DNA from: Porphyrobacter sp. ULC335
Lineage (GTDB): Bacteria; Pseudomonadota; Alphaproteobacteria; Sphingomonadales; Sphingomonadaceae
Direction of reading: 5' to 3'
Assembly (NCBI RefSeq): GCF_025917005.1
Contig: NZ_CP078091.1
Coordinates: 2,046,001 to 2,110,000, forward strand
DNA: 64,000 nt
The notes under the pieces were generated by a model. The model was not told the origin of the DNA. It was given only the letters and a program-made list of their open reading frames with translations, and ran no database searches. Both the position numbers and the translations under genes were made by a program. This document shows positions 1 to 64,000 of this stretch, in pieces; positions within the stretch are counted from its first letter, which is position 1, and the number at the start of each line of letters is the position of its first letter.

Positions 1-1
1 T

Positions 2-343
2 GATTTTACCGCGGAAGCCAAATATCAGGAGCTGCTGAAAGCTTGGCTGATCAAGCGGCTCCTTAAAGAGGACGGGATTTCGGAAAAGCAAATCGCCAGC
101 CTTCTCGAAGCCTATCCCGGCATGACAACTGCCGAACAAGTTGCGGATATCAAACGGCAGGCTGAAGTCGGCAGCCGCCTCGGGGAGGCAGAGGATGCAC
201 GCGATGGCCTTGCCATTTGCGTGGCGATACGGGACCTCTTTTTGGATGACTTGCAGCGCAGCACCCGCCGCGCAGACCGCATAGCTGCAGCTAACGCCGC
301 GTTGGAGGCAGAAGCGCTGCGGCTGGGGATCGCGCTCGACTGA
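2..343 (+). CDS. Hypothetical protein, C-terminal part
   Basis: The reading frame is open from the left edge of the window to a TGA at 341-343, giving the last 113 residues of a protein whose start lies outside. The visible part is charged and predicted helical (an AKYQELLKAWLIKRLL-like helix, then an Ala/Glu/Arg-rich tail), with no signal peptide or membrane segment. An internal ATG at 122 would give only 73 residues, but the helix-rich frame continues upstream, so truncation by the window edge is the better reading. I do not recognise the family. It lies just upstream of the SRP RNA gene. Confidence 0.55.
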   Translation, partial: DFTAEAKYQELLKAWLIKRLLKEDGISEKQIASLLEAYPGMTTAEQVADIKRQAEVGSRLGEAEDARDGLAICVAIRDLFLDDLQRSTRRADRIAAANAALEAEALRLGIALD

Positions 344-397
344 TTACGCTTACCGGCAATCATCTTGCAAAACTGCATCTTCGCCGCCATATGCGCG

Positions 398-492
398 CTC
401 GGGAGTCGGGTGGACGTTTGCGTCTGCTCACCGAGTCAGGTCCGGAAGGAAGCAGCTCAGGTGGATTGCGGCGGGTCGCTCGGCTCCTTTTT
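398..492 (+). ncRNA. ffs: Signal recognition particle RNA (4.5S type)
   Basis: The almost invariant SRP RNA apical core, caggtccggaaggaagcagc, is at about 436-455. Flanking strands can pair around it (gggagtcggg near 401-410 with the cggctcc segment near 481-487), followed by a T run at 488-492 that would end transcription. This is the short bacterial form, about 95 nt. It partners Ffh in co-translational targeting, and the receptor gene ftsY is also in this window. Position just before dnaX is a familiar alphaproteobacterial arrangement. The ends are approximate. Confidence 0.88.
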
Positions 493-552
493 CACGGCAT
501 TCGCCCTGATGCGCACCATGACAAAGCGGGTTTGAACGCCTAGCTTGTTGGC

Positions 553-2361
553 ATGACCGATTCCGATCCCGATCTGCCTGAGGAAACTGACGCCGGCCCG
601 ACCGCGGCCGAGCTGGAGGCGGCCGGGCAGAACGCGCTGTTTGGTGACCTCGCGCCGGCGGCTCCAGCCCCAGCTCCACCCGCGCCAGAGCCGGTCTTGC
701 CCGCTCCTGACCCGGTCTTGACCCCGGCCAGCGTGACGCAGCCTTACCGTGTCCTAGCCCGCAAATATCGCCCGCAGACCTTTTCCGAGCTGATCGGGCA
801 GGAGGCGATGGTCCGCACCCTCGCCAATGCCATCGCCCGCGACCGGCTGGCCCATGCCTTCCTGATGACCGGCGTGCGCGGGGTCGGCAAGACTTCGACC
901 GCGCGGCTGATTGCCAAGGCGCTCAATTGCATTGGGCCTGACGGGCAGGGCGGTCCGACGATCGACCCTTGCGGCCAATGTGAGCCATGCACCGCCATCG
1001 CGGAAGGCCGCCACATCGACGTGATCGAGATGGACGCCGCCTCCAACACCGGTGTCGACGATGTGCGCGAGATCATCGAACAGGTACGCTACGCAGCCGT
1101 TTCGGCGCGCTACAAGATCTACATTATCGATGAAGTCCACATGCTGTCCCGCAATGCTTTCAATGCCTTGCTCAAGACTCTTGAGGAACCGCCGCCGCAT
1201 GTGAAGTTCCTGTTCGCCACCACCGAGGTCGACAAGCTGCCCGTCACGGTGCTGAGCCGCACCCAGCGCTTCGACCTGCGCCGCATTCCCGCGCCGATGC
1301 TGGCCGATCATTTCGCTAAGGTCTGCCGTCTCGAAGGGGTGGACGCCGAAGCCGAAGCGCTCAGCATCATCGCCAATGCCGCCGAAGGTTCGGTGCGTGA
1401 CGGGCTGTCGATCCTTGATCAGGCGATTGCCCATGCCGACCTCGATGGCGAGGGCAAGGTTGCCGCCACGCGTGTGCGCGACATGCTCGGTCTGGCCGAC
1501 AAGAGCGCGCAGCGCCGCCTGCTCGGCCACCTGCTCGAAGGCGACGCACCGGCGTTGCTCGCCGCCGTCGACGAACAATATGCCCTTGGTGTCGAGCCGC
1601 TGGCTCTGATCCGCGCGCTGATGGACCTTACCCACCGCGTCACGCTCGCGCAGGTTTCGGGCTCCGAGCCCGATGCGCCTGCCGAGGAAGAGCGCGCCGC
1701 GCTTGCCGATTTTGCCGCGCGGCTGGGGGCAGGAGAGTTGCATCGCCTGTGGCAATTGCTGCTCAAAGGCCATGACGAGGTGCGCACCGCGCCCGATCCG
1801 CTGGTCTCGCTCCAGATGGCGCTGCTGCGCATCCTCCACGCGGCGCAAATGCCCGATCCCGGCAAGCTGGCGAAACGCATCGAGGAACTTGCCGCGAGTG
1901 GCTTTGCCGCTGCGCCGATCGGTGAGGGCGCCCAAGGCACCGCCCCCGCGCCGGCCGCACCCGCCGCCGCTTCCCCGGTGCAGACCTGGGCCGCGCTGGT
2001 GGATCAGGTCGATGCCTCGGGCCAGCTGCGCGTCGCCCAGATCATGCGGGACCGCGTGCGGGTGATCGAAATCGGGCCGGAGCGGCTGGTCTATCAGCAG
2101 GCTGACAGCTTCCCTGATGACCCCGCGCCCGATATCCGCGAAGCGCTGTTCAAGGTGACCGGCAAGCGCTGGCTGATTGAGCGCGGCGCGGGCGCAGCGC
2201 AGCCCAGCTTGCGCGAGACCGCAGAAGCAGACGCCGCGGCCGAGGATGCGCGCATCCGCGCTGACCCGCTGGTCAAGGCCGCGTTCGAAGCCTTTCCCGA
2301 TGCCGAATTGATCGGCACGGAACCCCGCGCCGCCGCGAGCGGTAGCCCCCCCTGGAATTGA
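553..2361 (+). CDS. dnaX: DNA polymerase III subunit gamma/tau
   Basis: This is the clamp-loader ATPase that loads the beta clamp and, in its tau form, links the loader to the polymerase cores. An unusual Pro/Ala-rich N-terminal extension of about 60 residues precedes the conserved start (YRVLARKYRPQTF). Walker A GVRGVGKTST is at residues 107-116. The four-cysteine zinc module is C126, C140, C143 and C146. Walker B (IYIIDEVHM) is at about 189-197, and an SRT arginine-finger motif follows the DKLPVTVLSRTQRF segment. The C-terminal third is variable and rich in Ala and Pro. Length is 602 aa. No slippery A-rich site for a gamma frameshift was noticed. ybaB follows after 14 bp. Confidence 0.95.
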   Translation: MTDSDPDLPEETDAGPTAAELEAAGQNALFGDLAPAAPAPAPPAPEPVLPAPDPVLTPASVTQPYRVLARKYRPQTFSELIGQEAMVRTLANAIARDRLAHAFLMTGVRGVGKTSTARLIAKALNCIGPDGQGGPTIDPCGQCEPCTAIAEGRHIDVIEMDAASNTGVDDVREIIEQVRYAAVSARYKIYIIDEVHMLSRNAFNALLKTLEEPPPHVKFLFATTEVDKLPVTVLSRTQRFDLRRIPAPMLADHFAKVCRLEGVDAEAEALSIIANAAEGSVRDGLSILDQAIAHADLDGEGKVAATRVRDMLGLADKSAQRRLLGHLLEGDAPALLAAVDEQYALGVEPLALIRALMDLTHRVTLAQVSGSEPDAPAEEERAALADFAARLGAGELHRLWQLLLKGHDEVRTAPDPLVSLQMALLRILHAAQMPDPGKLAKRIEELAASGFAAAPIGEGAQGTAPAPAAPAAASPVQTWAALVDQVDASGQLRVAQIMRDRVRVIEIGPERLVYQQADSFPDDPAPDIREALFKVTGKRWLIERGAGAAQPSLRETAEADAAAEDARIRADPLVKAAFEAFPDAELIGTEPRAAASGSPPWN

Positions 2362-2375
2362 TGGAGTAACCCCCG

Positions 2376-2717
2376 ATGAAGTCGATGGAAGAAATGATGG
2401 CCGCCGCCCAGCAGGCTGCCGAGACCATCCAGAAGCAGATGAACGAGATGCAGGTGAAGCTCGACTCGATCGAAGTCGAAGGCACCGCTGGCGGCGGGCT
2501 GGTGAAGGTCCGCGCCAGTGCCAAGGGCCGCATCCTTGGTGTCGCCATCGACGACAGCCTGATGAACGTGGACGACAAGCAAATCCTCGAAGACCTCGTC
2601 GCCGCCGCCTTCAACGACGCCCGCGACCGGGCTGATCGCGTGTCGAACGATCAGATGAAGGAAATGCAGTCCTCGATGGGCCTGCCACCGGGGTTCAACC
2701 TGCCCGGGCTGGGATGA
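2376..2717 (+). CDS. ybaB: YbaB/EbfC family nucleoid-associated protein
   Basis: This 113-residue protein has the YbaB/EbfC layout: an N-terminal amphipathic helix rich in Met, Gln and Glu, a central KVRASAKGRILGVAIDDSLM sheet region, and a C-terminal helix ending MGLPPGFNLPGLG. The family forms dimers that bind DNA without strong sequence preference and helps organise the nucleoid. The gene starts 14 bp after dnaX and is almost certainly co-transcribed with it, the usual dnaX-ybaB pairing. The commonly following recR is absent; an unrelated regulator comes next. Confidence 0.92.
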   Translation: MKSMEEMMAAAQQAAETIQKQMNEMQVKLDSIEVEGTAGGGLVKVRASAKGRILGVAIDDSLMNVDDKQILEDLVAAAFNDARDRADRVSNDQMKEMQSSMGLPPGFNLPGLG

Positions 2718-2848
2718 CGAATCTGGCGTAAAGCCGACCAGCAAGTCCCGGCAGTGGCTGGTTGCAACGTTAATGACGGTGCTTGCGTGGGAATCTGAAA
2801 AACGGTTTCCCGATATTGCCCAATCGGATTTGGCGCTATTGCCGGGAC

Positions 2849-3946
2849 ATGATCATCGGACAGCTGGACCTCGCCCTCCGTATCGGATCGGCAAGCATCC
2901 TTATTCTGCTTGCTTGGCTCCTGCTCCGCCAAAGACAGCGTGTCGGTTTCCCTGCTCTGCTGTTTGCGCCCCTGGCAGCGTGCTTGGCTGGCTTCGTTCT
3001 CGGCAATACGCCGCTCGCATCGCTGCGACCTGCTGAACTGATAGGCAATCTCGCAAACGCCGCCAGCGGGTTCACAGTCATTTTCCTGTGGTGGTTTGCC
3101 CTTTCCTGCTTCGACAGCCGCTTCAGGTTGCAAGGCGGCGTTTTGATGGTCGGGCTTGCATGGGCTGGTATCGCTGCAGCGGATCGCGGCCTGTTCGGAG
3201 ATATGCTCGCCAATATTGGCCTATCGCGGGGGCTTGTCGTGCTTGGCTTCGCCGTCGTCGGACATCTTGTCTGGCGCCTCTTGGACGAACGGCAGGGCGA
3301 CTTCGTTGCGCAACGCCATAACGCGCGCATTATGGTCGCGGTGCTGCTTGGCGGAATGTTGTTCATTGATCTTGCCGCCGACGCTCTGTTCGGCTTCGAC
3401 TGGCGGCCACTCGCTTTCTCCATGATCCAGAACGCCATGATCCTGGGCTTCGGCATCTGGCTGACAGGTCGGCTTCTGGCTGTCCGGGCCGATGTTCTGA
3501 CCTTTGGCATCTCTGAAGCGGTTGAAATTCCGATCAGGCCAGCGGCAGATGCGGGCCATCGCCGTGATGAAGCGCTCTACCGCCGCCTAACCGACCTGAT
3601 AGAGACAAAACGCGTGCATCTCGATCCCGCATTGACCTTTGGCCGCTTCGTGGAGCTGATGGTCGCTCCCGAGCGCGCTGTCAGGACGCTGATCAACCAG
3701 GAACTGGGCTTCGATCATTTCCGCGCCTTTCTCAATTACCACCGGGTCGCTGAGGCGCGTCGCCTGCTGGAAGACCGTGATCGCAACGACAAGCTGATCA
3801 CCATTGCGCTCGACAGCGGCTTTGCCTCGCTCGCCAGTTTCAACCGTGCGTTCCGGACCATCGAGGGATGCAATCCGAGTGCATATCGGACTGCGGCGCG
3901 CAGGCTTGCCGAAGGTGGCCCGCTTCTGGCGAAAGCCGAGTTCTGA
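2849..3946 (+). CDS. Membrane-anchored AraC-family transcriptional regulator
   Basis: The first roughly 200 residues form several hydrophobic segments (for example SILILLAWLLL, and a VAVLLGGMLFIDL segment), and the C-terminal 100 residues form an AraC double helix-turn-helix: a first HTH around FVELMVAPERAVRTLINQ and a second around ITIALDSGFASLASFNRAF, followed by the GCNPSAYR signature. Such membrane-sensor AraC proteins are common in sphingomonads; the ligand is unknown. I chose ATG 2849 (365 aa) because the frame upstream of it is polar and unlike the family; starts as far back as 2783 are possible. The next gene, a CPBP protease, begins 82 bp downstream and may be co-regulated. Confidence 0.82.
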   Translation: MIIGQLDLALRIGSASILILLAWLLLRQRQRVGFPALLFAPLAACLAGFVLGNTPLASLRPAELIGNLANAASGFTVIFLWWFALSCFDSRFRLQGGVLMVGLAWAGIAAADRGLFGDMLANIGLSRGLVVLGFAVVGHLVWRLLDERQGDFVAQRHNARIMVAVLLGGMLFIDLAADALFGFDWRPLAFSMIQNAMILGFGIWLTGRLLAVRADVLTFGISEAVEIPIRPAADAGHRRDEALYRRLTDLIETKRVHLDPALTFGRFVELMVAPERAVRTLINQELGFDHFRAFLNYHRVAEARRLLEDRDRNDKLITIALDSGFASLASFNRAFRTIEGCNPSAYRTAARRLAEGGPLLAKAEF

Positions 3947-4028
3947 GGAGCGAAAATCCGCCTTATGAGGAGCGGGAGTGGCAATCGCGCGCTAACCTGA
4001 ACGCCTACCGGAATGGAAAGGCAGGCGC

Positions 4029-4742
4029 GTGAACGGACTGATTGGACTGGCAGGAACTCTCGCACTTCTGCTGCTTTTCGGTGCAATGCTGGGTCTCGCC
4101 GATCGGCGCAATTTCTCTGTGCGATGGCTTGGCATTGCTGCGCTGCTGGTGGCGATCAACGATGTCCTTCTGACCGGTTGCTACGGATTGGTACCCGATC
4201 TGATCGGAGGAGCGTGGAACTGGCAAGGCAAGCTCATGGCCTTGGCCGTCACGATCGCCATCGCGGCTCGCCCGGCCTTTGGGTTCCGCCGGGTCGGCAT
4301 TGCCTTGTCACACGAGCCGGGTAGCCTGAAAGCTGCGGGGCCCGTTGCTGCGGCCTATTGTGCCTTCTTCATCGCCATCGCAATGCTCTTCCCTGCCGAC
4401 CGACCCAGCGCAGAAGACGTCGCATTTCAACTGACGATGCCGGGCTTGGAGGAGGAACTGTTCTATCGTGGCATCCTGCTCTTCGCGCTCGACCAGGCGT
4501 TCCGGGGACGCAGGCGGGTGCTGGGCGTTGACTGGGGCTGGGGGGCGGTGCTGTCATGTTTCCTGTTCGGATTGACGCACGCCTTCGGTTATTCCGACGG
4601 GGCCTTCTCGTTTGATCCTGTCACCATGGCTCTGACCGCTGTTCCATCCTTCATCGGGATATGGATCCGTCTGCGGACCGGCAGCCTCCTGCTTCCCGTT
4701 CTGCTGCACAACTTCGGCAACGCGTTTTCTTTTCTCGTTTGA
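4029..4742 (+). CDS. CPBP family intramembrane metalloprotease
   Basis: This 237-residue polytopic membrane protein has the CPBP (CAAX protease/Abi) signature: an EEELFYRG motif at about 138-145, a second motif with FGLTHAFG at about 178-185, and a C-terminal LLHNFGNA. These supply the glutamates, histidines and asparagine of the active site. The family includes prenyl-protein proteases and bacteriocin-immunity proteins; no substrate can be assigned here. The start is GTG 4029, preceded by a purine-rich ggaaaggcagg. It lies downstream of the AraC regulator and converges on rlmJ. Confidence 0.85.
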   Translation: MNGLIGLAGTLALLLLFGAMLGLADRRNFSVRWLGIAALLVAINDVLLTGCYGLVPDLIGGAWNWQGKLMALAVTIAIAARPAFGFRRVGIALSHEPGSLKAAGPVAAAYCAFFIAIAMLFPADRPSAEDVAFQLTMPGLEEELFYRGILLFALDQAFRGRRRVLGVDWGWGAVLSCFLFGLTHAFGYSDGAFSFDPVTMALTAVPSFIGIWIRLRTGSLLLPVLLHNFGNAFSFLV

Positions 4743-4797
4743 GATCAATCGTTCGTCCGTTGCCTGTGACGACAGGAACGCGCGCTGAAGGTGACCT

Positions 4798-5628
4798 CTA
4801 GACGACCAACCACTCGCCCGAAATCTCGCCCCGATGCCCCTCCGGCGCCAGGGCGGCGCGCAGGGCTTCCAGCAGGGGCGGCAGTCCTTGCGTGAAGGCG
4901 TAAGGCGGGTTGACGATGAACAGGCCTGCACCGTTATAGATGCCGGGCTGATCGGCATCATAAAGCCAATGCTCGACGTTCAGGAATTTCGGGATGCCGA
5001 GCCTGCGCAACTTGTCCTTCCACAGAGCATGCATGGGCCGTTCCTTGAGCGGATACCAGATCACCGTCACGCCATGCGCCCATTTGCGGTGCGCAGCAGC
5101 AAGGGTGGCGGTGATGCGGGCGCGTTCGTCTGTCCGCTCGTAGGGCGGATCAACCACCACCACCCCGCGCGGTGTCCGGGTTGGCAGCATCGCCAGCCAG
5201 AACTCGTAGGCGTCACGCTCATGCACAGCAGCTTGTGTGCCGCGCATCGCGCCGCGCAGGGCATAGGCGTCCTCGGGATGTTTCTCGTTGAGGATCAGGG
5301 CATCCTGCGGCCGCAGGAGCTGCGCCAGAATGCGCGGGCTTCCGGGGTAAAGGCGCGGTTCGGCACCCTCATTCACCGTTCGGACGGCAGCGCGATAATC
5401 GTCCAGCAAGGGGTTCGGATCAGCAAAGGCCCGCAACACGCCCTGCGTCGCCTCGCCTGTGCGCCCGGCCTCCTCGCCGTGAAGATCGTAAAGCCCGCAG
5501 CCGGCGTGGGTGTCGATCAGCGTCAGCGCGCTCTCTTTTTGCTGCAAGGCCCGGATGAGGGCGATCAGCAGGCTGTGCTTCAACACATCGGCGCTGTTGC
5601 CCGCATGGAAGGAATGGCGATAATTCAT
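4798..5628 (-). CDS. rlmJ: 23S rRNA (adenine(2030)-N(6))-methyltransferase RlmJ
   Basis: The N-terminus MNYRHSFHAGNSADVLKH is the hallmark of RlmJ, which methylates N6 of A2030 in 23S rRNA using S-adenosylmethionine. A SAM-binding segment TLIDTHAGCGLYDL lies near residues 35-48, and the N6-adenine methyltransferase motif DPPYE sits at about 160. Length is 276 aa, normal for the family. The gene is monocistronic and runs convergently with the CPBP protease; its 5' side faces the divergent lon promoter region. Confidence 0.93.
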   Translation of the reverse strand: MNYRHSFHAGNSADVLKHSLLIALIRALQQKESALTLIDTHAGCGLYDLHGEEAGRTGEATQGVLRAFADPNPLLDDYRAAVRTVNEGAEPRLYPGSPRILAQLLRPQDALILNEKHPEDAYALRGAMRGTQAAVHERDAYEFWLAMLPTRTPRGVVVVDPPYERTDERARITATLAAAHRKWAHGVTVIWYPLKERPMHALWKDKLRRLGIPKFLNVEHWLYDADQPGIYNGAGLFIVNPPYAFTQGLPPLLEALRAALAPEGHRGEISGEWLVV

Positions 5629-5883
5629 GGTCCAGCCGCGTTAGCGATCGTCACCAGAGGCGCAAGACGCAACGCGGGGCGCCAGACAACCTTCCGGCCA
5701 AACCCACCCTGCGTGCTGTCTTTGTCTTCCCTCTCGTTCGATCCCGCTATCATCATTCTATTCGCCGCTTGGCGCGCCTTTCCTTGTTCCACAGCTTCTC
5801 CGGCGAAAGGCATTGCGGCCCGCAAGACCGCTACCCATATTCCTCTCAAAGGCGATCGCCCCCCGGTCGCCGTGGACACAGCT

Positions 5884-8277
<2,394 letters not shown>

Positions 8278-8523
8278 GCCGCTAGAGGGGCGCCTCTTGC
8301 CGCGATTCGCGGCAGGGTCGCGTTGTCATAAACTTCGGCATTTTGCGGACTGATCCTCGTGGCCAACCCCGGTTCGACGCGGGAACGGCCTTGGCTTTGA
8401 GAAGTGGGCTCACCCGGAGGCTGTTTGCCTTTGACAGCCTATCAAAAAAAGGCTCAGTCTGTCGGCTTTAGACAAGCGCGATTCATTGCGATCAACGATA
8501 TCCTGACGCCAGGGGGTTCCACG

Positions 8524-8797
8524 ATGAACAAGAACGACCTTATCAGCGCCGTTGCCGATGCCAGCGGCCTTTCCAAGAACGATTCCGCGAACGCCGTTGA
8601 AAGCGTGTTCGATGCAATCACCAAAGCACTGTCCGGGGGGGGACGAAGTGCGCCTGGTGGGCTTCGGCACCTTCTCGGTGGCCAAGCGCAAGGCATCGAC
8701 GGGGCGCAACCCGCGCACCGGCGAGCCGATGAAGATCAAGGCTTCCAATCAGCCCAAGTTCAAGGCGGGCAAGGGCTTGAAGGACGCAGTCAACTGA
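8524..8797 (+). pseudogene. hupB: DNA-binding protein HU, apparent +1 frameshift in a G run
   Basis: The first 38 codons give a normal HU N-terminus ([17 protein letters not shown]). A run of eight G at 8635-8642 then throws the frame off; the other frame supplies the rest of HU, including [13 protein letters not shown] and the DNA-binding arm RNPRTGEP. With seven G the protein would be a standard 90 residues ending [13 protein letters not shown] is an abundant nucleoid protein normally conserved in this position after lon. A homopolymer sequencing error, or ribosomal/polymerase slippage at G8, is more likely than true loss. A strong terminator follows directly. Confidence 0.85.
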
Positions 8798-8835
8798 TCG
8801 CACCTCTTCCGGCCTGACCGCTTCGGCGAGGGCGA

Positions 8836-8874
8836 GAAAAAACCCCGCGAGCCTTGTGGCTGGCGGGGTTTTTC
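8836..8874 (+). terminator. Rho-independent terminator after hupB
   Basis: A run of A and ccccgc at 8836-8848 pairs with gcggggttttt at about 8863-8873, with a smaller agcc/ggct stem inside, and ends in a T tract. The A tract on the other side makes it usable in both directions, fitting the convergent lipoprotein gene that ends at 8895. Confidence 0.85.
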
Positions 8875-8894
8875 TTTGCCGCTGGGGCAGATGC

Positions 8895-9812
8895 TCAGCG
8901 CGGGGCGGTGACGATCAGCGCGGTGGGTGACTGCGAAGTTCGCGGGGTGATGGCCCAACGCAGCACCTCGCCGCCGCCGGGCGCGGCTTCAGGCCCTTCA
9001 TCGGTGTTGTTGGCAAGGATCCGCATTCCGGCCGCCGTGCGGATCGTGAAGGTGCCTTCCAGCGTCGGCACACCGGGGATCGCTTCAGCTTCCTTGGTGC
9101 CATCGGCATTTTCCTCGGCCTCTTGCGCTGCACCCATGGCCGCGAGCCCGGCAAACGGGCCGAGGCCTCCGCCGAGCGCTCCAAAGGGATTGTCACCGGT
9201 CTGGAACACGAAAGCGGGCGCGTTGATGCGCACCTGACTGCCGTCGCGCAGGTACATCTGGACGAAGGGATTGACCGGCGGAAAGCCCTCGATCTGCGGG
9301 AACATGAAGTCATGGCCCAGCGTGCCGCTGATGGCGTAGCTCACCTCGAACAGGCCGTCGCCCTTGTGCACCACGCGGTCCCAGCCCTTCTGCCGCTCAA
9401 GCAGCTTGACCAGTTCTTCGGCCGCCTTGGGATCGGACGGGTCGATGCCGCCCATGATCGCCTTCATGTTCTCGGCGTCTTTCTTGGCTTTCTCCGCACG
9501 TTCGGCAGCGCCGGCTTCCCATTCCGTGCGCTGTTCGGCCTCTTCTTCCTTGGTGCAGTCGCGGCTCTCGTAAGTCTCGTCGTCGAAACAATAGGCCGCG
9601 AAGGTCTCCTCGACACCAGCGCCCAAGCGGGCAAGCTTGGAAAGGCCGAGGAAGAAGATCTCGCCTTCATAGCTGAAGGTGAAGCTGTCCGGCCCGGTGA
9701 TCGCGAGTTCGGACGTGAACTTGCCAGGCGACATGAAACAGCCGGTCAGCGTCAATGCAAAGCCTGTCAGCAGCGCAGCGGCGCGCAGACGAAGGCCCGA
9801 GAACATCTTCAT
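8895..9812 (-). CDS. Hypothetical lipoprotein
   Basis: This 305-residue protein starts with a lipoprotein signal peptide (charged MKMFSGLRLRA, then a hydrophobic stretch, then the lipobox LTGC near residues 22-25), so it is probably lipidated and attached to a membrane from the periplasm. A highly charged Glu/Ala/Lys helical stretch follows (around EEEAEQRTEWEAGAAERAEK), then a beta-rich part. It contains two Cys in a CFDDETYESRDC segment. I do not recognise the family. The start at 9812 is supported by a strong GGGGG ribosome-binding sequence about 7 nt upstream. It lies downstream of rlmB on the same strand. Confidence 0.75.
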   Translation of the reverse strand: MKMFSGLRLRAAALLTGFALTLTGCFMSPGKFTSELAITGPDSFTFSYEGEIFFLGLSKLARLGAGVEETFAAYCFDDETYESRDCTKEEEAEQRTEWEAGAAERAEKAKKDAENMKAIMGGIDPSDPKAAEELVKLLERQKGWDRVVHKGDGLFEVSYAISGTLGHDFMFPQIEGFPPVNPFVQMYLRDGSQVRINAPAFVFQTGDNPFGALGGGLGPFAGLAAMGAAQEAEENADGTKEAEAIPGVPTLEGTFTIRTAAGMRILANNTDEGPEAAPGGGEVLRWAITPRTSQSPTALIVTAPR

Positions 9813-9861
9813 GGCATTACCCCCTTTGCTGGCGCCTTGGCGCCCGTCCCTGGCACTGCTT

Positions 9862-10653
9862 CTAGCCGCGCGTTGCCACCGCATAAAGCGCAATTGCTGC
9901 GGCGTTCGAGACATTGAGGCTCTCGATCGCCGAGGTAATCGGAAGCTTGGCCAGCACATCGCAATGCGCCGCGATATTCTGGCGCAGCCCTTCGCCCTCT
10001 GCACCGAGCACGATGACCAGCGGCCCGGTGGGCATGACATCGGCGAGCACCGCGTCTGCCTCGCCCGCCATCCCGATGCGCCAGTAACCGGCATCGGCCA
10101 GTTCCTCCAGCGCGCGGGCAAGATTGACGACCCGCACCCAGGGCACGGTTTCCAGCGCGCCCGAAGCGGCCTTGGCCAGCACGCCGCCTTCGAGCGGGGC
10201 GTGGCGGTCCTGCGTGACGATCGCCGCCGCGCCGAACGCCGCCGCGGAGCGCAGGATCGCGCCAACATTATGCGGATCGGTGACCTGATCGAGCACCACG
10301 ATGGGCCGGTCAGCCTCGCCCAGTGCGACCTCATCGAGGAACACGTCCTCCAGCGGCGCGCATTCGAGCACCAGCCCCTGATGCGGGGCGTCCTTGGCAA
10401 CAAGGCGGGCCAGATCGGCGGCCTGCGCATGTTCGATGGGAAAGCCAGCGGGCAATTCGCCGTCCAGGCTTTCGAGGCCTTCCGGCGTGGCCCATAGCTT
10501 GCGGTGCTGGCGCTCGGGGTTCTTGAGCGCCGCCTCGACAGCATGGCGGCCCCACAGGCGCACGGCCCCGCTGCCCGCCCGACCCGAACCGCGTCCGCCC
10601 TTCATGCGACCTGCACGGCCGCGCAAGGCTCGCTTCTTTTCACCTTTGATCAT
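9862..10653 (-). CDS. rlmB: 23S rRNA (guanosine-2'-O)-methyltransferase RlmB (SpoU family)
   Basis: This SpoU/TrmH-type methyltransferase has a basic N-terminal tail (MIKGEKKRALRGRAGRMKGG), a substrate-binding domain beginning LWGRHAVEAALKNP, and the three knot motifs: DPHNVGAILRSAAAFG, the VIVLGAEGEGLR segment, and SIESLNVSNAAAIALY. It probably makes Gm2251 in 23S rRNA, though a tRNA-directed paralogue cannot be excluded. I chose the start at 10653 (263 aa); the open frame extends farther upstream, but with an unlikely Cys/Pro-rich sequence. The divergent neighbour is tRNA-Tyr. Confidence 0.88.
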   Translation of the reverse strand: MIKGEKKRALRGRAGRMKGGRGSGRAGSGAVRLWGRHAVEAALKNPERQHRKLWATPEGLESLDGELPAGFPIEHAQAADLARLVAKDAPHQGLVLECAPLEDVFLDEVALGEADRPIVVLDQVTDPHNVGAILRSAAAFGAAAIVTQDRHAPLEGGVLAKAASGALETVPWVRVVNLARALEELADAGYWRIGMAGEADAVLADVMPTGPLVIVLGAEGEGLRQNIAAHCDVLAKLPITSAIESLNVSNAAAIALYAVATRG

Positions 10654-10825
10654 GTTCTGTCCCGACTGGCGCTTTACCAAAGGTGCCCCCTGCCAGCAGG
10701 GGCATTGACAGGCAAGCAGTGCTTCGCCAAAGGGGCGCCTCTCGGCATCGGGGCCCTTCGCGGCACCGTGCAATTTCAGAGCGTCACAAGCTCAGGAACG
10801 CCCCCCTTTCAACAGGGGACTGTGT

Positions 10826-10911
10826 GGACAGGTGGCCGAGTGGTTAAAGGCAGCAGACTGTAAATCTGCCCGCGCAAGCGTACGCTGGTTCGAATCCAGC
10901 CCTGTCCACCA
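10826..10911 (+). tRNA. tRNA-Tyr (GTA)
   Basis: Acceptor strands ggacagg (10826-10832) and cctgtcc (10901-10907) pair, followed by A and an encoded CCA. The anticodon GTA is at 10860-10862 in an actgtaaat loop context, and a long variable arm (cccgcgcaagcgtacg) marks it as class II, as expected for bacterial tRNA-Tyr. Its 3' end is the attachment site of the downstream integrative element, which restores the end of the gene exactly. Confidence 0.96.
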
Positions 10912-10912
10912 C
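10893..10912 (+). repeat. attL core, direct repeat with 18662-18681
   Basis: The 20-mer aatccagccctgtccaccac at the 3' end of tRNA-Tyr is repeated exactly at 18662-18681. Integration into tRNA 3' ends by tyrosine recombinases leaves such duplications. Confidence 0.9.
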
Positions 10913-10955
10913 ACCCTCCTAGGGTGCTGAAAAGCCTGAAAAACCACGCTTTATT

Positions 10956-10991
10956 CCTTCCGACTGCTACACAAAGTTGCTACACGGAAGG
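10956..10991 (+). promoter_or_regulatory. Integrase leader: arm-type site candidates and RBS-covering hairpin
   Basis: Two direct copies of tgctacac occur at 10965-10972 and 10978-10985; a third lies near the other element end at 18592-18599, the distribution expected for integrase arm-type sites. The pair is enclosed by an inverted repeat, ccttccg (10956-10962) and cggaagg (10985-10991). The right arm contains the probable Shine-Dalgarno sequence (ggaagg) of the integrase, so the hairpin could hide it. Function is inferred. Confidence 0.5.
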
Positions 10992-11001
10992 CATGCAAGA
11001 G

Positions 11002-12639
11002 ATGTTCAAGCTGTCCCGGCGGAAGGGGTCTGCGAAGTGGCAGGTCCGGAAGCGTTGGCCCAGTGACGTGGCGTCGGTTCTCAAGGGCGAGTTCAACAAA
11101 TCGACGGGTGAGGAAGATCGGAAGGCCGCCCAAGCGCAGCTTCCCTTCCTTGCCGCTGAGTACGAGCGGCAGGTGGCGGAAGCCCGGGCCAAGCTGGCAG
11201 AGGCCCCCCGGGTCGAGCTTTCCGAGGCAGAGGCCCACCGGATGGCTGCGAGCTTCTACCGCGATATGCTGCCCCGGTACGTCGTCACCAGACCCATCGA
11301 CCCCATCGACCACCAGCGGCTCCTAGCGGACACCCAAGAGCGCCTTGCGACCGCCCGCACTATGCTGGGCCGCAATGACTTCGCCCCGGTGCGCGCCGTT
11401 GCCCGGACCCTCACCCAGCAAGCGGGCCTGTCGCTCCCCGAGGATGCCCCGGCGTGGGAGTTCCTGCACCGGATGCTGATGCGCGCCTTTGTCGAGCTAC
11501 ACGAGGTCGCCGCCGCGAACCTTGCGGGCAACCCCGGGTACACCCCGAGCGACCCGGTGATCCGGGAAGTTCCCGCCGCGACTGCCCCCAGCCGCACCGT
11601 GGAGGCGCTTCTGGACGCCTATGAGGCCGACAAGGCCCCCGGCTGGAGCGACTCCACCAAGAAGGCGGTGAAGCCTGTCTTCCGGTTCATGCGGGACGTA
11701 TTCGGGGGCCGTGCCGTCGGCTCCATAACGCGGGAAGAGGCGCGGGAGGCGGTCAAGCTCCTGCAGGGCCTCCCGTTCGGCATGGGCAAGCGCACCGAGC
11801 TTGCGGGCCTCAAGGTGCCGGAAGCGATCAAGAAGGGGGCGCAGCTGGGCCTGCCCACCATCAAGCCCAAGACCATCAATGACGGGTACCTCCTGCACAT
11901 CGCGTCCCTGTTCAACTGGGCCCGCAAGGAACAGTGGGTCGCTGCCAATCCCTTTGAGGGTCTGTCGGTGTTTGATCCGGTGGACGATGCCGACCGCCGC
12001 GACCCGTTCACGGTCCCCCAGCTGCAAGCCCTTTTCACCTCGGGGCACTGGCAGGGCCCATGGCGGGACGGGAAGGGCAAGGCCGGGGACTTCTGGGTGC
12101 CGCTGCTTTGCCTGTTCCACGGCCTGCGGAACGGGGAAGCTGCGGGCCTGCGCGTGGAGGATATTGCAGAGGAGGGCGGTCACCCCGTTATCCGGCTGCA
12201 GCCCTACGACAACCGGACGCTCAAGACGAAGGACTCCCGGGGCACAATCGCGCTGCACCCCGAAATGATCCGGCTGGGCTTCCTGCGGTACGTCGAGAGC
12301 CGCAAGCAGGTTGGGGAGCAGCTGCTATTCCCCGAGGGCCTTGCGAACAGCCGGGGGCAAGTTGGGGCCAAGCTGGGCGAGCGTTTCAGCCTGCACGTGA
12401 AGCGGCTGGGGCTGGAGGGCCGCAAGCTGGGGATGCACTCATTCCGCCACTGCTTTGAGGATCGCCTTAGGGAAGCGGAGTTGCCCGAGCGTACCGCACT
12501 GGCGCTGGCGCGGCGGCGGGAGGCTGGGTCGAGCAAGAGCTACGGGGACGGCCTATCTGCGCGGCAAAAGGCGGAAGCGGTGGCGAAGATCGCCTATCCC
12601 GGTCTGGACCTGTCGCACCTGTACCCAGCCGCCGGGTAA
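11002..12639 (+). CDS. int: Tyrosine-type site-specific integrase
   Basis: This recombinase probably integrates and excises the element at tRNA-Tyr. The N-terminal half holds arm- and core-binding domains (FKLSRRKGSAKWQVRKRWP; a SAM-like domain around VEALLDAYEADKAPGWSDS). In the catalytic domain R376 lies in HGLRNGEAAGL, the HxxR motif is H479 and R482 in HSFRHCF, and the probable nucleophile is Y514 in SKSYGDG. The usual LGH motif is weak (LARRREAG). I chose ATG 11002 (545 aa) because ggaagg at 10986-10991 is 10 nt upstream; ATG 10993 is too close to it. The gene is the first one inside the left att site. Confidence 0.92.
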   Translation: MFKLSRRKGSAKWQVRKRWPSDVASVLKGEFNKSTGEEDRKAAQAQLPFLAAEYERQVAEARAKLAEAPRVELSEAEAHRMAASFYRDMLPRYVVTRPIDPIDHQRLLADTQERLATARTMLGRNDFAPVRAVARTLTQQAGLSLPEDAPAWEFLHRMLMRAFVELHEVAAANLAGNPGYTPSDPVIREVPAATAPSRTVEALLDAYEADKAPGWSDSTKKAVKPVFRFMRDVFGGRAVGSITREEAREAVKLLQGLPFGMGKRTELAGLKVPEAIKKGAQLGLPTIKPKTINDGYLLHIASLFNWARKEQWVAANPFEGLSVFDPVDDADRRDPFTVPQLQALFTSGHWQGPWRDGKGKAGDFWVPLLCLFHGLRNGEAAGLRVEDIAEEGGHPVIRLQPYDNRTLKTKDSRGTIALHPEMIRLGFLRYVESRKQVGEQLLFPEGLANSRGQVGAKLGERFSLHVKRLGLEGRKLGMHSFRHCFEDRLREAELPERTALALARRREAGSSKSYGDGLSARQKAEAVAKIAYPGLDLSHLYPAAG

Positions 12640-12651
12640 CAGCGGGTCGAT

Positions 12652-13080
12652 TAGCACACCCTTTTGAAGGGCGAACCTTGCCCCGGGCAACGCCCTGAAA
12701 ACCGCCTTCCCGGTGGCTTTCGGGAGCACCCCGGGTGCCCCGGGTGTCATCCTCCCGGATATGCGAGCGACCCGCCGGAAAGCCACCGTAACGCTGGCCT
12801 TCCCGGGGCTAGAAGGGCAGGCCAAATAGCCACCACTCTTGAGACGGGAACCGGGGCGGGCGAACTCAGGACTGGCAAAAAACCCTCACCCTTGAAGAGC
12901 GGAACGCCGATTACGCCTGTAGTCGAGTTAGGGCCCACTTTTGAAGAACGAACCGGGACGCGTGATGCGGGGCCGTCATCGGGCGTGGGCCAATTAGGCC
13001 GCAATCTTGAAGAGGGAGCCTTGCGCCGGGTCGCTTCGGAGCGGCCAATTCGTCAGCACCCTTGGATAGCGACCGCCCCA
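12652..13080 (+). repeat. Six degenerate direct repeats with TTGAAGAGCGAACC core
   Basis: Degenerate copies share a pattern close to ggccaattag, a few bases, then cactcttgaagagcgaacc. The TTGA (or TTGG) cores begin at 12664, 12839, 12892, 12941, 13007 and 13062, so the last five are 49-66 bp apart. No coding sequence is convincing here. The pattern resembles the multiple end repeats of IS21-family insertion sequences, but no transposase is present; an iteron-like protein-binding array is the alternative. Confidence 0.6.
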
Positions 13081-13354
13081 ATCCCTTTCACGTACGCGTA
13101 CACGTGCGCGCCCTTTAGGTACCTATAGGGGAACCCCCTCAACACCAACGCTACCACCAACAGCTGGTACCTTGCTGGTGCACTGTCAGTTCTACCCCCT
13201 CCACACCCTCCTCTCACCAACACCGGGTACCAGCTGGTGACCCGTAAGTAGGGGCTGGGGGCGGGGGTCGATATCTCGCACCTGTCGCCACCGACGGTGC
13301 CCCTCCAGTTCCCAAGTTTCTGTCGCGCTCCCTTTCTGGAGGTTGAGCGCACGG
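13081..13354 (+). other. Non-coding control region with palindromes
   Basis: No gene is apparent. The stretch contains the palindrome gtacgcgtac (near 13095), a CACGTG, and an inverted pair built on accaacagctggtacc (near 13157-13175) and ggtaccagctggtg (near 13228-13241). The base composition is C-rich on this strand. It lies between the repeat array and a long hairpin and could be an operator, origin or transfer site; nothing decides among these. Confidence 0.4.
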
Positions 13355-13409
13355 TGGACCCTGCCCTGTATGGCTGCTTTCGGTGCCATCGGGTGCAGGG
13401 CAGGGTCCA
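13355..13409 (+). repeat. Long two-step hairpin
   Basis: A perfect 14-bp inverted repeat, tggaccctgccctg (13355-13368) and its complement (13396-13409), encloses a second stem, atggc (13370-13374) with gccat (13385-13389). The structure could form as RNA or as a single-strand DNA cruciform. It is not followed by a T run, so it is not an ordinary terminator. Confidence 0.6.
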
Positions 13410-13504
13410 GAACCTCACCAGCCGCCACCGGCTCCACACCCGAAACCGAACCCCATCCATCCCTTCAATTCACCGGCGGTGCCCCTGCGGGCCCTGTCGG
13501 GCAC

Positions 13505-13530
13505 CCCCGCTTGCCGAGGCGGGGTCTTTT
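13505..13530 (+). terminator. Terminator-like hairpin upstream of the small-gene operon
   Basis: ccccgc (13505-13510) pairs with gcgggg (13519-13524) around an 8-nt loop, followed by tctttt. It lies 43 bp before the ATG at 13573, so it could act as an attenuator for the operon as well as ending upstream transcripts. Confidence 0.6.
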
Positions 13531-13572
13531 CCAACCGCTGGCAATCGGCCCCAGCAACCGAAAGGCTTCCAC

Positions 13573-14373
13573 ATGGAAGACACCAGCCCCGCCAGCGCCC
13601 GTCTGGCAGTGGACACCACCGGTTCCGACTTCACGGTTCCGAGCTATGACATCGCCCCCGAGGATCAAGCCCGGGCCCAAGAGCTCCTGTCGGCCTCCAA
13701 CGCGGACCCCAACGCCACCCCGAGCCCCGTAAAGCTCACCGGCGGCGGTGCGTTCAAGGCCCCCGAGCGTTTCACCCTGTCCATCCTGCCCCCGGACAAG
13801 CAGGGCCCCATCGCTGCGCAACTCGCCCAGGTACCGGCGCACCTGCGCGCCGAGCGGGAGCACGAGCTTGTCGTGGGCGCACTCAAGCAGAACAGCACCG
13901 CGCTGCGCATCAAGGCAGGCCCCGGCGAAGGGGCAAGCCCGCTCGAGCGTGAGCAGTTCGCCGTCGCCCGCGATATCGACGCGCTCGAGACCGAGGCACT
14001 CGATATCCAGCGCCAGCTTGCCGAGGTCCAAAAGTGGGTGCCGGTGTACAATGAGATCACCGGCGAACCCGTGATCGACCCTCGCACCGGGCAACAGCAG
14101 GTCAAGGCCGTGGAGATCATTCAAGGCGACCGCCGCAAGGCCCTTGAGGCCCGCGTCAATGAACTCGCGTACCGCGCCGACCTCCTGCGGGGGGTCGAAG
14201 GGGACCGGCGTATCCAGCGGGCTCTTGCCCAGACCATCGAACTCGAAAAGCAGCAGCGCCAGCGGCTGGCGGAGCGGGAAGAGGTCAAGCGGCGGGCCGA
14301 GGAAATCAGCCGCCAGAAGCGTATCGACAAGCAGGCCGAGACCCTGTCCCGGTTCAAGGACAACGCGCTTTGA
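13573..14373 (+). CDS. Hypothetical coiled-coil protein of the integrative element
   Basis: I do not recognise this 266-residue protein. The first 90 residues are Pro/Ala-rich with a FTLSILPPDKQGPIAAQL segment. From about residue 120 it is strongly helical and charged (ALETEALDIQRQLAEV; a Lys/Arg/Glu-rich C-terminus around EREEVKRRAEEISRQKRID), consistent with a coiled coil. It has no signal peptide or membrane segment. Start ATG 13573 opens the run of small genes and follows a terminator-like hairpin. Its size, helical content and position suggest a phage-like accessory or scaffold protein, but that is inference. The next tiny gene overlaps its stop. Confidence 0.7.
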   Translation: MEDTSPASARLAVDTTGSDFTVPSYDIAPEDQARAQELLSASNADPNATPSPVKLTGGGAFKAPERFTLSILPPDKQGPIAAQLAQVPAHLRAEREHELVVGALKQNSTALRIKAGPGEGASPLEREQFAVARDIDALETEALDIQRQLAEVQKWVPVYNEITGEPVIDPRTGQQQVKAVEIIQGDRRKALEARVNELAYRADLLRGVEGDRRIQRALAQTIELEKQQRQRLAEREEVKRRAEEISRQKRIDKQAETLSRFKDNAL

Positions 14374-14459
14374 CCACCATCGGGGCTGCCATGATCGGGG
14401 CGGGGATCGGGCTCTTGCTCGCCCCCGTCCGGGCTATCCTGCGGGTGCCCCGTGCGTAA
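14370..14459 (+). CDS. Small predicted membrane peptide (29 aa)
   Basis: A TTG start overlaps the stop of the upstream gene, with aagga 10 nt before it, and encodes 29 residues that are almost entirely one hydrophobic helix (IGAAMIGAGIGLLLAPVRAI) with a basic tail. The tight overlap on both sides and the element's compact layout support it; the short length keeps confidence low. It could be a holin-like or regulatory peptide; no function can be assigned. Confidence 0.4.
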   Translation: MTTIGAAMIGAGIGLLLAPVRAILRVPRA

Positions 14460-14613
14460 CGCGCCGCGCATCTGGCGGGGTGGTAGCAAGGGCCCCCGGC
14501 GCACCGCGCCCCACGTGCCCCCGCAGTGCCGTGAGGTTGCCGTGGAGGTCGCGGGCATGAGCCCGAGCCTACAGCGGTTCGACATTGTCGCAGACGAGCA
14601 CCAGCCCGAATGA
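14452..14613 (+). CDS. Small basic hypothetical protein (53 aa)
   Basis: A GTG start overlaps the end of the 29-residue frame by 8 nt, and the stop overlaps the next ATG (ATGA). The product has a very basic N-terminal half (RNAPRIWRGGSKGPRRT) and an acidic C-terminal end (FDIVADEHQPE). I do not recognise it. Support comes from overlapping start/stop signals typical of coupled phage genes, not from homology. Confidence 0.4.
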   Translation: MRNAPRIWRGGSKGPRRTAPHVPPQCREVAVEVAGMSPSLQRFDIVADEHQPE

Positions 14614-14789
14614 GCACCGGCCAAGACCACCAGCGCCTGTCGCTACGTGAAGCCATCGACGCCAAGTGCAGGGCTTGCATCTACGATTAGTCCGAGCCGG
14701 GTCGCTGGAGACAGCAGGTAGCCGCCTGCAGCGTCACCAGCTGCCCGCTTCACCCTGTCCGCCCGCTGCCGAGGCTGCGGGAAAACTAG
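14610..14789 (+). pseudogene. Small Cys-rich phage-type protein interrupted by an in-frame TAG
   Basis: From ATG 14610, which overlaps the previous stop as ATGA, the frame reads LSLREAIDAKCRACIYD, meets TAG at 14688-14690, and continues in the same frame with SEPGRWRQQVAACSVTSCPL and HPVRP to a second TAG at 14787-14789. Both halves match a small phage/prophage family with a CxxCIYD, then WRxQV, then CPLxPVRP pattern and four metal-binding Cys. The full product would be 58-59 residues. The amber codon falls between the two Cys pairs, so termination would destroy the site. This is either a nonsense mutation or a readthrough codon. Confidence 0.6.
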
Positions 14790-14801
14790 GTCGATAATCC
14801 C

Positions 14802-14919
14802 CCGGAAGGCCACCCAGACGGTGGCTTTCCGGAAGGCCGCTCGCGCTCCGGGATCAATCCCAGCCGACCACACCGACCACCACCCGAAAACCACTGAGAC
14901 GGTGGCTTTTATAGCCACC
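14802..14919 (+). repeat. Two hairpins built on a shared ggtggcttt sequence
   Basis: Stem 1 pairs ggaaggccacc (near 14803-14813) with ggtggctttcc (near 14821-14831). Stem 2 pairs ggtggct (14901-14907) with agccacc (14913-14919) just before the ribosome-binding site of the gene at 14935. The right arm of stem 1, acggtggctttccgg at 14818-14832, is also a perfect inverted copy of ccggaaagccaccgt at 12775-12789. Another ggtggctttcgg occurs near 12713. Confidence 0.55.
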
Positions 14920-14934
14920 AAATGGAGCACCCCC

Positions 14935-15318
14935 ATGTCCCAGACAAAGACCTGTAGCACCTGCAGGGAGACCAAGCCGGTCTCCGCGTTCTATCGCAAT
15001 GGCGGTGGAAAGCCCGGATATCGGACCCGCTGCAAGGGCTGCCTGAACGCGGCCCGCCGCAATGGCCCCAGCGCGGCCACCCGCATCATCAAGGAAATCG
15101 TGATGCACCACCACAACCCCGCGTTCCCCCTGAGCCCCGAGGCGGAGGCCGTGGTCTACACCAGCATGCCACTGCCCCCTGCCATCATCGCGCTGAGAGA
15201 GCGGCGCGAGCAGCGAGCGGAGAAGGAGAAGCTGCGGCGCGAACGGGCGTTCCGCGCAAAGTATCGGCAGTGCCCTGCCATGACCATCCCGGCCCACATG
15301 CGGGAGGCGGTGGTATGA
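14935..15318 (+). CDS. Small zinc-ribbon-like protein of the element
   Basis: This 127-residue protein has an N-terminal four-cysteine cluster (TCSTCRETKPVSAFYRN, then TRCKGCLNAARR), a treble-clef/zinc-ribbon pattern found in many phage proteins near HNH endonucleases; no HNH catalytic motif is visible. The C-terminal part is a basic helix (LRERREQRAEKEKLRRERAF). It may bind DNA or RNA. ATG 14935 has ggag 9 nt upstream and sits directly after a perfect 7-bp hairpin. Its stop overlaps the next start (ATGA at 15315). Confidence 0.65.
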   Translation: MSQTKTCSTCRETKPVSAFYRNGGGKPGYRTRCKGCLNAARRNGPSAATRIIKEIVMHHHNPAFPLSPEAEAVVYTSMPLPPAIIALRERREQRAEKEKLRRERAFRAKYRQCPAMTIPAHMREAVV

Positions 15319-15542
15319 GCGGCGCTGTCCGGACCTATCGTGGCCTCCACGGTGAGCCTATTCGGGTGCCCGCGGAGACCTTCGCGACCGTCCCCAAGCT
15401 CCACGGCGAGCCTCAGCCGTTCCCCTTCGCCCGCATGGCGGCCGCACTGGGGCCACTGCGCGATCGCTTCGCGCAGGCGGTCAACCGAGCGGGGCTTTTT
15501 GAAGAGGCGCTGGCGCGTGGCGATGTACGGAGCATGCAATGA
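15315..15542 (+). CDS. Hypothetical protein of the element (75 aa)
   Basis: ATG 15315 overlaps the upstream stop, so translation is probably coupled. The 75 residues begin MSGAVRTYRGLHGEPIRVP and end with a helical stretch (LRDRFAQAVNRAGLFEEALA). No known motif, signal peptide or membrane segment is seen. It is the last gene of the compact run; GC content drops directly after it. Confidence 0.5.
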   Translation: MSGAVRTYRGLHGEPIRVPAETFATVPKLHGEPQPFPFARMAAALGPLRDRFAQAVNRAGLFEEALARGDVRSMQ

Positions 15543-15684
15543 AACAAACGGTACGGCACACGTCCAAAGCCTCCCGCGACCACGAAGAGCTATTTGTTGA
15601 TGAAAATCAATTGGGTGCAACGCCCGCCTCTTGTGGAGGCTCCATCGTGACCTATACTCTTCAGAGATAGCTTGGAGTATCACC

Positions 15685-16035
15685 GTGCCGAACAAAGCAT
15701 ACTACATCACACCGATCGATTTCGGTTGGGAGTACCTCCCTTCCGTCCATGAGTTTGCCAACCGGATGGCGAAGCTTGACGTCGAAATCAAACTTGCCCG
15801 TCAACCCTACGGCGAGGCTCGTCTTGATAAGTTTCTTGCTGATTTCGCTAAGGCGCAAGAACTCGCCGATGAGGTTGGGTGGGAAGGCGATTTCCGTGGT
15901 GACCCGTGCGTGTTCTGCCTCCCCATCGAGAATGAGATCGTCTACGGCTTCGTTTGGAAGCAAGAGAACAACGGCGATACTCTGGTCATCACGCCCGAGC
16001 CGATGCCTTGGCTCGATCATCTGGTTTTAACCTGA
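15685..16035 (+). CDS. Hypothetical protein (116 aa)
   Basis: GTG 15685 has ggag at 15674-15677 in good register and gives a 116-residue protein starting MPNKAYYITPIDFGWEYLP. It is acidic and aromatic-rich, with two Cys in DPCVFC (a CxxF/C-like pair) and a C-terminal VWKQENNGDTLVITPEP region. There is no signal peptide. The frame continues upstream to ATG 15631, but that stretch lacks a ribosome-binding site. Its base use is closer to the KAP gene than to the small-gene run, suggesting it belongs to the cargo. I do not recognise a family. Confidence 0.6.
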   Translation: MPNKAYYITPIDFGWEYLPSVHEFANRMAKLDVEIKLARQPYGEARLDKFLADFAKAQELADEVGWEGDFRGDPCVFCLPIENEIVYGFVWKQENNGDTLVITPEPMPWLDHLVLT

Positions 16036-16251
16036 TCCTTCGGTGGCAGAGCGGCGGTGAGCCTCGGTGGCAGGAAGTGGCCGCTTTCACCTCAAAAATC
16101 TGAAGCGGCTAGCGTACGGAAGCGAAAGCCCCACTCCCCCCATGGGGGTCCCTAACGCCTCTCGTCGGTGCCTCGCGGAGTGCCTTCTCGCTCTTGTAGC
16201 GCGTGGGCACTCCGGTGCCTCACTATGGGGCGAGGATCTCTGCCCGCCCTA

Positions 16252-16369
16252 TGTCCGCTTGGGGTATACCTGCAGCGGACACGCTGTCCGGACACTTTCT
16301 CTGTCCGAATAGGGTTGACATAGGATTCTCCGGACAATAGATGGCGAGGCTCTACACCCTAATCGGACA
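16252..16369 (+). promoter_or_regulatory. Putative res site: array of TGTCCG half-sites plus resolvase promoter
   Basis: Half-sites tgtccg/cggaca occur at 16252, 16276, 16285, 16289, 16302, 16331 and 16364. Subsite I would be the 30-bp dyad 16252-16281, centred on ggtatacc; subsite II the 35-bp dyad 16302-16336; subsite III about 16345-16369, next to the gene. Sizes and order match Tn3-type res sites (about 28, 34 and 25 bp). A sigma70-like promoter lies inside (ttgaca at 16315-16320, weak -10 near 16338), so the resolvase probably represses itself. Arms 16301-16315 and 16356-16370 also match as an inverted repeat at 14 of 15 positions. Confidence 0.65.
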
Positions 16370-16379
16370 GGAGCACGTC

Positions 16380-16928
16380 ATGACCCAGACCATCGGATAC
16401 GCCCGCGTGAGCACCGAGGATCAAGATTGCAGCATCCAAGAGGAAGCCCTGCGGGCCGCCGGTGCCACCATCATCCGCAGTGAGCGCAAGAGCGGGACCA
16501 CCACCACCGGGCGCACCGAGCTTGCCACGGTGCTGGACTTCCTGCGGGAAGGGGACACGCTGCTTGTCACCCGCATTGACCGCCTTGCGCGGTCCCTCAT
16601 GGACCTTGAGGGGATCGTGGGGGAACTGCGGGCCAAGGGGGCGCACCTCAAGGCGACCGAACAACCCATCGACACCTCCACCCCGGCGGGCCGCGCCTTC
16701 CTGCAGATGCTGGGGGTCTTTGCCGAGTTCGAAACCGCCATCCGCCGGGAGCGGCAGCTGGAGGGGATCGCGAAGGCCAAGGCCAAGGGCGTGTACAAGG
16801 GCCGCAAGCCCAGCGTCCCGGTGGAGGAGGTGCGCCGCTTGAAGGCGGAGGGGTTGGGAGCGAGCGCGATTGCGGAGCGGCTGGGGATCGCCCGCAGCAG
16901 CGTATATGAGGCCCTCAAGGGAGCCTGA
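16380..16928 (+). CDS. Serine recombinase (resolvase/invertase)
   Basis: This 182-residue protein is a small serine recombinase. Nucleophile S11 is in GYARVSTEDQ, the conserved arginines are in LVTRIDRLARS (R65, R68, R71), the long E helix is around residues 100-130, and a C-terminal helix-turn-helix lies in GLGASAIAERLGIARSSVYE. Start ATG 16380 has aggag about 8 nt upstream and lies right beside a res-like array. It could resolve multimers of the excised circle or be left from a Tn3-type transposon; no transposase gene is near. The upstream in-frame ATG at 16341 would place the start inside the operator. Confidence 0.9.
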   Translation: MTQTIGYARVSTEDQDCSIQEEALRAAGATIIRSERKSGTTTTGRTELATVLDFLREGDTLLVTRIDRLARSLMDLEGIVGELRAKGAHLKATEQPIDTSTPAGRAFLQMLGVFAEFETAIRRERQLEGIAKAKAKGVYKGRKPSVPVEEVRRLKAEGLGASAIAERLGIARSSVYEALKGA

Positions 16929-16999
16929 AGCCCTGCTTTTTTCGGCGTAATCTACTGAACTGTCGACAAAAGGGTCGACTCTACGGCTCACCTACGACT

Positions 17000-17019
17000 A
17001 GTTTCTTCGGAAACTCTGT
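17000..17019 (+). terminator. UUCG-tetraloop hairpin before the KAP gene
   Basis: agtttc (17000-17005) and gaaact (17010-17015) close a ttcg tetraloop, followed by ctgtttt. It is 15-20 nt before the ATG at 17034, so it may end resolvase transcripts and keep the NTPase low in normal growth. A gtcgac repeat pair lies just upstream (near 16962 and 16974). Confidence 0.5.
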
Positions 17020-17033
17020 TTTGGAAGAGCGAT

Positions 17034-18524
17034 ATGGGCGACGTTACTGCTTGGGTCGGAGACAAACTCAACAGAAAGGCCGAGGCCGATGATTTACTGC
17101 AGTTCCTCCATGGGCGCCTGAAAGAGCGACGTGGTCGAGGCGTCGGGGCAAGCTACGTCGTGAACGTGGATTCAGGGTGGGGACAGGGGAAGACCTATTT
17201 TCTGTCGAACATCAGAAAGGACTTGGTTGGGCGAGGCGCGGCAGTTACGCTGATCGATGCTTGGGCGACTGACTTTTCCGATGATCCACTCACTGCGATC
17301 ATGAGTGCGGTTGACGCAGCACTAAAGCCTCACCTCAAGTCAAAAAAGCTCAAAGAGGCGTGGCGAGACGTGCTAAAGTCCGGGGGGTCTCTAGCTATTT
17401 CACTCACGAAGCACGTGAGTTCCAAGCTAGCCTCAAGGTATGTTGGAGAGTTCGGGGACGAACTGTTCGATGCCACCTTTGGAGAAGATTCCGATAAGTC
17501 ATCAGATGACAAAAAATCCGATGAGGATAAGCTTGGATTAGGCGGTGCCTCTGAGGAAGTCATCGATAAGCTTGCTGATAGTGCGCTTTCGCGACTTATA
17601 GAAACGTTCAGGAAGCAAGAGCGATCGATCGTCACCTTCAAGTCGCAGCTATCCAAAGTGGCTGAGGCAATCAACAAAGGTACCGACGATTTCACACCAA
17701 TATACATCCTTGTTGATGAATTAGATCGATGCAGGCCAACTTATGCGATCAGGCTGCTGGAGTCGGTCAAGCATCTCTTCAACACAGACGGCGTGGTCTT
17801 CATTATAGCAACAGACACTGAGCAACTCTCTGAGTCGATTAAGGCTGTCTACGGAGCCAACTTCGAAAGCGACCGCTACCTTAGGCGGTTTTTTGACAGG
17901 ACCTATAGATTCAGAGAGCCATCGCTTGAAGAGTTCGTGGGTTATCTCCTTGATAGATCGTCAATACCTTTGGATCGGCTCGGTTGCCCGCGCGGCTTAA
18001 GTCCTCAGAAAATGGCAGAGATAATATTCAGAGATTTCGGTTCTTCTCTGAGAGACGTAGAGCAATGCTTTGACATGCTCCAGACTTTCTCGACGATGTG
18101 GAATCATAAGATCCCGATTGAGTTGGGATTAGCTCTGACTTTAATTTGTCTCTATCACTCGAATCGTATTGAGGAATACAAGTGGCTTAGTGGACAGCCG
18201 ACTTCGCTTGCAATGGCATCAGTGTTCAAGCGCCCATCAGTACTGCTTCGGAACATCGTCGGAGGCTACAACGAACCCCGCCGCGAAATCACGTCATCCA
18301 CCGCCGATCTCTTAAGTGCCTATTCCGATCTGCGGACGACGTCCTTGATTCAACTAGTCGAAAAACAGTCGCCCGGCCACCCGGCCGGGCAGTACGTCAG
18401 AGAAGTGATCGCCAATGAGTTAGCGGTCCTTCACGGTAACTCATACCAGTCTGACAAACCGCCATACTCAGTCGTGCGCGAGTACCACCGGTACATCGAA
18501 CTAGCAGAACGCCTAGCGGAGTGA
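17034..18524 (+). CDS. KAP family P-loop NTPase, candidate anti-phage cargo
   Basis: Length is 496 aa. Walker A is SGWGQGKT at residues 47-54 and Walker B is YILVDELDRCRP at 224-235, the exact KAP form; VVFIIATDTEQL and the RYLRRFFDRTYRF segment also fit the family. The membrane insertions found in many KAP proteins are missing; an acidic low-complexity stretch (about 151-168) lies there instead, so it is probably soluble. KAP proteins include PifA of plasmid F and QatA of the Qat defence system; no partner genes lie beside this one. Codon use is much less GC-rich than the host. It is the last gene before attR, a typical cargo position. The defence role is inferred. Confidence 0.85.
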   Translation: MGDVTAWVGDKLNRKAEADDLLQFLHGRLKERRGRGVGASYVVNVDSGWGQGKTYFLSNIRKDLVGRGAAVTLIDAWATDFSDDPLTAIMSAVDAALKPHLKSKKLKEAWRDVLKSGGSLAISLTKHVSSKLASRYVGEFGDELFDATFGEDSDKSSDDKKSDEDKLGLGGASEEVIDKLADSALSRLIETFRKQERSIVTFKSQLSKVAEAINKGTDDFTPIYILVDELDRCRPTYAIRLLESVKHLFNTDGVVFIIATDTEQLSESIKAVYGANFESDRYLRRFFDRTYRFREPSLEEFVGYLLDRSSIPLDRLGCPRGLSPQKMAEIIFRDFGSSLRDVEQCFDMLQTFSTMWNHKIPIELGLALTLICLYHSNRIEEYKWLSGQPTSLAMASVFKRPSVLLRNIVGGYNEPRREITSSTADLLSAYSDLRTTSLIQLVEKQSPGHPAGQYVREVIANELAVLHGNSYQSDKPPYSVVREYHRYIELAERLAE

Positions 18525-18591
18525 TGACAGCCAGAGGTGGCGTTCTACGGTTAGATCCGATGGCTATAACCCTTGCGCCTCGACACAGAAC

Positions 18592-18599
18592 TGCTACAC
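18592..18599 (+). promoter_or_regulatory. Right-end tgctacac, integrase arm-site candidate
   Basis: This 8-mer, within actgctacacaac, repeats the pair found at 10965-10985 next to the integrase. It lies 63 bp inside attR. The sequence between the KAP stop and attR has no gene. Confidence 0.4.
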
Positions 18600-18661
18600 A
18601 ACTGCTCGCAGACGAAGTGACTAAGCAACTGTTTTTCAATGCTTTGGGTGGGGATTCTAGC

Positions 18662-18681
18662 AATCCAGCCCTGTCCACCAC
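18662..18681 (+). repeat. attR core, direct repeat with 10893-10912
   Basis: An exact 20-bp copy of the tRNA-Tyr 3' end, not preceded by the rest of a tRNA. It marks the right boundary of the element. Confidence 0.9.
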
Positions 18682-18702
18682 TTCCATTTTTCATTTGCCG
18701 GA

Positions 18703-18718
18703 TGTTCCACGTGAAACA
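18703..18718 (+). promoter_or_regulatory. parS-like ParB binding site 1
   Basis: tgttccacgtgaaaca matches the bacterial parS consensus tgtttcacgtgaaaca at 15 of 16 positions. It is outside the element, 22 bp past attR. A second site is at 60468. ParB spreads from such sites for chromosome segregation. Confidence 0.75.
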
Positions 18719-18735
18719 CCCGTTCAACCGGGGGT

Positions 18736-18792
18736 TTAAACGCGTCTGGAGGGGGTCTAGAAGGGGGCTAACCGGCGTCTAAACGCGTCTCT
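18736..18792 (+). repeat. Helically phased CTAR/CTGG repeat beside parS site 1
   Basis: Units ttaa, ctgg, ctag, ctaa, ctaa and ctct begin at 18736, 18746, 18757, 18768, 18779 and 18789, that is, every 10 or 11 bp and therefore on one face of the helix. Most are preceded by G-rich sequence (cgcgtctgg, gggggtctag). The segment taaacgcgtct occurs twice (18737-18747, 18780-18790). An array of the same type follows the other parS site. Confidence 0.65.
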
Positions 18793-18862
18793 GTTCAGCA
18801 GGAGATGAAGCAGATGGCTTGTTCGCCATCTGGCTTTGCCAGGTCCGAACCTGCGCCGTTGA

Positions 18863-20911
18863 TCAGAAGTCTGCCGATAGGGACATGTTGATCCGCCGCG
18901 AGGCTATGAACTGGAAACCCCCGCCGCCGGTAACGTTCCAGCCGAACACATTGGTCAGGTTGGCAACTTGCACACGCAGCACGGCTGGTGTGCGGCCCAT
19001 TTTGAACCGGTATCGCGCTCCCAGATCGACGATCGCCCGCTCAGGAATGAACAACGTGTTGTCGATCCGCGCCGCTCGGCCACCTGTGTAGTTGATGCCC
19101 AGATCGACCGACAGGGCATCAAAGGCGGGCGGCTGGTAATCGAGCCGCAGGTCGAGCGTCGTGCCCACCCGGCCGAGCGGCCTTTCGCCCAGTCGCCCCA
19201 AATCCACCGCCTCGCCGGTGACGCGGGGACGCATGAGCACCGCTCCTGCAACCAAATTGAGGCCCGGAACCGGCTTGGCGGTCAGCGAAATCTCCGCGCC
19301 CTGATGTTTGACGTCGCCCAGCACCCGGAAAGTGTTGTCGCTATCAAGCTCGAAATAGGGCCTGCGCACATCGAACAGCCCGGCAATCAGCTTCATGTCC
19401 TTGGCCAGCGTCCAGCGCACGCCCCCCTCGACCTGCCGGGTGCGCAGCGCGGGCAAGGTGAGGTTGGCGTTCGTCGCAAAGGCAGGCGCGGTGCCGCTTT
19501 CCTCCAGCCCGCGTGTGGTCGCGGCATAGATCGCGAGTCCCTCGATCGCTGTAATCGCCGCCGAGGCGTTCCACAGGATCGGGCTGTCCTCGTTAGCGGT
19601 CGGGGCAAGGCCCGGCGCGCGCACTTCCTTGCGGTAGCCGGTCTTTTGCACCCCGAGATTGATCTCACCCAGTCCTTGCCACTTCATCTCGTAGCCCAAT
19701 GCGCCGGTCTCTTGCCGGATTTGGTCACGTGTAAGTGCGCCGAAGGTGACGCCAGGTTCGGCGACGGGATCGGCGACGCCGATCATGCCGGGCCCGAGGC
19801 CGCGGAAGGCAAAGCCGCCCAGATCGTCATCAACCCGCCGGAACCTTGCCGAGGCGAGAAGCCGGTGGCGGCGCGGGCCTTCGATGAAGTCACGCTCGAC
19901 CAGCAATTCGCCCGAGTAGGATTGCGAAACCTGATCCGCGCCAAGCAGCACCTGCCGGTCAGCGCTTCCGTCGGCTTGCGTGTTCGCAAAGAAGTTCGCC
20001 CCGAACTGGTCGATGGTGAAGCGCGAGGAGAATAGCCCGAGCCCGATCCTCCACGCCCCACTTGTCACCTTCGCCATGCCGCCGAAGTTCTGCGAATGGC
20101 CCGCCCAATCGGCCCAGTCCTGCCCAAAGAATTGATTGCGGGCGATGCGTTTGGGCAGGAAGGCTCCGGCGGTGAAGATCACCGGGATCGTTTCCTCGTC
20201 GAAATAGTCATAGCGGCTGAAAAAGCCGGTCAGCTCCACGCCCTCGGCCGGCCGCCAGCGCATCACACCGCCATAGCGGACGAACCAGAAATCGGCGCCA
20301 TCGGGATAGACGAACTCCTCCATCCCGGCACCGACATTGAGATCGAGATTGCCGGTCAGCGGCAGCGCAGCATCGACGGTGGCAAAGGGTGCGAAGAAAT
20401 CGCCGAAGCCGGTCCGGGCGCTGACCACCGGTTTGTCGGCGCTGCGCCTCAGCGAAAAATCGACGATCCCGGTCGGCGCGGGGAAGGGGTAACCGAGCGC
20501 CGAGATGCCGACCTGGATCGTTGATCCGGCGCGCACCGCATCGCTTAGCGGCCCTTGGTTGTCGAAATAGAGCCCCTCGATCCGCACGTTCTGCGCGGCA
20601 AAGGCGGAAAAGCCGCGCACATTGCCGCCGCTGTAGAGACCGATTGTTTCATCGCCCACACTGGTACCAAAGGCGTCCGAGGCCTGCGTGATGACGTTCT
20701 CTTCCGAGCGATTGACGAGAGCGATGTTGGAAAGGCCGCCGCGCTGCGACGGTTCAGTTTGCGTGTCCAGCCCTTCGCCCGGCAGTGTTTCCGCCTTCTC
20801 TTCAGGCGATACCTCAGTGTCTTCGCGCGATGGTTCTTGCCGGGCCGGCTGGTCTTCGGCGGAGACTGAACTTGCCCACAGCAAGCTTGTTGCCAGGGCC
20901 ATCATTCTCAT
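18863..20911 (-). CDS. TonB-dependent receptor, probably for zinc
   Basis: This 682-residue outer-membrane protein has a signal peptide (MRMMALATSLLWASSVSA), an acidic linker, a plug-like region (around GNVRGFSAFAAQNVRIEGLY), and a long series of amphipathic strands ending in a C-terminal Phe (NMSLSADF), the BAM recognition signal. TonB-dependent receptors import metal chelates, haem or vitamins across the outer membrane. Zinc is inferred from context: it lies 101 bp downstream of the COG0523 GTPase on the same strand, behind a Zur-like box. Family members are often longer; this one is on the short side but looks complete. Confidence 0.82.
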   Translation of the reverse strand: MRMMALATSLLWASSVSAEDQPARQEPSREDTEVSPEEKAETLPGEGLDTQTEPSQRGGLSNIALVNRSEENVITQASDAFGTSVGDETIGLYSGGNVRGFSAFAAQNVRIEGLYFDNQGPLSDAVRAGSTIQVGISALGYPFPAPTGIVDFSLRRSADKPVVSARTGFGDFFAPFATVDAALPLTGNLDLNVGAGMEEFVYPDGADFWFVRYGGVMRWRPAEGVELTGFFSRYDYFDEETIPVIFTAGAFLPKRIARNQFFGQDWADWAGHSQNFGGMAKVTSGAWRIGLGLFSSRFTIDQFGANFFANTQADGSADRQVLLGADQVSQSYSGELLVERDFIEGPRRHRLLASARFRRVDDDLGGFAFRGLGPGMIGVADPVAEPGVTFGALTRDQIRQETGALGYEMKWQGLGEINLGVQKTGYRKEVRAPGLAPTANEDSPILWNASAAITAIEGLAIYAATTRGLEESGTAPAFATNANLTLPALRTRQVEGGVRWTLAKDMKLIAGLFDVRRPYFELDSDNTFRVLGDVKHQGAEISLTAKPVPGLNLVAGAVLMRPRVTGEAVDLGRLGERPLGRVGTTLDLRLDYQPPAFDALSVDLGINYTGGRAARIDNTLFIPERAIVDLGARYRFKMGRTPAVLRVQVANLTNVFGWNVTGGGGFQFIASRRINMSLSADF

Positions 20912-21012
20912 CTTCCAGCCTTCCTAGATTGATCTGGCCCGGTTCGTCAGCGGTGTGCAGGAATGGCCGGGCTTCGGCGCCGATCGGTCCATGCGCATTT
21001 CCCGTGCCGCGA

Positions 21013-22260
21013 TCATTCCGCAGGCTCCAGCGCGGTCTGGGCCTCGCCCCAGGCGGGGAAGGGGTCGTTCAGCCGCTCCCACTTTTCGGGCGTGAATTCG
21101 TTCGCGGGAAGGAGGCAACCGTCGAGCGCCTTGGTGATGGCAGCCTTGTCCAGCCCGATGCCGATGAACACCAGTTCCTGCCGCCGGTCGCCCCACACCG
21201 CGTCCCAGTGGCGGATCACGAATTCTTCGAAGGTGCCGTCATCCGGCCAGCGGTTCTTGGGCACGGCGGCCCACCACCGGCCCATGCGGCTCACGCTTTT
21301 CTGATGCCCGGCAATCGCCAGTTCCCCCAGGAACTCGCTGCGGGTGGCAAGCCAGAAATGGCCCTTGGCGCGGATCACCTTGTCGAGCGAGTCGCCGGTC
21401 AGAAACCGGTAGAACGATGCCGGATGGAACGGGCGGCGGGCGCGGTAGACGAAGCTTTCGACGCCATACTCCTCGCTTTCCGGGCGGTGGCTTGCATAGT
21501 CGTAAAGCTCCTTCATCCACAGCGGGTGCTGTTCGGAAGCTTCTTCGTCATAGAGCCCGGTGTCGAGGATCGTATCGAGCGCGACAGTGCCGAAGTCGGC
21601 TTCGATGATCCGTGCATCGGCGTTCAGCGATGCGACCACCTGCTTGACCGTGGCGAGCTGTTCCGGCGGCACGGCGCTCGCCTTGTTGACGATCACGACA
21701 TCGGCGAATTCGATCTGTTCGACCAGCAGGCTGACAAGGCTGCGATCATCGCCTTCGCCCGCGGTTTGGCCGCGCGCGCTGAGCAGGTCGGTGCTCGAAT
21801 AATCGGCGAGCAGGTTGAGCGCGTCGACAACCGTCACCATCGTATCGAGCCGCGCGACATCGCCAAGGCATTCGTCATCTTCGTCGCGGAACGAGAAAGT
21901 TGCTGCCACGGGCAGGGGTTCGGAAATGCCGGTGCTTTCGATCACGAGGTAATCGAAGCGGCCTTCCTCGGCCAGCTTGCGCACCTCCTTCAGCAGATCA
22001 TCGCGCAGGGTGCAGCAGATGCAGCCATTGGTCATTTCGACCAGCGTTTCCTCCGCCCGGCTGAGCGCCGCCTCGCCTCCGCGCACCAGATCGGCGTCGA
22101 TATTCACCTCGCTCATGTCGTTCACGATGACCGCAACGCGCTTGCCCTCGCGGTTGGCGAGGATGTGGTTGAGCAGCGTGGTCTTTCCCGCGCCAAGGAA
22201 GCCGGAGAGCACGGTAACCGGGAGGCGGTTGTCGGCAAGTGCGGGGCTGGAGGCGGTCAT
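21013..22260 (-). CDS. COG0523 (CobW/ZigA-type) metal-chaperone GTPase
   Basis: This 415-residue G3E P-loop GTPase has Walker [15 protein letters not shown] at about residues 19-32, the metal-binding GCICC motif at 79-83, and a VIVNKAS guanine-specificity motif. The C-terminal CobW domain contains Trp/His-rich segments ([14 protein letters not shown]). Such proteins deliver zinc to client enzymes when zinc is scarce. The gene begins 52 bp from a Zur-like operator and is followed by the TonB-dependent receptor, so both probably form one zinc-starvation operon. Confidence 0.9.
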
Positions 22261-22312
22261 GCGGATATCCTGTTGGCTGAGGCTTGTAATAAGGCCTCAG
22301 GCCATTACGTAA

Positions 22313-22327
22313 TGTTGTATCATAACG
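22313..22327. promoter_or_regulatory. Zur-like operator in the divergent promoter
   Basis: tgttgtatcataacg matches a Zur palindrome (tgttata-n-tataaca) with few differences. It lies between the GTPase start (22260, minus) and the MerC-like start (22343, plus), with an extra palindrome, cattacgtaatg, at 22303-22314. One repressor could control both directions. Confidence 0.65.
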
Positions 22328-22342
22328 CAACAGGGATATCAC

Positions 22343-22735
22343 ATGTCAGCTTCACCATCGCAAGCGCGCAGCGAGGCGCCATGGCACCGTTTCGGCATGG
22401 GCCTGTCGGCGCTGTGCCTGGTGCATTGCCTCGCGCTGCCGTGGCTGCTGGCTGGCCTGCCGGTGGTCATGCTTGCCGCCGTGCCAGAAGCTCTACGCGA
22501 GAGCGAATGGCTCCACGCAGCGCTGATCATGCCGGTGTTGCTGGTGAGCGGGCCGGCGCTGTTACGCGGGACTCCGGCAAAATGGCAGATTGCGCTGGTT
22601 CTGACCGCCTTCGCCTCGCTGATCGGCGGCCTGTTAATCGGCAGCGAGACCGGTGAGCAGGCGCTGACCGTCAACGGCGCGGCGCTGCTGATGGCAGCCC
22701 ATTGGGTGCGGCTGCAGCGAGGCCATGGGCACTGA
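22343..22735 (+). CDS. MerC-domain membrane protein
   Basis: This 130-residue protein has four hydrophobic segments. The first contains a conserved Cys pair (SALCLVHCLALP), the metal-binding motif of the MerC family, originally described as mercury uptake proteins. Chromosomal homologues often sit in zinc regulons; the shared Zur-like promoter region with the COG0523 GTPase suggests a role in zinc import across the inner membrane. The C-terminus ends in RGHGH. ATG 22343 is 16 bp past the operator, so binding should block transcription. Confidence 0.8.
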   Translation: MSASPSQARSEAPWHRFGMGLSALCLVHCLALPWLLAGLPVVMLAAVPEALRESEWLHAALIMPVLLVSGPALLRGTPAKWQIALVLTAFASLIGGLLIGSETGEQALTVNGAALLMAAHWVRLQRGHGH

Positions 22736-22742
22736 ACCCTGT

Positions 22743-22788
22743 CGGCGGGGGAGAAGCAGCTGCCGCCGCTCGCCTGTTCTCCCCGCCG
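22743..22788. terminator. Strong stem-loop between convergent merC and dabA
   Basis: cggcgggggaga (22743-22754) pairs with tctccccgccg (22778-22788) with one bulged G. There is no T run, so termination is plausible but not proved; it separates two convergent genes. Confidence 0.5.
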
Positions 22789-22842
22789 GTGATCCGGCAG
22801 GTCGCGACCCCAGACGAGCGACGGCGCTGACGTTTCGCCCCC

Positions 22843-25224
22843 TCAGGCAGCCAGCGATTGGGCCGTCTGGTCTTCCCAGCTGAGCCCCGGCAGATAGCGC
22901 GCGTCGACCTTGCCGTTCTTCATCGCAAAGAGATGCAGCCAGACATTGTCGAACAGCGCGCGCACGCCCGGGTGCTTTTCGAGGATGCGGATCATTTCCT
23001 CGCGCGGGGCTTCGATCATCACTGACAGGCGCAGCGGTTCGTGCTGGAGGCCGTCGCCATCGTGCACCGCCTGCCAGGGCAGGCCGGGGCGCAGCTTGCC
23101 GCCATTGCCTTCGATCACCCCGATCCCGCCGACCACGTTGTGGATCAGCTTGTTGCCGCCGCCGAACATCTCGGGCGCGACGCTGGAGCCGTAATATTGC
23201 AGGGAAATCCAGCTCGCCACCACCACCGGCGCGGTGATGATCAGTTCGAGCGTGCCGAAACCTTCATCCGCCTGCCAGTCATAGGAATGCAGGAACGCCC
23301 GCCCGCCAAGGTCGCGGCCCGCGGTTGCCTCGCGCGGGGCGGCGATGAAGGCTGCGCAGCCCGCAAGGCCCCATTCGGGGCGGATCTCGGCCCAGTTCTG
23401 GGCGCGGGCGGCGATGGTGTTCCAGCGCGCACCGGGGAGCCGCACCGCACGCTCGGCGCGGGCGATTTTGGCCGCCTGCGCCAGCCACCCGCGCACCTTG
23501 GCGAGATCGGCACTACGCGCGGCGGGCAAGCCATCTTCGTAGATAGTGATGTCGTCCGTGGTGGTGTCGTGCAGACCGGCGACGAACAGCGTATCGTCTG
23601 CCACTTCGACACCGCGTTCGGCCAGACCGGCGCGGGTCTCGGGATCGTTGAGCAGGATTGCGAGCAGACGGGCCGAAACCTCGCCGGTGTAGCCCCCGCA
23701 GGCGCCGCAGTGATAGGCGCTTTCATGCGGGTTGTTGGTGGTGTTGCCGCCGTGGCCGAGCAGCAGCACGATTGCGCCGTGCCCCTTGGTGAGGCTCATC
23801 GCCTTGAGCACCGCCGCGCCGGTATCGGCCTTGGCTTCGGCGCTCATGCCGCCGATCACTTCAGGCGCGGGTTCGGGCTTGGCGGCGGGGGTAAAGCCCA
23901 GCGCCGATTTCACCAGCTTGACCGCATAGACCGGCCCCATCGCCTCGACAAAGGCAAAGGACGAAACCGCAGCCTGCCGGAAGCGGCCCCATGCGCGCAG
24001 CCCCCGCGCGGCAATGCGGTCGGCCTGATCCTTGGCCGGATCGCCCGCGCTGGTGGTGTGGACGCCTGGGTTGAGCAGCACCGGCAGGCGCGCTTCGAGG
24101 ATGTCCGAGCCGTGCGCGTGGTGCGCCAGCGGCAGGCCGAAAAAGCCAGCAAATCCGATGGTTGCAACGGAACTGTCGACGCTTTCGAGCGCGCGGCGGA
24201 ACACTTCGGACCGCACGTCGATGCAGAAGGCGGCCTGCAGGAAGGGACGCGCGCCGGCGGGTGTTGCACCATCCAGTGCGGCGACGAGGCGGCGCTGATG
24301 GCCGCGATCGGCCGCGTCCTGAAGGATCGCGAGCGCGACATCATCGGCGCTGGCGGCGACCGGTGCGGCATGGGCGGCAACGGTGGCGGCCCACTTGTCG
24401 GCGATGGCGGGGGTCTGCACCAGCAGCGCCTCGTCCCAGATCAGGCGGATCGCCAGAAGGTCGATCAGGGTGCGGTCGGTTCCGCCCGCAAGCTCGGCCT
24501 GCCACAGCAGCCAGCGCGCGTGCTGCGCCCAGCCGCCGAGGCTCATGGCGAGACGGTGGAAAGCAGTCGGCGCGGCGGCATCGACAATGCCGAGCGTTTC
24601 AGCAGCCGAGAGGATAGCCCGCTCGGTCGTATCGGGGGCGCAGGCGACATGGGCGCAGAAGCCTTCGAGCCCGGCGATTTCCGGGGTCAGGTCATGCATC
24701 GCCCAGCCGCGCCATGCGGTGAAGGCCTCGGCACCGGGCGCGGGCGACCACAGCGCCTGACCGCGGTCGAAATGGCCCGCAGCCCACAATCCGATGCACT
24801 TGTCGATCAGCGCGGGCCAGTCGATCCCGGTGGCTTCGGCCGCAAGGTCGGCCACGGTCGGCAGAGCGCGGGGAGCGGGGCCTTCGCCAAGGGATTCCGC
24901 CACTTCGCGCAACGCGGTGACATTGCCCGGCTTGAGCGGCGAGGGCGACGCGGCGAGCGCTTCGGCCATGTCATCGGCGCTGATGCGGCCGTCGGTGATG
25001 GCGGCCACATAGTCCGCGCCGGTCCGCGTCAGGCGCACGCCTGCGACCCGTGCCAGCCGCGCAGCGGCGGTGGCGAGGCCTTCGTCGGTCTGGCCGAGGA
25101 AAGGGTTCACCGCCACCGTCGCATCCAGCGGAAAGGCGGGAGGGATGGCGCGTCCGGCGCCCTCTGCGGCTTCGAGCACCGCCGAGAAGCGGGCCGGGGC
25201 GATGTCAGCATGGTTCATCAGCAT
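22843..25224 (-). CDS. dabA: DabA-type inorganic carbon transporter subunit (DUF2309)
   Basis: DabA is the cytoplasmic zinc protein, related to beta-carbonic anhydrase, that with membrane partner DabB traps CO2 as bicarbonate using an ion gradient. Expected metal and active-site signatures are visible: AAFCIDVRSE (Cys and Asp) in the middle and AYHCGACGG (His and Cys) in the second half. Length is 793 aa. The start at 25224 has aggag 7 nt upstream; sequence farther upstream in frame is antisense to dabB. It lies 23 bp downstream of dabB and is surely co-transcribed. Confidence 0.9.
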   Translation of the reverse strand: MLMNHADIAPARFSAVLEAAEGAGRAIPPAFPLDATVAVNPFLGQTDEGLATAAARLARVAGVRLTRTGADYVAAITDGRISADDMAEALAASPSPLKPGNVTALREVAESLGEGPAPRALPTVADLAAEATGIDWPALIDKCIGLWAAGHFDRGQALWSPAPGAEAFTAWRGWAMHDLTPEIAGLEGFCAHVACAPDTTERAILSAAETLGIVDAAAPTAFHRLAMSLGGWAQHARWLLWQAELAGGTDRTLIDLLAIRLIWDEALLVQTPAIADKWAATVAAHAAPVAASADDVALAILQDAADRGHQRRLVAALDGATPAGARPFLQAAFCIDVRSEVFRRALESVDSSVATIGFAGFFGLPLAHHAHGSDILEARLPVLLNPGVHTTSAGDPAKDQADRIAARGLRAWGRFRQAAVSSFAFVEAMGPVYAVKLVKSALGFTPAAKPEPAPEVIGGMSAEAKADTGAAVLKAMSLTKGHGAIVLLLGHGGNTTNNPHESAYHCGACGGYTGEVSARLLAILLNDPETRAGLAERGVEVADDTLFVAGLHDTTTDDITIYEDGLPAARSADLAKVRGWLAQAAKIARAERAVRLPGARWNTIAARAQNWAEIRPEWGLAGCAAFIAAPREATAGRDLGGRAFLHSYDWQADEGFGTLELIITAPVVVASWISLQYYGSSVAPEMFGGGNKLIHNVVGGIGVIEGNGGKLRPGLPWQAVHDGDGLQHEPLRLSVMIEAPREEMIRILEKHPGVRALFDNVWLHLFAMKNGKVDARYLPGLSWEDQTAQSLAA

Positions 25225-25247
25225 GGCAGGTCTCCTTGGTGCGAGGA

Positions 25248-26810
25248 TCAGCGCGTGGTGGTGCGGAAGCCGCCGATCGCGCGATCGAGCAGGGCGTTGA
25301 GGTAGAGGCCGTTGGCGAGGTGCACCCGCAGCCCGGCAGTGGCGGGATGGTGCGCCCACAGCGGGAACAGGGCCTGTGCGAAGGCGACGAGGCCAAAGCT
25401 GGCGACAGCGATCACCAGCATCGCCCATTCCAGATCAGTCGGCTGCGGCGCGGCCGGCAGCAGCGGCCCCCAGATGCTCTGCGCGAGAGTCTGGAAGCTG
25501 AAGTAGCCGATTGCAGCGGCCAGCGCCGAAGCAGCGGTGCGCTTGGTCAGGGCGACCGGTGCGCGGTCGGCCAGGCCCTGCGCGACGAGGTAGGCGACGC
25601 CGAAGATCAGGATCGCGCCTAGCGCCAGCGCCTGCGGGGTCTTGGGGCCGAAGGCGAAGGTGAAAGCCGTGGCAATCGCAGCGAAGATGGCGAGCGCCAG
25701 CGCGAAGCTTTTGAGCACTGCGGGCACGCTTGGCACCGCGACAGGGCCGGGGCGGCGGATGTTCGACACCTCGGTCACGGCGGTTCCCGACGAGAGGAAG
25801 GCGTGCGCCTTGTAGAGCGAGTGGGCAATGATGTGCAGCAGTGCCAGCGTCCACAGGCCGAGGCCGCATTGCAGCAGCATGAAGCCCATCTGCGAGACGG
25901 TCGACCAGGCGAGCGCGGTCTTGATCGCACTCTGGGTGAGCATGACAGCCGCGCCGAATAGCGCGGTGAGGCCGCCGATCATCACCAGCGCGGCCATTGC
26001 CCCGGTGCTCTGCTGTACCAGCGGTGCGGCTGTGATCAGCAGCACGCCGCCCGAATTGATGATCCCGGCGTGAAGCAGGGCGGAGACCGGGGTGGGGGCC
26101 TCCATCACTTCGGTCAGCCAGCCGTGCAGCGGGAAGGCGGCGGTCTTGAGAGCGGCGGCGACCACGATGGCGGCAACGCCCAGCGTTCCGGCAAGGCCGA
26201 GGCCGGTCGCGGCGGCACCGGCGGGCAGCGCGGCCACATCAAGCGTGCCGAAGCGGGCAAAGAGCAGTCCTGCGGCGATCACCAGCATCGCGTCACCGGT
26301 ATGCCATACGGCGGCAAACTTGGTGGCAGCGCGCTGGGCTTCAGGCCGGTCGGGGTAGAACAGCAGCAGGCGCTTGAGGGTCAGGCCGACCGCCATGGTC
26401 GCAAGGATTAGGGTGGGGATCGTGCCCGCCTGAGCGAACACCAGCACGGCCGCAAGGGTGGTCAGCATCAACCCGTGGAACGCGCCCTCGCGCTCCTCGC
26501 CATCGAGATAGGTGCGGCTGTAGCGCATCACGATCCAGCCGATGAAGCCGACCAGCGCGGCGATGCTGGCGGCGACCAGATCGGCGCGCAGGCCGAGAGT
26601 GAAGGGCGCTGCAAACACGGCAACGCCTGCGGTGGTGCCGAGCGCCGTCTGCAACAACCCCGTCACCGCCAGCGCGAAGGCGGCGAAGGCCGAGCTTTCC
26701 GACCAGACGGGCAGGCTTCCCGGACGCTTGCCGGGACGGATGATCGCAAGGAAAATGCCGGGCAGCAGGGCAAGCGGGGCAAGCATGGTCAGGGCGAGGG
26801 TGTCGGGCAT
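25248..26810 (-). CDS. dabB: DabB-type proton-translocating membrane subunit (NuoL-like)
   Basis: This 520-residue polytopic protein has the proton-pump fold of NuoL/MrpA: about 13-14 hydrophobic segments, a conserved Lys-containing segment (IKTALAWSTVSQMGFM) and a FPLHGWLTEVMEAPTPVSAL segment carrying the family's HGWL motif. Coupled to DUF2309 protein DabA it forms the DAB bicarbonate/CO2 system. It is first in the dabB-dabA operon, transcribed away from a divergent LysR gene. A role in NADH dehydrogenase is unlikely, as no other nuo genes are present. Confidence 0.88.
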   Translation of the reverse strand: MPDTLALTMLAPLALLPGIFLAIIRPGKRPGSLPVWSESSAFAAFALAVTGLLQTALGTTAGVAVFAAPFTLGLRADLVAASIAALVGFIGWIVMRYSRTYLDGEEREGAFHGLMLTTLAAVLVFAQAGTIPTLILATMAVGLTLKRLLLFYPDRPEAQRAATKFAAVWHTGDAMLVIAAGLLFARFGTLDVAALPAGAAATGLGLAGTLGVAAIVVAAALKTAAFPLHGWLTEVMEAPTPVSALLHAGIINSGGVLLITAAPLVQQSTGAMAALVMIGGLTALFGAAVMLTQSAIKTALAWSTVSQMGFMLLQCGLGLWTLALLHIIAHSLYKAHAFLSSGTAVTEVSNIRRPGPVAVPSVPAVLKSFALALAIFAAIATAFTFAFGPKTPQALALGAILIFGVAYLVAQGLADRAPVALTKRTAASALAAAIGYFSFQTLAQSIWGPLLPAAPQPTDLEWAMLVIAVASFGLVAFAQALFPLWAHHPATAGLRVHLANGLYLNALLDRAIGGFRTTTR

Positions 26811-26897
26811 GGTGCGGGCACTCCGTCAGCGGGAAAGGATCGACGGGGTGCGGATAGGGAATGGACAAAATTAAAGAAAATACATATTTTGTCGTCA

Positions 26898-26920
26898 ATC
26901 GTTCTCCAAGAACGAACGAT
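26898..26920. promoter_or_regulatory. Putative LysR operator in the dabB/lysR intergenic region
   Basis: Nested dyads: cgttct/agaacg around cca (26900-26914) and atcgttc (26898-26904) with gaacgat (26914-26920). It lies 17 bp before the LysR start and about 90 bp from dabB, the usual place for an autoregulating LysR activator. Confidence 0.5.
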
Positions 26921-26936
26921 CAGACGGGAATGCACC

Positions 26937-27851
26937 ATGGCGAGCCTCAATCTGCACCACCTGCGCCTGTTCCGTGCTGTCGCGCGTGAGGGCACGCTGA
27001 CAGCTGCCGCCAAAGCGCTCAACATCTCGCAGAGCGCAGTTTCGACCCAGATCAAGGCGCTGGAGGCTGATCTTGGCCATGACCTGTTCGAACGGCGCGG
27101 TCGCAATCTGGTGCTGACCGAGGCGGGGCGGATCGCGCTCGACTATGCCGACCAGATCTTCCGCGCCTCCGAACAGCTGACCGCCACCTTCCGCGCGGTC
27201 GGGGGTCAAAGGAAGGTGCTGCGCATCGGCGCATTGGCAACGCTGTCGCGCAACTTCCAGATGGGTTTTCTCGAACCGCTGCTGGGCCGCGACGATGTCG
27301 AGGTGGTGCTGCGCTCTGGCACGCAGGCGAGCCTGCTGCGCGCCTTGGACGCGCTGCGGATCGACGTGCTGCTCACCAATCAGGTGCCTGCGCGCGACGC
27401 GGCGAGCCCCTATCTGGTGCGGCGTATTGCCGAACAGCCGGTCAGTCTGGTCGGCGCACGCACGCGACTGGCGCTGGCGGCGCAGGGCCTGCCGGTGCTG
27501 CTGTCCCGTGCACCGCTGATCCTCCCCACTCCGGAAACCGCACTGCGCGCCGGGTTCGACGCACTGACCGAAAGCCTGGGCATCGTCCCGCGTATCGCCG
27601 CCGAGGCGGATGACATGGCGATGCTGCGCTTGCTCGCCCGCTCGGACGCTGGCGTGGCGGTGATTCCGCCGATTGTTGTGCGTGACGAGCTGGCCACCGG
27701 CGTGCTTTACGAACTGGCGCAGCTGCCTGGCCTGACGGAAGAGTTCTACGCCGTTACCATCGCGCGCACCTTCCCCAATCCGCTGCTGCGCGAGGTGCTC
27801 GACCTCGTGCCCGGGGAAGCGGGGCTTGCGGCGGGTGAGGGCGAGCAGTAA
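26937..27851 (+). CDS. LysR-family transcriptional regulator of the dab operon
   Basis: This 304-residue protein has an N-terminal winged HTH (LRLFRAVAREGTLTAAAKAL, then SQSAVSTQIKALE) at about residues 8-45 and a LysR substrate-binding domain. It is divergent from dabB with a dyad operator between them, so it most likely senses carbon status and controls bicarbonate uptake, like CbbR/CmpR-type regulators; this is inferred from position. ATG 26937 matches the family N-terminus; the frame extends upstream through sequence antisense to dabB. Confidence 0.88.
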   Translation: MASLNLHHLRLFRAVAREGTLTAAAKALNISQSAVSTQIKALEADLGHDLFERRGRNLVLTEAGRIALDYADQIFRASEQLTATFRAVGGQRKVLRIGALATLSRNFQMGFLEPLLGRDDVEVVLRSGTQASLLRALDALRIDVLLTNQVPARDAASPYLVRRIAEQPVSLVGARTRLALAAQGLPVLLSRAPLILPTPETALRAGFDALTESLGIVPRIAAEADDMAMLRLLARSDAGVAVIPPIVVRDELATGVLYELAQLPGLTEEFYAVTIARTFPNPLLREVLDLVPGEAGLAAGEGEQ

Positions 27852-27878
27852 GGCGCGCGTCCCACGCAAGAGAGTCAC

Positions 27879-29018
27879 ATGCAGGAAGCGCAACTCCCCA
27901 TGACTGCAACCCTGACCGGCCGCCCCGTCATCTCCGCCACCGGGTTGTTCACCCCTGCGGACAGTATCACGAACGAAGAACTGGTCGCCAGTTTCAACGC
28001 TTTCGTCGACCACCACAACGCAGCGAACCCCGACGCCGAGCCGCTGGCCTATTCCTCGGTCGAATTCATCGAGAAGGCGAGCGGGATCAAGGCGCGCCAC
28101 GTGATGAGCAAGGCGCCGATCCTCGATCCCGACACCATGTGTCCGCGCCTGCCCGAGCGGAGCAATGACGAGCTGTCCGTCATGGCCGAAATCGGCGTTG
28201 CTGCGGCAAAGCAGGCGCTGGAGCGCGCGGGCCGCAAGCCGGAAGATGTGGATGCGGTGCTCTGCGCGGCTTCCAATATGCAGCGCGCCTATCCGGCGAT
28301 GGCGATCGAGATCCAGCAGGCGCTGGGCATCGAAGGCTTCGGCTTCGACATGAATGTCGCCTGCTCCTCGGCGACCTTCGGCATCCAGACTGCCGCAGAT
28401 TATGTGCGCGCCGGGAACGCCAAAAGCGTGCTGGTGGTGAGCCCCGAAATCACCTCGGGTCACCTCAACTGGCGGGACCGGGATAGCCACTTCATCTTCG
28501 GCGACGTGGCGACCGCCGTGCTGGTGGAAGATGCGGCCGTTGCGCCCGCGCAGCACTGGGAAATTCTGGGGACCAAACTGAAGACGGTGTTCTCCAACAA
28601 CATCCGCAACAATTTCGGCTTCCTCAACCGCGCCGCGCCAGAAAGCGCAGGCGGCGCGGACAAGCTGTTCGTTCAGGAAGGACGCAAGGTTTTCAAGGAG
28701 GTGGTGCCGATGGTGGCGCAGATGATCCTTGATGAAGCCGCGCGTCTTGGCATTGATCCGGCCACTCTGCGCCGCCTGTGGCTGCATCAGGCCAACGCAG
28801 GCATGAACCGGCTGATCGCGCAAAAAGTGCTGGGCCACGAGGCGAACGAGGATGAAAGTCCGACCGTGCTCGATACCTATGGCAACACGTCCAGTGCGGG
28901 GTCAATCATTGCTTTTCACCAGCATAATGAAGAACTTGTGGCGGGTGACACCGGGTTGATCTGCTCCTTCGGGGCGGGCTATTCGGCCGGCACCGTGTTT
29001 GTGCGCAAGGTGGCTTGA
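27879..29018 (+). CDS. Beta-ketoacyl-ACP synthase III-like protein
   Basis: This thiolase-fold condensing enzyme has the FabH triad visible: C162 in NVACSSATFG, H303 in LHQANAGM and N336 in YGNTSSAG. At 379 aa it is longer than housekeeping FabH (about 320), with an insertion near residues 25-70, and fits the FabH-like group that starts fatty-acid or alkyl chains from unusual primers. The chain made is unknown. ATG 27879 has aagagag close upstream; ATG 27900 is an alternative. It stands alone between the LysR gene and the phospholipid genes. Confidence 0.82.
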   Translation: MQEAQLPMTATLTGRPVISATGLFTPADSITNEELVASFNAFVDHHNAANPDAEPLAYSSVEFIEKASGIKARHVMSKAPILDPDTMCPRLPERSNDELSVMAEIGVAAAKQALERAGRKPEDVDAVLCAASNMQRAYPAMAIEIQQALGIEGFGFDMNVACSSATFGIQTAADYVRAGNAKSVLVVSPEITSGHLNWRDRDSHFIFGDVATAVLVEDAAVAPAQHWEILGTKLKTVFSNNIRNNFGFLNRAAPESAGGADKLFVQEGRKVFKEVVPMVAQMILDEAARLGIDPATLRRLWLHQANAGMNRLIAQKVLGHEANEDESPTVLDTYGNTSSAGSIIAFHQHNEELVAGDTGLICSFGAGYSAGTVFVRKVA

Positions 29019-29068
29019 ACTCCCTAGCGTCCTTGCGGGGGCTGGCACCTGCCCCTAGAAGCTGACCG

Positions 29069-29821
29069 ATGGCAGGCGAAATCCTCGATAACAAAGGCCG
29101 CGGCGAGGCAGGTTGGGAATGGCCCGCGATCCATCCGGAAGGGCGCAAGTTCGGGCTGATCGCCGCGGCGGCAAGCCTGTTTTTCCTCCTCGTTCTCGAC
29201 TGGGAAATCATCGGCTGGCCGCTGCTGCTGCTGAGCTTCGGTGTGTTCGCTTTCTTCCGCGATCCCGAGCGCGTCGTGCCGCAAAGCGATGGTGCGATCA
29301 TCGCGCCTGCCGATGGCATGGTGACGCTGATCACCGAGGTTGAACCGCCGCTCGAACTCCAGATCGACGATGGATCGGGTTATCCCGGCCTGCCGTCCGG
29401 TACGGTGACGCGCGTGTCGATCTTCCTCAGCGTGTTCGATGTCCACATCAACCGCACGCCGGTGGGCGGTACGGTGCGGCGGGTGGTCTATATCCCCGGC
29501 CGCTTCATCAGCGCCGAACTGGATAAGGCGAGCGAAGAGAACGAGCGCCAGCATATGCTGATCGAACGCAGCGATGGCTTGCGGGTCGGCTTCACCCAGA
29601 TTGCCGGGCTGGTGGCGCGGCGGATCGTGCCCTTCGTCAAACCGGGCGACATGCTTGCCAAGGGACAGCGGGTTGGCCTGATCCGCTTCGGCAGCCGCGT
29701 CGATGTCTATCTTCCGGCGGGGACCGATCCCAAAGTGATGGTCGGCCAGACCGTCATTGCGGGCGAGACCGTCATTGCCGAAATCGGCCAGCGCGGATTG
29801 ATCGAGGGAATTTCGCAATGA
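29069..29821 (+). CDS. psd: Phosphatidylserine decarboxylase proenzyme
   Basis: It converts phosphatidylserine to phosphatidylethanolamine at the inner membrane. It is 250 residues, the short form common in alphaproteobacteria and archaea. An N-terminal hydrophobic segment ([20 protein letters not shown]) anchors it, and self-cleavage before S209 in RFGSRVD creates the pyruvoyl cofactor. Conserved His of the VHINRTP motif is present. Its stop overlaps the start of pssA, so substrate-making and substrate-using enzymes are translationally coupled. Confidence 0.93.
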
Positions 29822-30729
29822 GCCGTCCGCCCCGATCGCCGCGCAAGGGTGCTGCGCGTAAGCTTCCCGGTGCGCGGTTCCTGACCGCGCGGCTTGGCCC
29901 CAAGGCGGCCGAGGACGAGGACGAGGATGTGGTGGTTCCAGTACGCGGAGCGGGTGCTGGCGGGCTGACGCTGCGGGCAATGCTGCCCAATGCAATCACT
30001 GCTGCGGCGTTGTGTTCGGGCCTGACGGGCATCCGCTTTGCGATTGACGGGCAATGGGCTTTCGCGATCGCGCTGGTGGTGTTGGCGGGCGTACTTGACG
30101 GGATCGACGGGCGGATCGCGCGGCTGCTCAACGCCCAGTCGCGGTTCGGCGCCGAGCTCGACAGCTTGGCGGATTCGCTGTCTTTCGGGGTGGCCCCGGC
30201 GCTGATCCTGTTTCTGTGGTCGCTGAAGGACTGGGAGCGGTTCGGCTGGTTTGCCGCGCTCGCCTTCGCGATTTGCTGCGCGCTGCGCCTCGCCCGCTTC
30301 AATGCGCGGATCGACATGGACGATCAGCCGCACAAGTCCGCCGGGTTCCTGACCGGGGTGCCCGCACCGGTGGGGGCCGGGCTCGCCTTCACGCCGTTTT
30401 ATCTGTGGAACGAGACCGGCTACGCGCTGTTCCGCGATCCGCTGCTGATGGCCGCGTGGCTGACGGTCATCGCGATCCTGATGATTTCCAACATGCCGAC
30501 GCTAAGCTGGGCGTCACTGCGACCGCGCCGGTCGATCCGCCTGCCGCTGATCGCCTTTACCGGCCTCGGCTTTGCCGCGCTGCTGCTGGAGCCGTGGTGG
30601 ACCCTGGCAGTGATCTGCATCGGTTACCTTGCGGTGATGCCTTATGGTCTGGTGAAATACAGCCGGATCAAGCGGCGACGCAGGCAGGAAGATTTGGCTG
30701 CCGCACTGCCGGACGCCGCTGCGCAGTAA
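29818..30729 (+). CDS. pssA: CDP-diacylglycerol-serine O-phosphatidyltransferase
   Basis: It makes phosphatidylserine from CDP-diacylglycerol and serine. The CDP-alcohol phosphatidyltransferase motif is visible as [18 protein letters not shown] followed by AELDSLADS, giving the catalytic D-G-x2-A-R-x8-G-x3-D-x3-D pattern. There are about eight hydrophobic segments and a basic cytoplasmic N-terminal extension of about 50 residues. Length is 303 aa. ATG 29818 overlaps the psd stop. The last 62 bp overlap, in antisense, the end of the small SOS-linked gene. Confidence 0.93.
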
Positions 30730-30931
30730 CGCGGCGCGGGGCAGCCATGGTCTTCGGACGCAGGCTCATCTCCATCGCTGCGGCCTGCACTGCAAATCCG
30801 GCGCGCATTACTTCGCCTTCCAGCATCAGCCGGGCATAGGCGGCCCGCGCCTTGATCAGGCTATCCGCAACCACCGCCGAAGCGATCAGGCCGGTAAGGG
30901 TGAACAGCATGGTGATGGCGATGGCGAGCAT
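30668..30931 (-). CDS. Small membrane protein under probable LexA control
   Basis: This 87-residue protein has one N-terminal membrane helix (MLAIAITMLFTLTGLIASAVV), then a helical ARAAYARLMLEGEVMRAGF region and a basic, Pro-rich tail. AGAGGA lies about 8 nt before the ATG. Two LexA boxes sit 23-61 bp upstream of the start, where they would cover the promoter. Caulobacter makes small SOS-induced membrane proteins, such as SidA, that stop division; this could be an analogue, though no sequence identity is claimed. The 3' end overlaps pssA in antisense. Confidence 0.68.
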   Translation of the reverse strand: MLAIAITMLFTLTGLIASAVVADSLIKARAAYARLMLEGEVMRAGFAVQAAAMEMSLRPKTMAAPRRVTAQRRPAVRQPNLPACVAA

Positions 30932-30953
30932 AATGGTTCCTCTGAAGTCAGGA

Positions 30954-30992
30954 GTTCATCTTTTGTTCTGATGCTTTGTTCCCTACATGTTC
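30954..30992. promoter_or_regulatory. Two tandem LexA boxes (GTTC-N7-GTTC)
   Basis: gttcatcttttgttc at 30954-30968 and gttccctacatgttc at 30978-30992 each match the alphaproteobacterial LexA site exactly, with 9 bp between. They are next to the minus-strand small membrane gene (start 30931) and 230 bp from rpsB. Confidence 0.78.
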
Positions 30993-31221
30993 CATGGTGT
31001 CAAGCGGCTTTGTGATTCAGGCCGTAGGTAATTTTCATGAGACCGGCCGATAGGGGCTGGATTTCGCGCGTCTCCCCCGCTAAGGGCGCGCTCGCATCGA
31101 CGACGGTATTCGACCACCATCGATGCAAATTCACATGGAAGGCGCACATACCGGTGCCGTTTGCGGGAACTCCGCATCACGGTTCCAGCCTTCCAGAGGA
31201 ACAACCGGAAAGGAATTACCT

Positions 31222-32004
31222 ATGGCGGCACCTGTCGTCACGATGCAGCAATTGATCGAGGCCGGCGCTCACTTCGGCCACCAGACCCACCGCTGGAACC
31301 CGCGCATGAAGCCGTATATTTTCGGCGCGCGCAACGGTGTTCACATCATCGACCTGTCGCAGTCCGTGCCGCTTTTTGCGCGCGCGCTCGATTTCGTCGA
31401 ATCGACCGTGCGTTCGGGCGGCAAGGTGCTGTTCGTCGGCACCAAGCGCCAGGCGCAGGAGCCGATTGCAGAAGCCGCACGCATGTCGGGCCAGCACTTC
31501 GTCAACCACCGCTGGCTGGGCGGGATGCTCACCAACTGGAAGACCATCTCGGGTTCGATCCGCCGCCTCAAGGCGCTGGAAGAACTGCTCTCGGGCGACA
31601 CCTCGGGTCTCACCAAGAAGGAAGTTCTCCAGCTCACCCGTGAGCGCGAGAAGCTTGAAGCCTCGCTGGGCGGCATCCGCGACATGGGCGGCATTCCGGA
31701 CGTGATGTTCGTGATCGACGCCAACAAGGAAGATCTCGCGATCAAGGAAGCCAACGTGCTTGGCATCCCGGTGATCGGTATCCTCGATACCAACGTCGAT
31801 CCTTCGGGCATCGCTTTCCCCGTTCCGGGCAACGACGATGCAAGCCGCGCGGTGCGTCTGTACTGCCAGGCGATCGGTGAAGCGGCGCTGGCCGGCAAGG
31901 GCAAGTTCCAGGCCGACGTGTCGAGCGATTTCGGCGCAATGGCTGAACCCCCGGCTGAAGCCGTGATCGCCGAAGAACCGGCTGCGGAAGAAACCGAAGC
32001 CTGA
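31222..32004 (+). CDS. rpsB: 30S ribosomal protein S2
   Basis: S2 binds late to the 30S subunit and is needed for S1 attachment. The start [20 protein letters not shown] and the [16 protein letters not shown] segment are diagnostic. Length is 260 aa, with an acidic Ala/Glu C-terminal tail common in alphaproteobacteria. ATG 31222 has aaagga 8 nt upstream. The frame is open upstream to 31123 but lacks family similarity there. tsf follows after 132 bp, the usual operon. Confidence 0.97.
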
Positions 32005-32019
32005 TTTTCTTCACGCGGC

Positions 32020-32041
32020 AGCGACGACACGTCTCGTCGCT
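32020..32041 (+). promoter_or_regulatory. Stem-loop in the rpsB-tsf spacer
   Basis: agcgacga (32020-32027) pairs with tcgtcgct (32034-32041) around a 6-nt loop, without a T run. A hairpin here could attenuate or process the transcript so S2 and EF-Ts are made in different amounts. Confidence 0.4.
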
Positions 32042-32136
32042 TCCGCGTCACAATCCCACTCTAGCGCGCCCGGCATTGCCCTCTTTTCGGAGCGGCAGGG
32101 CCGGGCGCCCGAACAACACACGAAAAGGAATTTTCC

Positions 32137-33063
32137 ATGGCCGATATTTCCGTCGCCGACGTGAAGAAGCTGCGCGAGCGTACCGGCGCTGGCATGATGG
32201 ACGCCAAGAAGGCGCTGACCGAAGCGGGCGGCGACATCGAAGCGGCTGTTGACGCGCTGCGTGCCAAGGGCCTCGCAACCGCCCAGAAGAAGTCGAGCCG
32301 CACTGCGGCCGAAGGTCTGGTCGGCGTGCAGGTCGAAGGCACCAAGGGCGTTGCCGTCGAGATCAACTCGGAAACCGACTTCGTCGCCAAGAACGACCAG
32401 TTCCAGAGCTTCGTGCGCAATGCGACCGCTGTCGCGCTGGCGCAGGGCATTGTGGACGTCGAGGCGCTCAAGGCGGCTGCCTATCCCGAAGGCGGCACCG
32501 TTGGCGACAAGCTGACCGAGAATGTGGCCACGATCGGTGAAAACCAGCAGATCCGCCGCATCAAGCTCGTGTCGGTGACGCAGGGCGCGGTTGTGCCCTA
32601 CATCCACAACGCGGCAGCTGACGGCCTCGGCAAGATCGGCGTGCTCGTCGCGCTGGAATCGGATGCCGATACCGCCACGCTCAACGCGCTCGGCAAGGAC
32701 ATCGCGCAGCACGCTGCCGCTATGTTCCCGCAGGCGCTGGATGCCGACGGCCTCGACGCCGAAGTGATCGAGCGCGAGCGCAAGATCGCCGCCGAAAAGG
32801 CTGCCGAAAGCGGCAAGCCCGCGGACGTGCAGGCCAAGATGGTCGAAGGCGCGGTGAAGAAGTTCGCCAAGGAAAACGCGCTCCTCAGCCAGATCTTCGT
32901 CAAGGACGGCAAGGCAACGGTTGAAGAGTACATCGCCAAGGCCGCCAAGGACGCGGGCAAGTCGATCAAGCTGACCGACTACGTGCGCTACCAGTTGGGC
33001 GAAGGCATCGAGAAGGAAGAAGTCGACTTCGCTGCGGAAGTGGCAGCGACGCTTAAGGGCTGA
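32137..33063 (+). CDS. tsf: Elongation factor Ts
   Basis: EF-Ts recycles EF-Tu by GDP exchange. The N-terminal UBA-like domain ([19 protein letters not shown]) and the core TDFVAKN motif are present. Length is 308 aa, typical for alphaproteobacteria. The start ATG 32137 has aaagga in good register. A terminator follows at 33102, and the next gene on this strand, pyrH, is separated by two minus-strand genes, which breaks the usual tsf-pyrH contiguity. Confidence 0.97.
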
Positions 33064-33101
33064 TCCGGCTCTTTCTCGACCGACTTCAGTCGAACAACGC
33101 T

Positions 33102-33132
33102 AGGGGACGCGCCGCAAGGTGCGTCCCCTTTG
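33102..33132 (+). terminator. Terminator after tsf
   Basis: aggggacgc (33102-33110) pairs with gcgtcccctt (33121-33130) around a 10-nt loop, ending in a short T-rich stretch. It separates tsf from the convergent minus-strand pair. Confidence 0.75.
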
Positions 33133-33552
33133 CTATCCTGCGGTCGCATCGGCTAACAGCAAGAACACCGCAATCACCAGCCAGAACCCGAGGCTAGCCG
33201 CCGACCACACGAAGGCCTCGAAGGATTTGCGCGGATAGCCGAGATGTCGCTGCGCGATGGCGAAAATGATGCCGATGGTCGTAAAGCCGAACAGCAGGAA
33301 AGCTATCCGTGCAGGCCAGTTGAGCGGCGCATCCAGCTGCGCTTTTTCGTAAGCCGCCAGTTGTTCGGCCTGCGCCGCAAGCTCTCCAATGGCCTCTCCC
33401 TCTAGACCCCTTCGCCGCAGTTCCACTTTGGCAGCGTCCACGAACTCCGGCTCGAAACCGTCGGACTCACGGCTGCGTGCAATCCGGACGAGGTCTTCGT
33501 CCTGCATCCGCCGCAAACGTTCGGTGATTGTCATCGCGGACCCATATTTCAC
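33133..33552 (-). CDS. Hypothetical membrane protein
   Basis: This 139-residue protein has a polar N-terminal half (TITERLRRMQDEDLVRIARS) and two C-terminal membrane helices (IAFLLFGFTTIGIIFAIA and the SLGFWLVIAVFLLLAD region). The GTG start at 33552 overlaps the stop of the upstream phosphoesterase as GTGA, suggesting translational coupling; ATG 33534 is an alternative start. I do not recognise the family. Confidence 0.65.
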   Translation of the reverse strand: MKYGSAMTITERLRRMQDEDLVRIARSRESDGFEPEFVDAAKVELRRRGLEGEAIGELAAQAEQLAAYEKAQLDAPLNWPARIAFLLFGFTTIGIIFAIAQRHLGYPRKSFEAFVWSAASLGFWLVIAVFLLLADATAG

Positions 33553-34442
33553 TGTTCGGGTTTAAGAATTGCATCATGAGCTGCGCGTGGCAACCCGCCT
33601 CTGCTCTGCGCTGGGCGTATCTCTATCAGCCAGATTTCCGGGTGCGTGAACAGCCGCAGCGGCAGCAGACTGGTTCCGAGCCCTGCGCCGGTCACCAGCA
33701 CCTTGCCATGCTGGCGCGTAACGCCGCAGGCGTAGAGGTCGCCGTATTCCGACATGGTCGCCGGTGCGCCGCCCCACGGCCAGGCGATTTGCCCGCAATG
33801 GGTATGCCCCGCGAGCACCAGATCGACATCGACCGGCACCTGCGGGAAGATGTCGGGCGAATGGGTGAGAATGATCCGCGCGCCCCGCTTGCCCGCCATC
33901 GCCGCGACCGTTGCAGGAAGATCAGCGCGCTTGGTGAAGTCGTCATCCACCCCGCCAATCACCAATGGTCCAGCCTGCATAGCCTGATTGCGCAGCACGG
34001 TGATGTGCGGATAGCGCGCCAGCTGGGCCGAAAGAGCGGGCCAATTCGACCAGTGATCGTGATTGCCCGGCACCACTATAACCCCGAGCGGCGCGGCGAG
34101 TTTGCCGAGCGGGGTGATGACTTCGGCGGGGGAATAGATACGCGTGGCTGTGCGCTTTTCGCTGATCAAGTCGCCCGCAATTGCGATGAGATCAGGCTTG
34201 AGCGCATTCACCTGAGCGACAATCGCTGCGAGCCGTTCGGGCGGCATGTCGGGCCCTGCGACATGGATGTCGGAAAGCAGCGCGATGCGCACCAGCTTGG
34301 CATCGATGGGGAGAGATGCGCTTTCCACCGTCAGCCGCTCGACCACCGGTGCGCGCATGGTATCGCGCCACGCTCTGGCAGCAAGTGCGAGCACGAGAAC
34401 CAGCGACACCAGAACCAGCTTGCGCACCATTGTCTTGCCCAT
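33549..34442 (-). CDS. Membrane-anchored metallophosphoesterase (YkuE/LpxG-like)
   Basis: This 297-residue protein has an N-terminal signal anchor ([18 protein letters not shown]) and a calcineurin-like phosphoesterase domain with the expected order [17 protein letters not shown], a later His (LTHSPD) and GHTHCGQ. Relatives act on cell-envelope pyrophosphates or phospholipids; LpxG-like UDP-diacylglucosamine hydrolysis is one option, but an LPS role is doubtful here. Transcribed against the core operon, it forms a two-gene unit with the overlapping membrane protein gene and separates tsf from pyrH. Confidence 0.85.
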
Positions 34443-34525
34443 TCTCGCCGCTATCCTCTTGGCAGCACGGTGACACCCCGATAAAGGCCCCGCTAGCCTA
34501 CTCCCGCCAGAAAGCCGATAGCCTC

Positions 34526-35245
34526 ATGTCCTTGCCCACGATCAAGCGCGTCCTCCTGAAGCTTTCGGGCGAGGTGCTGATGGGCGGACAGCAGTTCGGG
34601 ATCGACCCCGAATTCGTCGCCGAGCTTGCCCAGGAAGTGAAGGCGGCCAAGGAGACCGGGCTCGAAATCTGCCTCGTGATCGGCGGCGGCAACATCTTCC
34701 GCGGCATGGCGGGCGCGGCCAAGGGCATGGACCGCGCGCAGGCCGATTATATGGGCATGCTCGCGACCGTGATGAACGCGCTGGCGATGCAGAACGCGCT
34801 GGAACAGTGCGGCGTGCCGACCCGCGTGCAGTCCGCGATCGAGATGGACAAGGTGTGCGAGCCGGTCATCCGCCGCCGTGCCGAGCGCCATCTGGAAAAG
34901 GGCCGGGTTGTGATCTTCGCCGCCGGTGTTGGCGCGCCCTATTTCACCACCGACAGCGGCGCTGCGCTGCGGGCTGCGGAAATGAAGTGCGATGCGCTGC
35001 TAAAGGGCACCAGCGTCGACGGGGTCTATGACAGCGATCCCAAGCACAATCCGGATGCCGTGCGTTTCGATACCGTCACTTACGACCGGGTGCTGGCAGA
35101 CAATCTCAAGGTGATGGACGCCTCTGCCGTGGCGCTGTGCCGTGATAACAAGATTCCGATTGTGGTCTTCTCGATCCGCGAGAAGGGCAACCTGGCCCGC
35201 GTGCTGGCGGGCGAGGGCGTGCAAACCATTGTGCAAGACAGCTGA
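34526..35245 (+). CDS. pyrH: Uridylate kinase (UMP kinase)
   Basis: It converts UMP to UDP with ATP and is a hexameric amino-acid-kinase-fold enzyme. The start [13 protein letters not shown], the nucleotide-binding GGGNIFRG and the [17 protein letters not shown] segment are diagnostic. Length is 239 aa. ATG 34526 fits the family start; the frame is open upstream through unrelated sequence. frr follows after 21 bp, the standard pyrH-frr pair. Confidence 0.97.
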
Positions 35246-35266
35246 CGAACAGAGGGAACACCAGCC

Positions 35267-35824
35267 ATGCCGCAATATGACAAGGCCGATGTCGAACGCC
35301 GGATGAAGGGCGCTGTGGAAGCGCTCAAGAGCGACCTTCAGGGTTTGCGCACAGGCCGCGCCAACACCACCTTGCTCGATCCTGTCGTGGTCGAGGTCTA
35401 CGGCTCGATGATGCCGCTTTCGCAGGTCGCCACCGTCTCGGCGCCCGAGCCGCGCATGCTGAGCGTGCAGGTGTGGGACCGGTCGAACATGACCGCGGTG
35501 GAAAAGGGCATTGCCCACGCCAATCTCGGTCTGAACCCGATTATCGATGGCCAGACGCTGCGCCTGCCGATCCCCGATCTGACGCAGGATCGCCGCAAGG
35601 AACTGGCCAAGCTGGCCGGGCAATATGCCGAGAAGGCCAAGATCGCGATCCGCAACGTGCGCCGCGATGCGATGGAAAGCCTCAAGACCGACGAGAAGAA
35701 GAAGGAAATCTCCGAGGATGACCGCAAGCGGTCCGAGGAGCAGGTCCAGAAGCTGACCGATCAATACGTCAAGGAAACCGACGAGGCAGCCGCCAAGAAG
35801 GAACAGGAAATCCTGACGCAGTGA
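35267..35824 (+). CDS. frr: Ribosome recycling factor
   Basis: RRF splits post-termination ribosomes with EF-G. It is 185 residues, the family length, with LRTGRANTTLLDPVVVEVYG near the N-terminus and the RKELAKLAGQYAEKAK helix in domain I. It starts 21 bp after pyrH and lies before a REP-like inverted repeat and uppS. Confidence 0.97.
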   Translation: MPQYDKADVERRMKGAVEALKSDLQGLRTGRANTTLLDPVVVEVYGSMMPLSQVATVSAPEPRMLSVQVWDRSNMTAVEKGIAHANLGLNPIIDGQTLRLPIPDLTQDRRKELAKLAGQYAEKAKIAIRNVRRDAMESLKTDEKKKEISEDDRKRSEEQVQKLTDQYVKETDEAAAKKEQEILTQ

Positions 35825-35843
35825 GCATAGCCGAGAGGGCCAG

Positions 35844-35922
35844 CCCGCCGTTCGTGTCGAGCGTAGTAGAGACACATCATCGGAAGGGCCAAGGCCTCTC
35901 GACTTCGCTCGGGGCGAACGGG
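35844..35922. repeat. REP-like intergenic inverted repeat between frr and uppS
   Basis: ccgttcgtgtcgagcg (35848-35863) pairs imperfectly with cgctcggggcgaacgg (35906-35921), and inner sequences (tagagacac, cctctcgacttcgctc) extend the symmetry. The gtcgag/ctcgac theme resembles dispersed palindromes of sphingomonad genomes. It fills most of the frr-uppS gap. Confidence 0.6.
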
Positions 35923-35930
35923 TATTGAGG

Positions 35931-36614
35931 ATGGTATTGGACCAGTCGCGCGCCAGACATGTCGCCATCATCATGGATGGCAATGGCCGCTGGGCCAAGA
36001 AGCGGGCGCTGCCGCGCGCGGTCGGGCATCAGCGCGGCGTGGAGGCGGTGCGGCGGCTGGTGCGCGCACTGGAGCCGACCGGGCTCGAATGTCTCACGCT
36101 GTACGCCTTCTCTTCGGAAAACTGGAAACGGTCTGACGATGAAGTCGACGATCTGATGAACCTGATGCGCCGGTTCATCAAATCGGACCTGCCCGAATTC
36201 ATTGCCAATAATGTGAAGCTGAAGATCATCGGCGACTGGCAGTCGCTCGCGCCCGATATCGTCGGCATGCTCGAAGATGCGCTGGCGCAGACGGCGAATG
36301 GCCAGCAGACGCTCGCCGTGGCGCTCAATTACGGCGGTCAGCACGAGATTGCGCGCGCTGCGGCCAAGGCGGCCGGCGAGGGCGATGTCACCATCGAAAC
36401 GATCGCCGCGCATCTTGATACCGCCGATCTGCCGCCGCTCGACCTGCTGATCCGCACCAGCGGTGAGATTCGCCTGTCGAACTTCCTGCTGTGGCAGGCG
36501 GCCTATGCGGAAATGCTGTTCGTCGATACGCTGTGGCCCGATTTCGAGCCTGAGCATCTGACCCAGGCGCTTGATGACTTTGCGCGGAGGGAGCGGCGCT
36601 ATGGCGGACGGTGA
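35931..36614 (+). CDS. uppS: Isoprenyl transferase (undecaprenyl diphosphate synthase)
   Basis: It extends farnesyl diphosphate with cis isoprene units to the C55 carrier lipid for wall and polysaccharide synthesis. Signatures: HVAIIMDGNGRWAKKR at the N-terminus with the catalytic Asp, AFSSENWKR, and LLIRTSGEIRLSNFLLWQ. Length is 227 aa from ATG 35931; a TTG at 35925 is possible. The gene overlaps the start of cdsA by 14 bp. Confidence 0.95.
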   Translation: MVLDQSRARHVAIIMDGNGRWAKKRALPRAVGHQRGVEAVRRLVRALEPTGLECLTLYAFSSENWKRSDDEVDDLMNLMRRFIKSDLPEFIANNVKLKIIGDWQSLAPDIVGMLEDALAQTANGQQTLAVALNYGGQHEIARAAAKAAGEGDVTIETIAAHLDTADLPPLDLLIRTSGEIRLSNFLLWQAAYAEMLFVDTLWPDFEPEHLTQALDDFARRERRYGGR

Positions 36615-37362
36615 GGTGATAAAGTCCGGCAGCGGAGGCGTGGCCGACCTGCCGGTCCGCTTCGCATCGGCGATTGTCATGCTGGTGCTGGCAGGCGGGG
36701 CACTGTGGCTGGGCGGATGGTTCTGGACGGCCTTCGTGATGCTGCTCGCTTTGGGCACATTGTGGGAGTGGAACCGGTTGATCGGCCGCTTCGGTCGCAA
36801 GGGCTGGAACGAAACGCTGTGGTTCTTCGGCGGTGTTGTCTATATCGGCGGCGCTGCCCTTGCGATGCTGGCGGTGAGGAACGGGCGGCAGGTGCTGCCC
36901 TTCGATCCCCAGCAATCTGGCTATGGCCCGCTGGAAGTCCTGGTGGTCTTCATCCTGCCGATCATAGCGGTCGATGTCGGCGCCTATTTCGCGGGCCGCG
37001 CCATCGGCGGCCCCAAGATCGCGCCGAAGATCAGCCCGTCCAAGACCTGGGCAGGGCTGGGCGGAGGAGCGACGCTGGCAGCGCTGGTGGGCGTGGCGGT
37101 CGAACTCACCGACTTTGGCCCTGCGACCCTTCCCGGCACCAGTCCCATGGCTGTGGGGATGGCGGTCGTCACCGGCGTGTTGATCGCCGTGCTCGCGCAG
37201 GTCGGCGATTTCTTTGAAAGCTGGATGAAGCGGCGGGCGGGAGTGAAGGATTCGGGACATCTCATTCCGGGGCATGGTGGCTTGTTCGACCGGCTCGACG
37301 GCTTCCTCGCCGTGTTCTTCGTGCTGTTTGTGATTGCCACCATCCCCACTTTGCTGGGATGA
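36601..37362 (+). CDS. cdsA: Phosphatidate cytidylyltransferase (CDP-diglyceride synthase)
   Basis: It makes CDP-diacylglycerol, the substrate of pssA in this same window. This 253-residue polytopic protein ends with the CDS signature (KDSGHLIPGHGGLFDRLDGF), holding the metal-binding Asp residues; an earlier SPSKTWAGLGGG motif is also characteristic. ATG 36601 lies inside the end of uppS. dxr follows after 7 bp. Confidence 0.95.
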   Translation: MADGEVIKSGSGGVADLPVRFASAIVMLVLAGGALWLGGWFWTAFVMLLALGTLWEWNRLIGRFGRKGWNETLWFFGGVVYIGGAALAMLAVRNGRQVLPFDPQQSGYGPLEVLVVFILPIIAVDVGAYFAGRAIGGPKIAPKISPSKTWAGLGGGATLAALVGVAVELTDFGPATLPGTSPMAVGMAVVTGVLIAVLAQVGDFFESWMKRRAGVKDSGHLIPGHGGLFDRLDGFLAVFFVLFVIATIPTLLG

Positions 37363-37369
37363 TGCAGCG

Positions 37370-38536
37370 ATGACGCGTTCGCTCACCCTGCTTGGCGCTA
37401 CCGGATCGATCGGGGCTTCGACCCTCGATCTGGTGCGGCGCAATCGTGATGACTGGCAGATCGAGGCGCTGACCGCGCAATGCAGCGCGACGGAGCTGGC
37501 GGCGCTCGCCATCGAATTCGATGCCAAGCTGGCGGTGGTGGGCGACGAGGCCTGCCTTCCGGAACTGCGCGAGGCGCTCGGCAATAGCGGCATCGAAGCG
37601 GCAGGCGGGAGACAGGCGCTAGTTGAAGCAGCCACGCGGCCCGCCGACATGACGGTCGCCGCAATTGTCGGCTGCGCGGGCCTTGCGCCTGTGATGGCGG
37701 CGGTGGAGCGGGGCGGCACCATCGCGCTGGCCAACAAGGAAGCGCTGGTTTCGGCAGGCGAAGTGTTGATGCAGGCGGTCGCCCGGCACGGCGCGATGCT
37801 GCTGCCCACCGATTCCGAACACAACGCGATCTTCCAGTGCCTCAATGGCAATCGCATCGAGGATGTGGCGAAGATCACCCTTACCGCGAGCGGCGGCCCG
37901 CTTCGCACCTGGACGCAGGCGCAGCTTGATGCCGCTACCCCCGCCGAGGCTGTCGCGCATCCCAACTGGTCGATGGGCGCCAAGATCAGTGTCGACAGCG
38001 CCACGATGATGAACAAGGGGCTCGAGTATATCGAGGCCTATCACCTCTTCCCCGTCGGGCTAGACAAGCTCGGGATTGTCATCCACCCGCAGAGCGTGGT
38101 GCATTCGATGGTCGAATTCCGCGACCGGTCGACGCTGGCACAGCTTGGCCCTTCGGATATGCGCGTGCCGATTGCCTCGTGCCTCGCCTGGCCGCAGCGG
38201 ATGGAAACGCCGCTCGCCCCGCTCGATCTGGCGGCGATTGGCGAACTGACCTTTTTCCAGCCTGACGAAGAGCGTTTCCCCGCCACGCGCCTTGCCCGCG
38301 AGGCGATCCGCGCCGGGGGCAGCGCGCCTGCCATCCTCAACGCGGCGAATGAAGTTGCGGTTGCTGCTTTTCTGGCCGGTCAGATCAGGTTCACCCGGAT
38401 CGCGGCACTGGTGGAAGAGACCCTGGCACGCAGCAATGATGCCCCGCGCCCGGCCAGCCTTGAAGAAGTGCTCGCCGTCGATCAATCCGCAAGGATGCAG
38501 GCATTGAGCCTGCTGGAGACCAACGCCCTTGTTTGA
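37370..38536 (+). CDS. dxr: 1-deoxy-D-xylulose 5-phosphate reductoisomerase
   Basis: Committed step of the MEP isoprenoid pathway (DXP to MEP with NADPH). The Rossmann motif LLGATGSIGASTLDL is at residues 6-20; later LANKEALVSAGE, PTDSEHNAIFQC and the flexible-loop and metal segment around DSATMMNKGLEYIEA are as expected. Length is 388 aa. It supplies precursor to UppS in the same operon. Its end overlaps the start of rseP by 8 bp. Confidence 0.97.
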   Translation: MTRSLTLLGATGSIGASTLDLVRRNRDDWQIEALTAQCSATELAALAIEFDAKLAVVGDEACLPELREALGNSGIEAAGGRQALVEAATRPADMTVAAIVGCAGLAPVMAAVERGGTIALANKEALVSAGEVLMQAVARHGAMLLPTDSEHNAIFQCLNGNRIEDVAKITLTASGGPLRTWTQAQLDAATPAEAVAHPNWSMGAKISVDSATMMNKGLEYIEAYHLFPVGLDKLGIVIHPQSVVHSMVEFRDRSTLAQLGPSDMRVPIASCLAWPQRMETPLAPLDLAAIGELTFFQPDEERFPATRLAREAIRAGGSAPAILNAANEVAVAAFLAGQIRFTRIAALVEETLARSNDAPRPASLEEVLAVDQSARMQALSLLETNALV

Positions 38537-39650
38537 ATCGCCCCCCTTCTGGATGTACGTGATCGGCTTCGTGCTGCTGCTCGGGCCGCTCGTCACCCTG
38601 CATGAACTCGGTCACCTGCTAGTCGGCCGCCTGTTCGGCGTGAAGGCCGAGGCGTTCTCGGTCGGTTTCGGCAGGGAATTGGCGGGCTTCACCGACAAGC
38701 AGGGCACCCGCTGGAAACTCTCGCTGCTGCCGCTGGGCGGTTATGTGCAGTTCAAGGGCGATATGAACCCGGCCAGCATCCCCGATCCGGATGCTCCGGC
38801 TGAGGAAGGCAGCTTCCAGAGCGCCGCCTTGTGGAAACGCGCGCTGATTGTTGCGGCCGGACCGGTCACCAATCTCCTCCTCGCGATCGGCATCTTTGCC
38901 GCCTTCTTCGCGATCATCGGCAAGCCGGTGATTGTCGGCGAAGAGGATTCGCGCACCATCGGCGCCTTCTCCGAAGGTAGCGTTGCCGAGGCAGCGGGGC
39001 TGAAGGTGGGCGACATTGTGGTCGCCATTGATGGCCGTCCGATCCGCGATTTCACCGATCTCAAGACCAAGGTGGCGCTCCATCCGAGCAAGCAAATGGT
39101 CTTCACGATCGAACGTGCGGGCGAACAGATCGATGTCCCGCTGACCACTGCGCGGATCGAACGCAAGGACGATTTCGGGAATGTCAGCACCGAAGGACTG
39201 ATCGGCGTGGCGCCTGCGGGCGGCAAGTACGAGCTTGAAAAGGTGAGCGTCCTTGAAGCGATTCCGCTCGGCGCGAAGCAGAGCTGGGACTTCACCGGGC
39301 TGATGGTCACCGGCATCCAGCAGATCATTATGGGTGAGCGTTCGGTCAAGGAACTGGGCGGGCCGCTCAAGATCGCCAAATACTCCGGCGAGCAGATGAG
39401 CATGGGCGCCGCGGCGTTCATTCACTTTGCCGCGCTGATCTCGCTTAATTTGGCATTCATCAACTTCTTGCCAATCCCCGCGCTCGATGGCGGGCACCTG
39501 ATGTTCTACGCGGCCGAGGCGATCCGCCGAAAGCCGGTGGGGCCGCAGGCGACCGAGTGGGCCTACCGCACCGGCATCGCGCTGGTGCTCATGCTGATGG
39601 TGGTGGTGACCGTGAATGACATTGTCTCGCTTCCGATCTTCGGAAGCTGA
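38529..39650 (+). CDS. rseP: Site-2 intramembrane zinc protease RseP
   Basis: RseP cleaves anti-sigma factors and signal peptides within the membrane. HELGH is at residues 25-29 in the first helix, a PDZ domain is in the middle (around GSVAEAAGLKVGDIVVAIDG), and the third motif NFLPIPALDGGHLMFY is near the C-terminus. The chosen TTG start overlaps the dxr stop; ATG 38553 would leave the first helix unusually short. Only one PDZ domain is evident, as in many alphaproteobacteria. Length is 373 aa. Confidence 0.94.
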   Translation: MFESPPFWMYVIGFVLLLGPLVTLHELGHLLVGRLFGVKAEAFSVGFGRELAGFTDKQGTRWKLSLLPLGGYVQFKGDMNPASIPDPDAPAEEGSFQSAALWKRALIVAAGPVTNLLLAIGIFAAFFAIIGKPVIVGEEDSRTIGAFSEGSVAEAAGLKVGDIVVAIDGRPIRDFTDLKTKVALHPSKQMVFTIERAGEQIDVPLTTARIERKDDFGNVSTEGLIGVAPAGGKYELEKVSVLEAIPLGAKQSWDFTGLMVTGIQQIIMGERSVKELGGPLKIAKYSGEQMSMGAAAFIHFAALISLNLAFINFLPIPALDGGHLMFYAAEAIRRKPVGPQATEWAYRTGIALVLMLMVVVTVNDIVSLPIFGS

Positions 39651-39833
39651 CCGCACGGTGGAAACGCGCGGGGCGTTCGGCGCTCGCGGCTTGATTGCGG
39701 ATGGTACATCGGGCAGAGGCGTCCTCCGGGACGGGATAGCGCGGGGCGGGCGCGCAAGTGGTTTCTGGCAGAATGGCTTGTCGTGCGTGACAAGCATCGT
39801 GGCGCACAGGGTTGAGAACGGGATTTTAGCTGC

Positions 39834-42599
39834 ATGAACCGAATGAGCGAGACGGGCGCAGTGCCGGTCAATAGCACCCCTGCTGCCTTGCGCCCCTCCA
39901 TGCGGCTGGCGAGCCTGCTGTGCTGCGGATCGATCCTCGCGGGCGTGCCCACCGTCGCCATGGCGCAGCAGGCCCAACCGGCCAGCCCCGCGCCTGCCGC
40001 CCAGCCTGCCACTCCTACGCCCGCGCCGGCGGCCACGCCGCGCGCCAACGTGATCAATTCCATCACCGTGGTCGGGGCCGAACGGCTCGAGCCGACCACC
40101 ATCCTGAGCTACATCCGTCTGCGGGTCGGTCAGGAATATACCGCCGCAGCCGCCGACGAGGCGATCAAGGATCTCGGCGCGACCGAGCTGTTTGCCAATA
40201 CCAGCATCCGCAATGATGGCGGCAGTGTCATCATCAACGTGACCGAGAACCCGGTGATCAACCGCATCGTGCTGGAAGGCAACGAGCGGCTGAAGAACGA
40301 CAAGATCGTCCCCGAGATCAAGCTCGCGCCGCGCCAGATCTTCACCCGTTCCAAGGTCCGCGCCGACGTGGCGCGCATCATCGAGCTCTACAAGCGCCAG
40401 GGCCGGTTCGCCGCCAAGGTCGAGCCCAAGCTGGTGCAGCTTCCGCAGAACCGCGTCGATATCGTGTTCGAAATCAGCGAAGGCCCCAAGTCCAAGGTCC
40501 GCCAGATCAACATCCTCGGCAACGAGAAGTTCTCGGATGGCGAACTGCGCAGCGAGATGGTGACCAAGCAGGCGCGCCTCACCAGCTTCTTCAGCTCGAA
40601 CACCAGCTATGACCCCGACCGTCTGGCGTTCGACCAGCAGAAGCTGCGCCAGTTCTACCTGACCAACGGCTATGCCGATTTCCGCGTCGTTTCCGCCGTG
40701 GCCGAGCTGACGCCCGATCAGCGCGACTTCATCATCACCTACGTGGTCGAGGAGGGCGAGCGCTACAACTTCGGCGAGGTCAAGGTCGACAGCCAGCTGC
40801 GCGACTTCGACAGCGATGTGATGAGCACCCAGCTGCCGATGAAGGAAGGCGATTTCTACAACGCCAAGTCGGTAGAGGACACGGTTGAACAGCTGACCGA
40901 GCTGGCCGGGCGTTATGGCTATGCCTTCGCCGACGTGCAGCCGCGCTTCAAGCGCGATCCCGAAACGCTCAAGATGAACGTGACTTTCGTGCTGCGCGAG
41001 GCGCCGCGCGTCTATGTCGAGCGGGTCGACATCAACGGCAATACCCTGACTCAGGACAAGGTCGTGCGCCGCGAGTTCCGTCTGGCTGAAGGCGATGCCT
41101 TCAACTCGCTGGGCGTGCAGCGCACCACTGCGCGCATCAACTCGCTGGGCTACTTCCAGGAAAACTTCGAGGTCACCCAGACCGAAGGCAGCGCGCCTGA
41201 CCGGATCATCCTCGAAGCCAATGTCGAAGAGCGACCCACCGGGGAATTGCAGTTCTCGGCCGGTTTCTCGTCGATCGAGCAGTTCATTCTTGCCGGATCG
41301 ATCCGCCAGCGCAACTTCCGCGGGCGCGGGCAGACCATCGGCCTGTCGGTCAACTACTCGCAGTTCTCGCGCTCGGCGCAGGTGAGCTTCAGCGATCCCT
41401 ATATCTTCGATCGCAACATCTCGGGCGGGATCGATATCTACCGCCGCGATTTCAACAGCTTCAACTTCACCGGCAACAACCGCAACACGACCTTCCAGCA
41501 GGCCACCACCGGCTTCTCGATGCGCGCGGGCGTGCCGCTGACCGAGTATATGTCGCTGGTCGGCAGCTACACGCTCAACTACGACGACGTGTCGCTCGAC
41601 GAGAATCTGTTCTTCTCCGATCTCGACAACAACGGCGTCCGCGAGTGTGACCCGCTGCGTGCCGGTCGCTTCCTGTGCGATTCGATCGGTTCGCGCCTCA
41701 GCTCGATCGTCGGGCTCAGCCTCAACTACAACTCGTTGAATTCCCGCATCCGTCCGACGCGCGGCAAGACCATCTCTCTCAGCAGCGAGTTTGCAGGTCT
41801 GGGCGGGGACGTGCGCTATGTGCGCTTCCGTGGCCGTGGGCAGCAGTTCTGGAACGTTGGCAACTCGGGCTTCATCTTCTCGGTTCTGGCCGAAGGCGGC
41901 ACGATCATTCCGCTGCAGGAACGTCCCGGCGCTGGCGTTGATGACGTCCTGCTCACCGACCGCTTCTTCCTTGGCGAGCCGCAGATCCGCGGCTTCGCGA
42001 TCCGCGGCGTGGGTCCGCGCATCCTGACGCAGCAGTCGCTCCTCGATGGTTTCAATCGTCCGCTTCTGGATGCCAACGGCAATCCGACATTCGTGACCGA
42101 GCGCCAGAATGTGCGGGACGACGCGATCGGCGGGCGCAATTACTATCTCGGTCGCGCCGAGCTGGAAATTCCGCTGGGCAGCGGTGCGCGCGAACTGGGT
42201 CTGCGCCCCTCGATCTGGGCTGATATCGGCGCGCTGTGGGGCGTGGAAACCCCGGTCCTCACCAACAGCCCGGGCGGTACGCAGCTTATTGATGCCACGA
42301 CCGGCCTTCCGCTGTTCAGCACGCCGCCGGCCGGTGGCAGCTGTGGTTCGCCGACCCGCACCCCGACAACCAGCCCGACCCAGCCCGATGGCTCGCCCAA
42401 CTGCCGCGAAATCCAGGGCGGCACCAACATCCGCGAACTGTTCCTCGGCAACTCGCCGAGCCCGCGCATCACGGCCGGGATCGGGGTCAACTGGAACTCG
42501 CCCTTCGGACCTTTCCGCATCGACTTTGCCCAGACCATCCAGAAGGTCGAAGGTGATGACGAGCGGCGCTTTACCTTTAACGTAGGAACCCAATTCTGA
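39834..42599 (+). CDS. bamA: Outer membrane protein assembly factor BamA
   Basis: Central subunit of the BAM complex, which inserts beta-barrel proteins. The signal peptide is long, with a hydrophobic core around LASLLCCGSILAGVP and an AMAQQ cleavage site. A Pro/Ala-rich linker (about residues 45-65), five POTRA domains (to about residue 435) and a 16-stranded barrel follow, ending in Phe. The loop 6 motif appears as the IRGFAIRGVGPR segment. Length is 921 aa, slightly long. skp begins at the last base of its stop codon. Confidence 0.96.
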   Translation: MNRMSETGAVPVNSTPAALRPSMRLASLLCCGSILAGVPTVAMAQQAQPASPAPAAQPATPTPAPAATPRANVINSITVVGAERLEPTTILSYIRLRVGQEYTAAAADEAIKDLGATELFANTSIRNDGGSVIINVTENPVINRIVLEGNERLKNDKIVPEIKLAPRQIFTRSKVRADVARIIELYKRQGRFAAKVEPKLVQLPQNRVDIVFEISEGPKSKVRQINILGNEKFSDGELRSEMVTKQARLTSFFSSNTSYDPDRLAFDQQKLRQFYLTNGYADFRVVSAVAELTPDQRDFIITYVVEEGERYNFGEVKVDSQLRDFDSDVMSTQLPMKEGDFYNAKSVEDTVEQLTELAGRYGYAFADVQPRFKRDPETLKMNVTFVLREAPRVYVERVDINGNTLTQDKVVRREFRLAEGDAFNSLGVQRTTARINSLGYFQENFEVTQTEGSAPDRIILEANVEERPTGELQFSAGFSSIEQFILAGSIRQRNFRGRGQTIGLSVNYSQFSRSAQVSFSDPYIFDRNISGGIDIYRRDFNSFNFTGNNRNTTFQQATTGFSMRAGVPLTEYMSLVGSYTLNYDDVSLDENLFFSDLDNNGVRECDPLRAGRFLCDSIGSRLSSIVGLSLNYNSLNSRIRPTRGKTISLSSEFAGLGGDVRYVRFRGRGQQFWNVGNSGFIFSVLAEGGTIIPLQERPGAGVDDVLLTDRFFLGEPQIRGFAIRGVGPRILTQQSLLDGFNRPLLDANGNPTFVTERQNVRDDAIGGRNYYLGRAELEIPLGSGARELGLRPSIWADIGALWGVETPVLTNSPGGTQLIDATTGLPLFSTPPAGGSCGSPTRTPTTSPTQPDGSPNCREIQGGTNIRELFLGNSPSPRITAGIGVNWNSPFGPFRIDFAQTIQKVEGDDERRFTFNVGTQF

Positions 42600-43279
42600 T
42601 GACACGTCTTGCCAAGCTTATTGCTCCGGCCGGCCTGATTCTGGCCGCCACTGCTGCTCTTCCCGCCCAGGCGCAGGTCGATGGCCGTCTCGCTACGGTC
42701 GACATCACGCGCACGATCATCGGCACCACTGCGTTCCAGACCGCTTATGATCAGGTCAACACCACCTACGCCTCGCAGAACGAACTGCGCCGTACCAAGG
42801 CGCAGGAGCGCCAGACCATGCTCACCAAGTTCGACAAGAACGGGGACAAGCAGGTCGACGAGGCCGAGCAGGCTGCGATGCAGAAGTCGCCCGACTACGC
42901 CAAGCTCCAGACGATCGATCAGGAAATCCAGGGCCTCACCAACCAGATCGACGGCGCGCGCATCTTCGCGGTGGAACAGATCATCGGGCAATACGGCGCA
43001 GCCCTGCAGGAAGTGGTGGCCGCGCAGCAGATCAAGATGGTGCTTGATCCGGGTACGCTGCTGTTCGCCCCGCCCGAAGCGGATATCTCGGCGCAGGTGA
43101 CTGCGGCGCTCAATGTGAAGGTTCCCGCCGTTGGCGTGGTTCCGCCGGCCGGCTGGCAGCCCACCCGCGAAGGGGTGCAGGTCTATCAGGAAATCCAGCA
43201 GCGTCTCGCCATTGCCGCGCAATATGCGCAGCAGCAGCAGGCTGCACAGGGCGCGCCCGTCGCTCCCGACGGTCGTTGA
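42599..43279 (+). CDS. skp: OmpH/Skp family periplasmic chaperone with EF-hand-like loop
   Basis: Skp-type chaperones carry outer-membrane proteins across the periplasm to BamA. It has a signal peptide (LAKLIAPAGLILAATAALPAQA), a short strand region (VATVDITRTII-like), a long helical arm and a Gln/Ala-rich tail, 226 aa in all. Within the arm, residues 79-90 (DKNGDKQVDEAE) match a calcium EF-hand loop at all coordinating positions, unusual for Skp. ATG 42599 overlaps the bamA stop. The slot between bamA and fabZ, often held by lpxD, holds only this gene. Confidence 0.85.
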   Translation: MTRLAKLIAPAGLILAATAALPAQAQVDGRLATVDITRTIIGTTAFQTAYDQVNTTYASQNELRRTKAQERQTMLTKFDKNGDKQVDEAEQAAMQKSPDYAKLQTIDQEIQGLTNQIDGARIFAVEQIIGQYGAALQEVVAAQQIKMVLDPGTLLFAPPEADISAQVTAALNVKVPAVGVVPPAGWQPTREGVQVYQEIQQRLAIAAQYAQQQQAAQGAPVAPDGR

Positions 43280-43299
43280 TTCAGCGCGGACACTGAGTG

Positions 43300-43779
43300 A
43301 TGAGCGAAGCAGGTAGCGCAGCGGGCGAAGTGCTCGATTATGACATCGTCAAGATCCTCAAGGCCTTGCCGCATCGCTACCCGCTGCTGCTCGTCGACCG
43401 GGTGAAGTCGATCACGCTCGGCGAGCGGATCCACGCGGTCAAGGCCGTGAGCATGAACGAGCAGTTCTTCCAGGGCCATTTCCCCGGCGCTCCGATCATG
43501 CCCGGCGTGCTCCAGATCGAGGCACTGGCGCAGGCCGCCGGCATCCTCGGGATCGAGACGATGGAACTGGCGGGCACCGGCAAGCTGGTGATCTTCATGG
43601 GGATCGAGAACGCCAAGTTCCGCGCTCCTGTGACGCCCGGCTGCCTGCTCGATCTGCATGTGGAATTCACCCAGAAGCGCAGCCGTGTCTACAAGTTCAA
43701 GGGCGTGGCCAGCGTTGAGGGGAAGACCACCTGCGAGGTCGAATTCACCGCCATGATGACCGATCCGCCTTCGAGCTGA
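43300..43779 (+). CDS. fabZ: 3-hydroxyacyl-ACP dehydratase FabZ
   Basis: It dehydrates beta-hydroxyacyl-ACP in fatty acid synthesis. The hot-dog fold catalytic segment [20 protein letters not shown] contains H60 and E74. Length is 159 aa. ATG 43300 is preceded by an in-frame GTG that is less likely. It lies 20 bp after skp. The lpxA, lpxB and lpxD genes normally associated with fabZ in LPS-making bacteria are absent. Confidence 0.95.
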
Positions 43780-43809
43780 CGGTTCACGATCCTGCAGGGA
43801 ACGTTCATT

Positions 43810-44397
43810 TTGATTTTCCGGAGCTATTTGCCACGTTGGGTTGTCGTTGGCCTAGCGCTGTCGCTTGCGAGCATGGCCGCAGCGCAGGAACCTGCGCAAG
43901 ACAACGCCGAAATAGCTGCGATGTTCGCAGCAGACCAATCGCAACGAAGCGCCGACACCGAAGATTACGAGGCCGCCGCGCAGGCGGACGCGGAGCGGCG
44001 GCGGCGCACGCGTTCGCTGTATGACGATGGCAAGCTGACGACGGCGGCCGATTTCTTCGGTGCAGCCTTCATCTTCCAGCATGGCTCCGAGCCGCGCGAC
44101 TACCTGTTTGCCCACGTTCTTGCCATGCGCTCGTTGGCGCTAGGCCGCAAAGATGCCGAGTGGATCGCAGCGGCCACGCTTGATCGCTATCTTCAGAGTT
44201 CAGGTCAGGCGCAGGTCTACGGCACGCAATACAGATTCCCCCCGGAAGGCGGCGTGACAATGGAGCCTTATGACAGCGCCTTGTTGTCAGACGCTCAACG
44301 GCGTGCATCCGGCGCGGGCGATCTGGCGTCACAGCAGCGCAAGCTTGCCGAGTATGCGGCGTTGGTTCCGGCCCCGGTCGAAGACAAGGACGAGTGA
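43810..44397 (+). CDS. Hypothetical exported protein
   Basis: This 195-residue protein has a cleavable signal peptide (WVVVGLALSLASMAAAQ) and a helical, charged body (DYEAAAQADAERRRRT), with a later region (YLFAHVLAMRSLALG, then SGQAQVYGTQYRF) that recalls DUF6624-type proteins; that match is from memory and uncertain. The start is TTG 43810; no better ATG exists nearby. It follows fabZ by 30 bp and may be read through from the envelope operon. Confidence 0.6.
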   Translation: MIFRSYLPRWVVVGLALSLASMAAAQEPAQDNAEIAAMFAADQSQRSADTEDYEAAAQADAERRRRTRSLYDDGKLTTAADFFGAAFIFQHGSEPRDYLFAHVLAMRSLALGRKDAEWIAAATLDRYLQSSGQAQVYGTQYRFPPEGGVTMEPYDSALLSDAQRRASGAGDLASQQRKLAEYAALVPAPVEDKDE

Positions 44398-44461
44398 TTT
44401 CGCAAGAGTGGTTGCAATCGGCTGTGTTCCCGCCTAAGCGCGCCGCTTCCCATTCATAGCA

Positions 44462-44481
44462 GCGCCGGTCGGTACCGGCGC
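44462..44481 (+). promoter_or_regulatory. rpmE leader hairpin
   Basis: gcgccggt (44462-44469) and accggcgc (44474-44481) close a 4-nt loop, 21 nt before the rpmE start. The very stable stem could control L31 translation or end the upstream transcript. Confidence 0.4.
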
Positions 44482-44502
44482 CACGCTGCAAAGGATCACG
44501 TC

Positions 44503-44730
44503 ATGAAGGCCGAAGGTCACCCCCAATATCACATGATCACGGTCAAGATGACCGATGGTACCGAGTTCCAGACCCGCTCGACCTGGGGCAAGGAAGGCGA
44601 CACCTTGTCGCTCGAAATCGATCCCCTCAGCCACCCGGCCTGGACCGGTGGCCGTCAGCAGGCGTCGGAAGGCGGCCGTGTGGCGCAGTTCAACAAGCGT
44701 TTCGGCGGGCTCAGCCTTAAGAACAAGTAA
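44503..44730 (+). CDS. rpmE: 50S ribosomal protein L31, zinc-independent form
   Basis: L31 bridges the two subunits. This 75-residue protein has the family pattern ([18 protein letters not shown], then STWGKEGD and SHPAWTGG) but no cysteines, so it cannot bind the zinc held by C+ type L31. That makes it insensitive to zinc starvation, of interest because a zinc-uptake cluster lies in this window. Start ATG 44503 follows a GC-rich hairpin. Confidence 0.93.
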
Positions 44731-44793
44731 GTCGAGATCAGGCGCGCCCTTTGTGGCAGCGCCATCCGGTTCGCAGCCTTCGGGTTGCGTGAG

Positions 44794-44822
44794 AAGGGCG
44801 GCCCGACGGGGTCGCCCTTTTC
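44794..44822. terminator. Bidirectional terminator between rpmE and the oxygenase gene
   Basis: aagggcg (44794-44800) pairs with cgccctt (44813-44819), with a T run after it. The two flanking genes converge on it. Confidence 0.75.
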
Positions 44823-44838
44823 GATTCCGGCGCAGGTG

Positions 44839-45474
44839 TCAGCCCTGCCACTCGCGCTCACGGTACCACTTGGTGATGACGTATTTGACGCCCTTGCGCA
44901 CCTTCATCCCGTGGTGGAGCGTGGCAGGGTTGACCGCGCCGTCAGCCAGGCGGTTGTTCCAGCACAGCAACTTGCCCGCCTCGGGCTGGAAGGTTTTGTC
45001 GAGCAGCTTGAACCGCGTCGCCCCGCCAGCCGCCACATCGTTGAGATAGACCATGAAGGTCCACGTCCGGTTGCCCGACAATGCGCAGTAGCGCTGGTAG
45101 TCGCGGCCATCGGGGGCGAAGTAATCGGTGTGCGGTTTGAACTCCTGCCCCTCGGCGTAGCGCTGTCCCTGCAAGGGTTCGCCATAGGCCGGATCGATCC
45201 CCGACAGCTCCGTCAGCATCGCCTCGATCTGCTGGACGGCGGGCAGGGCGGCATCAAGGTCGCAGGTTTCGCTTGTGCGGAAATAGGCATCGCCATTGTC
45301 GTCGGCGATGGTGGAGGGGCGGCGGCCAGCCTCAATCAGCGCGATCAGATCGGCGGCGAGATCATCGGATACGAATCGTTTCTGCTGGAACACGGCGGCC
45401 TTCGGGCTTGGAACCCGCTGCATACCGGGCTGCGCGGCGAGGCGCACGGCGATGGATTCGCTGATCGTCGTCAT
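44839..45474 (-). CDS. 2-oxoglutarate/Fe(II)-dependent oxygenase, prolyl 4-hydroxylase type
   Basis: This 211-residue protein has the double-stranded beta-helix signature: HTDYFAPDG with the H-x-D iron ligands at about 116-118, a second His in LHHGMKVRKG and the KYVITKWYRERE end carrying the 2-oxoglutarate-binding Lys. It matches bacterial P4Hc-domain proteins that hydroxylate proline or related residues; the substrate is unknown. The start at 45474 (MTTISESIAV) is the first sensible ATG; sequence upstream in frame overlaps the tRNA-His region and is not coding. Confidence 0.82.
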   Translation of the reverse strand: MTTISESIAVRLAAQPGMQRVPSPKAAVFQQKRFVSDDLAADLIALIEAGRRPSTIADDNGDAYFRTSETCDLDAALPAVQQIEAMLTELSGIDPAYGEPLQGQRYAEGQEFKPHTDYFAPDGRDYQRYCALSGNRTWTFMVYLNDVAAGGATRFKLLDKTFQPEAGKLLCWNNRLADGAVNPATLHHGMKVRKGVKYVITKWYREREWQG

Positions 45475-45704
45475 TGCCGGACGAGAATAGAAGCCGCGGG
45501 GCGCGAGGCAACGCTTTTGCGCCCGCGCAATTATCTTGCGTGCGAAGCGCTCCCGCGCAGTTTTCGCTTCCCTTGAGACAGGCTTTGTGCAAGAGGCGCG
45601 CCTCCCTTGCCAGTGCACTTGACGGTGCTTCTGCCTCGCGTAAAGCCGCCCATCTCGCACGGGCTTGGCAGCGACCGGAACGGTGTCTGCGGGCAGGGGC
45701 GTGT

Positions 45705-45782
45705 GGCGATCATAGCTCAGTTGGTTAGAGCGCCGGTTTGTGGTACCGGAGGTCGCGGGTTCGAACCCCGTTGATCGCCCCA
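45705..45782 (+). tRNA. tRNA-His (GTG), with encoded G-1
   Basis: Acceptor gcgatca (45706-45712) pairs with tgatcgc (45772-45778). G at 45705 is the extra G-1, opposite C73 at 45779, with CCA encoded at 45780-45782. The anticodon GTG lies in the ggtttgtggtacc loop. T arm gcgggttcgaaccccgt is standard. The G-1:C73 pair is the usual identity element for HisRS, although some alphaproteobacteria lack it. Confidence 0.95.
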
Positions 45783-45828
45783 TTTCTCCCTGCTGCTGTC
45801 AAAGACCGCGCCCCACAGGGGACACGAC

Positions 45829-46896
45829 ATGACCGCATTCTGGGCCGAGCCCGATTTCGACGCGCATGAACTTGTGCAGCTGGTTCACGACCGGGCGAGC
45901 GGGCTGACGGCGATTATTGCGGTCCATTCGACCCATCTCGGCCCCTCTGCGGGCGGCACCCGTTTCTGGCACTATAACGATCCCGCCGGCGCGATGCGCG
46001 ATGCGCTGCGCCTGTCGCGCGGGATGAGCTACAAGAACGCGATGGCCGGGCTGCCAATGGGTGGCGGCAAGGCCGTGATCCTTGCGGACGAGCAGCGTAT
46101 CAAGACCCCCGAGATGCTCGCCGCTTTCGGTGACGCGGTGGAAGGTCTTGGCGGACGCTATGTCACGGCCGAGGATGTCGGCATCTCGGAGGCGGACATG
46201 GTCGCGGTCTCGCAGCGCACTGCGCATGTCTCGGGCCTGCCGGTGGCGGGTGAGGGCAGTGCCGGCGGCGATCCCGGCCCCTTCACGGCTTACGGGATCT
46301 ATCTCGGGATCAAGGCGGCGGTGCGGCACAAGCTGGGCAAGGACAGCCTTGCGGGCGTGCATGTCGCGGTGCAGGGCACCGGTTCAGTCGGCGGCGGCGT
46401 CGCGCGGCTTCTGGCAAAGGACGGCGCGAAGTTGACGCTTGCCGACATCAACGAAGCCCGCGCGGCGGCGCTTGCAGCGCAGCTTGGCGGCACGGCGGTC
46501 GCTTCGGACGCCATCATGGCCACGCCTTGCGATGTCTTCAGCCCCAATGCGCTGGGCGCGATCCTTGATGACACCGGCATCGCCGCGCTTGATTGCGCGG
46601 TGGTCGCGGGCGGGGCGAACAATCAGCTCGCCCGCCCGGAACACGGCGCAAAGCTTGCGGCGCGCGGCATTCTCTATGCGCCTGATTACGTGATCAACGC
46701 GGGCGGCATCATCTCGGTCGCGACCGAATATCTCGCGGGCCGTGACGGACGCACAGGCGACGTTGCCGAGGTCAATGCGCTGGTCGAACAGATCCCCGGG
46801 CGGCTCGAATCGATCTGGCAGGAAAGCGCGAGCACCGGCATTTCGTCGGATGTGGTGGCCGACCGGATGGCGCAAAAGCTGATCGGCCGCGGCTGA
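45829..46896 (+). CDS. Glu/Leu/Phe/Val-type amino acid dehydrogenase
   Basis: This 355-residue NAD-dependent oxidative deaminase has a catalytic Lys motif (SYKNAMAGLPMGGGKAV) and a Rossmann motif (HVAVQGTGSVGGGVARLL). Length and motif spacing fit leucine/branched-chain dehydrogenases rather than glutamate dehydrogenase (about 450). It would feed branched-chain or aromatic amino acids into catabolism. It begins 46 bp after tRNA-His and stands alone before the ccm operon. Confidence 0.85.
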   Translation: MTAFWAEPDFDAHELVQLVHDRASGLTAIIAVHSTHLGPSAGGTRFWHYNDPAGAMRDALRLSRGMSYKNAMAGLPMGGGKAVILADEQRIKTPEMLAAFGDAVEGLGGRYVTAEDVGISEADMVAVSQRTAHVSGLPVAGEGSAGGDPGPFTAYGIYLGIKAAVRHKLGKDSLAGVHVAVQGTGSVGGGVARLLAKDGAKLTLADINEARAAALAAQLGGTAVASDAIMATPCDVFSPNALGAILDDTGIAALDCAVVAGGANNQLARPEHGAKLAARGILYAPDYVINAGGIISVATEYLAGRDGRTGDVAEVNALVEQIPGRLESIWQESASTGISSDVVADRMAQKLIGRG

Positions 46897-46993
46897 TCGG
46901 GCCTGGAGGGCGGGAACAATTCCGCCGCCCCGCCATTTGCGCTCTTGTCGGGAACGGGTGTAAGGCTACAAGCCCGGCCAGACACGAAACATC

Positions 46994-47752
46994 ATGCACA
47001 TTTACGCCAATCCCACCCGTTTTCTGTCGCTTGCAAAGTGGCTGATGCCGCTCCTGTTCTGGAGCGGCCTGGTGCTGTCGATCGGCGCGGTGTGCTGGGG
47101 CCTGTTCGTTGTTCCGCCCGACCGGTTGATGGGCGAAACGGTGCGCATCCTGTTCATCCACGTGCCCGCTGCATGGCTTGGCATGGGGGGATGGGCGGGG
47201 ATCGCGATTTCCAGCGCCATGCTCTTGATCTGGAAGCACCCGCTCGCCGCCTTGGCAGCCCGCGCGATTGCCGTGCCGGGGATGGTGTTCTGCGCAATCT
47301 GCCTTGCCACCGGATCGATCTGGGGCCGCCCAACCTGGGGCACCTGGTGGGAGTGGGACGGACGGCTCACCTCGATGCTCGTGCTGCTGTTCCTATACGC
47401 CGGGTACATCGCGCTGACCGAAGCGGCTGAGCGTGAAGGCTCCTCGACCAAGATTGCCGCGATCTTCGGCCTGGTAGGCGCGGTCAATGTGCCGATCATC
47501 AACCGTTCGGTGGTGTGGTGGAATTCGCTCCATCAACCGCCAAGCATCACCGCAGGCAAAAGCGCGATCGAGACGACGTTCCTTGTGCCGCTGCTCGTTG
47601 CGGTGGTCGGCTTTTCCCTGCTGTTTGGCGCGATCGTGCTGATGCGGATGCGCGCGCTGATTGCCGAACAACAGGTCGAAGCCCGCCTGCGCCGCCGCGC
47701 GATGGATGACGATGCACCCGCCAGCGTCGCCCCCGTGATGGAGCAGGCGTGA
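46994..47752 (+). CDS. ccmC: Heme exporter/handling protein CcmC
   Basis: Six-helix membrane protein that presents haem to CcmE during System I cytochrome c maturation. The tryptophan-rich haem-binding motif (WGRPTWGTWWEWDGRLTS) is at about residues 115-132. Length is 252 aa. ccmD overlaps its stop. The transporter genes ccmA and ccmB are not in this window. Confidence 0.94.
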   Translation: MHIYANPTRFLSLAKWLMPLLFWSGLVLSIGAVCWGLFVVPPDRLMGETVRILFIHVPAAWLGMGGWAGIAISSAMLLIWKHPLAALAARAIAVPGMVFCAICLATGSIWGRPTWGTWWEWDGRLTSMLVLLFLYAGYIALTEAAEREGSSTKIAAIFGLVGAVNVPIINRSVVWWNSLHQPPSITAGKSAIETTFLVPLLVAVVGFSLLFGAIVLMRMRALIAEQQVEARLRRRAMDDDAPASVAPVMEQA

Positions 47753-47892
47753 TGCGCGAAGAATTGAACCAGTGGGATTTCGTCTGGCTCGCTTATGGCG
47801 TGGGCGCGATTGCACTGGCATTGCTGATTGTCTGGGCGTGGCGTTCCATGGCCCGTGCCGAAGCGCGGCGTGACGCCACACGGCGGCGTTGA
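47752..47892 (+). CDS. ccmD: Heme exporter protein CcmD
   Basis: This 46-residue single-helix membrane protein (FVWLAYGVGAIALALLIVWA) has a basic C-terminal tail (RRDATRRR), the CcmD pattern. CcmD helps release holo-CcmE from the CcmABC complex. ATG 47752 overlaps the ccmC stop and the gene ends 14 bp before ccmE. Position is as informative as sequence here. Confidence 0.85.
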   Translation: MREELNQWDFVWLAYGVGAIALALLIVWAWRSMARAEARRDATRRR

Positions 47893-47906
47893 ACGGGAGA
47901 GATGGG

Positions 47907-48368
47907 ATGAAAGCCAAGCATCAACGTCTGGTCCTCGTGATTATCGCGCTTCTCGCCATTGTCGGCGCGGGGCTGCTGGCGGCTTGGTCTCTCCGTAATC
48001 AGGCCAATTACTTTTACCTGCCCGAACAGATGGCGGCGACCCCGCCAGACGTCGGTCAGGCCGTGCGCCTCGGCGGGATGGTACAAAAAGGTTCGATCAA
48101 GACCGAGGCTGACGGCGTGACGGTCAACTTCATGGTCACCGGCAACACCGCCGATGCCATTCCGGTACGCTACAGCGGCATCCTGCCCGATCTGTTCGTC
48201 GAGAATTCGGGCGTGGTGGCCGAAGGCAGCCTTGGCCCCGATGGCGTGTTCATCGCGACCAACCTGCTCGCCAAGCATGACGAGAATTATGTCCCCAAGG
48301 AGCTTGAGGGCATGGGGACGCAGGACGCCGCAAAAATGGCCGCCGAAACGACCGTAGGGCTGAATTAA
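47907..48368 (+). CDS. ccmE: Cytochrome c maturation protein CcmE
   Basis: Periplasmic haem chaperone of System I. One N-terminal anchor helix, then an OB-fold with the covalent haem-binding H124 and Y128 in AKHDENY. Length is 153 aa. ATG 47907 has a gggagag ribosome-binding sequence. It receives haem via CcmC and passes it to CcmF. Confidence 0.95.
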   Translation: MKAKHQRLVLVIIALLAIVGAGLLAAWSLRNQANYFYLPEQMAATPPDVGQAVRLGGMVQKGSIKTEADGVTVNFMVTGNTADAIPVRYSGILPDLFVENSGVVAEGSLGPDGVFIATNLLAKHDENYVPKELEGMGTQDAAKMAAETTVGLN

Positions 48369-48395
48369 AATCGTGCCACAGACGAGGGCCAAGCA

Positions 48396-50384
48396 ATGAT
48401 TGCCGAAATCGGATTGGCTGCCCTCTGGCTCGCCGCGGCGCTAGCGGTGCTCCAGATGGTCTCGGGCGCCTTCGCGCTGAAATCTGCCGAGGGTGAGGTC
48501 AATCCGCTGGCGATCTATGCCCGCCCGGCGGCGGTGGTGCAGGCTTTCCTTGCCGTGCTGGCCTTCATTTTGCTGCTGCGCGCCTTTGCGATCACCGACC
48601 TTTCGATCAAGCTGGTGGCGGCCAATTCCCATTCCATGAAACCGCTGCTTTACAAGCTGACCGGCACATGGGGGAACCACGAGGGGTCGATGCTGCTGTG
48701 GGTGGGCGTGCTGGCGGCTTCGGGCGGGCTGTTGGCCGCCTTCGAGAAGCGCCTTCCCGAACGCACCATGGGCGCGACGCTTGCGGTGCAGGGCTTTGTC
48801 GCGCTGGGCTTTTACGCCTTCCTGCTGCTGTCCTCCAATCCGTTCGAGCGCCTGCCGGTGCCCGCGGCCGAGGGGACGGGGCTTAACCCGCTGCTTCAGG
48901 ACATCGGCCTCGCGATCCATCCGCCGACGCTTTACGCAGGCTATGTCGGTCTTTCGGTCGCCTTCAGCCTTGCCATGGGCGCGCTGCTGACCCGCGAGGT
49001 CAACCCATCCTTCGCCCGCGTCATGCGCCCCTGGGTGCTGGGCGCGTGGGTGTTGCTGACGCTGGGGATCACGGCCGGATCATACTGGGCCTATTACGAG
49101 CTGGGCTGGGGCGGTTGGTGGTTCTGGGATCCCGTCGAAAACGCCTCGCTGATGCCGTGGCTCGCCGCGACCGCGTTGATGCATTCGGTGAGCGTGCTCG
49201 CCGCGCGCGATGCGTTGCGGACGTGGACGATCATGCTCGGCGTGCTGGCGTTCTCGATGTCGATGCTCGGCACGTTCCTGGTGCGCTCGGGCGTTCTGAC
49301 TTCAGTCCACGCCTTTGCGGTCGATCCTGAGCGCGGGGCCTTCATCCTCGGGTTGCTGGGCCTCTATATCGGCGGTGCTTTCACCATCTTTGCCCTGCGC
49401 GCGGGCGCCGTAGCCGAGGGCAAGCGCTTTGCCGTCGCCAGCCGTGAAGGCGCGCTCGTGTTCAACAATGTGATGCTTTCGGCGATCCTCGCGATCGTGC
49501 TGCTTGGCACGCTCTATCCGCTGCTGACCGAGGCGTTCAATGTGCGCGTGTCGGTTGGCCCGCCGTATTTCAATCCGGCCTCGGCGATCTTTGCGGTGCC
49601 GATGTTCCTTGTGATGGCGGTCGGCCCGCTGCTGCGCTGGAAGAGCGACAAGCCTGCGCGGCTGCAGTTCGAACTCGCGCTGATCGCGGCGCTGGTGATC
49701 GGGGTGATCGCGGCGGTCAGCTTCTTCGGCCAGTTCCCGCTGCTGCCCCTGCTCGGCCTCGGGCTCGCCGCCGCGCTGGCCGTGGCGGCATTCCTCCCCT
49801 TGCGCGGCCGCAATCTGAAGCGCGTGCCGGTGGCGACCTGGGGCATGGTGCTCGCCCATTTCGGCGTCGCGGTCTCGCTGTTCGGCATGGCCTGTGAAGG
49901 CGCCTTCTCGCAAGAACGCCTCGCCGCCGTGGCGCCGGGTGGGACCGAGCAGATCGGTGATTTTGCGGTCACGCTGGAACGCGTTACGCCGGTTGCCGGG
50001 CCGAACTGGACCGCGATCGAAGCGCGCCTTGCCGTGAGCGAGGATGGCGGCGAGCCGGTGATCTTGAACCCGCAGGCGCGCAGCTTCTGGTCGCCGCCGA
50101 TGTCGACCAGCGAAAGCGCGCTGCTGACCAAATGGGACGGCCAGCTCTACGCGGTGATCGGCAATCAGGCCGAGGACGGGCGCTGGCAGATCCGCATCTG
50201 GTGGAAGCCGTTTGTGACTTTCATCTGGTATGGCGGATTGCTGATCGGGCTGGGCGGGCTGCTGGCAATTGCGGGCCGTGTGCGGGTTGACGTCAAACGT
50301 CGCAGCGCAACCGCAAAGGGTGCGCAGCGCCGCGCCGATATCGAAGCGCTGGGCACGCCGCCCACGCCGATACCGGCGGAGTAA
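48396..50384 (+). CDS. ccmF: Cytochrome c haem lyase subunit CcmF
   Basis: This 662-residue membrane protein with about 15 helices attaches haem to apocytochrome c. The WWD haem-handling motif (WGGWWFWDPVENASLMPW) is at about 236-253, with conserved His residues on the periplasmic loops (for example HSMKP and HPPTLY). It begins 27 bp after ccmE. The C-terminal end has a basic cytoplasmic tail. Confidence 0.96.
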   Translation: MIAEIGLAALWLAAALAVLQMVSGAFALKSAEGEVNPLAIYARPAAVVQAFLAVLAFILLLRAFAITDLSIKLVAANSHSMKPLLYKLTGTWGNHEGSMLLWVGVLAASGGLLAAFEKRLPERTMGATLAVQGFVALGFYAFLLLSSNPFERLPVPAAEGTGLNPLLQDIGLAIHPPTLYAGYVGLSVAFSLAMGALLTREVNPSFARVMRPWVLGAWVLLTLGITAGSYWAYYELGWGGWWFWDPVENASLMPWLAATALMHSVSVLAARDALRTWTIMLGVLAFSMSMLGTFLVRSGVLTSVHAFAVDPERGAFILGLLGLYIGGAFTIFALRAGAVAEGKRFAVASREGALVFNNVMLSAILAIVLLGTLYPLLTEAFNVRVSVGPPYFNPASAIFAVPMFLVMAVGPLLRWKSDKPARLQFELALIAALVIGVIAAVSFFGQFPLLPLLGLGLAAALAVAAFLPLRGRNLKRVPVATWGMVLAHFGVAVSLFGMACEGAFSQERLAAVAPGGTEQIGDFAVTLERVTPVAGPNWTAIEARLAVSEDGGEPVILNPQARSFWSPPMSTSESALLTKWDGQLYAVIGNQAEDGRWQIRIWWKPFVTFIWYGGLLIGLGGLLAIAGRVRVDVKRRSATAKGAQRRADIEALGTPPTPIPAE

Positions 50385-50390
50385 TCGCTT

Positions 50391-50918
50391 ATGCGCTCGC
50401 GTCTGTTCCTGTGGGTGCCACTCGCCCTGTTCGCTTTCTTCGCGGGGCTGGCGGGTTACATGCTTACCCAGGACAAAGACCAGTTCGTCGAAAGCACGAT
50501 GATCGGTCAGCCCTTGCCCCAATTCGCACTCGACCCTGCGTTCGGCGGATTGCCGGGCGCTTCCAAGGCGGACTTCACCGGCAAGCCAAGGCTGCTCAAC
50601 ATCTGGGCAAGCTGGTGCCTGCCCTGCATCGCCGAGGCACCGCAGCTTGAAGCGTTGAAGGCGCAAGGGGTGGAGATCATCGGCATCGCGATCCGCGACC
50701 GGCCCGAGGATGTCGCCAATTTCCTGTCGCGTTACGGCAATCCCTATACCCGCATCGGCAGCGACCGGATTTCCGAGGTGCAACTCGCGATCGGCTCGTC
50801 CGGCGTTCCCGAGACCTTCGTGATCGATGCCAAGGGCGTGATCCGCTACCAGCATATCGGCGACATTCGCGCTGATGACGTGCCCGTGTTGCTCGCCGAA
50901 CTGGAGAAGGCCCGATGA
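50391..50918 (+). CDS. ccmG: Thiol:disulfide interchange protein CcmG/DsbE
   Basis: Membrane-anchored periplasmic thioredoxin that reduces apocytochrome c cysteines. One anchor helix (FLWVPLALFAFFAGLAGYM), then the active site WASWCLPC with C76 and C79, and the cis-Pro segment (SSGVPETFVID). Length is 175 aa. Overlaps ccmH by 4 bp (ATGA). Confidence 0.94.
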   Translation: MRSRLFLWVPLALFAFFAGLAGYMLTQDKDQFVESTMIGQPLPQFALDPAFGGLPGASKADFTGKPRLLNIWASWCLPCIAEAPQLEALKAQGVEIIGIAIRDRPEDVANFLSRYGNPYTRIGSDRISEVQLAIGSSGVPETFVIDAKGVIRYQHIGDIRADDVPVLLAELEKAR

Positions 50919-51343
50919 TCCGCGCCGCACTTGCACTGCTGCTGGCGTTTCTGGCCATGCCCGTTTTGGCGCAGGACACGATGCCGCCCGCGCCCTATGC
51001 CTATAACCAGCTCGACGACCCACGGCTCGAGGCCGAGGCGACCGAGCTGATGCACTCCTTGCGCTGTCTCAAGTGCCAGTCACAGTCGATTGCCGACAGC
51101 GATGCACCGATGGCAGGCGACATGCGCCATCAGGTGCGCAGCCGCATTCTCGCTGGCGAAAGCCCCGACCAGATCCGCAGCTGGCTGATCGCGCGTTACG
51201 GCGACTATGTCAGCTACGAGCCCGAAGTGAGCGCCACCACATGGCCGCTGTTCGCGGTGCCGGTGCTGGTCATCCTGATCGTCGCTGGCGTGTTGTTGCG
51301 GCGCCTCGGCAAGCGGCGCGGCGATGGGGGAGAAGCGGCATGA
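50915..51343 (+). CDS. ccmH: Cytochrome c maturation protein CcmH (CycL)
   Basis: The short CcmH form: signal peptide (ALALLLAFLAMPVLAQ), the redox motif LRCLKCQ with C51 and C54, a three-helix domain, and one C-terminal anchor helix (LFAVPVLVILIVAGVLLRRL). Length is 142 aa. It reduces apocytochrome with CcmG. Overlaps its neighbours on both sides by 4 bp. Confidence 0.93.
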   Translation: MIRAALALLLAFLAMPVLAQDTMPPAPYAYNQLDDPRLEAEATELMHSLRCLKCQSQSIADSDAPMAGDMRHQVRSRILAGESPDQIRSWLIARYGDYVSYEPEVSATTWPLFAVPVLVILIVAGVLLRRLGKRRGDGGEAA

Positions 51344-51987
51344 TCGGTGGATGGCTCGCGATCGGCGCGCTGGCGCTGGCGGCTTTTGCGGCGGCGGTGC
51401 TGCTCCTGAAGCTTCCACGCCACGGGTTCACCTTGTTCGGCGCGGCGCTGGTGTTCGGTCTGGCTGGCTATGCCTGGCAAGGTTCGCCCGGCCAACCTTC
51501 CGCGCCCAAGGCCAAAGCTGAAGAAGCTGGCACGCAGGGCGAGGCGATGGTCGAGGGACGCGCCGCCCTGTTTAGCCGTACGCTGCCGTCGCCCAACTAT
51601 CTCGTCACCTCGGATGCCTTTGCGAGGCAGGGCCGGTTCGGCGATGCGGCGGCGATGCTTCAGAAGGGGTTGCAGGACAACCCGCAAGACCTGGAAAGCT
51701 GGCTTGCGCTCGGCCTTGCGCTGGTCGGCCATGCCGATGGATTTGTCACGCCAGCGGCTTTGCAGGCGTTTGGCCGCGCAAGGGCCATTGATCCGGACCA
51801 CCCGGGCGCGGAATACTTCCTCGGCTTCGCCTATCTCCAAAGCGGGGAGATCGTCGCCGCGCGCAATGTGTGGGCAGGGCTTGTCGAACGCTCCCCCGCC
51901 GATGCGCCGTGGCGCGAGGGGCTCAGCGCCGAAGTCGCGCGGCTCGACGACATGATTGCGCGTGCGCCGATGCTCCAGGGGCAGTGA
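51340..51987 (+). CDS. ccmI: CcmI/CycH-like TPR protein of cytochrome c maturation
   Basis: This 215-residue protein has two N-terminal hydrophobic segments (LAIGALALAAFAAAVLLL and LFGAALVFGLAGYAW) and TPR-like repeats in its periplasmic part (GRFGDAAAMLQKGLQDNPQD; ARAIDPDHPGAEYFLGFAYL). CcmI chaperones apocytochrome c to the CcmFH lyase. It is shorter than classical CcmI, lacking the long C-terminal domain. ATG 51340 overlaps the ccmH stop; it ends the operon. Confidence 0.82.
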   Translation: MIGGWLAIGALALAAFAAAVLLLKLPRHGFTLFGAALVFGLAGYAWQGSPGQPSAPKAKAEEAGTQGEAMVEGRAALFSRTLPSPNYLVTSDAFARQGRFGDAAAMLQKGLQDNPQDLESWLALGLALVGHADGFVTPAALQAFGRARAIDPDHPGAEYFLGFAYLQSGEIVAARNVWAGLVERSPADAPWREGLSAEVARLDDMIARAPMLQGQ

Positions 51988-52127
51988 TGACCGACGTGAC
52001 CTTCGGGTGTCATCAGTGCCGAGGTGTTGCAGGTGCGAACAACGAGTGCTAGGCGCGCGCCCTTCTTGGGCCTAAATGCGTGGGGCCTTGTGGGCAGTAC
52101 CGGGGGGATACGGGAAATCCGATTATC

Positions 52128-54065
52128 ATGAGCAGCACAGCAACTTCCGCCGATACGCCCGCAGCGCAAGGCCACGGCCATAGCGCGTCCACCCTGACCC
52201 TCGCCGTTGGCGCTGTCGGGGTGGTGTTCGGCGATATCGGCACCAGCCCGCTCTACGCCTTCCGCGAAACCTTTGCCTCGCACCATGGAGCGCCGGGCAT
52301 TGCGCCTGATGCTGCGCATATCCACGGTGTGCTGAGCCTGGTGTTCTGGTCGATGATGATGGTGGTGACGGTCAAATATGTCCTCACCATCATGCGCGCC
52401 GACAATGGCGGTGAAGGCGGTAGCCTTGCGCTGCTGGCGTTGATCAAGCGGACCTCGAAAAAGGGACGCTGGACTGCGCCGCTGGTGCTGCTCGGCGTCT
52501 TCGCGACCGCGCTGTTCTATGGCGACAGCATGATCACGCCTGCCATCTCCGTGCTATCGGCGACCGAGGGTCTGCAATACATCGTTCCCGGCTTCAAACC
52601 GTGGATCGTGCCGACCGCCGTGGCGATCCTGTTCGGCCTGTTCGCGATCCAGTCGCGCGGGACGGATCGGGTGGGCAAGCTGTTCGGGCCGATCATGCTG
52701 ACCTACTTCGCCATGCTGGCGACGCTGGGCGTGATGCACCTGAGCGCCAACCCGGCGATCATCCTCGAAACCATCAATCCGCTGAACGCCATGCGTTTCT
52801 TTGCGACCGATGGGTTCGTGGCCTTCGTTGCGCTGGGTAGCGTTGTGCTCGCCGTAACCGGGGCAGAGGCGCTTTATGCCGACATGGGCCATTTCGGCCG
52901 CAAGCCGATCGGGCTTTCGTGGCTGACCTTCGTGTTCCCCGCGTTGATGCTCAATTACATGGGGCAGGGCGCGCTGATCCTTTCGCAGACCTCGCCAGAG
53001 GCAGCCGCCGCGCTGGTCAAGGATCCCTTCTTCCTGATGATTCCTGACATGGTGCGTGTGCCGGTGATTATCCTTGCGCTGCTGGCCACGATCATTGCCA
53101 GCCAGGCGGTCATCTCCGGCGCGTTCAGCCTCACCCAGCAGGCGATCCAGCTGGGCTTTATCCCGCGCATGGAGATCCGCCACACCAGTGCGGCCGCCGC
53201 GGGGCAGATCTATATCCCCACGATCAACTGGGGGCTGATGATCATGGTGATCCTGCTGGTCCTGTTCTTCCAGTCATCCAGCGCGCTTGCGGCCGCTTAT
53301 GGCATCGCGGTGACGGGGGCGATGTTCATCGACACGCTGTTGCTCGCTGCCGTGCTGTTCGCGCTGTGGCGCTGGCCGGTCTGGAAGGCGCTGCCGCTGG
53401 TGATCGCCTTCCTGATTGTCGACATCGCCTATTTCGGCGCGAACCTTATCAAGGTGCCGCAGGGCGGGTGGGTTCCGCTGCTGATCGGCTTCGTCATCTT
53501 CACGCTGCTTACCACCTGGTCGCGCGGGCGCGAGCTGATGCGGGCGAGCATGGCGGAAGGTTCGCTGCCGATCGAGATATTCGCCAAGAGCGCGCATGGC
53601 AGTTCCACGCGCGTTCCGGGGACCTCGGTGTTTATGGCCTCGACCAATTCGGGGGTGCCGTCCGCGCTGCTGCACAATATCAAGCACAACAAGGTGCTGC
53701 ACGAACGCGTGCTGATCCTCACCGTTCAGGTGCGCGGGATGCCCTACGTGGATGAGGCCGAGCGCTACGAGTGCAAGAGTCTCGGCAACGGCTTCTACCG
53801 CGTGACGATCTATTGCGGCTTCCTCGAGGACACCGACGTTCCCAAGTTGCTGAGCACGCTAACCCTGTGCGATGGCGCCTTCGACATGATGCAGACCAGC
53901 TTCTTCCTGTCCCGCCAGACGCTACTCCCGTCTAGCAAGCCCGGCATGGCGATCTGGCGCGAGAAGCTGTTCGCGTGGATGCTGCGCAACGCAGCGAGCG
54001 CGATGGCGTTCTTCAGGCTGCCCACCAACCGCGTGGTGGAGCTTGGGAGCCAAGTGGAGATTTGA
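52128..54065 (+). CDS. kup: Potassium uptake protein Kup
   Basis: This 645-residue K+/H+ symporter of the KUP/HAK family has the signature [14 protein letters not shown] in the first helix, twelve predicted helices and a C-terminal cytoplasmic region. ATG 52128 ([10 protein letters not shown]) gives a short cytoplasmic leader rich in His; the in-frame start at 52080 lacks similarity to the family. The VOC lipoprotein gene overlaps its stop. Confidence 0.93.
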
Positions 54066-54544
54066 GGTCGCGCGCGATCATTGTGGCTCTTCTGCCGCTG
54101 GGCATCATGACAGCTGCGTGCACGCCCGAGGCAGACGGCGGTGCGAAGCCGCCTGAAGAGGAGCAAGCAGCGATGGCCAACCCGGTCTTCCATTTCGAGA
54201 TTCCGGTCACCGACTTGGACCGTGCAATCGCTTTCTATGAAGATGTGTTCGGCTACCCGCTGACCCGCGAGGACGTCGACGGGTATGATATGGCGTTCTT
54301 CCCGCGCGCAGCTGATCGCCCTGGTGCGAGCGGGGCTCTGGCGAAGGGGGACGTCTATCGGCCTTCGCATGACGGGCCGGTGGTCTATTTCGACGTGCCT
54401 GACATTGATGCTGTCATCGCGCGGGCGACGGCACGCGGTGCGCGCGTGCTCTATCCGAAAAAGGACATCGGCACGGCAGGCTTTGTGGCAGAGATCGAGG
54501 ACAGCGAGGGCAACCGGATCGCCCTGTCACAGGTCAAACCCTGA
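54062..54544 (+). CDS. VOC-domain lipoprotein (glyoxalase/bleomycin-resistance fold)
   Basis: The C-terminal 118 residues form a VOC metalloenzyme fold ([44 protein letters not shown]). The TTG start at 54062 overlaps the kup stop, has ggag just upstream and adds a signal sequence with a lipobox ending TAAC, so the protein would be lipid-anchored, unusual for VOC proteins. A cytosolic product from the ATG at 54173 is the alternative. Substrate unknown. Confidence 0.7.
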
Positions 54545-55195
54545 TCAGCTTCCCGTAGGCGGCTCGTCCTTGAAGGGCTCGTCGCGATCCTCGAAGCTCA
54601 GGCCGTGCTTGAGCAGCATCGGGATCTGGCTGAAGGTGAACAGGAAGGTCAGCGGCAGGAACACCCAGATCTTGGCCCAGAGCCAGCCTTCGAAGTCCAT
54701 CTGCGCGCGCAGTACCTCGTTGAGGCCGGCGAGGAACAGGAAGAACACCCCCCAATTGCGCGACAGCTTGAGCCAGCCAGTTTCGTTCAGCCCTTCGAAT
54801 GCGGCTTCCAGCAGGATGCGCAGCAGCGCCTTGCCCGCGAAGAACCCGCCGAGCAGCGCCACGCCGAAGCAGGCGTAGATGATCGTCGGCTTCAGCTGCA
54901 CGAAGGTCGGATCGCCGAAGAAGATCGTCAGGCTGCCAAAGCCGACGATCAGCGCGGTCGAGAACCACAGCATCGGCGAGACCTTGCCCAGCCGCCATTT
55001 CGAGATCACCAGCGCGGCGATGGCGGCGACCATGAAGGCGGCGGTGCCCGCGATGATCGCGGACAGCTCGCCCACCGGGCTGGGATCGGCGGGAGATTGC
55101 CAGCGATAGACGCCGAGGAACACCAGCAGCGGGCCGTAATCGACCGCGACGCTGATCCAGCTGGAAGCAGCTTTCTTGGTTTCGCTCTCGCTCAT
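54545..55195 (-). CDS. yciB: Inner membrane septation protein A (YciB/IspZ)
   Basis: This 216-residue protein has about five to six membrane helices with the family pattern (VDYGPLLVFLGVY at the N-terminus; SLTIFFGDPTFVQLKPTI in the middle; RNWGVFFLFLAGLNEVLRA). YciB affects septation and envelope maintenance. ATG 55195 overlaps the ftsY stop, so it is the last gene of the dapF-mtaB-ftsY-yciB operon. Confidence 0.9.
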   Translation of the reverse strand: MSESETKKAASSWISVAVDYGPLLVFLGVYRWQSPADPSPVGELSAIIAGTAAFMVAAIAALVISKWRLGKVSPMLWFSTALIVGFGSLTIFFGDPTFVQLKPTIIYACFGVALLGGFFAGKALLRILLEAAFEGLNETGWLKLSRNWGVFFLFLAGLNEVLRAQMDFEGWLWAKIWVFLPLTFLFTFSQIPMLLKHGLSFEDRDEPFKDEPPTGS

Positions 55196-56118
55196 CACGC
55201 CACTCCGGCAATCACGCGCGCGACCAGATCGGGGTCGAAGGGGCGCAGGTCTTCCATTTTCTCGCCGACGCCGATGGCGTGGATGGGGAGCCCGTATTGC
55301 TCCGCCGCCGCCACCAGCACGCCGCCGCGCGCGGTGCCGTCCAGCTTGGTCATGATCAGCCCGGTGACGCCGGCGACTTCCTTGAACACGTCGATCTGCG
55401 CGAGCGCATTCTGGCCGTTGGTGGCATCGAGCACCAGCACCACATCATGCGGCGCTTCGGGATTGAGGCGGCCGAGGACACGGCGGATTTTCGCCAGCTC
55501 CTCCATCAGCTCTTTCTTGTTCTGGAGCCGCCCGGCGGTGTCGACGATCAGCGCGTCGATCCCGGTGTCGGTCGCCTGCTTGACCGCGTCGAACACGATC
55601 GCCGCCGGATCGCCGCCTTCCGGCCCGCGCACCAGATCAACGCCGATGCGGTCCGCCCAGGTCGCCAGCTGACCAATGGCAGCCGCGCGGAAGGTGTCGC
55701 CCGCGGCCAGAAGCACGCCGTAATCATCCTCCTGAAACAGGTGCGCGAGCTTGGCGATGGTGGTGGTCTTGCCGCTGCCGTTGACGCCGATCACGAGGAT
55801 CACCTGCGGGCGCGGGAAGGCAGTAATTTCAAGCGGTTTGGCAACGGGGCGAAGGATCGCGGCGATTTCTTCCGCCATCGCCTCGCGCAGTTCGCGGGTG
55901 GTGACCTCCAGCCCGAAGCGCTTCTCGGACAGCTTGGCGCGGATCCGGGCCGCTGCCGAAGGACCAAGATCGGACATGATGAGCGCGTCTTCGACCTCGT
56001 CGAGCGTGGCGTCGTCCAGCTTCGCCGTCCCGCCGCTACCGGGCAGGTTGGCGGTCAGCCGCTCGGACGTCTTGGCGAAGCCGCCGAACAGGCGCTGGCT
56101 CCAGCTGGTTTCACTCAT
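55195..56118 (-). CDS. ftsY: Signal recognition particle receptor FtsY
   Basis: SRP GTPase that docks ribosome-SRP complexes at the membrane. N domain helices, then P-loop GVNGSGKTTTIAKLA near residues 112-125, the DTAGR motif (LIVDTAGRLQNK) and the TKLDGTARGG motif. Length is 307 aa; the acidic A domain found in many species is absent. ATG 56118 overlaps the mtaB stop. The SRP RNA is at the start of the window. Confidence 0.95.
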   Translation of the reverse strand: MSETSWSQRLFGGFAKTSERLTANLPGSGGTAKLDDATLDEVEDALIMSDLGPSAAARIRAKLSEKRFGLEVTTRELREAMAEEIAAILRPVAKPLEITAFPRPQVILVIGVNGSGKTTTIAKLAHLFQEDDYGVLLAAGDTFRAAAIGQLATWADRIGVDLVRGPEGGDPAAIVFDAVKQATDTGIDALIVDTAGRLQNKKELMEELAKIRRVLGRLNPEAPHDVVLVLDATNGQNALAQIDVFKEVAGVTGLIMTKLDGTARGGVLVAAAEQYGLPIHAIGVGEKMEDLRPFDPDLVARVIAGVA

Positions 56119-57290
56119 GCGAGCAGGCCCTCCCTGACCGCGCTTGGGGTCACTTCGATGATGTCTCCCGCTACGGTCCCCGGGGGGAGCGCGACGCGGG
56201 CGTAGTTTGGCGCATAGCCCGTGCCGTCGCGTTCGGCGAGGACGGGGAGCGTTTCGCCCACAAGGCTTTCGAGCCACGCGGCGCGGCGGGCGGCGGAGCG
56301 TGCGCGCAACTCGGCGGCGCGGGCCTTCACTTCCTCGCGAGCCACCTGCGGCATCCGCGCGGCGGGCGTGCCTGGGCGGGGCGAATAGGGGAAGATATGG
56401 GCGTGCACGATGTCGAGATCGTCGATGATCGCGAGGTTGGCCGCGTGGTGCGCCTCGTCCTCGGTCGGGAAGCCGGCGATGAGGTCCGCGCCGATGGCGA
56501 CCTCGGGACGCAGCGTTTTGATCCGCGTAACCAGTTCCAGCGCGTCGTCGCGCAGGTGACGGCGCTTCATGCGCTTGAGGATCAGGTCTGCCCCATGTTG
56601 GAGCGAGAGGTGGAGGTGCGGCATGAGGCGCTGTTCGTGCGCCAGCAGTTCAAACAGGGCGGGATCAATCTCCACGCCGTCGACCGAAGACAAGCGCAGG
56701 CGCGGCAGTGCGGGAAAGGCGGCGAGGATCGCCTCGAGCAGCACCCCGAGCCGCGGCGCGCCGGGCAGGTCATGGCCCCAGCTTGTGAGATCCACTCCGG
56801 TGAGAACGACTTCCTTTGCACCCGCCGCCAAGTGCGCCTCGACCTCGCGCAGCACGGGCGGGATAGCCATCGAGCGGCTTACCCCGCGCCCCTGCGGAAT
56901 GACGCAGAAGGTGCAGGCATGGTCGCAGCCATTTTGCACGGCGACGAAAGCGCGCGTGCGTTGCGGCGCAATCGGAGGCGCTTCGGCGGCGATGTTCCAC
57001 GCGCGCGGGTCGAGCTTGGCAGCGTTGGCCACCAGCGCATCGACCTCGTCCATTGCGCCGATTTCCGCCCGGTCGATTTCTGCCGCGCAGCCTGTGACCA
57101 TCAGCCGGGCCTGCGGATGATCGCGCCGTGCCCGCCGGATCGCCTTGCGCGTCTGGCTCAGCGCCTCGCCCGTCACTGCGCAGGAATTGATCACCACCAG
57201 ATCGGTCTCGCCCGCCAGCATGGCGCGCATCCGCTCGCTCTCCGCAATGTTCATGCGGCAGCCTAGCGTGACGATATGCGGGGCATTCAC
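56115..57290 (-). CDS. mtaB: tRNA t(6)A37 methylthiotransferase MtaB
   Basis: Radical SAM enzyme that thiomethylates t6A at position 37 of certain tRNAs. The N-terminal UPF0004 domain has Cys residues in TLGCRMN, INSCAV and VTGCAA for one Fe-S cluster; the radical SAM motif CDHACTFC holds the second. Length is 391 aa, with a short TRAM-like C-terminal end. The GTG start at 57290 overlaps the dapF stop as GTGA. Confidence 0.92.
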   Translation of the reverse strand: MNAPHIVTLGCRMNIAESERMRAMLAGETDLVVINSCAVTGEALSQTRKAIRRARRDHPQARLMVTGCAAEIDRAEIGAMDEVDALVANAAKLDPRAWNIAAEAPPIAPQRTRAFVAVQNGCDHACTFCVIPQGRGVSRSMAIPPVLREVEAHLAAGAKEVVLTGVDLTSWGHDLPGAPRLGVLLEAILAAFPALPRLRLSSVDGVEIDPALFELLAHEQRLMPHLHLSLQHGADLILKRMKRRHLRDDALELVTRIKTLRPEVAIGADLIAGFPTEDEAHHAANLAIIDDLDIVHAHIFPYSPRPGTPAARMPQVAREEVKARAAELRARSAARRAAWLESLVGETLPVLAERDGTGYAPNYARVALPPGTVAGDIIEVTPSAVREGLLA

Positions 57291-58114
57291 GCGTAATCGC
57301 CCCAATCGAAAGTGCCGCGGAAACTCTCTGCCGCAGGGCCGCTCATCAGGATCGTGCCGCCGGGCTCCCAGGCAATCACCAGATCGCCGCCGGGCAGGGT
57401 CACGCGCACCGGGCTTTGCACCAGCCCGCGCCGGATCGCGGCGACGGCCGTGGCACAGGCGCCGGTGCCGCAGGCGCGGGTCAGTCCGGCGCCCCGCTCC
57501 CACACGCGCAAGCGCAGATGATCCGGCCCGGCAAGGTTCGCGACATTGACGTTGATGCGCTCGGGGAACAGCGGATCATGCTCGATTTGCGGGCCAATCA
57601 TATCAAGCGGCACCGCGTCAGCATCATCGACAAAGAAGATCACGTGTGGATTGCCGACATTGACGGCCATCGGATTTTCAAGGGCGCCTTCGTCCATCGG
57701 CCAACCCACCGGCATGGCGAAGGTGTCCATCGGATAGGCGAGCGGGATTGCGTCCCACTCGAAGCGCGGCACGCCCATGTCGACCCGCGCGCCACCTTCC
57801 AGCGGCTCCAGCGCGATCGGCCCGCCGCCGGTCTCGATCACCGCCGCCTTGCCATGCAGCAGGGCCACGGCCCGTGCGGCATTGCCGCAGGCCTCGACCT
57901 CGCTGCCGTCCGAGTTGAAAATCCGCATCCGGAACTGGTGTGTTGCGCTCGGTTCCAGCAGCACCAACTGATCGAAGCCGATCCCGGTCCGCCGGTCGGC
58001 AAGCGCGCGCGCCACGGTCGGAGTCATCGCAGGCAGCGCAGCCTCGCGCGCGTCGAGCACGACGAAGTCGTTGCCGAGCCCGTGCATCTTGATGAAGGCG
58101 ATAGTCTGCGTCAC
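57287..58114 (-). CDS. dapF: Diaminopimelate epimerase
   Basis: It converts LL- to meso-diaminopimelate for peptidoglycan and lysine. The start FIKMHGLGNDFVVLD is diagnostic; the two catalytic Cys are in EACGNAARAV and RACGTGACATAV. Length is 275 aa. The GTG at 58114 was chosen from family length; a GTG at 58132 is also possible. First gene of a four-gene overlapping operon. Confidence 0.94.
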   Translation of the reverse strand: MTQTIAFIKMHGLGNDFVVLDAREAALPAMTPTVARALADRRTGIGFDQLVLLEPSATHQFRMRIFNSDGSEVEACGNAARAVALLHGKAAVIETGGGPIALEPLEGGARVDMGVPRFEWDAIPLAYPMDTFAMPVGWPMDEGALENPMAVNVGNPHVIFFVDDADAVPLDMIGPQIEHDPLFPERINVNVANLAGPDHLRLRVWERGAGLTRACGTGACATAVAAIRRGLVQSPVRVTLPGGDLVIAWEPGGTILMSGPAAESFRGTFDWGDYA

Positions 58115-58182
58115 GGCCCCGCATCTATGCACCCGTTGCCCGCGCGTCCAGTCCCGCGCGCGGCAGGAGGGTGCTGGCAGGT

Positions 58183-59844
58183 TCAGGGACGGGCTATGCG
58201 GTGGCGTGCTTCTGTGTCTTCGGCGACAGTGGGTAGAGCCGCGCCGAATTGGCCGGGTTTGCCCGTCAGCTTGCCAGCTGCCTTCAACCGCACGCGGACT
58301 GCATCGGCATCCTCGGGCAGGCCATAGAAATAGCCCTGCGCCTTCAGCCGTCCCATCGACTTGAGCGCGGTAAGGATTTCCTCGTCCTCGACCCCTTCGG
58401 CGGTCAGCGGCAGATCGAGCCCGCGGCCGAGCGAGATGATCGCCTCGACGATCCGCGAACGGTTGCCCGGCTCGCGCAGTTCCTGCACGAAGCTGCGGTC
58501 GATCTTGATCCGGTCAAAGGGCAGGTTGCGCAGCTGTTCGAAGCTCGAATAGCCGGTGCCGAAATCATCGAGGCTGATCTGCACGCCCTGATTGCGCAGG
58601 CTCATGATCATCGAGCGCACCATGCCGATATTCTCGTGCAGGCAGCTTTCGGTGATCTCGATTTCAAGCCGCTGCGGCGGGAAATTGGCGGCGACGAGCT
58701 TTTTCAGAAGCCGCTGGGCAAACCACGGATCGCGCAGCTGCACCGGGGAGATGTTGATCGACAGTGTCAGGCTGTCATCCCATTCGCGTGCGTCGGCGAA
58801 GGCCTGCTCCATCAGCCGTTCGGACATATCATTGATCACGCCGATTTCTTCGGCGATGGGCACGAAAATGTCGGGGCTGATGAGGCCAAGCTGCGGCGAG
58901 CGCCAGCGGGCGAGCATCTCGAACCCGACCAGCTCGCCGCTCTCGAGATCGACCTGCTGTTCGTAATAGGGCACGAATTCCCCGCGCGAAATGCCGCGGC
59001 GGATGCCGGTTTCCAGCTGGTTGCGGAAGCGCAGCTCGCTTTCCATGGTCGGTTCGAACCAGAAGTAGCGGTTACGGCCCTGCTTCTTGGCGTGGTAAAG
59101 TGCCATGTCCGCGCGGTGCATCAGCGTTGCGGAATCTACCACCAGCCCGATCGTGCCGTCGGCATCGTGGTCGGCGGCAAGACCGATCGACATGGTCATT
59201 TCCATGGTAAGCTCGGGCATGCGGAACGGCTCGGCCAGGCTTTCGAACAGCCGGATGATCAGATCATCGATCCGTTCCGGGTGACCGGCGGAGTAGGGCA
59301 TGACGAAGGCAAATTCGTCGCCCCCCAACCGCGCCAGCCGTGCCTCACGCGGGAGCAGCGCGCGGATCCGTTCGCACAGCATCACCAGCACCGCATCGCC
59401 AGCCGAGTGGCCGTGCATGTCGTTGACCTGCTTGAAGTTATCGAGGTCGATCATGCAGTAGACGATCGCCTCGCCGCGGACCGCAGCGTGCGCGCGCATT
59501 TCTTCGGTCGCATCGATCATGCTGCGGCGGTTGAGGCATTGGGTGAGCGGATCAATGGCGGCAAGCTGCCGGGCGCGGGCTTCGGCGCGGCGGCGCTCCT
59601 CGATTTCGCGTCTCAGCTCGCGATAACGCCGCCAGCCGAAGATGATCAGCGCGATGTTGAGCAGCAGGGCGTTGACGAGGATGACGTCGGGCTTGCTGCC
59701 GTTGCCAAGCAGCGCCTGTACTGTCTGCGGAAGCACGGAGCCTCCGGTCCCGACCAGCAGGATAATCGAGGCCACAGCAATCCCTAGCGCGATGATATCG
59801 CGCTCGGCGGATTGCAGGGGATTTTCTGGGTCGTGATCCGTCAA
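58183..59844 (-). CDS. GGDEF-EAL cyclic-di-GMP protein
   Basis: Two N-terminal helices (IIALGIAVASIILLVG; VNALLLNIALIIFGW) and a charged linker helix lead to a GGDEF domain with an intact RLGGDEFAF and no RxxD inhibitory site in the usual place. The EAL domain has the first motif as EML instead of EAL (VGFEMLARW), but EIEITES, DDFGTGYSS, IKIDRSFV and AEGVED are kept, so phosphodiesterase activity is plausible. It could make, break or sense c-di-GMP. TTG 59844 (553 aa) is preferred; the frame runs farther upstream with unlikely sequence. Confidence 0.85.
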   Translation of the reverse strand: MTDHDPENPLQSAERDIIALGIAVASIILLVGTGGSVLPQTVQALLGNGSKPDVILVNALLLNIALIIFGWRRYRELRREIEERRRAEARARQLAAIDPLTQCLNRRSMIDATEEMRAHAAVRGEAIVYCMIDLDNFKQVNDMHGHSAGDAVLVMLCERIRALLPREARLARLGGDEFAFVMPYSAGHPERIDDLIIRLFESLAEPFRMPELTMEMTMSIGLAADHDADGTIGLVVDSATLMHRADMALYHAKKQGRNRYFWFEPTMESELRFRNQLETGIRRGISRGEFVPYYEQQVDLESGELVGFEMLARWRSPQLGLISPDIFVPIAEEIGVINDMSERLMEQAFADAREWDDSLTLSINISPVQLRDPWFAQRLLKKLVAANFPPQRLEIEITESCLHENIGMVRSMIMSLRNQGVQISLDDFGTGYSSFEQLRNLPFDRIKIDRSFVQELREPGNRSRIVEAIISLGRGLDLPLTAEGVEDEEILTALKSMGRLKAQGYFYGLPEDADAVRVRLKAAGKLTGKPGQFGAALPTVAEDTEARHRIARP

Positions 59845-60046
59845 AACCGTTGCCCTGTCCGAATGGCCTCCGATAGGCGCACGTCGTTCGACCTGTCTGC
59901 CCCTTGCGTCCTCAAAGCGATTCTTCGCAGAGCAGGCTAAAGATCGGGTTAACTCGCGGCGCTGTGCAGTGTTGGTGCGGGGGCTTGGCGAAGCATGGCT
60001 GCGCAGGCTATCGGGGCGGCGCAATGATTGGGAGCGCGCACCGCAC

Positions 60047-60454
60047 ATGGCCTACTGGCTGATGAAATCCGAACCCTTCAAGTACAGCTGGGACCACCTC
60101 GTCGCCGAGGGTGAGGGGACGTGGGACGGTGTGCGTAACTATCTGGCGCGCAACAATCTTCAGGCCATGCAGGTGGGCGACGAGGCGTTTTTCTACCACT
60201 CGCGCGAGGGTCTGGAGATTGTCGGCATTTGCACGGTCAGCGTGACAGGAATCGGCGATCCCACCGACGAGACCGGCAAGTGGGCCGCGGTGAAGGTGAA
60301 GCCCAAGACCAAGTTCGCTCACCCTGTCACGCTCGCCGCGATCAAGGCCGAGCCGCGGCTGGCCGAGATGCAGCTGGTCCGCCTGTCGCGCCTGTCGGTG
60401 TGCGGAGTCACGCCGGACGAGTGGCAGGTGATCTGCGAGATGGCCAAGGGCTGA
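60047..60454 (+). CDS. EVE domain protein
   Basis: This 135-residue protein, MAYWLMKSEPFKYSWDHLV and onward, is a standalone EVE domain of the PUA-like fold, which binds modified bases such as 5-methylcytosine derivatives in DNA or RNA. GTWDGVRNYLARNNLQAM and FFYHS form the binding pocket signature. Standalone bacterial EVE proteins are often conserved core genes; other EVE proteins act in restriction. ATG 60047 has gggag 11 nt upstream. A parS-like site begins 14 bp after its stop. Confidence 0.9.
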   Translation: MAYWLMKSEPFKYSWDHLVAEGEGTWDGVRNYLARNNLQAMQVGDEAFFYHSREGLEIVGICTVSVTGIGDPTDETGKWAAVKVKPKTKFAHPVTLAAIKAEPRLAEMQLVRLSRLSVCGVTPDEWQVICEMAKG

Positions 60455-60467
60455 CCCGCAACCGCGA

Positions 60468-60483
60468 TGTTTCACGCGAAACA
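60468..60483 (+). promoter_or_regulatory. parS-like ParB binding site 2
   Basis: tgtttcacgcgaaaca differs from the parS consensus by one base (c for t at the ninth position). The arms extend symmetrically to cgatgtttc and gaaacatcg. It is intergenic, directly after the EVE gene. Confidence 0.72.
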
Positions 60484-60488
60484 TCGGC

Positions 60489-60567
60489 CTAAACGGGGTC
60501 TAGAGGGGGTCTAGGCGGGGTCTGGACCGCGCTGGAACCCTCTGGCACCGGGCTAGGCGGTGCCTGA
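60489..60567 (+). repeat. Helically phased CTAG/CTGG repeat beside parS site 2
   Basis: Units ctaa, ctag, ctag, ctgg, ctgg, ctgg, ctag and ctga begin at 60489, 60500, 60511, 60522, 60532, 60542, 60553 and 60564: steps of 11, 11, 11, 10, 10, 11 and 11 bp. The first units are embedded in ggggtctag. There is no gene here. The array matches the one after parS site 1 in unit, phase, order and orientation. Confidence 0.68.
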
Positions 60568-60612
60568 AATCATCACTCCGTCCTGCTGCGGCCACCGCTT
60601 GCCCCGGAGGAT

Positions 60613-60638
60613 GGAACGAAGCCCTGTTCTGCCCGTAA
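60613..60638 (+). promoter_or_regulatory. EcfG-type general stress promoter for csbD
   Basis: ggaac at 60613-60617, a 16-bp spacer, and cgtaa at 60634-60638 match the alphaproteobacterial EcfG pattern (ggaac-N16/17-cgtt) with one change. Transcription would begin shortly before a hairpin, aagccaat (60649-60656) with attggctt (60663-60670), located in the csbD leader. Confidence 0.55.
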
Positions 60639-60686
60639 TCTTCTTGAAAAGCCAATAAAGTCATTGGCTTATCATGGGAGGTTATC

Positions 60687-60857
60687 ATGGGTGAATTCAC
60701 CGACAAGGCCAAGGGTGCTGCCAAGGAGCTCAAGGGCGAAATCAAGCAGCATTCGCGCGATCCCGAGACCCGCGCCGAAGGCCGCGCCGACAAGGTCGAT
60801 GGCAAGATCGACAAGGCCAAGGGCAGCATCAAGGGCGCGCTTGGCGACCATATCTGA
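60687..60857 (+). CDS. CsbD family stress protein
   Basis: This 56-residue hydrophilic protein has the CsbD repeat (GEFTDKAKGAAKELKGEIK; then DKVDGKIDKAKGSIKG), probably disordered to helical. CsbD-like proteins are among the most strongly induced general-stress products in alphaproteobacteria; biochemical role unknown. gggagg lies 6 nt before ATG 60687. An EcfG-like promoter and a leader hairpin lie upstream, and a strong terminator follows at 60879. Confidence 0.88.
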   Translation: MGEFTDKAKGAAKELKGEIKQHSRDPETRAEGRADKVDGKIDKAKGSIKGALGDHI

Positions 60858-60878
60858 CGGGAACGTCAGGATAAACCG

Positions 60879-60909
60879 AAAAGGCCGCTCCGTCCGGGGC
60901 GGCCTTTTT
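60879..60909 (+). terminator. Terminator after csbD
   Basis: aaaaggccgc pairs with gcggccttttt around a short loop. It also serves the convergent ThDP-enzyme gene that ends at 60914. Confidence 0.85.
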
Positions 60910-60913
60910 CGTC

Positions 60914-62602
60914 TCAGGCTTTGGCGCGTGCCCGCAGCCCGCTGATGGTCGCGCCGCTCGCGGCGATCCTTTCGAGATCGGTGACGGCATGGATCAGGCG
61001 GATGCCGCTGCGCCCCTTCGCCTCGTGCAGCGCGGCGACGAATTGCGCTGTGGTTTCAACCCGCGTGCTCCACGCGCCGTAGGCCTCGCCCAGCTTGGCG
61101 AAATCGGGGTTGGCGAGCGCGGTGGCCGACACCCGTCCCGGATACTCACGCTCCTGATGCATCCGGATCGTGCCGTAGGCGCCGTTGTCGATGACGACCA
61201 CGATCAGGTTCGCCCCATATTGTGCGGCGGTGGCGAGTTCCTGCCCGTTCATCAGGAAGTCCCCGTCACCGGCAACGGCCACCACCGTGCGGTCAGGGAA
61301 GCGCAGGCTTGCCGCGACGGCGGCTGGCACGCCGTAGCCCATGGCACCGCAGGTCGGGGCAAGCTGGCCTGGAGAGGCCTCGTACCGCCAGTAACGGTGC
61401 CACCATCCGGCGAAATTGCCTGCGCCGTTGGCGATGATCGTATCGGCGGGAAGCGCCTCGCGCATCGCCTTCACACACAGGCCGAGGTCAATCTGCGCAT
61501 CGGAAGGCTGCGGGGTCGACCACGCCGCCCACTCGGCGTTGGCCTGTGCCCCCGCATCGAAGGGGATGATGTCACTGCTGTCCCACAGTGCGGCGCATTC
61601 GGCGAATTCATCGACCGCGCAGCATAGCGCCAGATCGGTGCGATAGACGCGGCCCAGCTCTTCCGGATCGGGGTGGATGTGGACGAGCGTCTGACCCGGA
61701 TGCTCCAGCGTCGGCACTTCGTAACCATCGGTCGTGGCCTCGCCCAGCCGCGCGCCCACCGCGATGATGAGATCGGCGTTTTTCACCCGCTCGACCAACT
61801 TGGGATTGGGCCCATAGCCGAGGTTCCCGGCATAGACCGGGCTGTCGGGCGCAATCGCGTCCTGCCGCCGGAAAGCGGTCGCCACCGGGAGCCCGATCCG
61901 TTCGGCGAATTGCTGGAAGTATTCGCGCGCCTTGGCGTTCCAGCCTGCGCCGCCGATAATCGCAACGGGGCTGGCGGCGTCAGCGATCATGTCAAACAGC
62001 GCGCGCATGGCATCGGGGCACACGGCCTGCGCCGGGCGCACTGCAAAGGGGCGCGGGGCGAGGGCGGCGGGCACTTGCTCCACCAGCATATCTTCAGGCA
62101 GGGCGAGCACCACCGGACCGGGCCGCCCGCTGATCGCCACGGCGTAGGCGCGGGCGATGTATTCGGGAATGCGCGCCGGATCGTCGATCCGCGCAGCCCA
62201 CTTGCAAATGGGGCCGAAGAAAGCGGGGAAATCGACCTCCTGAAACCCCTCGCGTCCCTGCATCGGTCTAGCGACATCGCCCACGAACAGGATCATCGGC
62301 TGCGAATCCTGATGTGCCACGTGCACGCCGATGCTGGCATTGGTCGCGCCCGGACCGCGGGTGACGAAGGCGACGCCCGGCCGACCGGTCATGGTACCAT
62401 CAGCGCAAGCCATGAAGGCCACGCCGCCTTCCTGTCGGCAGGTCACCACATCGATTTCAGGCCTGTCGGGCAGGGCATCGAGCACCGCGAGGAAGCTCTC
62501 CCCCGGCACGGTGAAGATCCGCTCGCAGCCCTGTTTGGCAAGGCAATCGACCAGCAGGGCCGCCGCGCTTTGTGTGGAAACCGGGCTGGTGGAATCAGGC
62601 AT
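60914..62602 (-). CDS. Thiamine diphosphate-dependent enzyme, acetolactate synthase-like
   Basis: This 562-residue ThDP enzyme has the N-terminal PYR domain with catalytic E35 (FTVPGESFLAVLDAL), a central Rossmann-like domain, and a C-terminal PP domain with the ThDP motif GDGDFLMNGQE and a downstream VVIDN. Overall it resembles the large catalytic subunit of acetolactate synthase, but no small regulatory subunit follows and it stands alone, so a catabolic decarboxylase/ligase (for example oxalyl-CoA, benzoylformate or related) is also possible. Confidence 0.82.
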   Translation of the reverse strand: MPDSTSPVSTQSAAALLVDCLAKQGCERIFTVPGESFLAVLDALPDRPEIDVVTCRQEGGVAFMACADGTMTGRPGVAFVTRGPGATNASIGVHVAHQDSQPMILFVGDVARPMQGREGFQEVDFPAFFGPICKWAARIDDPARIPEYIARAYAVAISGRPGPVVLALPEDMLVEQVPAALAPRPFAVRPAQAVCPDAMRALFDMIADAASPVAIIGGAGWNAKAREYFQQFAERIGLPVATAFRRQDAIAPDSPVYAGNLGYGPNPKLVERVKNADLIIAVGARLGEATTDGYEVPTLEHPGQTLVHIHPDPEELGRVYRTDLALCCAVDEFAECAALWDSSDIIPFDAGAQANAEWAAWSTPQPSDAQIDLGLCVKAMREALPADTIIANGAGNFAGWWHRYWRYEASPGQLAPTCGAMGYGVPAAVAASLRFPDRTVVAVAGDGDFLMNGQELATAAQYGANLIVVVIDNGAYGTIRMHQEREYPGRVSATALANPDFAKLGEAYGAWSTRVETTAQFVAALHEAKGRSGIRLIHAVTDLERIAASGATISGLRARAKA

Positions 62603-62746
62603 CGAAAACTCTCCCGTCGTCTGCCGCTGCCTCTACAGCCGCTCGGTGGAGGGTGCAAACCGGCCTGACGGGCCCAAGGCACCTTCCGGCCAACTGCTCG
62701 CCCTGTCCCATGCTGCGACAGGTCCGCCGCAAACCATTTCCAATGG

Positions 62747-62761
62747 TTAAGAAAGTCTTAA
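62747..62761 (+). promoter_or_regulatory. CtrA box (TTAA-N7-TTAA)
   Basis: ttaagaaagtcttaa is an exact full CtrA site, 34 bp before the ATG at 62795. CtrA is the cell-cycle and motility regulator of alphaproteobacteria. Confidence 0.65.
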
Positions 62762-62794
62762 AGCTGTGAGTCCCGAAGCTGGAGATTCGCTACG

Positions 62795-62986
62795 ATGCGC
62801 CGCAGCCTGGTCCTCACTGACGAGACCGCCCGCCACTGGTACCGCGCGAGCCTGCCGCCGCATGTGAAGCGCGATCTGATCCCGATCCCGGCCGAGGGCC
62901 TGTGGCGGCTGACGCTGGAAGATGTACGCGGCGTGGCGAGCACCTATGTCGCCACCACGCTCGCGATCTTCGCCTTTATTATCTGA
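62795..62986 (+). CDS. Small hypothetical protein, probable CtrA target (63 aa)
   Basis: The 63 residues begin MRRSLVLTDETARHWYRAS and end in a hydrophobic segment (VASTYVATTLAIFAFII) that would insert in the membrane. ggag lies about 10 nt before ATG 62795 and a full CtrA box is upstream. I do not recognise the family. The stop overlaps by 8 bp the end of the convergent MFS gene. Confidence 0.6.
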   Translation: MRRSLVLTDETARHWYRASLPPHVKRDLIPIPAEGLWRLTLEDVRGVASTYVATTLAIFAFII

Positions 62987-64000
62987 CGCTTCCGCTCGAT
63001 TCCTGAAGCGATTCCACACGGTGAAGCTTGCGGGCAAGCTGTGCGGAGAACACGCACAGCACCAGGCTCAGCAGCAATTGCTCTTGCAGCGGAATGCCGA
63101 ACAGGCCGAGTGCACCGGCCACGCCTGCGCCCACGACCATGAAGATCGACGAGATGAAGTTGTTCGCCGCGACCGACCGTGATGCTTCCGACTTCTCTAC
63201 GCGGGTGGTGAGGAAGGCGTAAAGCGGCACCACGAACATGCCGCCCGCCACCGCGATCAGCAGCAGGTTGGCGAGCAAGGCCAGCGCCAATGGCTGCATC
63301 AGAAACTCGCCCACGGTGAACAATTCGCCCGATGCCGGACTGATGTTCCATATCCGGCAGATCAGGTAGAACACGATCAGAAGCACGCCCAGCACCAGCA
63401 CCGATGGCGCCGAATAGCGGGCCGAAATGTCGCCTTTCAACAGCGCGTTGATAGATACGGATCCGATCGCGATCCCGGCCGAAAACGCCACCAGCAGCAC
63501 CGCGGCGACCTGTTTGTCCGCCAGCAGCACGTTCTTGGCGAGCGGAATGAACTGCACCGACAAGATGGCGGCAATCGTCCAGAAGTAACTGATCGCCAGA
63601 ACCGAATAGCGCAGTTCGAGATTGCTCATGGAAAAGGCGATCAGGTCTTTCGAGGCGCGGATCGGGTTCCAGTCGACCTTCGTCTCTTCCGTCTGGGCAG
63701 GGGCGGGCGGCACCCAGCGGCACACCAGATAGCCGATGACCGCGATGGCAATGACGGCGATGATGCTGTCATTGATGTGCATCGCCCCGCCCAGCATCAT
63801 GCCGACGAGGATCGCCACATAGGTCCCCGCTTCCACCAGTCCGGTGCCTGCGAGAACTTCGTCCTTGTGGAGGTGCTGGGGCAGGATCGCGTATTTGATC
63901 GGGCCGAAGAAGGTGGAGTGCACCCCCATCGCGAACAGGGCGACGAACATCAGCGGAATGGCGAGGCCTTCCACCTGCAACCCGCGCGAGGCGAGCAGCA
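62979..64000 (-). CDS. MFS transporter, LplT/lysophospholipid-transporter-like (5' end outside window)
   Basis: The frame is open to the right edge, so the N-terminus is missing; 340 residues are visible with about nine or ten membrane helices. The segment MGVHSTFFGPIKYAILPQHL and GTGLVEAGTYVAILVGMMLGG match the MFS family found as LplT or as the N-terminal part of MFS-acyltransferase-AMP-ligase fusions (Aas-like). Here the C-terminus ends with a short cytoplasmic tail after helix 12, without an acyltransferase, so it is a stand-alone transporter. Substrate uncertain. Confidence 0.8.
   Translation of the reverse strand, partial: LLASRGLQVEGLAIPLMFVALFAMGVHSTFFGPIKYAILPQHLHKDEVLAGTGLVEAGTYVAILVGMMLGGAMHINDSIIAVIAIAVIGYLVCRWVPPAPAQTEETKVDWNPIRASKDLIAFSMSNLELRYSVLAISYFWTIAAILSVQFIPLAKNVLLADKQVAAVLLVAFSAGIAIGSVSINALLKGDISARYSAPSVLVLGVLLIVFYLICRIWNISPASGELFTVGEFLMQPLALALLANLLLIAVAGGMFVVPLYAFLTTRVEKSEASRSVAANNFISSIFMVVGAGVAGALGLFGIPLQEQLLLSLVLCVFSAQLARKLHRVESLQESSGSVR

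Follow-up and report, generated by a model that had tools for sequence, protein, structure and literature searches.

Position 60468 of the window, the whole stretch of 64,000 nucleotides from Porphyrobacter sp. ULC335 that was analysed, holds a parS-like box followed by a one-sided comb of short units spaced about one helical turn apart. The question raised by this locus is why a sequence of the type read by ParB should stand at this place, and what the comb beside it might do. parS normally marks the origin end of a chromosome; here this rule is challenged by about fifty copies which are spread chromosome-wide and are usually combed. What is new is that a box of parS type stands outside its canonical place and bears a phased, hitherto undescribed extension on one side.

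The element at 60468 and its copies in the genome

The features of the window are collected in Table 1. The eight CTRR units of the comb start at 60489, 60500, 60511, 60522, 60532, 60542, 60553 and 60564, giving steps of 11, 11, 11, 10, 10, 11 and 11 bp, and the second to fourth units are the three of GGGGTCTR form. These positions and steps exactly reproduce the eight-unit array that the earlier note had described directly after a 15/16 parS match. No CTRR chain of more than three units arose in 200 first-order Markov windows, compared with eight units in the real comb, and the 64-kb window contains two parS matches at up to three mismatches versus 0.06 expected. The stop codon of the EVE-domain gene lies 13 bp before the box; the CsbD-like gene has the same direction and starts 159 bp past the last strong comb unit.

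Table 1. Predicted elements and neighbouring features in the window (positions count from the first base of the window)
Feature	Position	Strand	Basis
Intact tRNA-Tyr	10826-10911		
Weak integrase match	10924-12639		Pfam Phage_integrase 4.3e-5, under its cut-off
Second parS-like box (predicted), TGTTCCACGTGAAACA	18703..18718	+	parS match in window scan
Comb of second element, five YTRR units, steps 10, 11, 11, 11	18736..18782	+	
EVE-domain protein gene, flanking	60047..60454	+	Pfam EVE 4e-46; codon-bias gene call
parS-like ParB box (predicted), TGTTTCACGCGAAACA, 15/16	60468..60483	+	one mismatch to TGTTTCACGTGAAACA
Phased comb, eight CTRR units	60489..60567	+	Markov windows reach at most 3 units
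CsbD-like gene past the comb	60687..60857	+	Pfam CsbD 1.6e-6, 28.3 bits, curated cut-off of 40 not reached

The earlier comparison of the two copies also holds: the array at 60489 exceeds that at 18703 in length and regularity. The neighbourhood of this second element includes an integrative island in tRNA-Tyr, at window positions 10826-18690, which holds resolvase and KAP NTPase genes and at whose far end, at 18662, the 20-bp 3' end of the tRNA is repeated. In Erythrobacter sp. WG (L216) box and comb follow directly after the tRNA end, so that in ULC335 the island sits between tRNA-Tyr and the 18.7-kb element.

Genome-wide, 57 parS-like sites were found at up to two mismatches and none with the reversed pattern, while comb pairs (GGGGTCTR twice, 11 bp apart, at most one mismatch) numbered 65 per strand compared with 0 and 2 for the reversed control. 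Setting apart the six sites beside parB leaves 51 scattered sites, whose boxes match parS at 0-2 mismatches; 49 of these were analysed, two 2-mismatch sites being left out. Of the 49 scattered sites, 44 have two or more comb units no further than 120 bp away, with more on one side, as against 36 of 6000 random genome positions with at least two units. At least three units on one side were present at 40/49, and a stricter definition (two exact GGGGTCT/GGGGTCA) retained 39/49. Four of the 44 (L014, L023, L061, L062) have weak combs only. The remaining five sites (L001, L003, L008, L011, L026) each carry, to one side, a third ParB half-site; at two of them, L001 and L003, a comb lies on the opposite side as well, at distances of about 70 and 110 bp. 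Neither comb nor third half-site was found at parB-proximal sites (0/6 in this genome, 0/45 in relatives).

A survey of CTRR chains across 1.2 Mb of this genome, sampled as 60 stretches of 20 kb at even distances, recovered 17 chains of at least four units versus none in a Markov control of equal length. The comb at 60489 is the longest of the 17, and 11 of them have a parS-like box (at most two mismatches) within 90 bp upstream. The earlier view of parS-type box and phased array as one element is supported. Thirteen arrays of this genome (L043-L047, L050, L051, L053-L057, L059) have no box within two mismatches, that of L050 being accompanied by a box with four. Several of these boxless combs stand at the same position as in relatives; L045, for example, corresponds to a box with comb in the relative G148 (L238).

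Chromosome position and helical register

The genome is a single closed contig of 3,618,402 bases (3.62 Mb), of which the window covers bases 2,046,001-2,110,000. parB was located at 574.1-574.6 kb (TIGR00180, 4.3e-58) with a ParA-type ATPase match at 575 kb, and six parS without array lie beside it at 575.7-580.4 kb. GC skew, sampled in 60 stretches of 20 kb, changes from negative to positive across a broad zone at 240-660 kb and from positive to negative near 2.5 Mb. About 1.5 Mb separate the window from parB and about 0.4 Mb from the inferred terminus, and the distance to parB together with the skew switches places it in the terminus half. The earlier note had taken the window to be origin-proximal and had proposed mapping it against parAB and the GC-skew switch of a closed genome; so mapped, it lies far from parB and nearer the terminus, and the origin-proximal location is rejected. 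The two sites 42 kb apart, which had been read as a sign of the origin, merely reflect the genome-wide density of one element per 58 kb. Moving outward along the arms from the parB cluster, quarter by quarter, the 49 scattered boxes number 8, 12, 16 and 13, and all 62 elements 11, 16, 19 and 16; elements are not rarer near the terminus. The 49 scattered boxes were no more regularly spaced than random (p 0.21), and the spacing of all 62 elements was slightly regular (p 0.01).

With respect to register, 104 elements with box and comb were used, 44 from this genome and 60 from relatives among the matches listed. CTRR peaks after the box at 16/17, 27/28, 38/39, 49/50 and 60/61 bp, the series continuing to about 92 bp. 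In 97 of the 104 elements the position of the first full unit is 10, 0 or 1 modulo 11; a period of 10.7 fits first units best, and one of 10.95 fits all units. This phase register puts box and comb on one face of the helix. The box stands on the 5' side of the GGGGTCT strand: relatives' arrays among the matches listed had a box within 110 bp upstream in 61 of 81 cases and downstream in none of 81.

The third half-site was scanned at 189 scattered sites (378 flanks) and 51 parB-proximal sites (102 flanks). GAACA, the outer part of a ParB half-site, occurs exactly 11 bp past the box's own half-site in 31 of 378 scattered flanks and in 0 of 102 parB-proximal flanks, never on both sides of one box at the 189 scattered sites; at any other offset it averages about 0.02 per set. 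The occurrences comprised 7/49 sites in this genome, 4/91 in the named relatives, 3/13 in G124, 10/14 in G126 and 3/6 in G142, with 1/2, 1/2 and 2/2 in the small sets of G155, G174 and G229. None was seen in G148 (0/6), G190 (0/2) or G195 (0/2). In G409, which belongs to another alphaproteobacterial family, GAACA or GAACG occupies this place in 8/10 scattered and 0/8 clustered sites, the cluster of eight being defined by clustering alone. Taken together, the half-sites of the clade and of G409 suggest that a one-sided, one-turn extension marks scattered parS in two lineages.

Relatives and the predicted reader of the box

Among the matches listed, an array of the same kind was found in Erythrobacter colymbi, E. 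dokdonensis, E. sanguineus and Porphyrobacter sp. AAP60. The relatives' loci L103-L222, among the matches listed, were chosen by exact comb match, so that comb frequency among them is biased. The polarity, gene-context and register sets used L103-L182 only, the latter two minus L115, L138 and L154, and the lag-signal set used L103-L222 minus L115, L138, L154, L199, L200 and L210. Among the 119 genomes of the family, only that of ULC335 has more than eight boxes at up to one mismatch (51). The 114 genomes of the genus are bimodal: 47 have 9-86 sites, 67 have 0-4 and none has 5-8. Exact comb pairs occur in 29 of the 114, in some once only, and 27 of these 29 have at least nine boxes, the exceptions being G148 and G200. 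In a tree of 29 sampled ParB sequences all 20 bearers fall on one side of a fully supported branch.

In 289 alphaproteobacterial genomes TGTTYCACGTGRAACA occurs at least 13 times only in ULC335 (25), G423 (79), G409 (18) and G400 (13). G409 (L331, L318, L324, L326-L330) represents a third lineage, with ten parS over a 2.75-Mb contig plus the cluster of eight, and at least eight of its sites are scattered as in ULC335. G423 (L311 and others) is an unrelated alphaproteobacterium with 79 boxes, many of them in tandem 35-37 bp apart in AT-rich surroundings, and looks like parS multiplication of another kind. Binatota (L115), Streptomyces (L138), Actinophytocola (L154) and Acidobacteria (L210) also contain GGGGTCT direct repeats, at intervals of about 11 bp and with no parS box, which are probably plain tandem repeats.

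From species to species the comb letters vary. A CAAAG-like comb is present at some G124 sites (L308, L305, L223, L228) and a CAACG-like comb at a few G126 sites (L234, L233, L231), in each case with a different phase to the box. The sets comprised 14 sites for G126, 13 for G124, six for G142, and two each for G155, G174, G190, G195 and G229. The lag-11 signal was +0.14 (t 11) at the 49 sites of ULC335, +0.06 (t 2.8) at the 13 sites of G124, where lag 12 was equally significant, and +0.03 (t 2.0) at the 14 sites of G126, where lags 12, 14 and 15 were as strong. Since these rival lags equal lag 11, the G124 and G126 combs are read from single clear sites. No lag-11 signal was obtained in G142 (+0.01, six sites) or at parB-proximal sites (-0.02 at the six of ULC335, 0.00 at 45 others). 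The drift of the comb between species may reflect a drifting sequence-specific binder or a structural role.

The relative G148 bears on which protein reads the box. It has 55 boxes of Y/R form, and only three of its sites lie within one mismatch of parS, so that at least 52 of the 55 boxes are TGTTCCACGTGGAACA. Among these are seven of the eight boxes beside parB, which have the same changed form as the scattered boxes. Of the 55, 20 were fetched, four chosen by comb; of the other 16, 14 have a comb. Of the 20, 18 carry a comb that is still of GGGGTCT type, and in 16 of these 18 the position of the first unit is 10, 0 or 1 modulo 11. At alignment position 171, within the recognition region, the ParB of G148 carries H; the residue there is M in the other 19 bearers and Q in most non-bearers. 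A box change common to both kinds of site points to one reader, presumably ParB, and one protein reading both kinds would be the simplest account.

TIGR00180 matches in ULC335 are limited to parB and a 612-aa ParB-like protein of plasmid/ICE type at 1.02 Mb. The latter lies in L069 (1018-1026 kb) beside a frame that we take to resemble ArdC, and this locus is probably a plasmid/ICE remnant. In Caulobacter, ParB recruits MipZ, and a full-length MipZ match is present in ULC335 at 267.4 kb (1e-110); as the MipZ profile also matches in each of the 14 control genomes and three more times in this genome, only the full-length match counts.

Predicted function and competing explanations

We consider it probable that the element is one of many dispersed sites for ParB binding, extended along the helix on one side. 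On the evidence of the sequences, ParB very likely reads the box, and it is reasonably likely that the extension modifies ParB at the scattered sites. ParB would bind the box of a scattered element, and the third half-site, in this clade grown into a long comb, would dock a second ParB or a cooperative DNA-binding partner on the same helix face beside ParB. Docking might fix ParB in place or block its sliding on the comb side, and ParB so held or blocked would keep the scattered sites from acting as competing centromeres. The outcome would be a ParB platform throughout the nucleoid, serving chromosome folding and/or division placement, and not extra centromeres; that such a platform is the purpose is a tentative proposal. 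Equally tentative is the broader suggestion that some Alphaproteobacteria turned the origin centromere into a chromosome-wide system, with boxes about every 60 kb, each with a helix-phased extension on one side that makes a clamp-loading centromere a fixed ParB station. The extension would be a third half-site or, in Erythrobacter/Porphyrobacter, an evolving 11-bp comb with its own cooperative binder, and could serve, for example, Noc-like occlusion or folding by multiplying the DNA site and not duplicating the protein.

The gene context has to be weighed against this reading. Gene calls were made with the author's codon-bias caller; 130 elements were found, of which 14 at locus ends and 24 without box were set aside, and the 92 placed comprise 38 from ULC335 and 54 from relatives among the matches listed, three of them overlapping a predicted gene. 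These box-bearing elements lie between 53 convergent, 35 tandem and 4 divergent gene pairs, compared with 11, 46 and 20 for 77 ordinary gaps of at least 80 bp from about 157 kb of the ULC335 genome only (Fisher, convergent enriched, p 5e-9; divergent depleted, p 9e-5). In ULC335 alone 22/38 are convergent. The elements thus favour gene 3' ends, mostly between convergent genes, and a role in transcription would also be compatible with so strong an orientation. They might then be 3'-end transcription elements, the C-rich strand of the comb serving as a Rho-utilisation site or the box and flanks as a terminator hairpin, with the likeness to parS secondary. Tandem contexts favour the gene running into the C-rich strand (24 to 11, p 0.04), and perfect flanking arms of at least five pairs occur in 9/104 elements versus about 1.4 in shuffles. 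A C-rich, G-poor transcript holds for genes facing the comb, the favoured layout, but not at the 60468 element, where both flanking genes run along the G-rich strand. The hairpin from extended arms is weak when partners are shuffled, pairing position by position being clearly above shuffles at just 1 of 12 positions, and a rut site or terminator needs neither a parS core nor a fixed helical register. We regard this explanation as improbable.

Curved DNA or a G-quadruplex beside parS, formed by phased G-tracts and flexible steps with no specific comb binder, is somewhat easier to entertain, though still unlikely. The period is one helical turn, the letters vary by species while a period of about 11 is visible at single sites, and 72/104 combs contain a canonical G-quadruplex motif. 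However, this motif is present in 0/7 of the CAAAG/CAACG-type sites checked, where the comb is not C-rich either, so that Rho and quadruplex suit the combs of ULC335 and not these; outer units retain phased CTRR without a G-run, and a quadruplex requires no register to parS. An extragenic repeat (REP/MITE-like or selfish) that has spread with parS aboard by chance would account for the many intergenic copies and for box and comb also occurring separately, yet it is very unlikely. It is weakened by positions common to species, judged by eye (L045~L178~L238, L047~L160, L009~L235~L256~L298, L034~L247~L300), at which box or comb may be absent; the comb varies in unit number and sequence, and no outer boundary was seen by eye. 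That a Noc-like second ParB paralogue and not ParB reads the scattered sites would agree with a chromosome-wide dispersal typical of Noc sites (PMC7333895, available portion), but is hardly credible: the only other TIGR00180 match is of plasmid/ICE type, scattered and parB-proximal boxes are identical in sequence and change together in G148, and the finding above that elements are not rarer near the terminus also speaks against it.

Returning to the dispersed ParB-binding site, one of its nearest known counterparts is the parS of ParABS. Like it, the box is the 16-bp palindrome TGTTTCACGTGAAACA (type TGTTNCACGTGAAACA) or one mismatch from it, parAB is present, and an array-less parS cluster lies beside parB. 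Unlike it, this genome has about 50 copies chromosome-wide, which stand at gene 3' ends and each have an 11-bp extension on one side, and the origin-domain location of canonical parS does not hold for the scattered boxes. According to the available portions of two papers, the vast majority of parS lie in the origin domain, with a highest count of 20-23 near ori (PMC7333895, PMC7022226). The Noc-binding sites of Firmicutes are similar in that many ParB-box-like sites are dispersed over each chromosome. They differ in that ULC335 has no Noc paralogue by TIGR00180, that the box is parS itself and that the terminus region is included. The Noc box, which we take to be TATTTCCCGGGAAATA, differs from parS, whereas the scattered boxes here stay parS-type. 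Plasmid partition systems have iterons of about 11 bp (ParR/parC), and P1 parS has two box types. Here too direct repeats one turn apart (period 10.7-10.95 in our elements) stand beside or form a partition site, but on plasmids they have their own binders, and here dozens of chromosomal copies lie on a chromosomal ParB box. Pseudomonas aeruginosa ParB binds half-parS sites (PMC7022226, in the portion available), which are likewise ParB half-sites away from ori; as described there they are single half-sites with narrow peaks, whereas here a full parS is joined by a third half-site or comb at a fixed 11 bp. The literature covered, with most subscription papers outside its scope, gave no report of scattered parS in Erythrobacter/Porphyrobacter or of a phased array beside parS.

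The clade is a natural case in which a genome can have as many as 86 sites; where placed, these extend over the entire chromosome, and each bears an extension lacking at parB-proximal sites. Three questions thereby become testable: what limits where ParB loads, whether a parS can be switched by DNA in cis from loader to fixed site or back, and by what route ParB could acquire a nucleoid-wide function. In the available parts of the sources, both Caulobacter and P. aeruginosa tolerate extra parS mainly when these lie no more than about 500-650 kb from the native cluster (PMC7333895, PMC5815017), and ectopic parS at mid-arm in Caulobacter gave longer cells and abnormal MipZ foci while ectopic parS near ter did little harm (PMC5815017). 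These effects in Caulobacter indicate that dispersal in the present clade should matter but need not be lethal.
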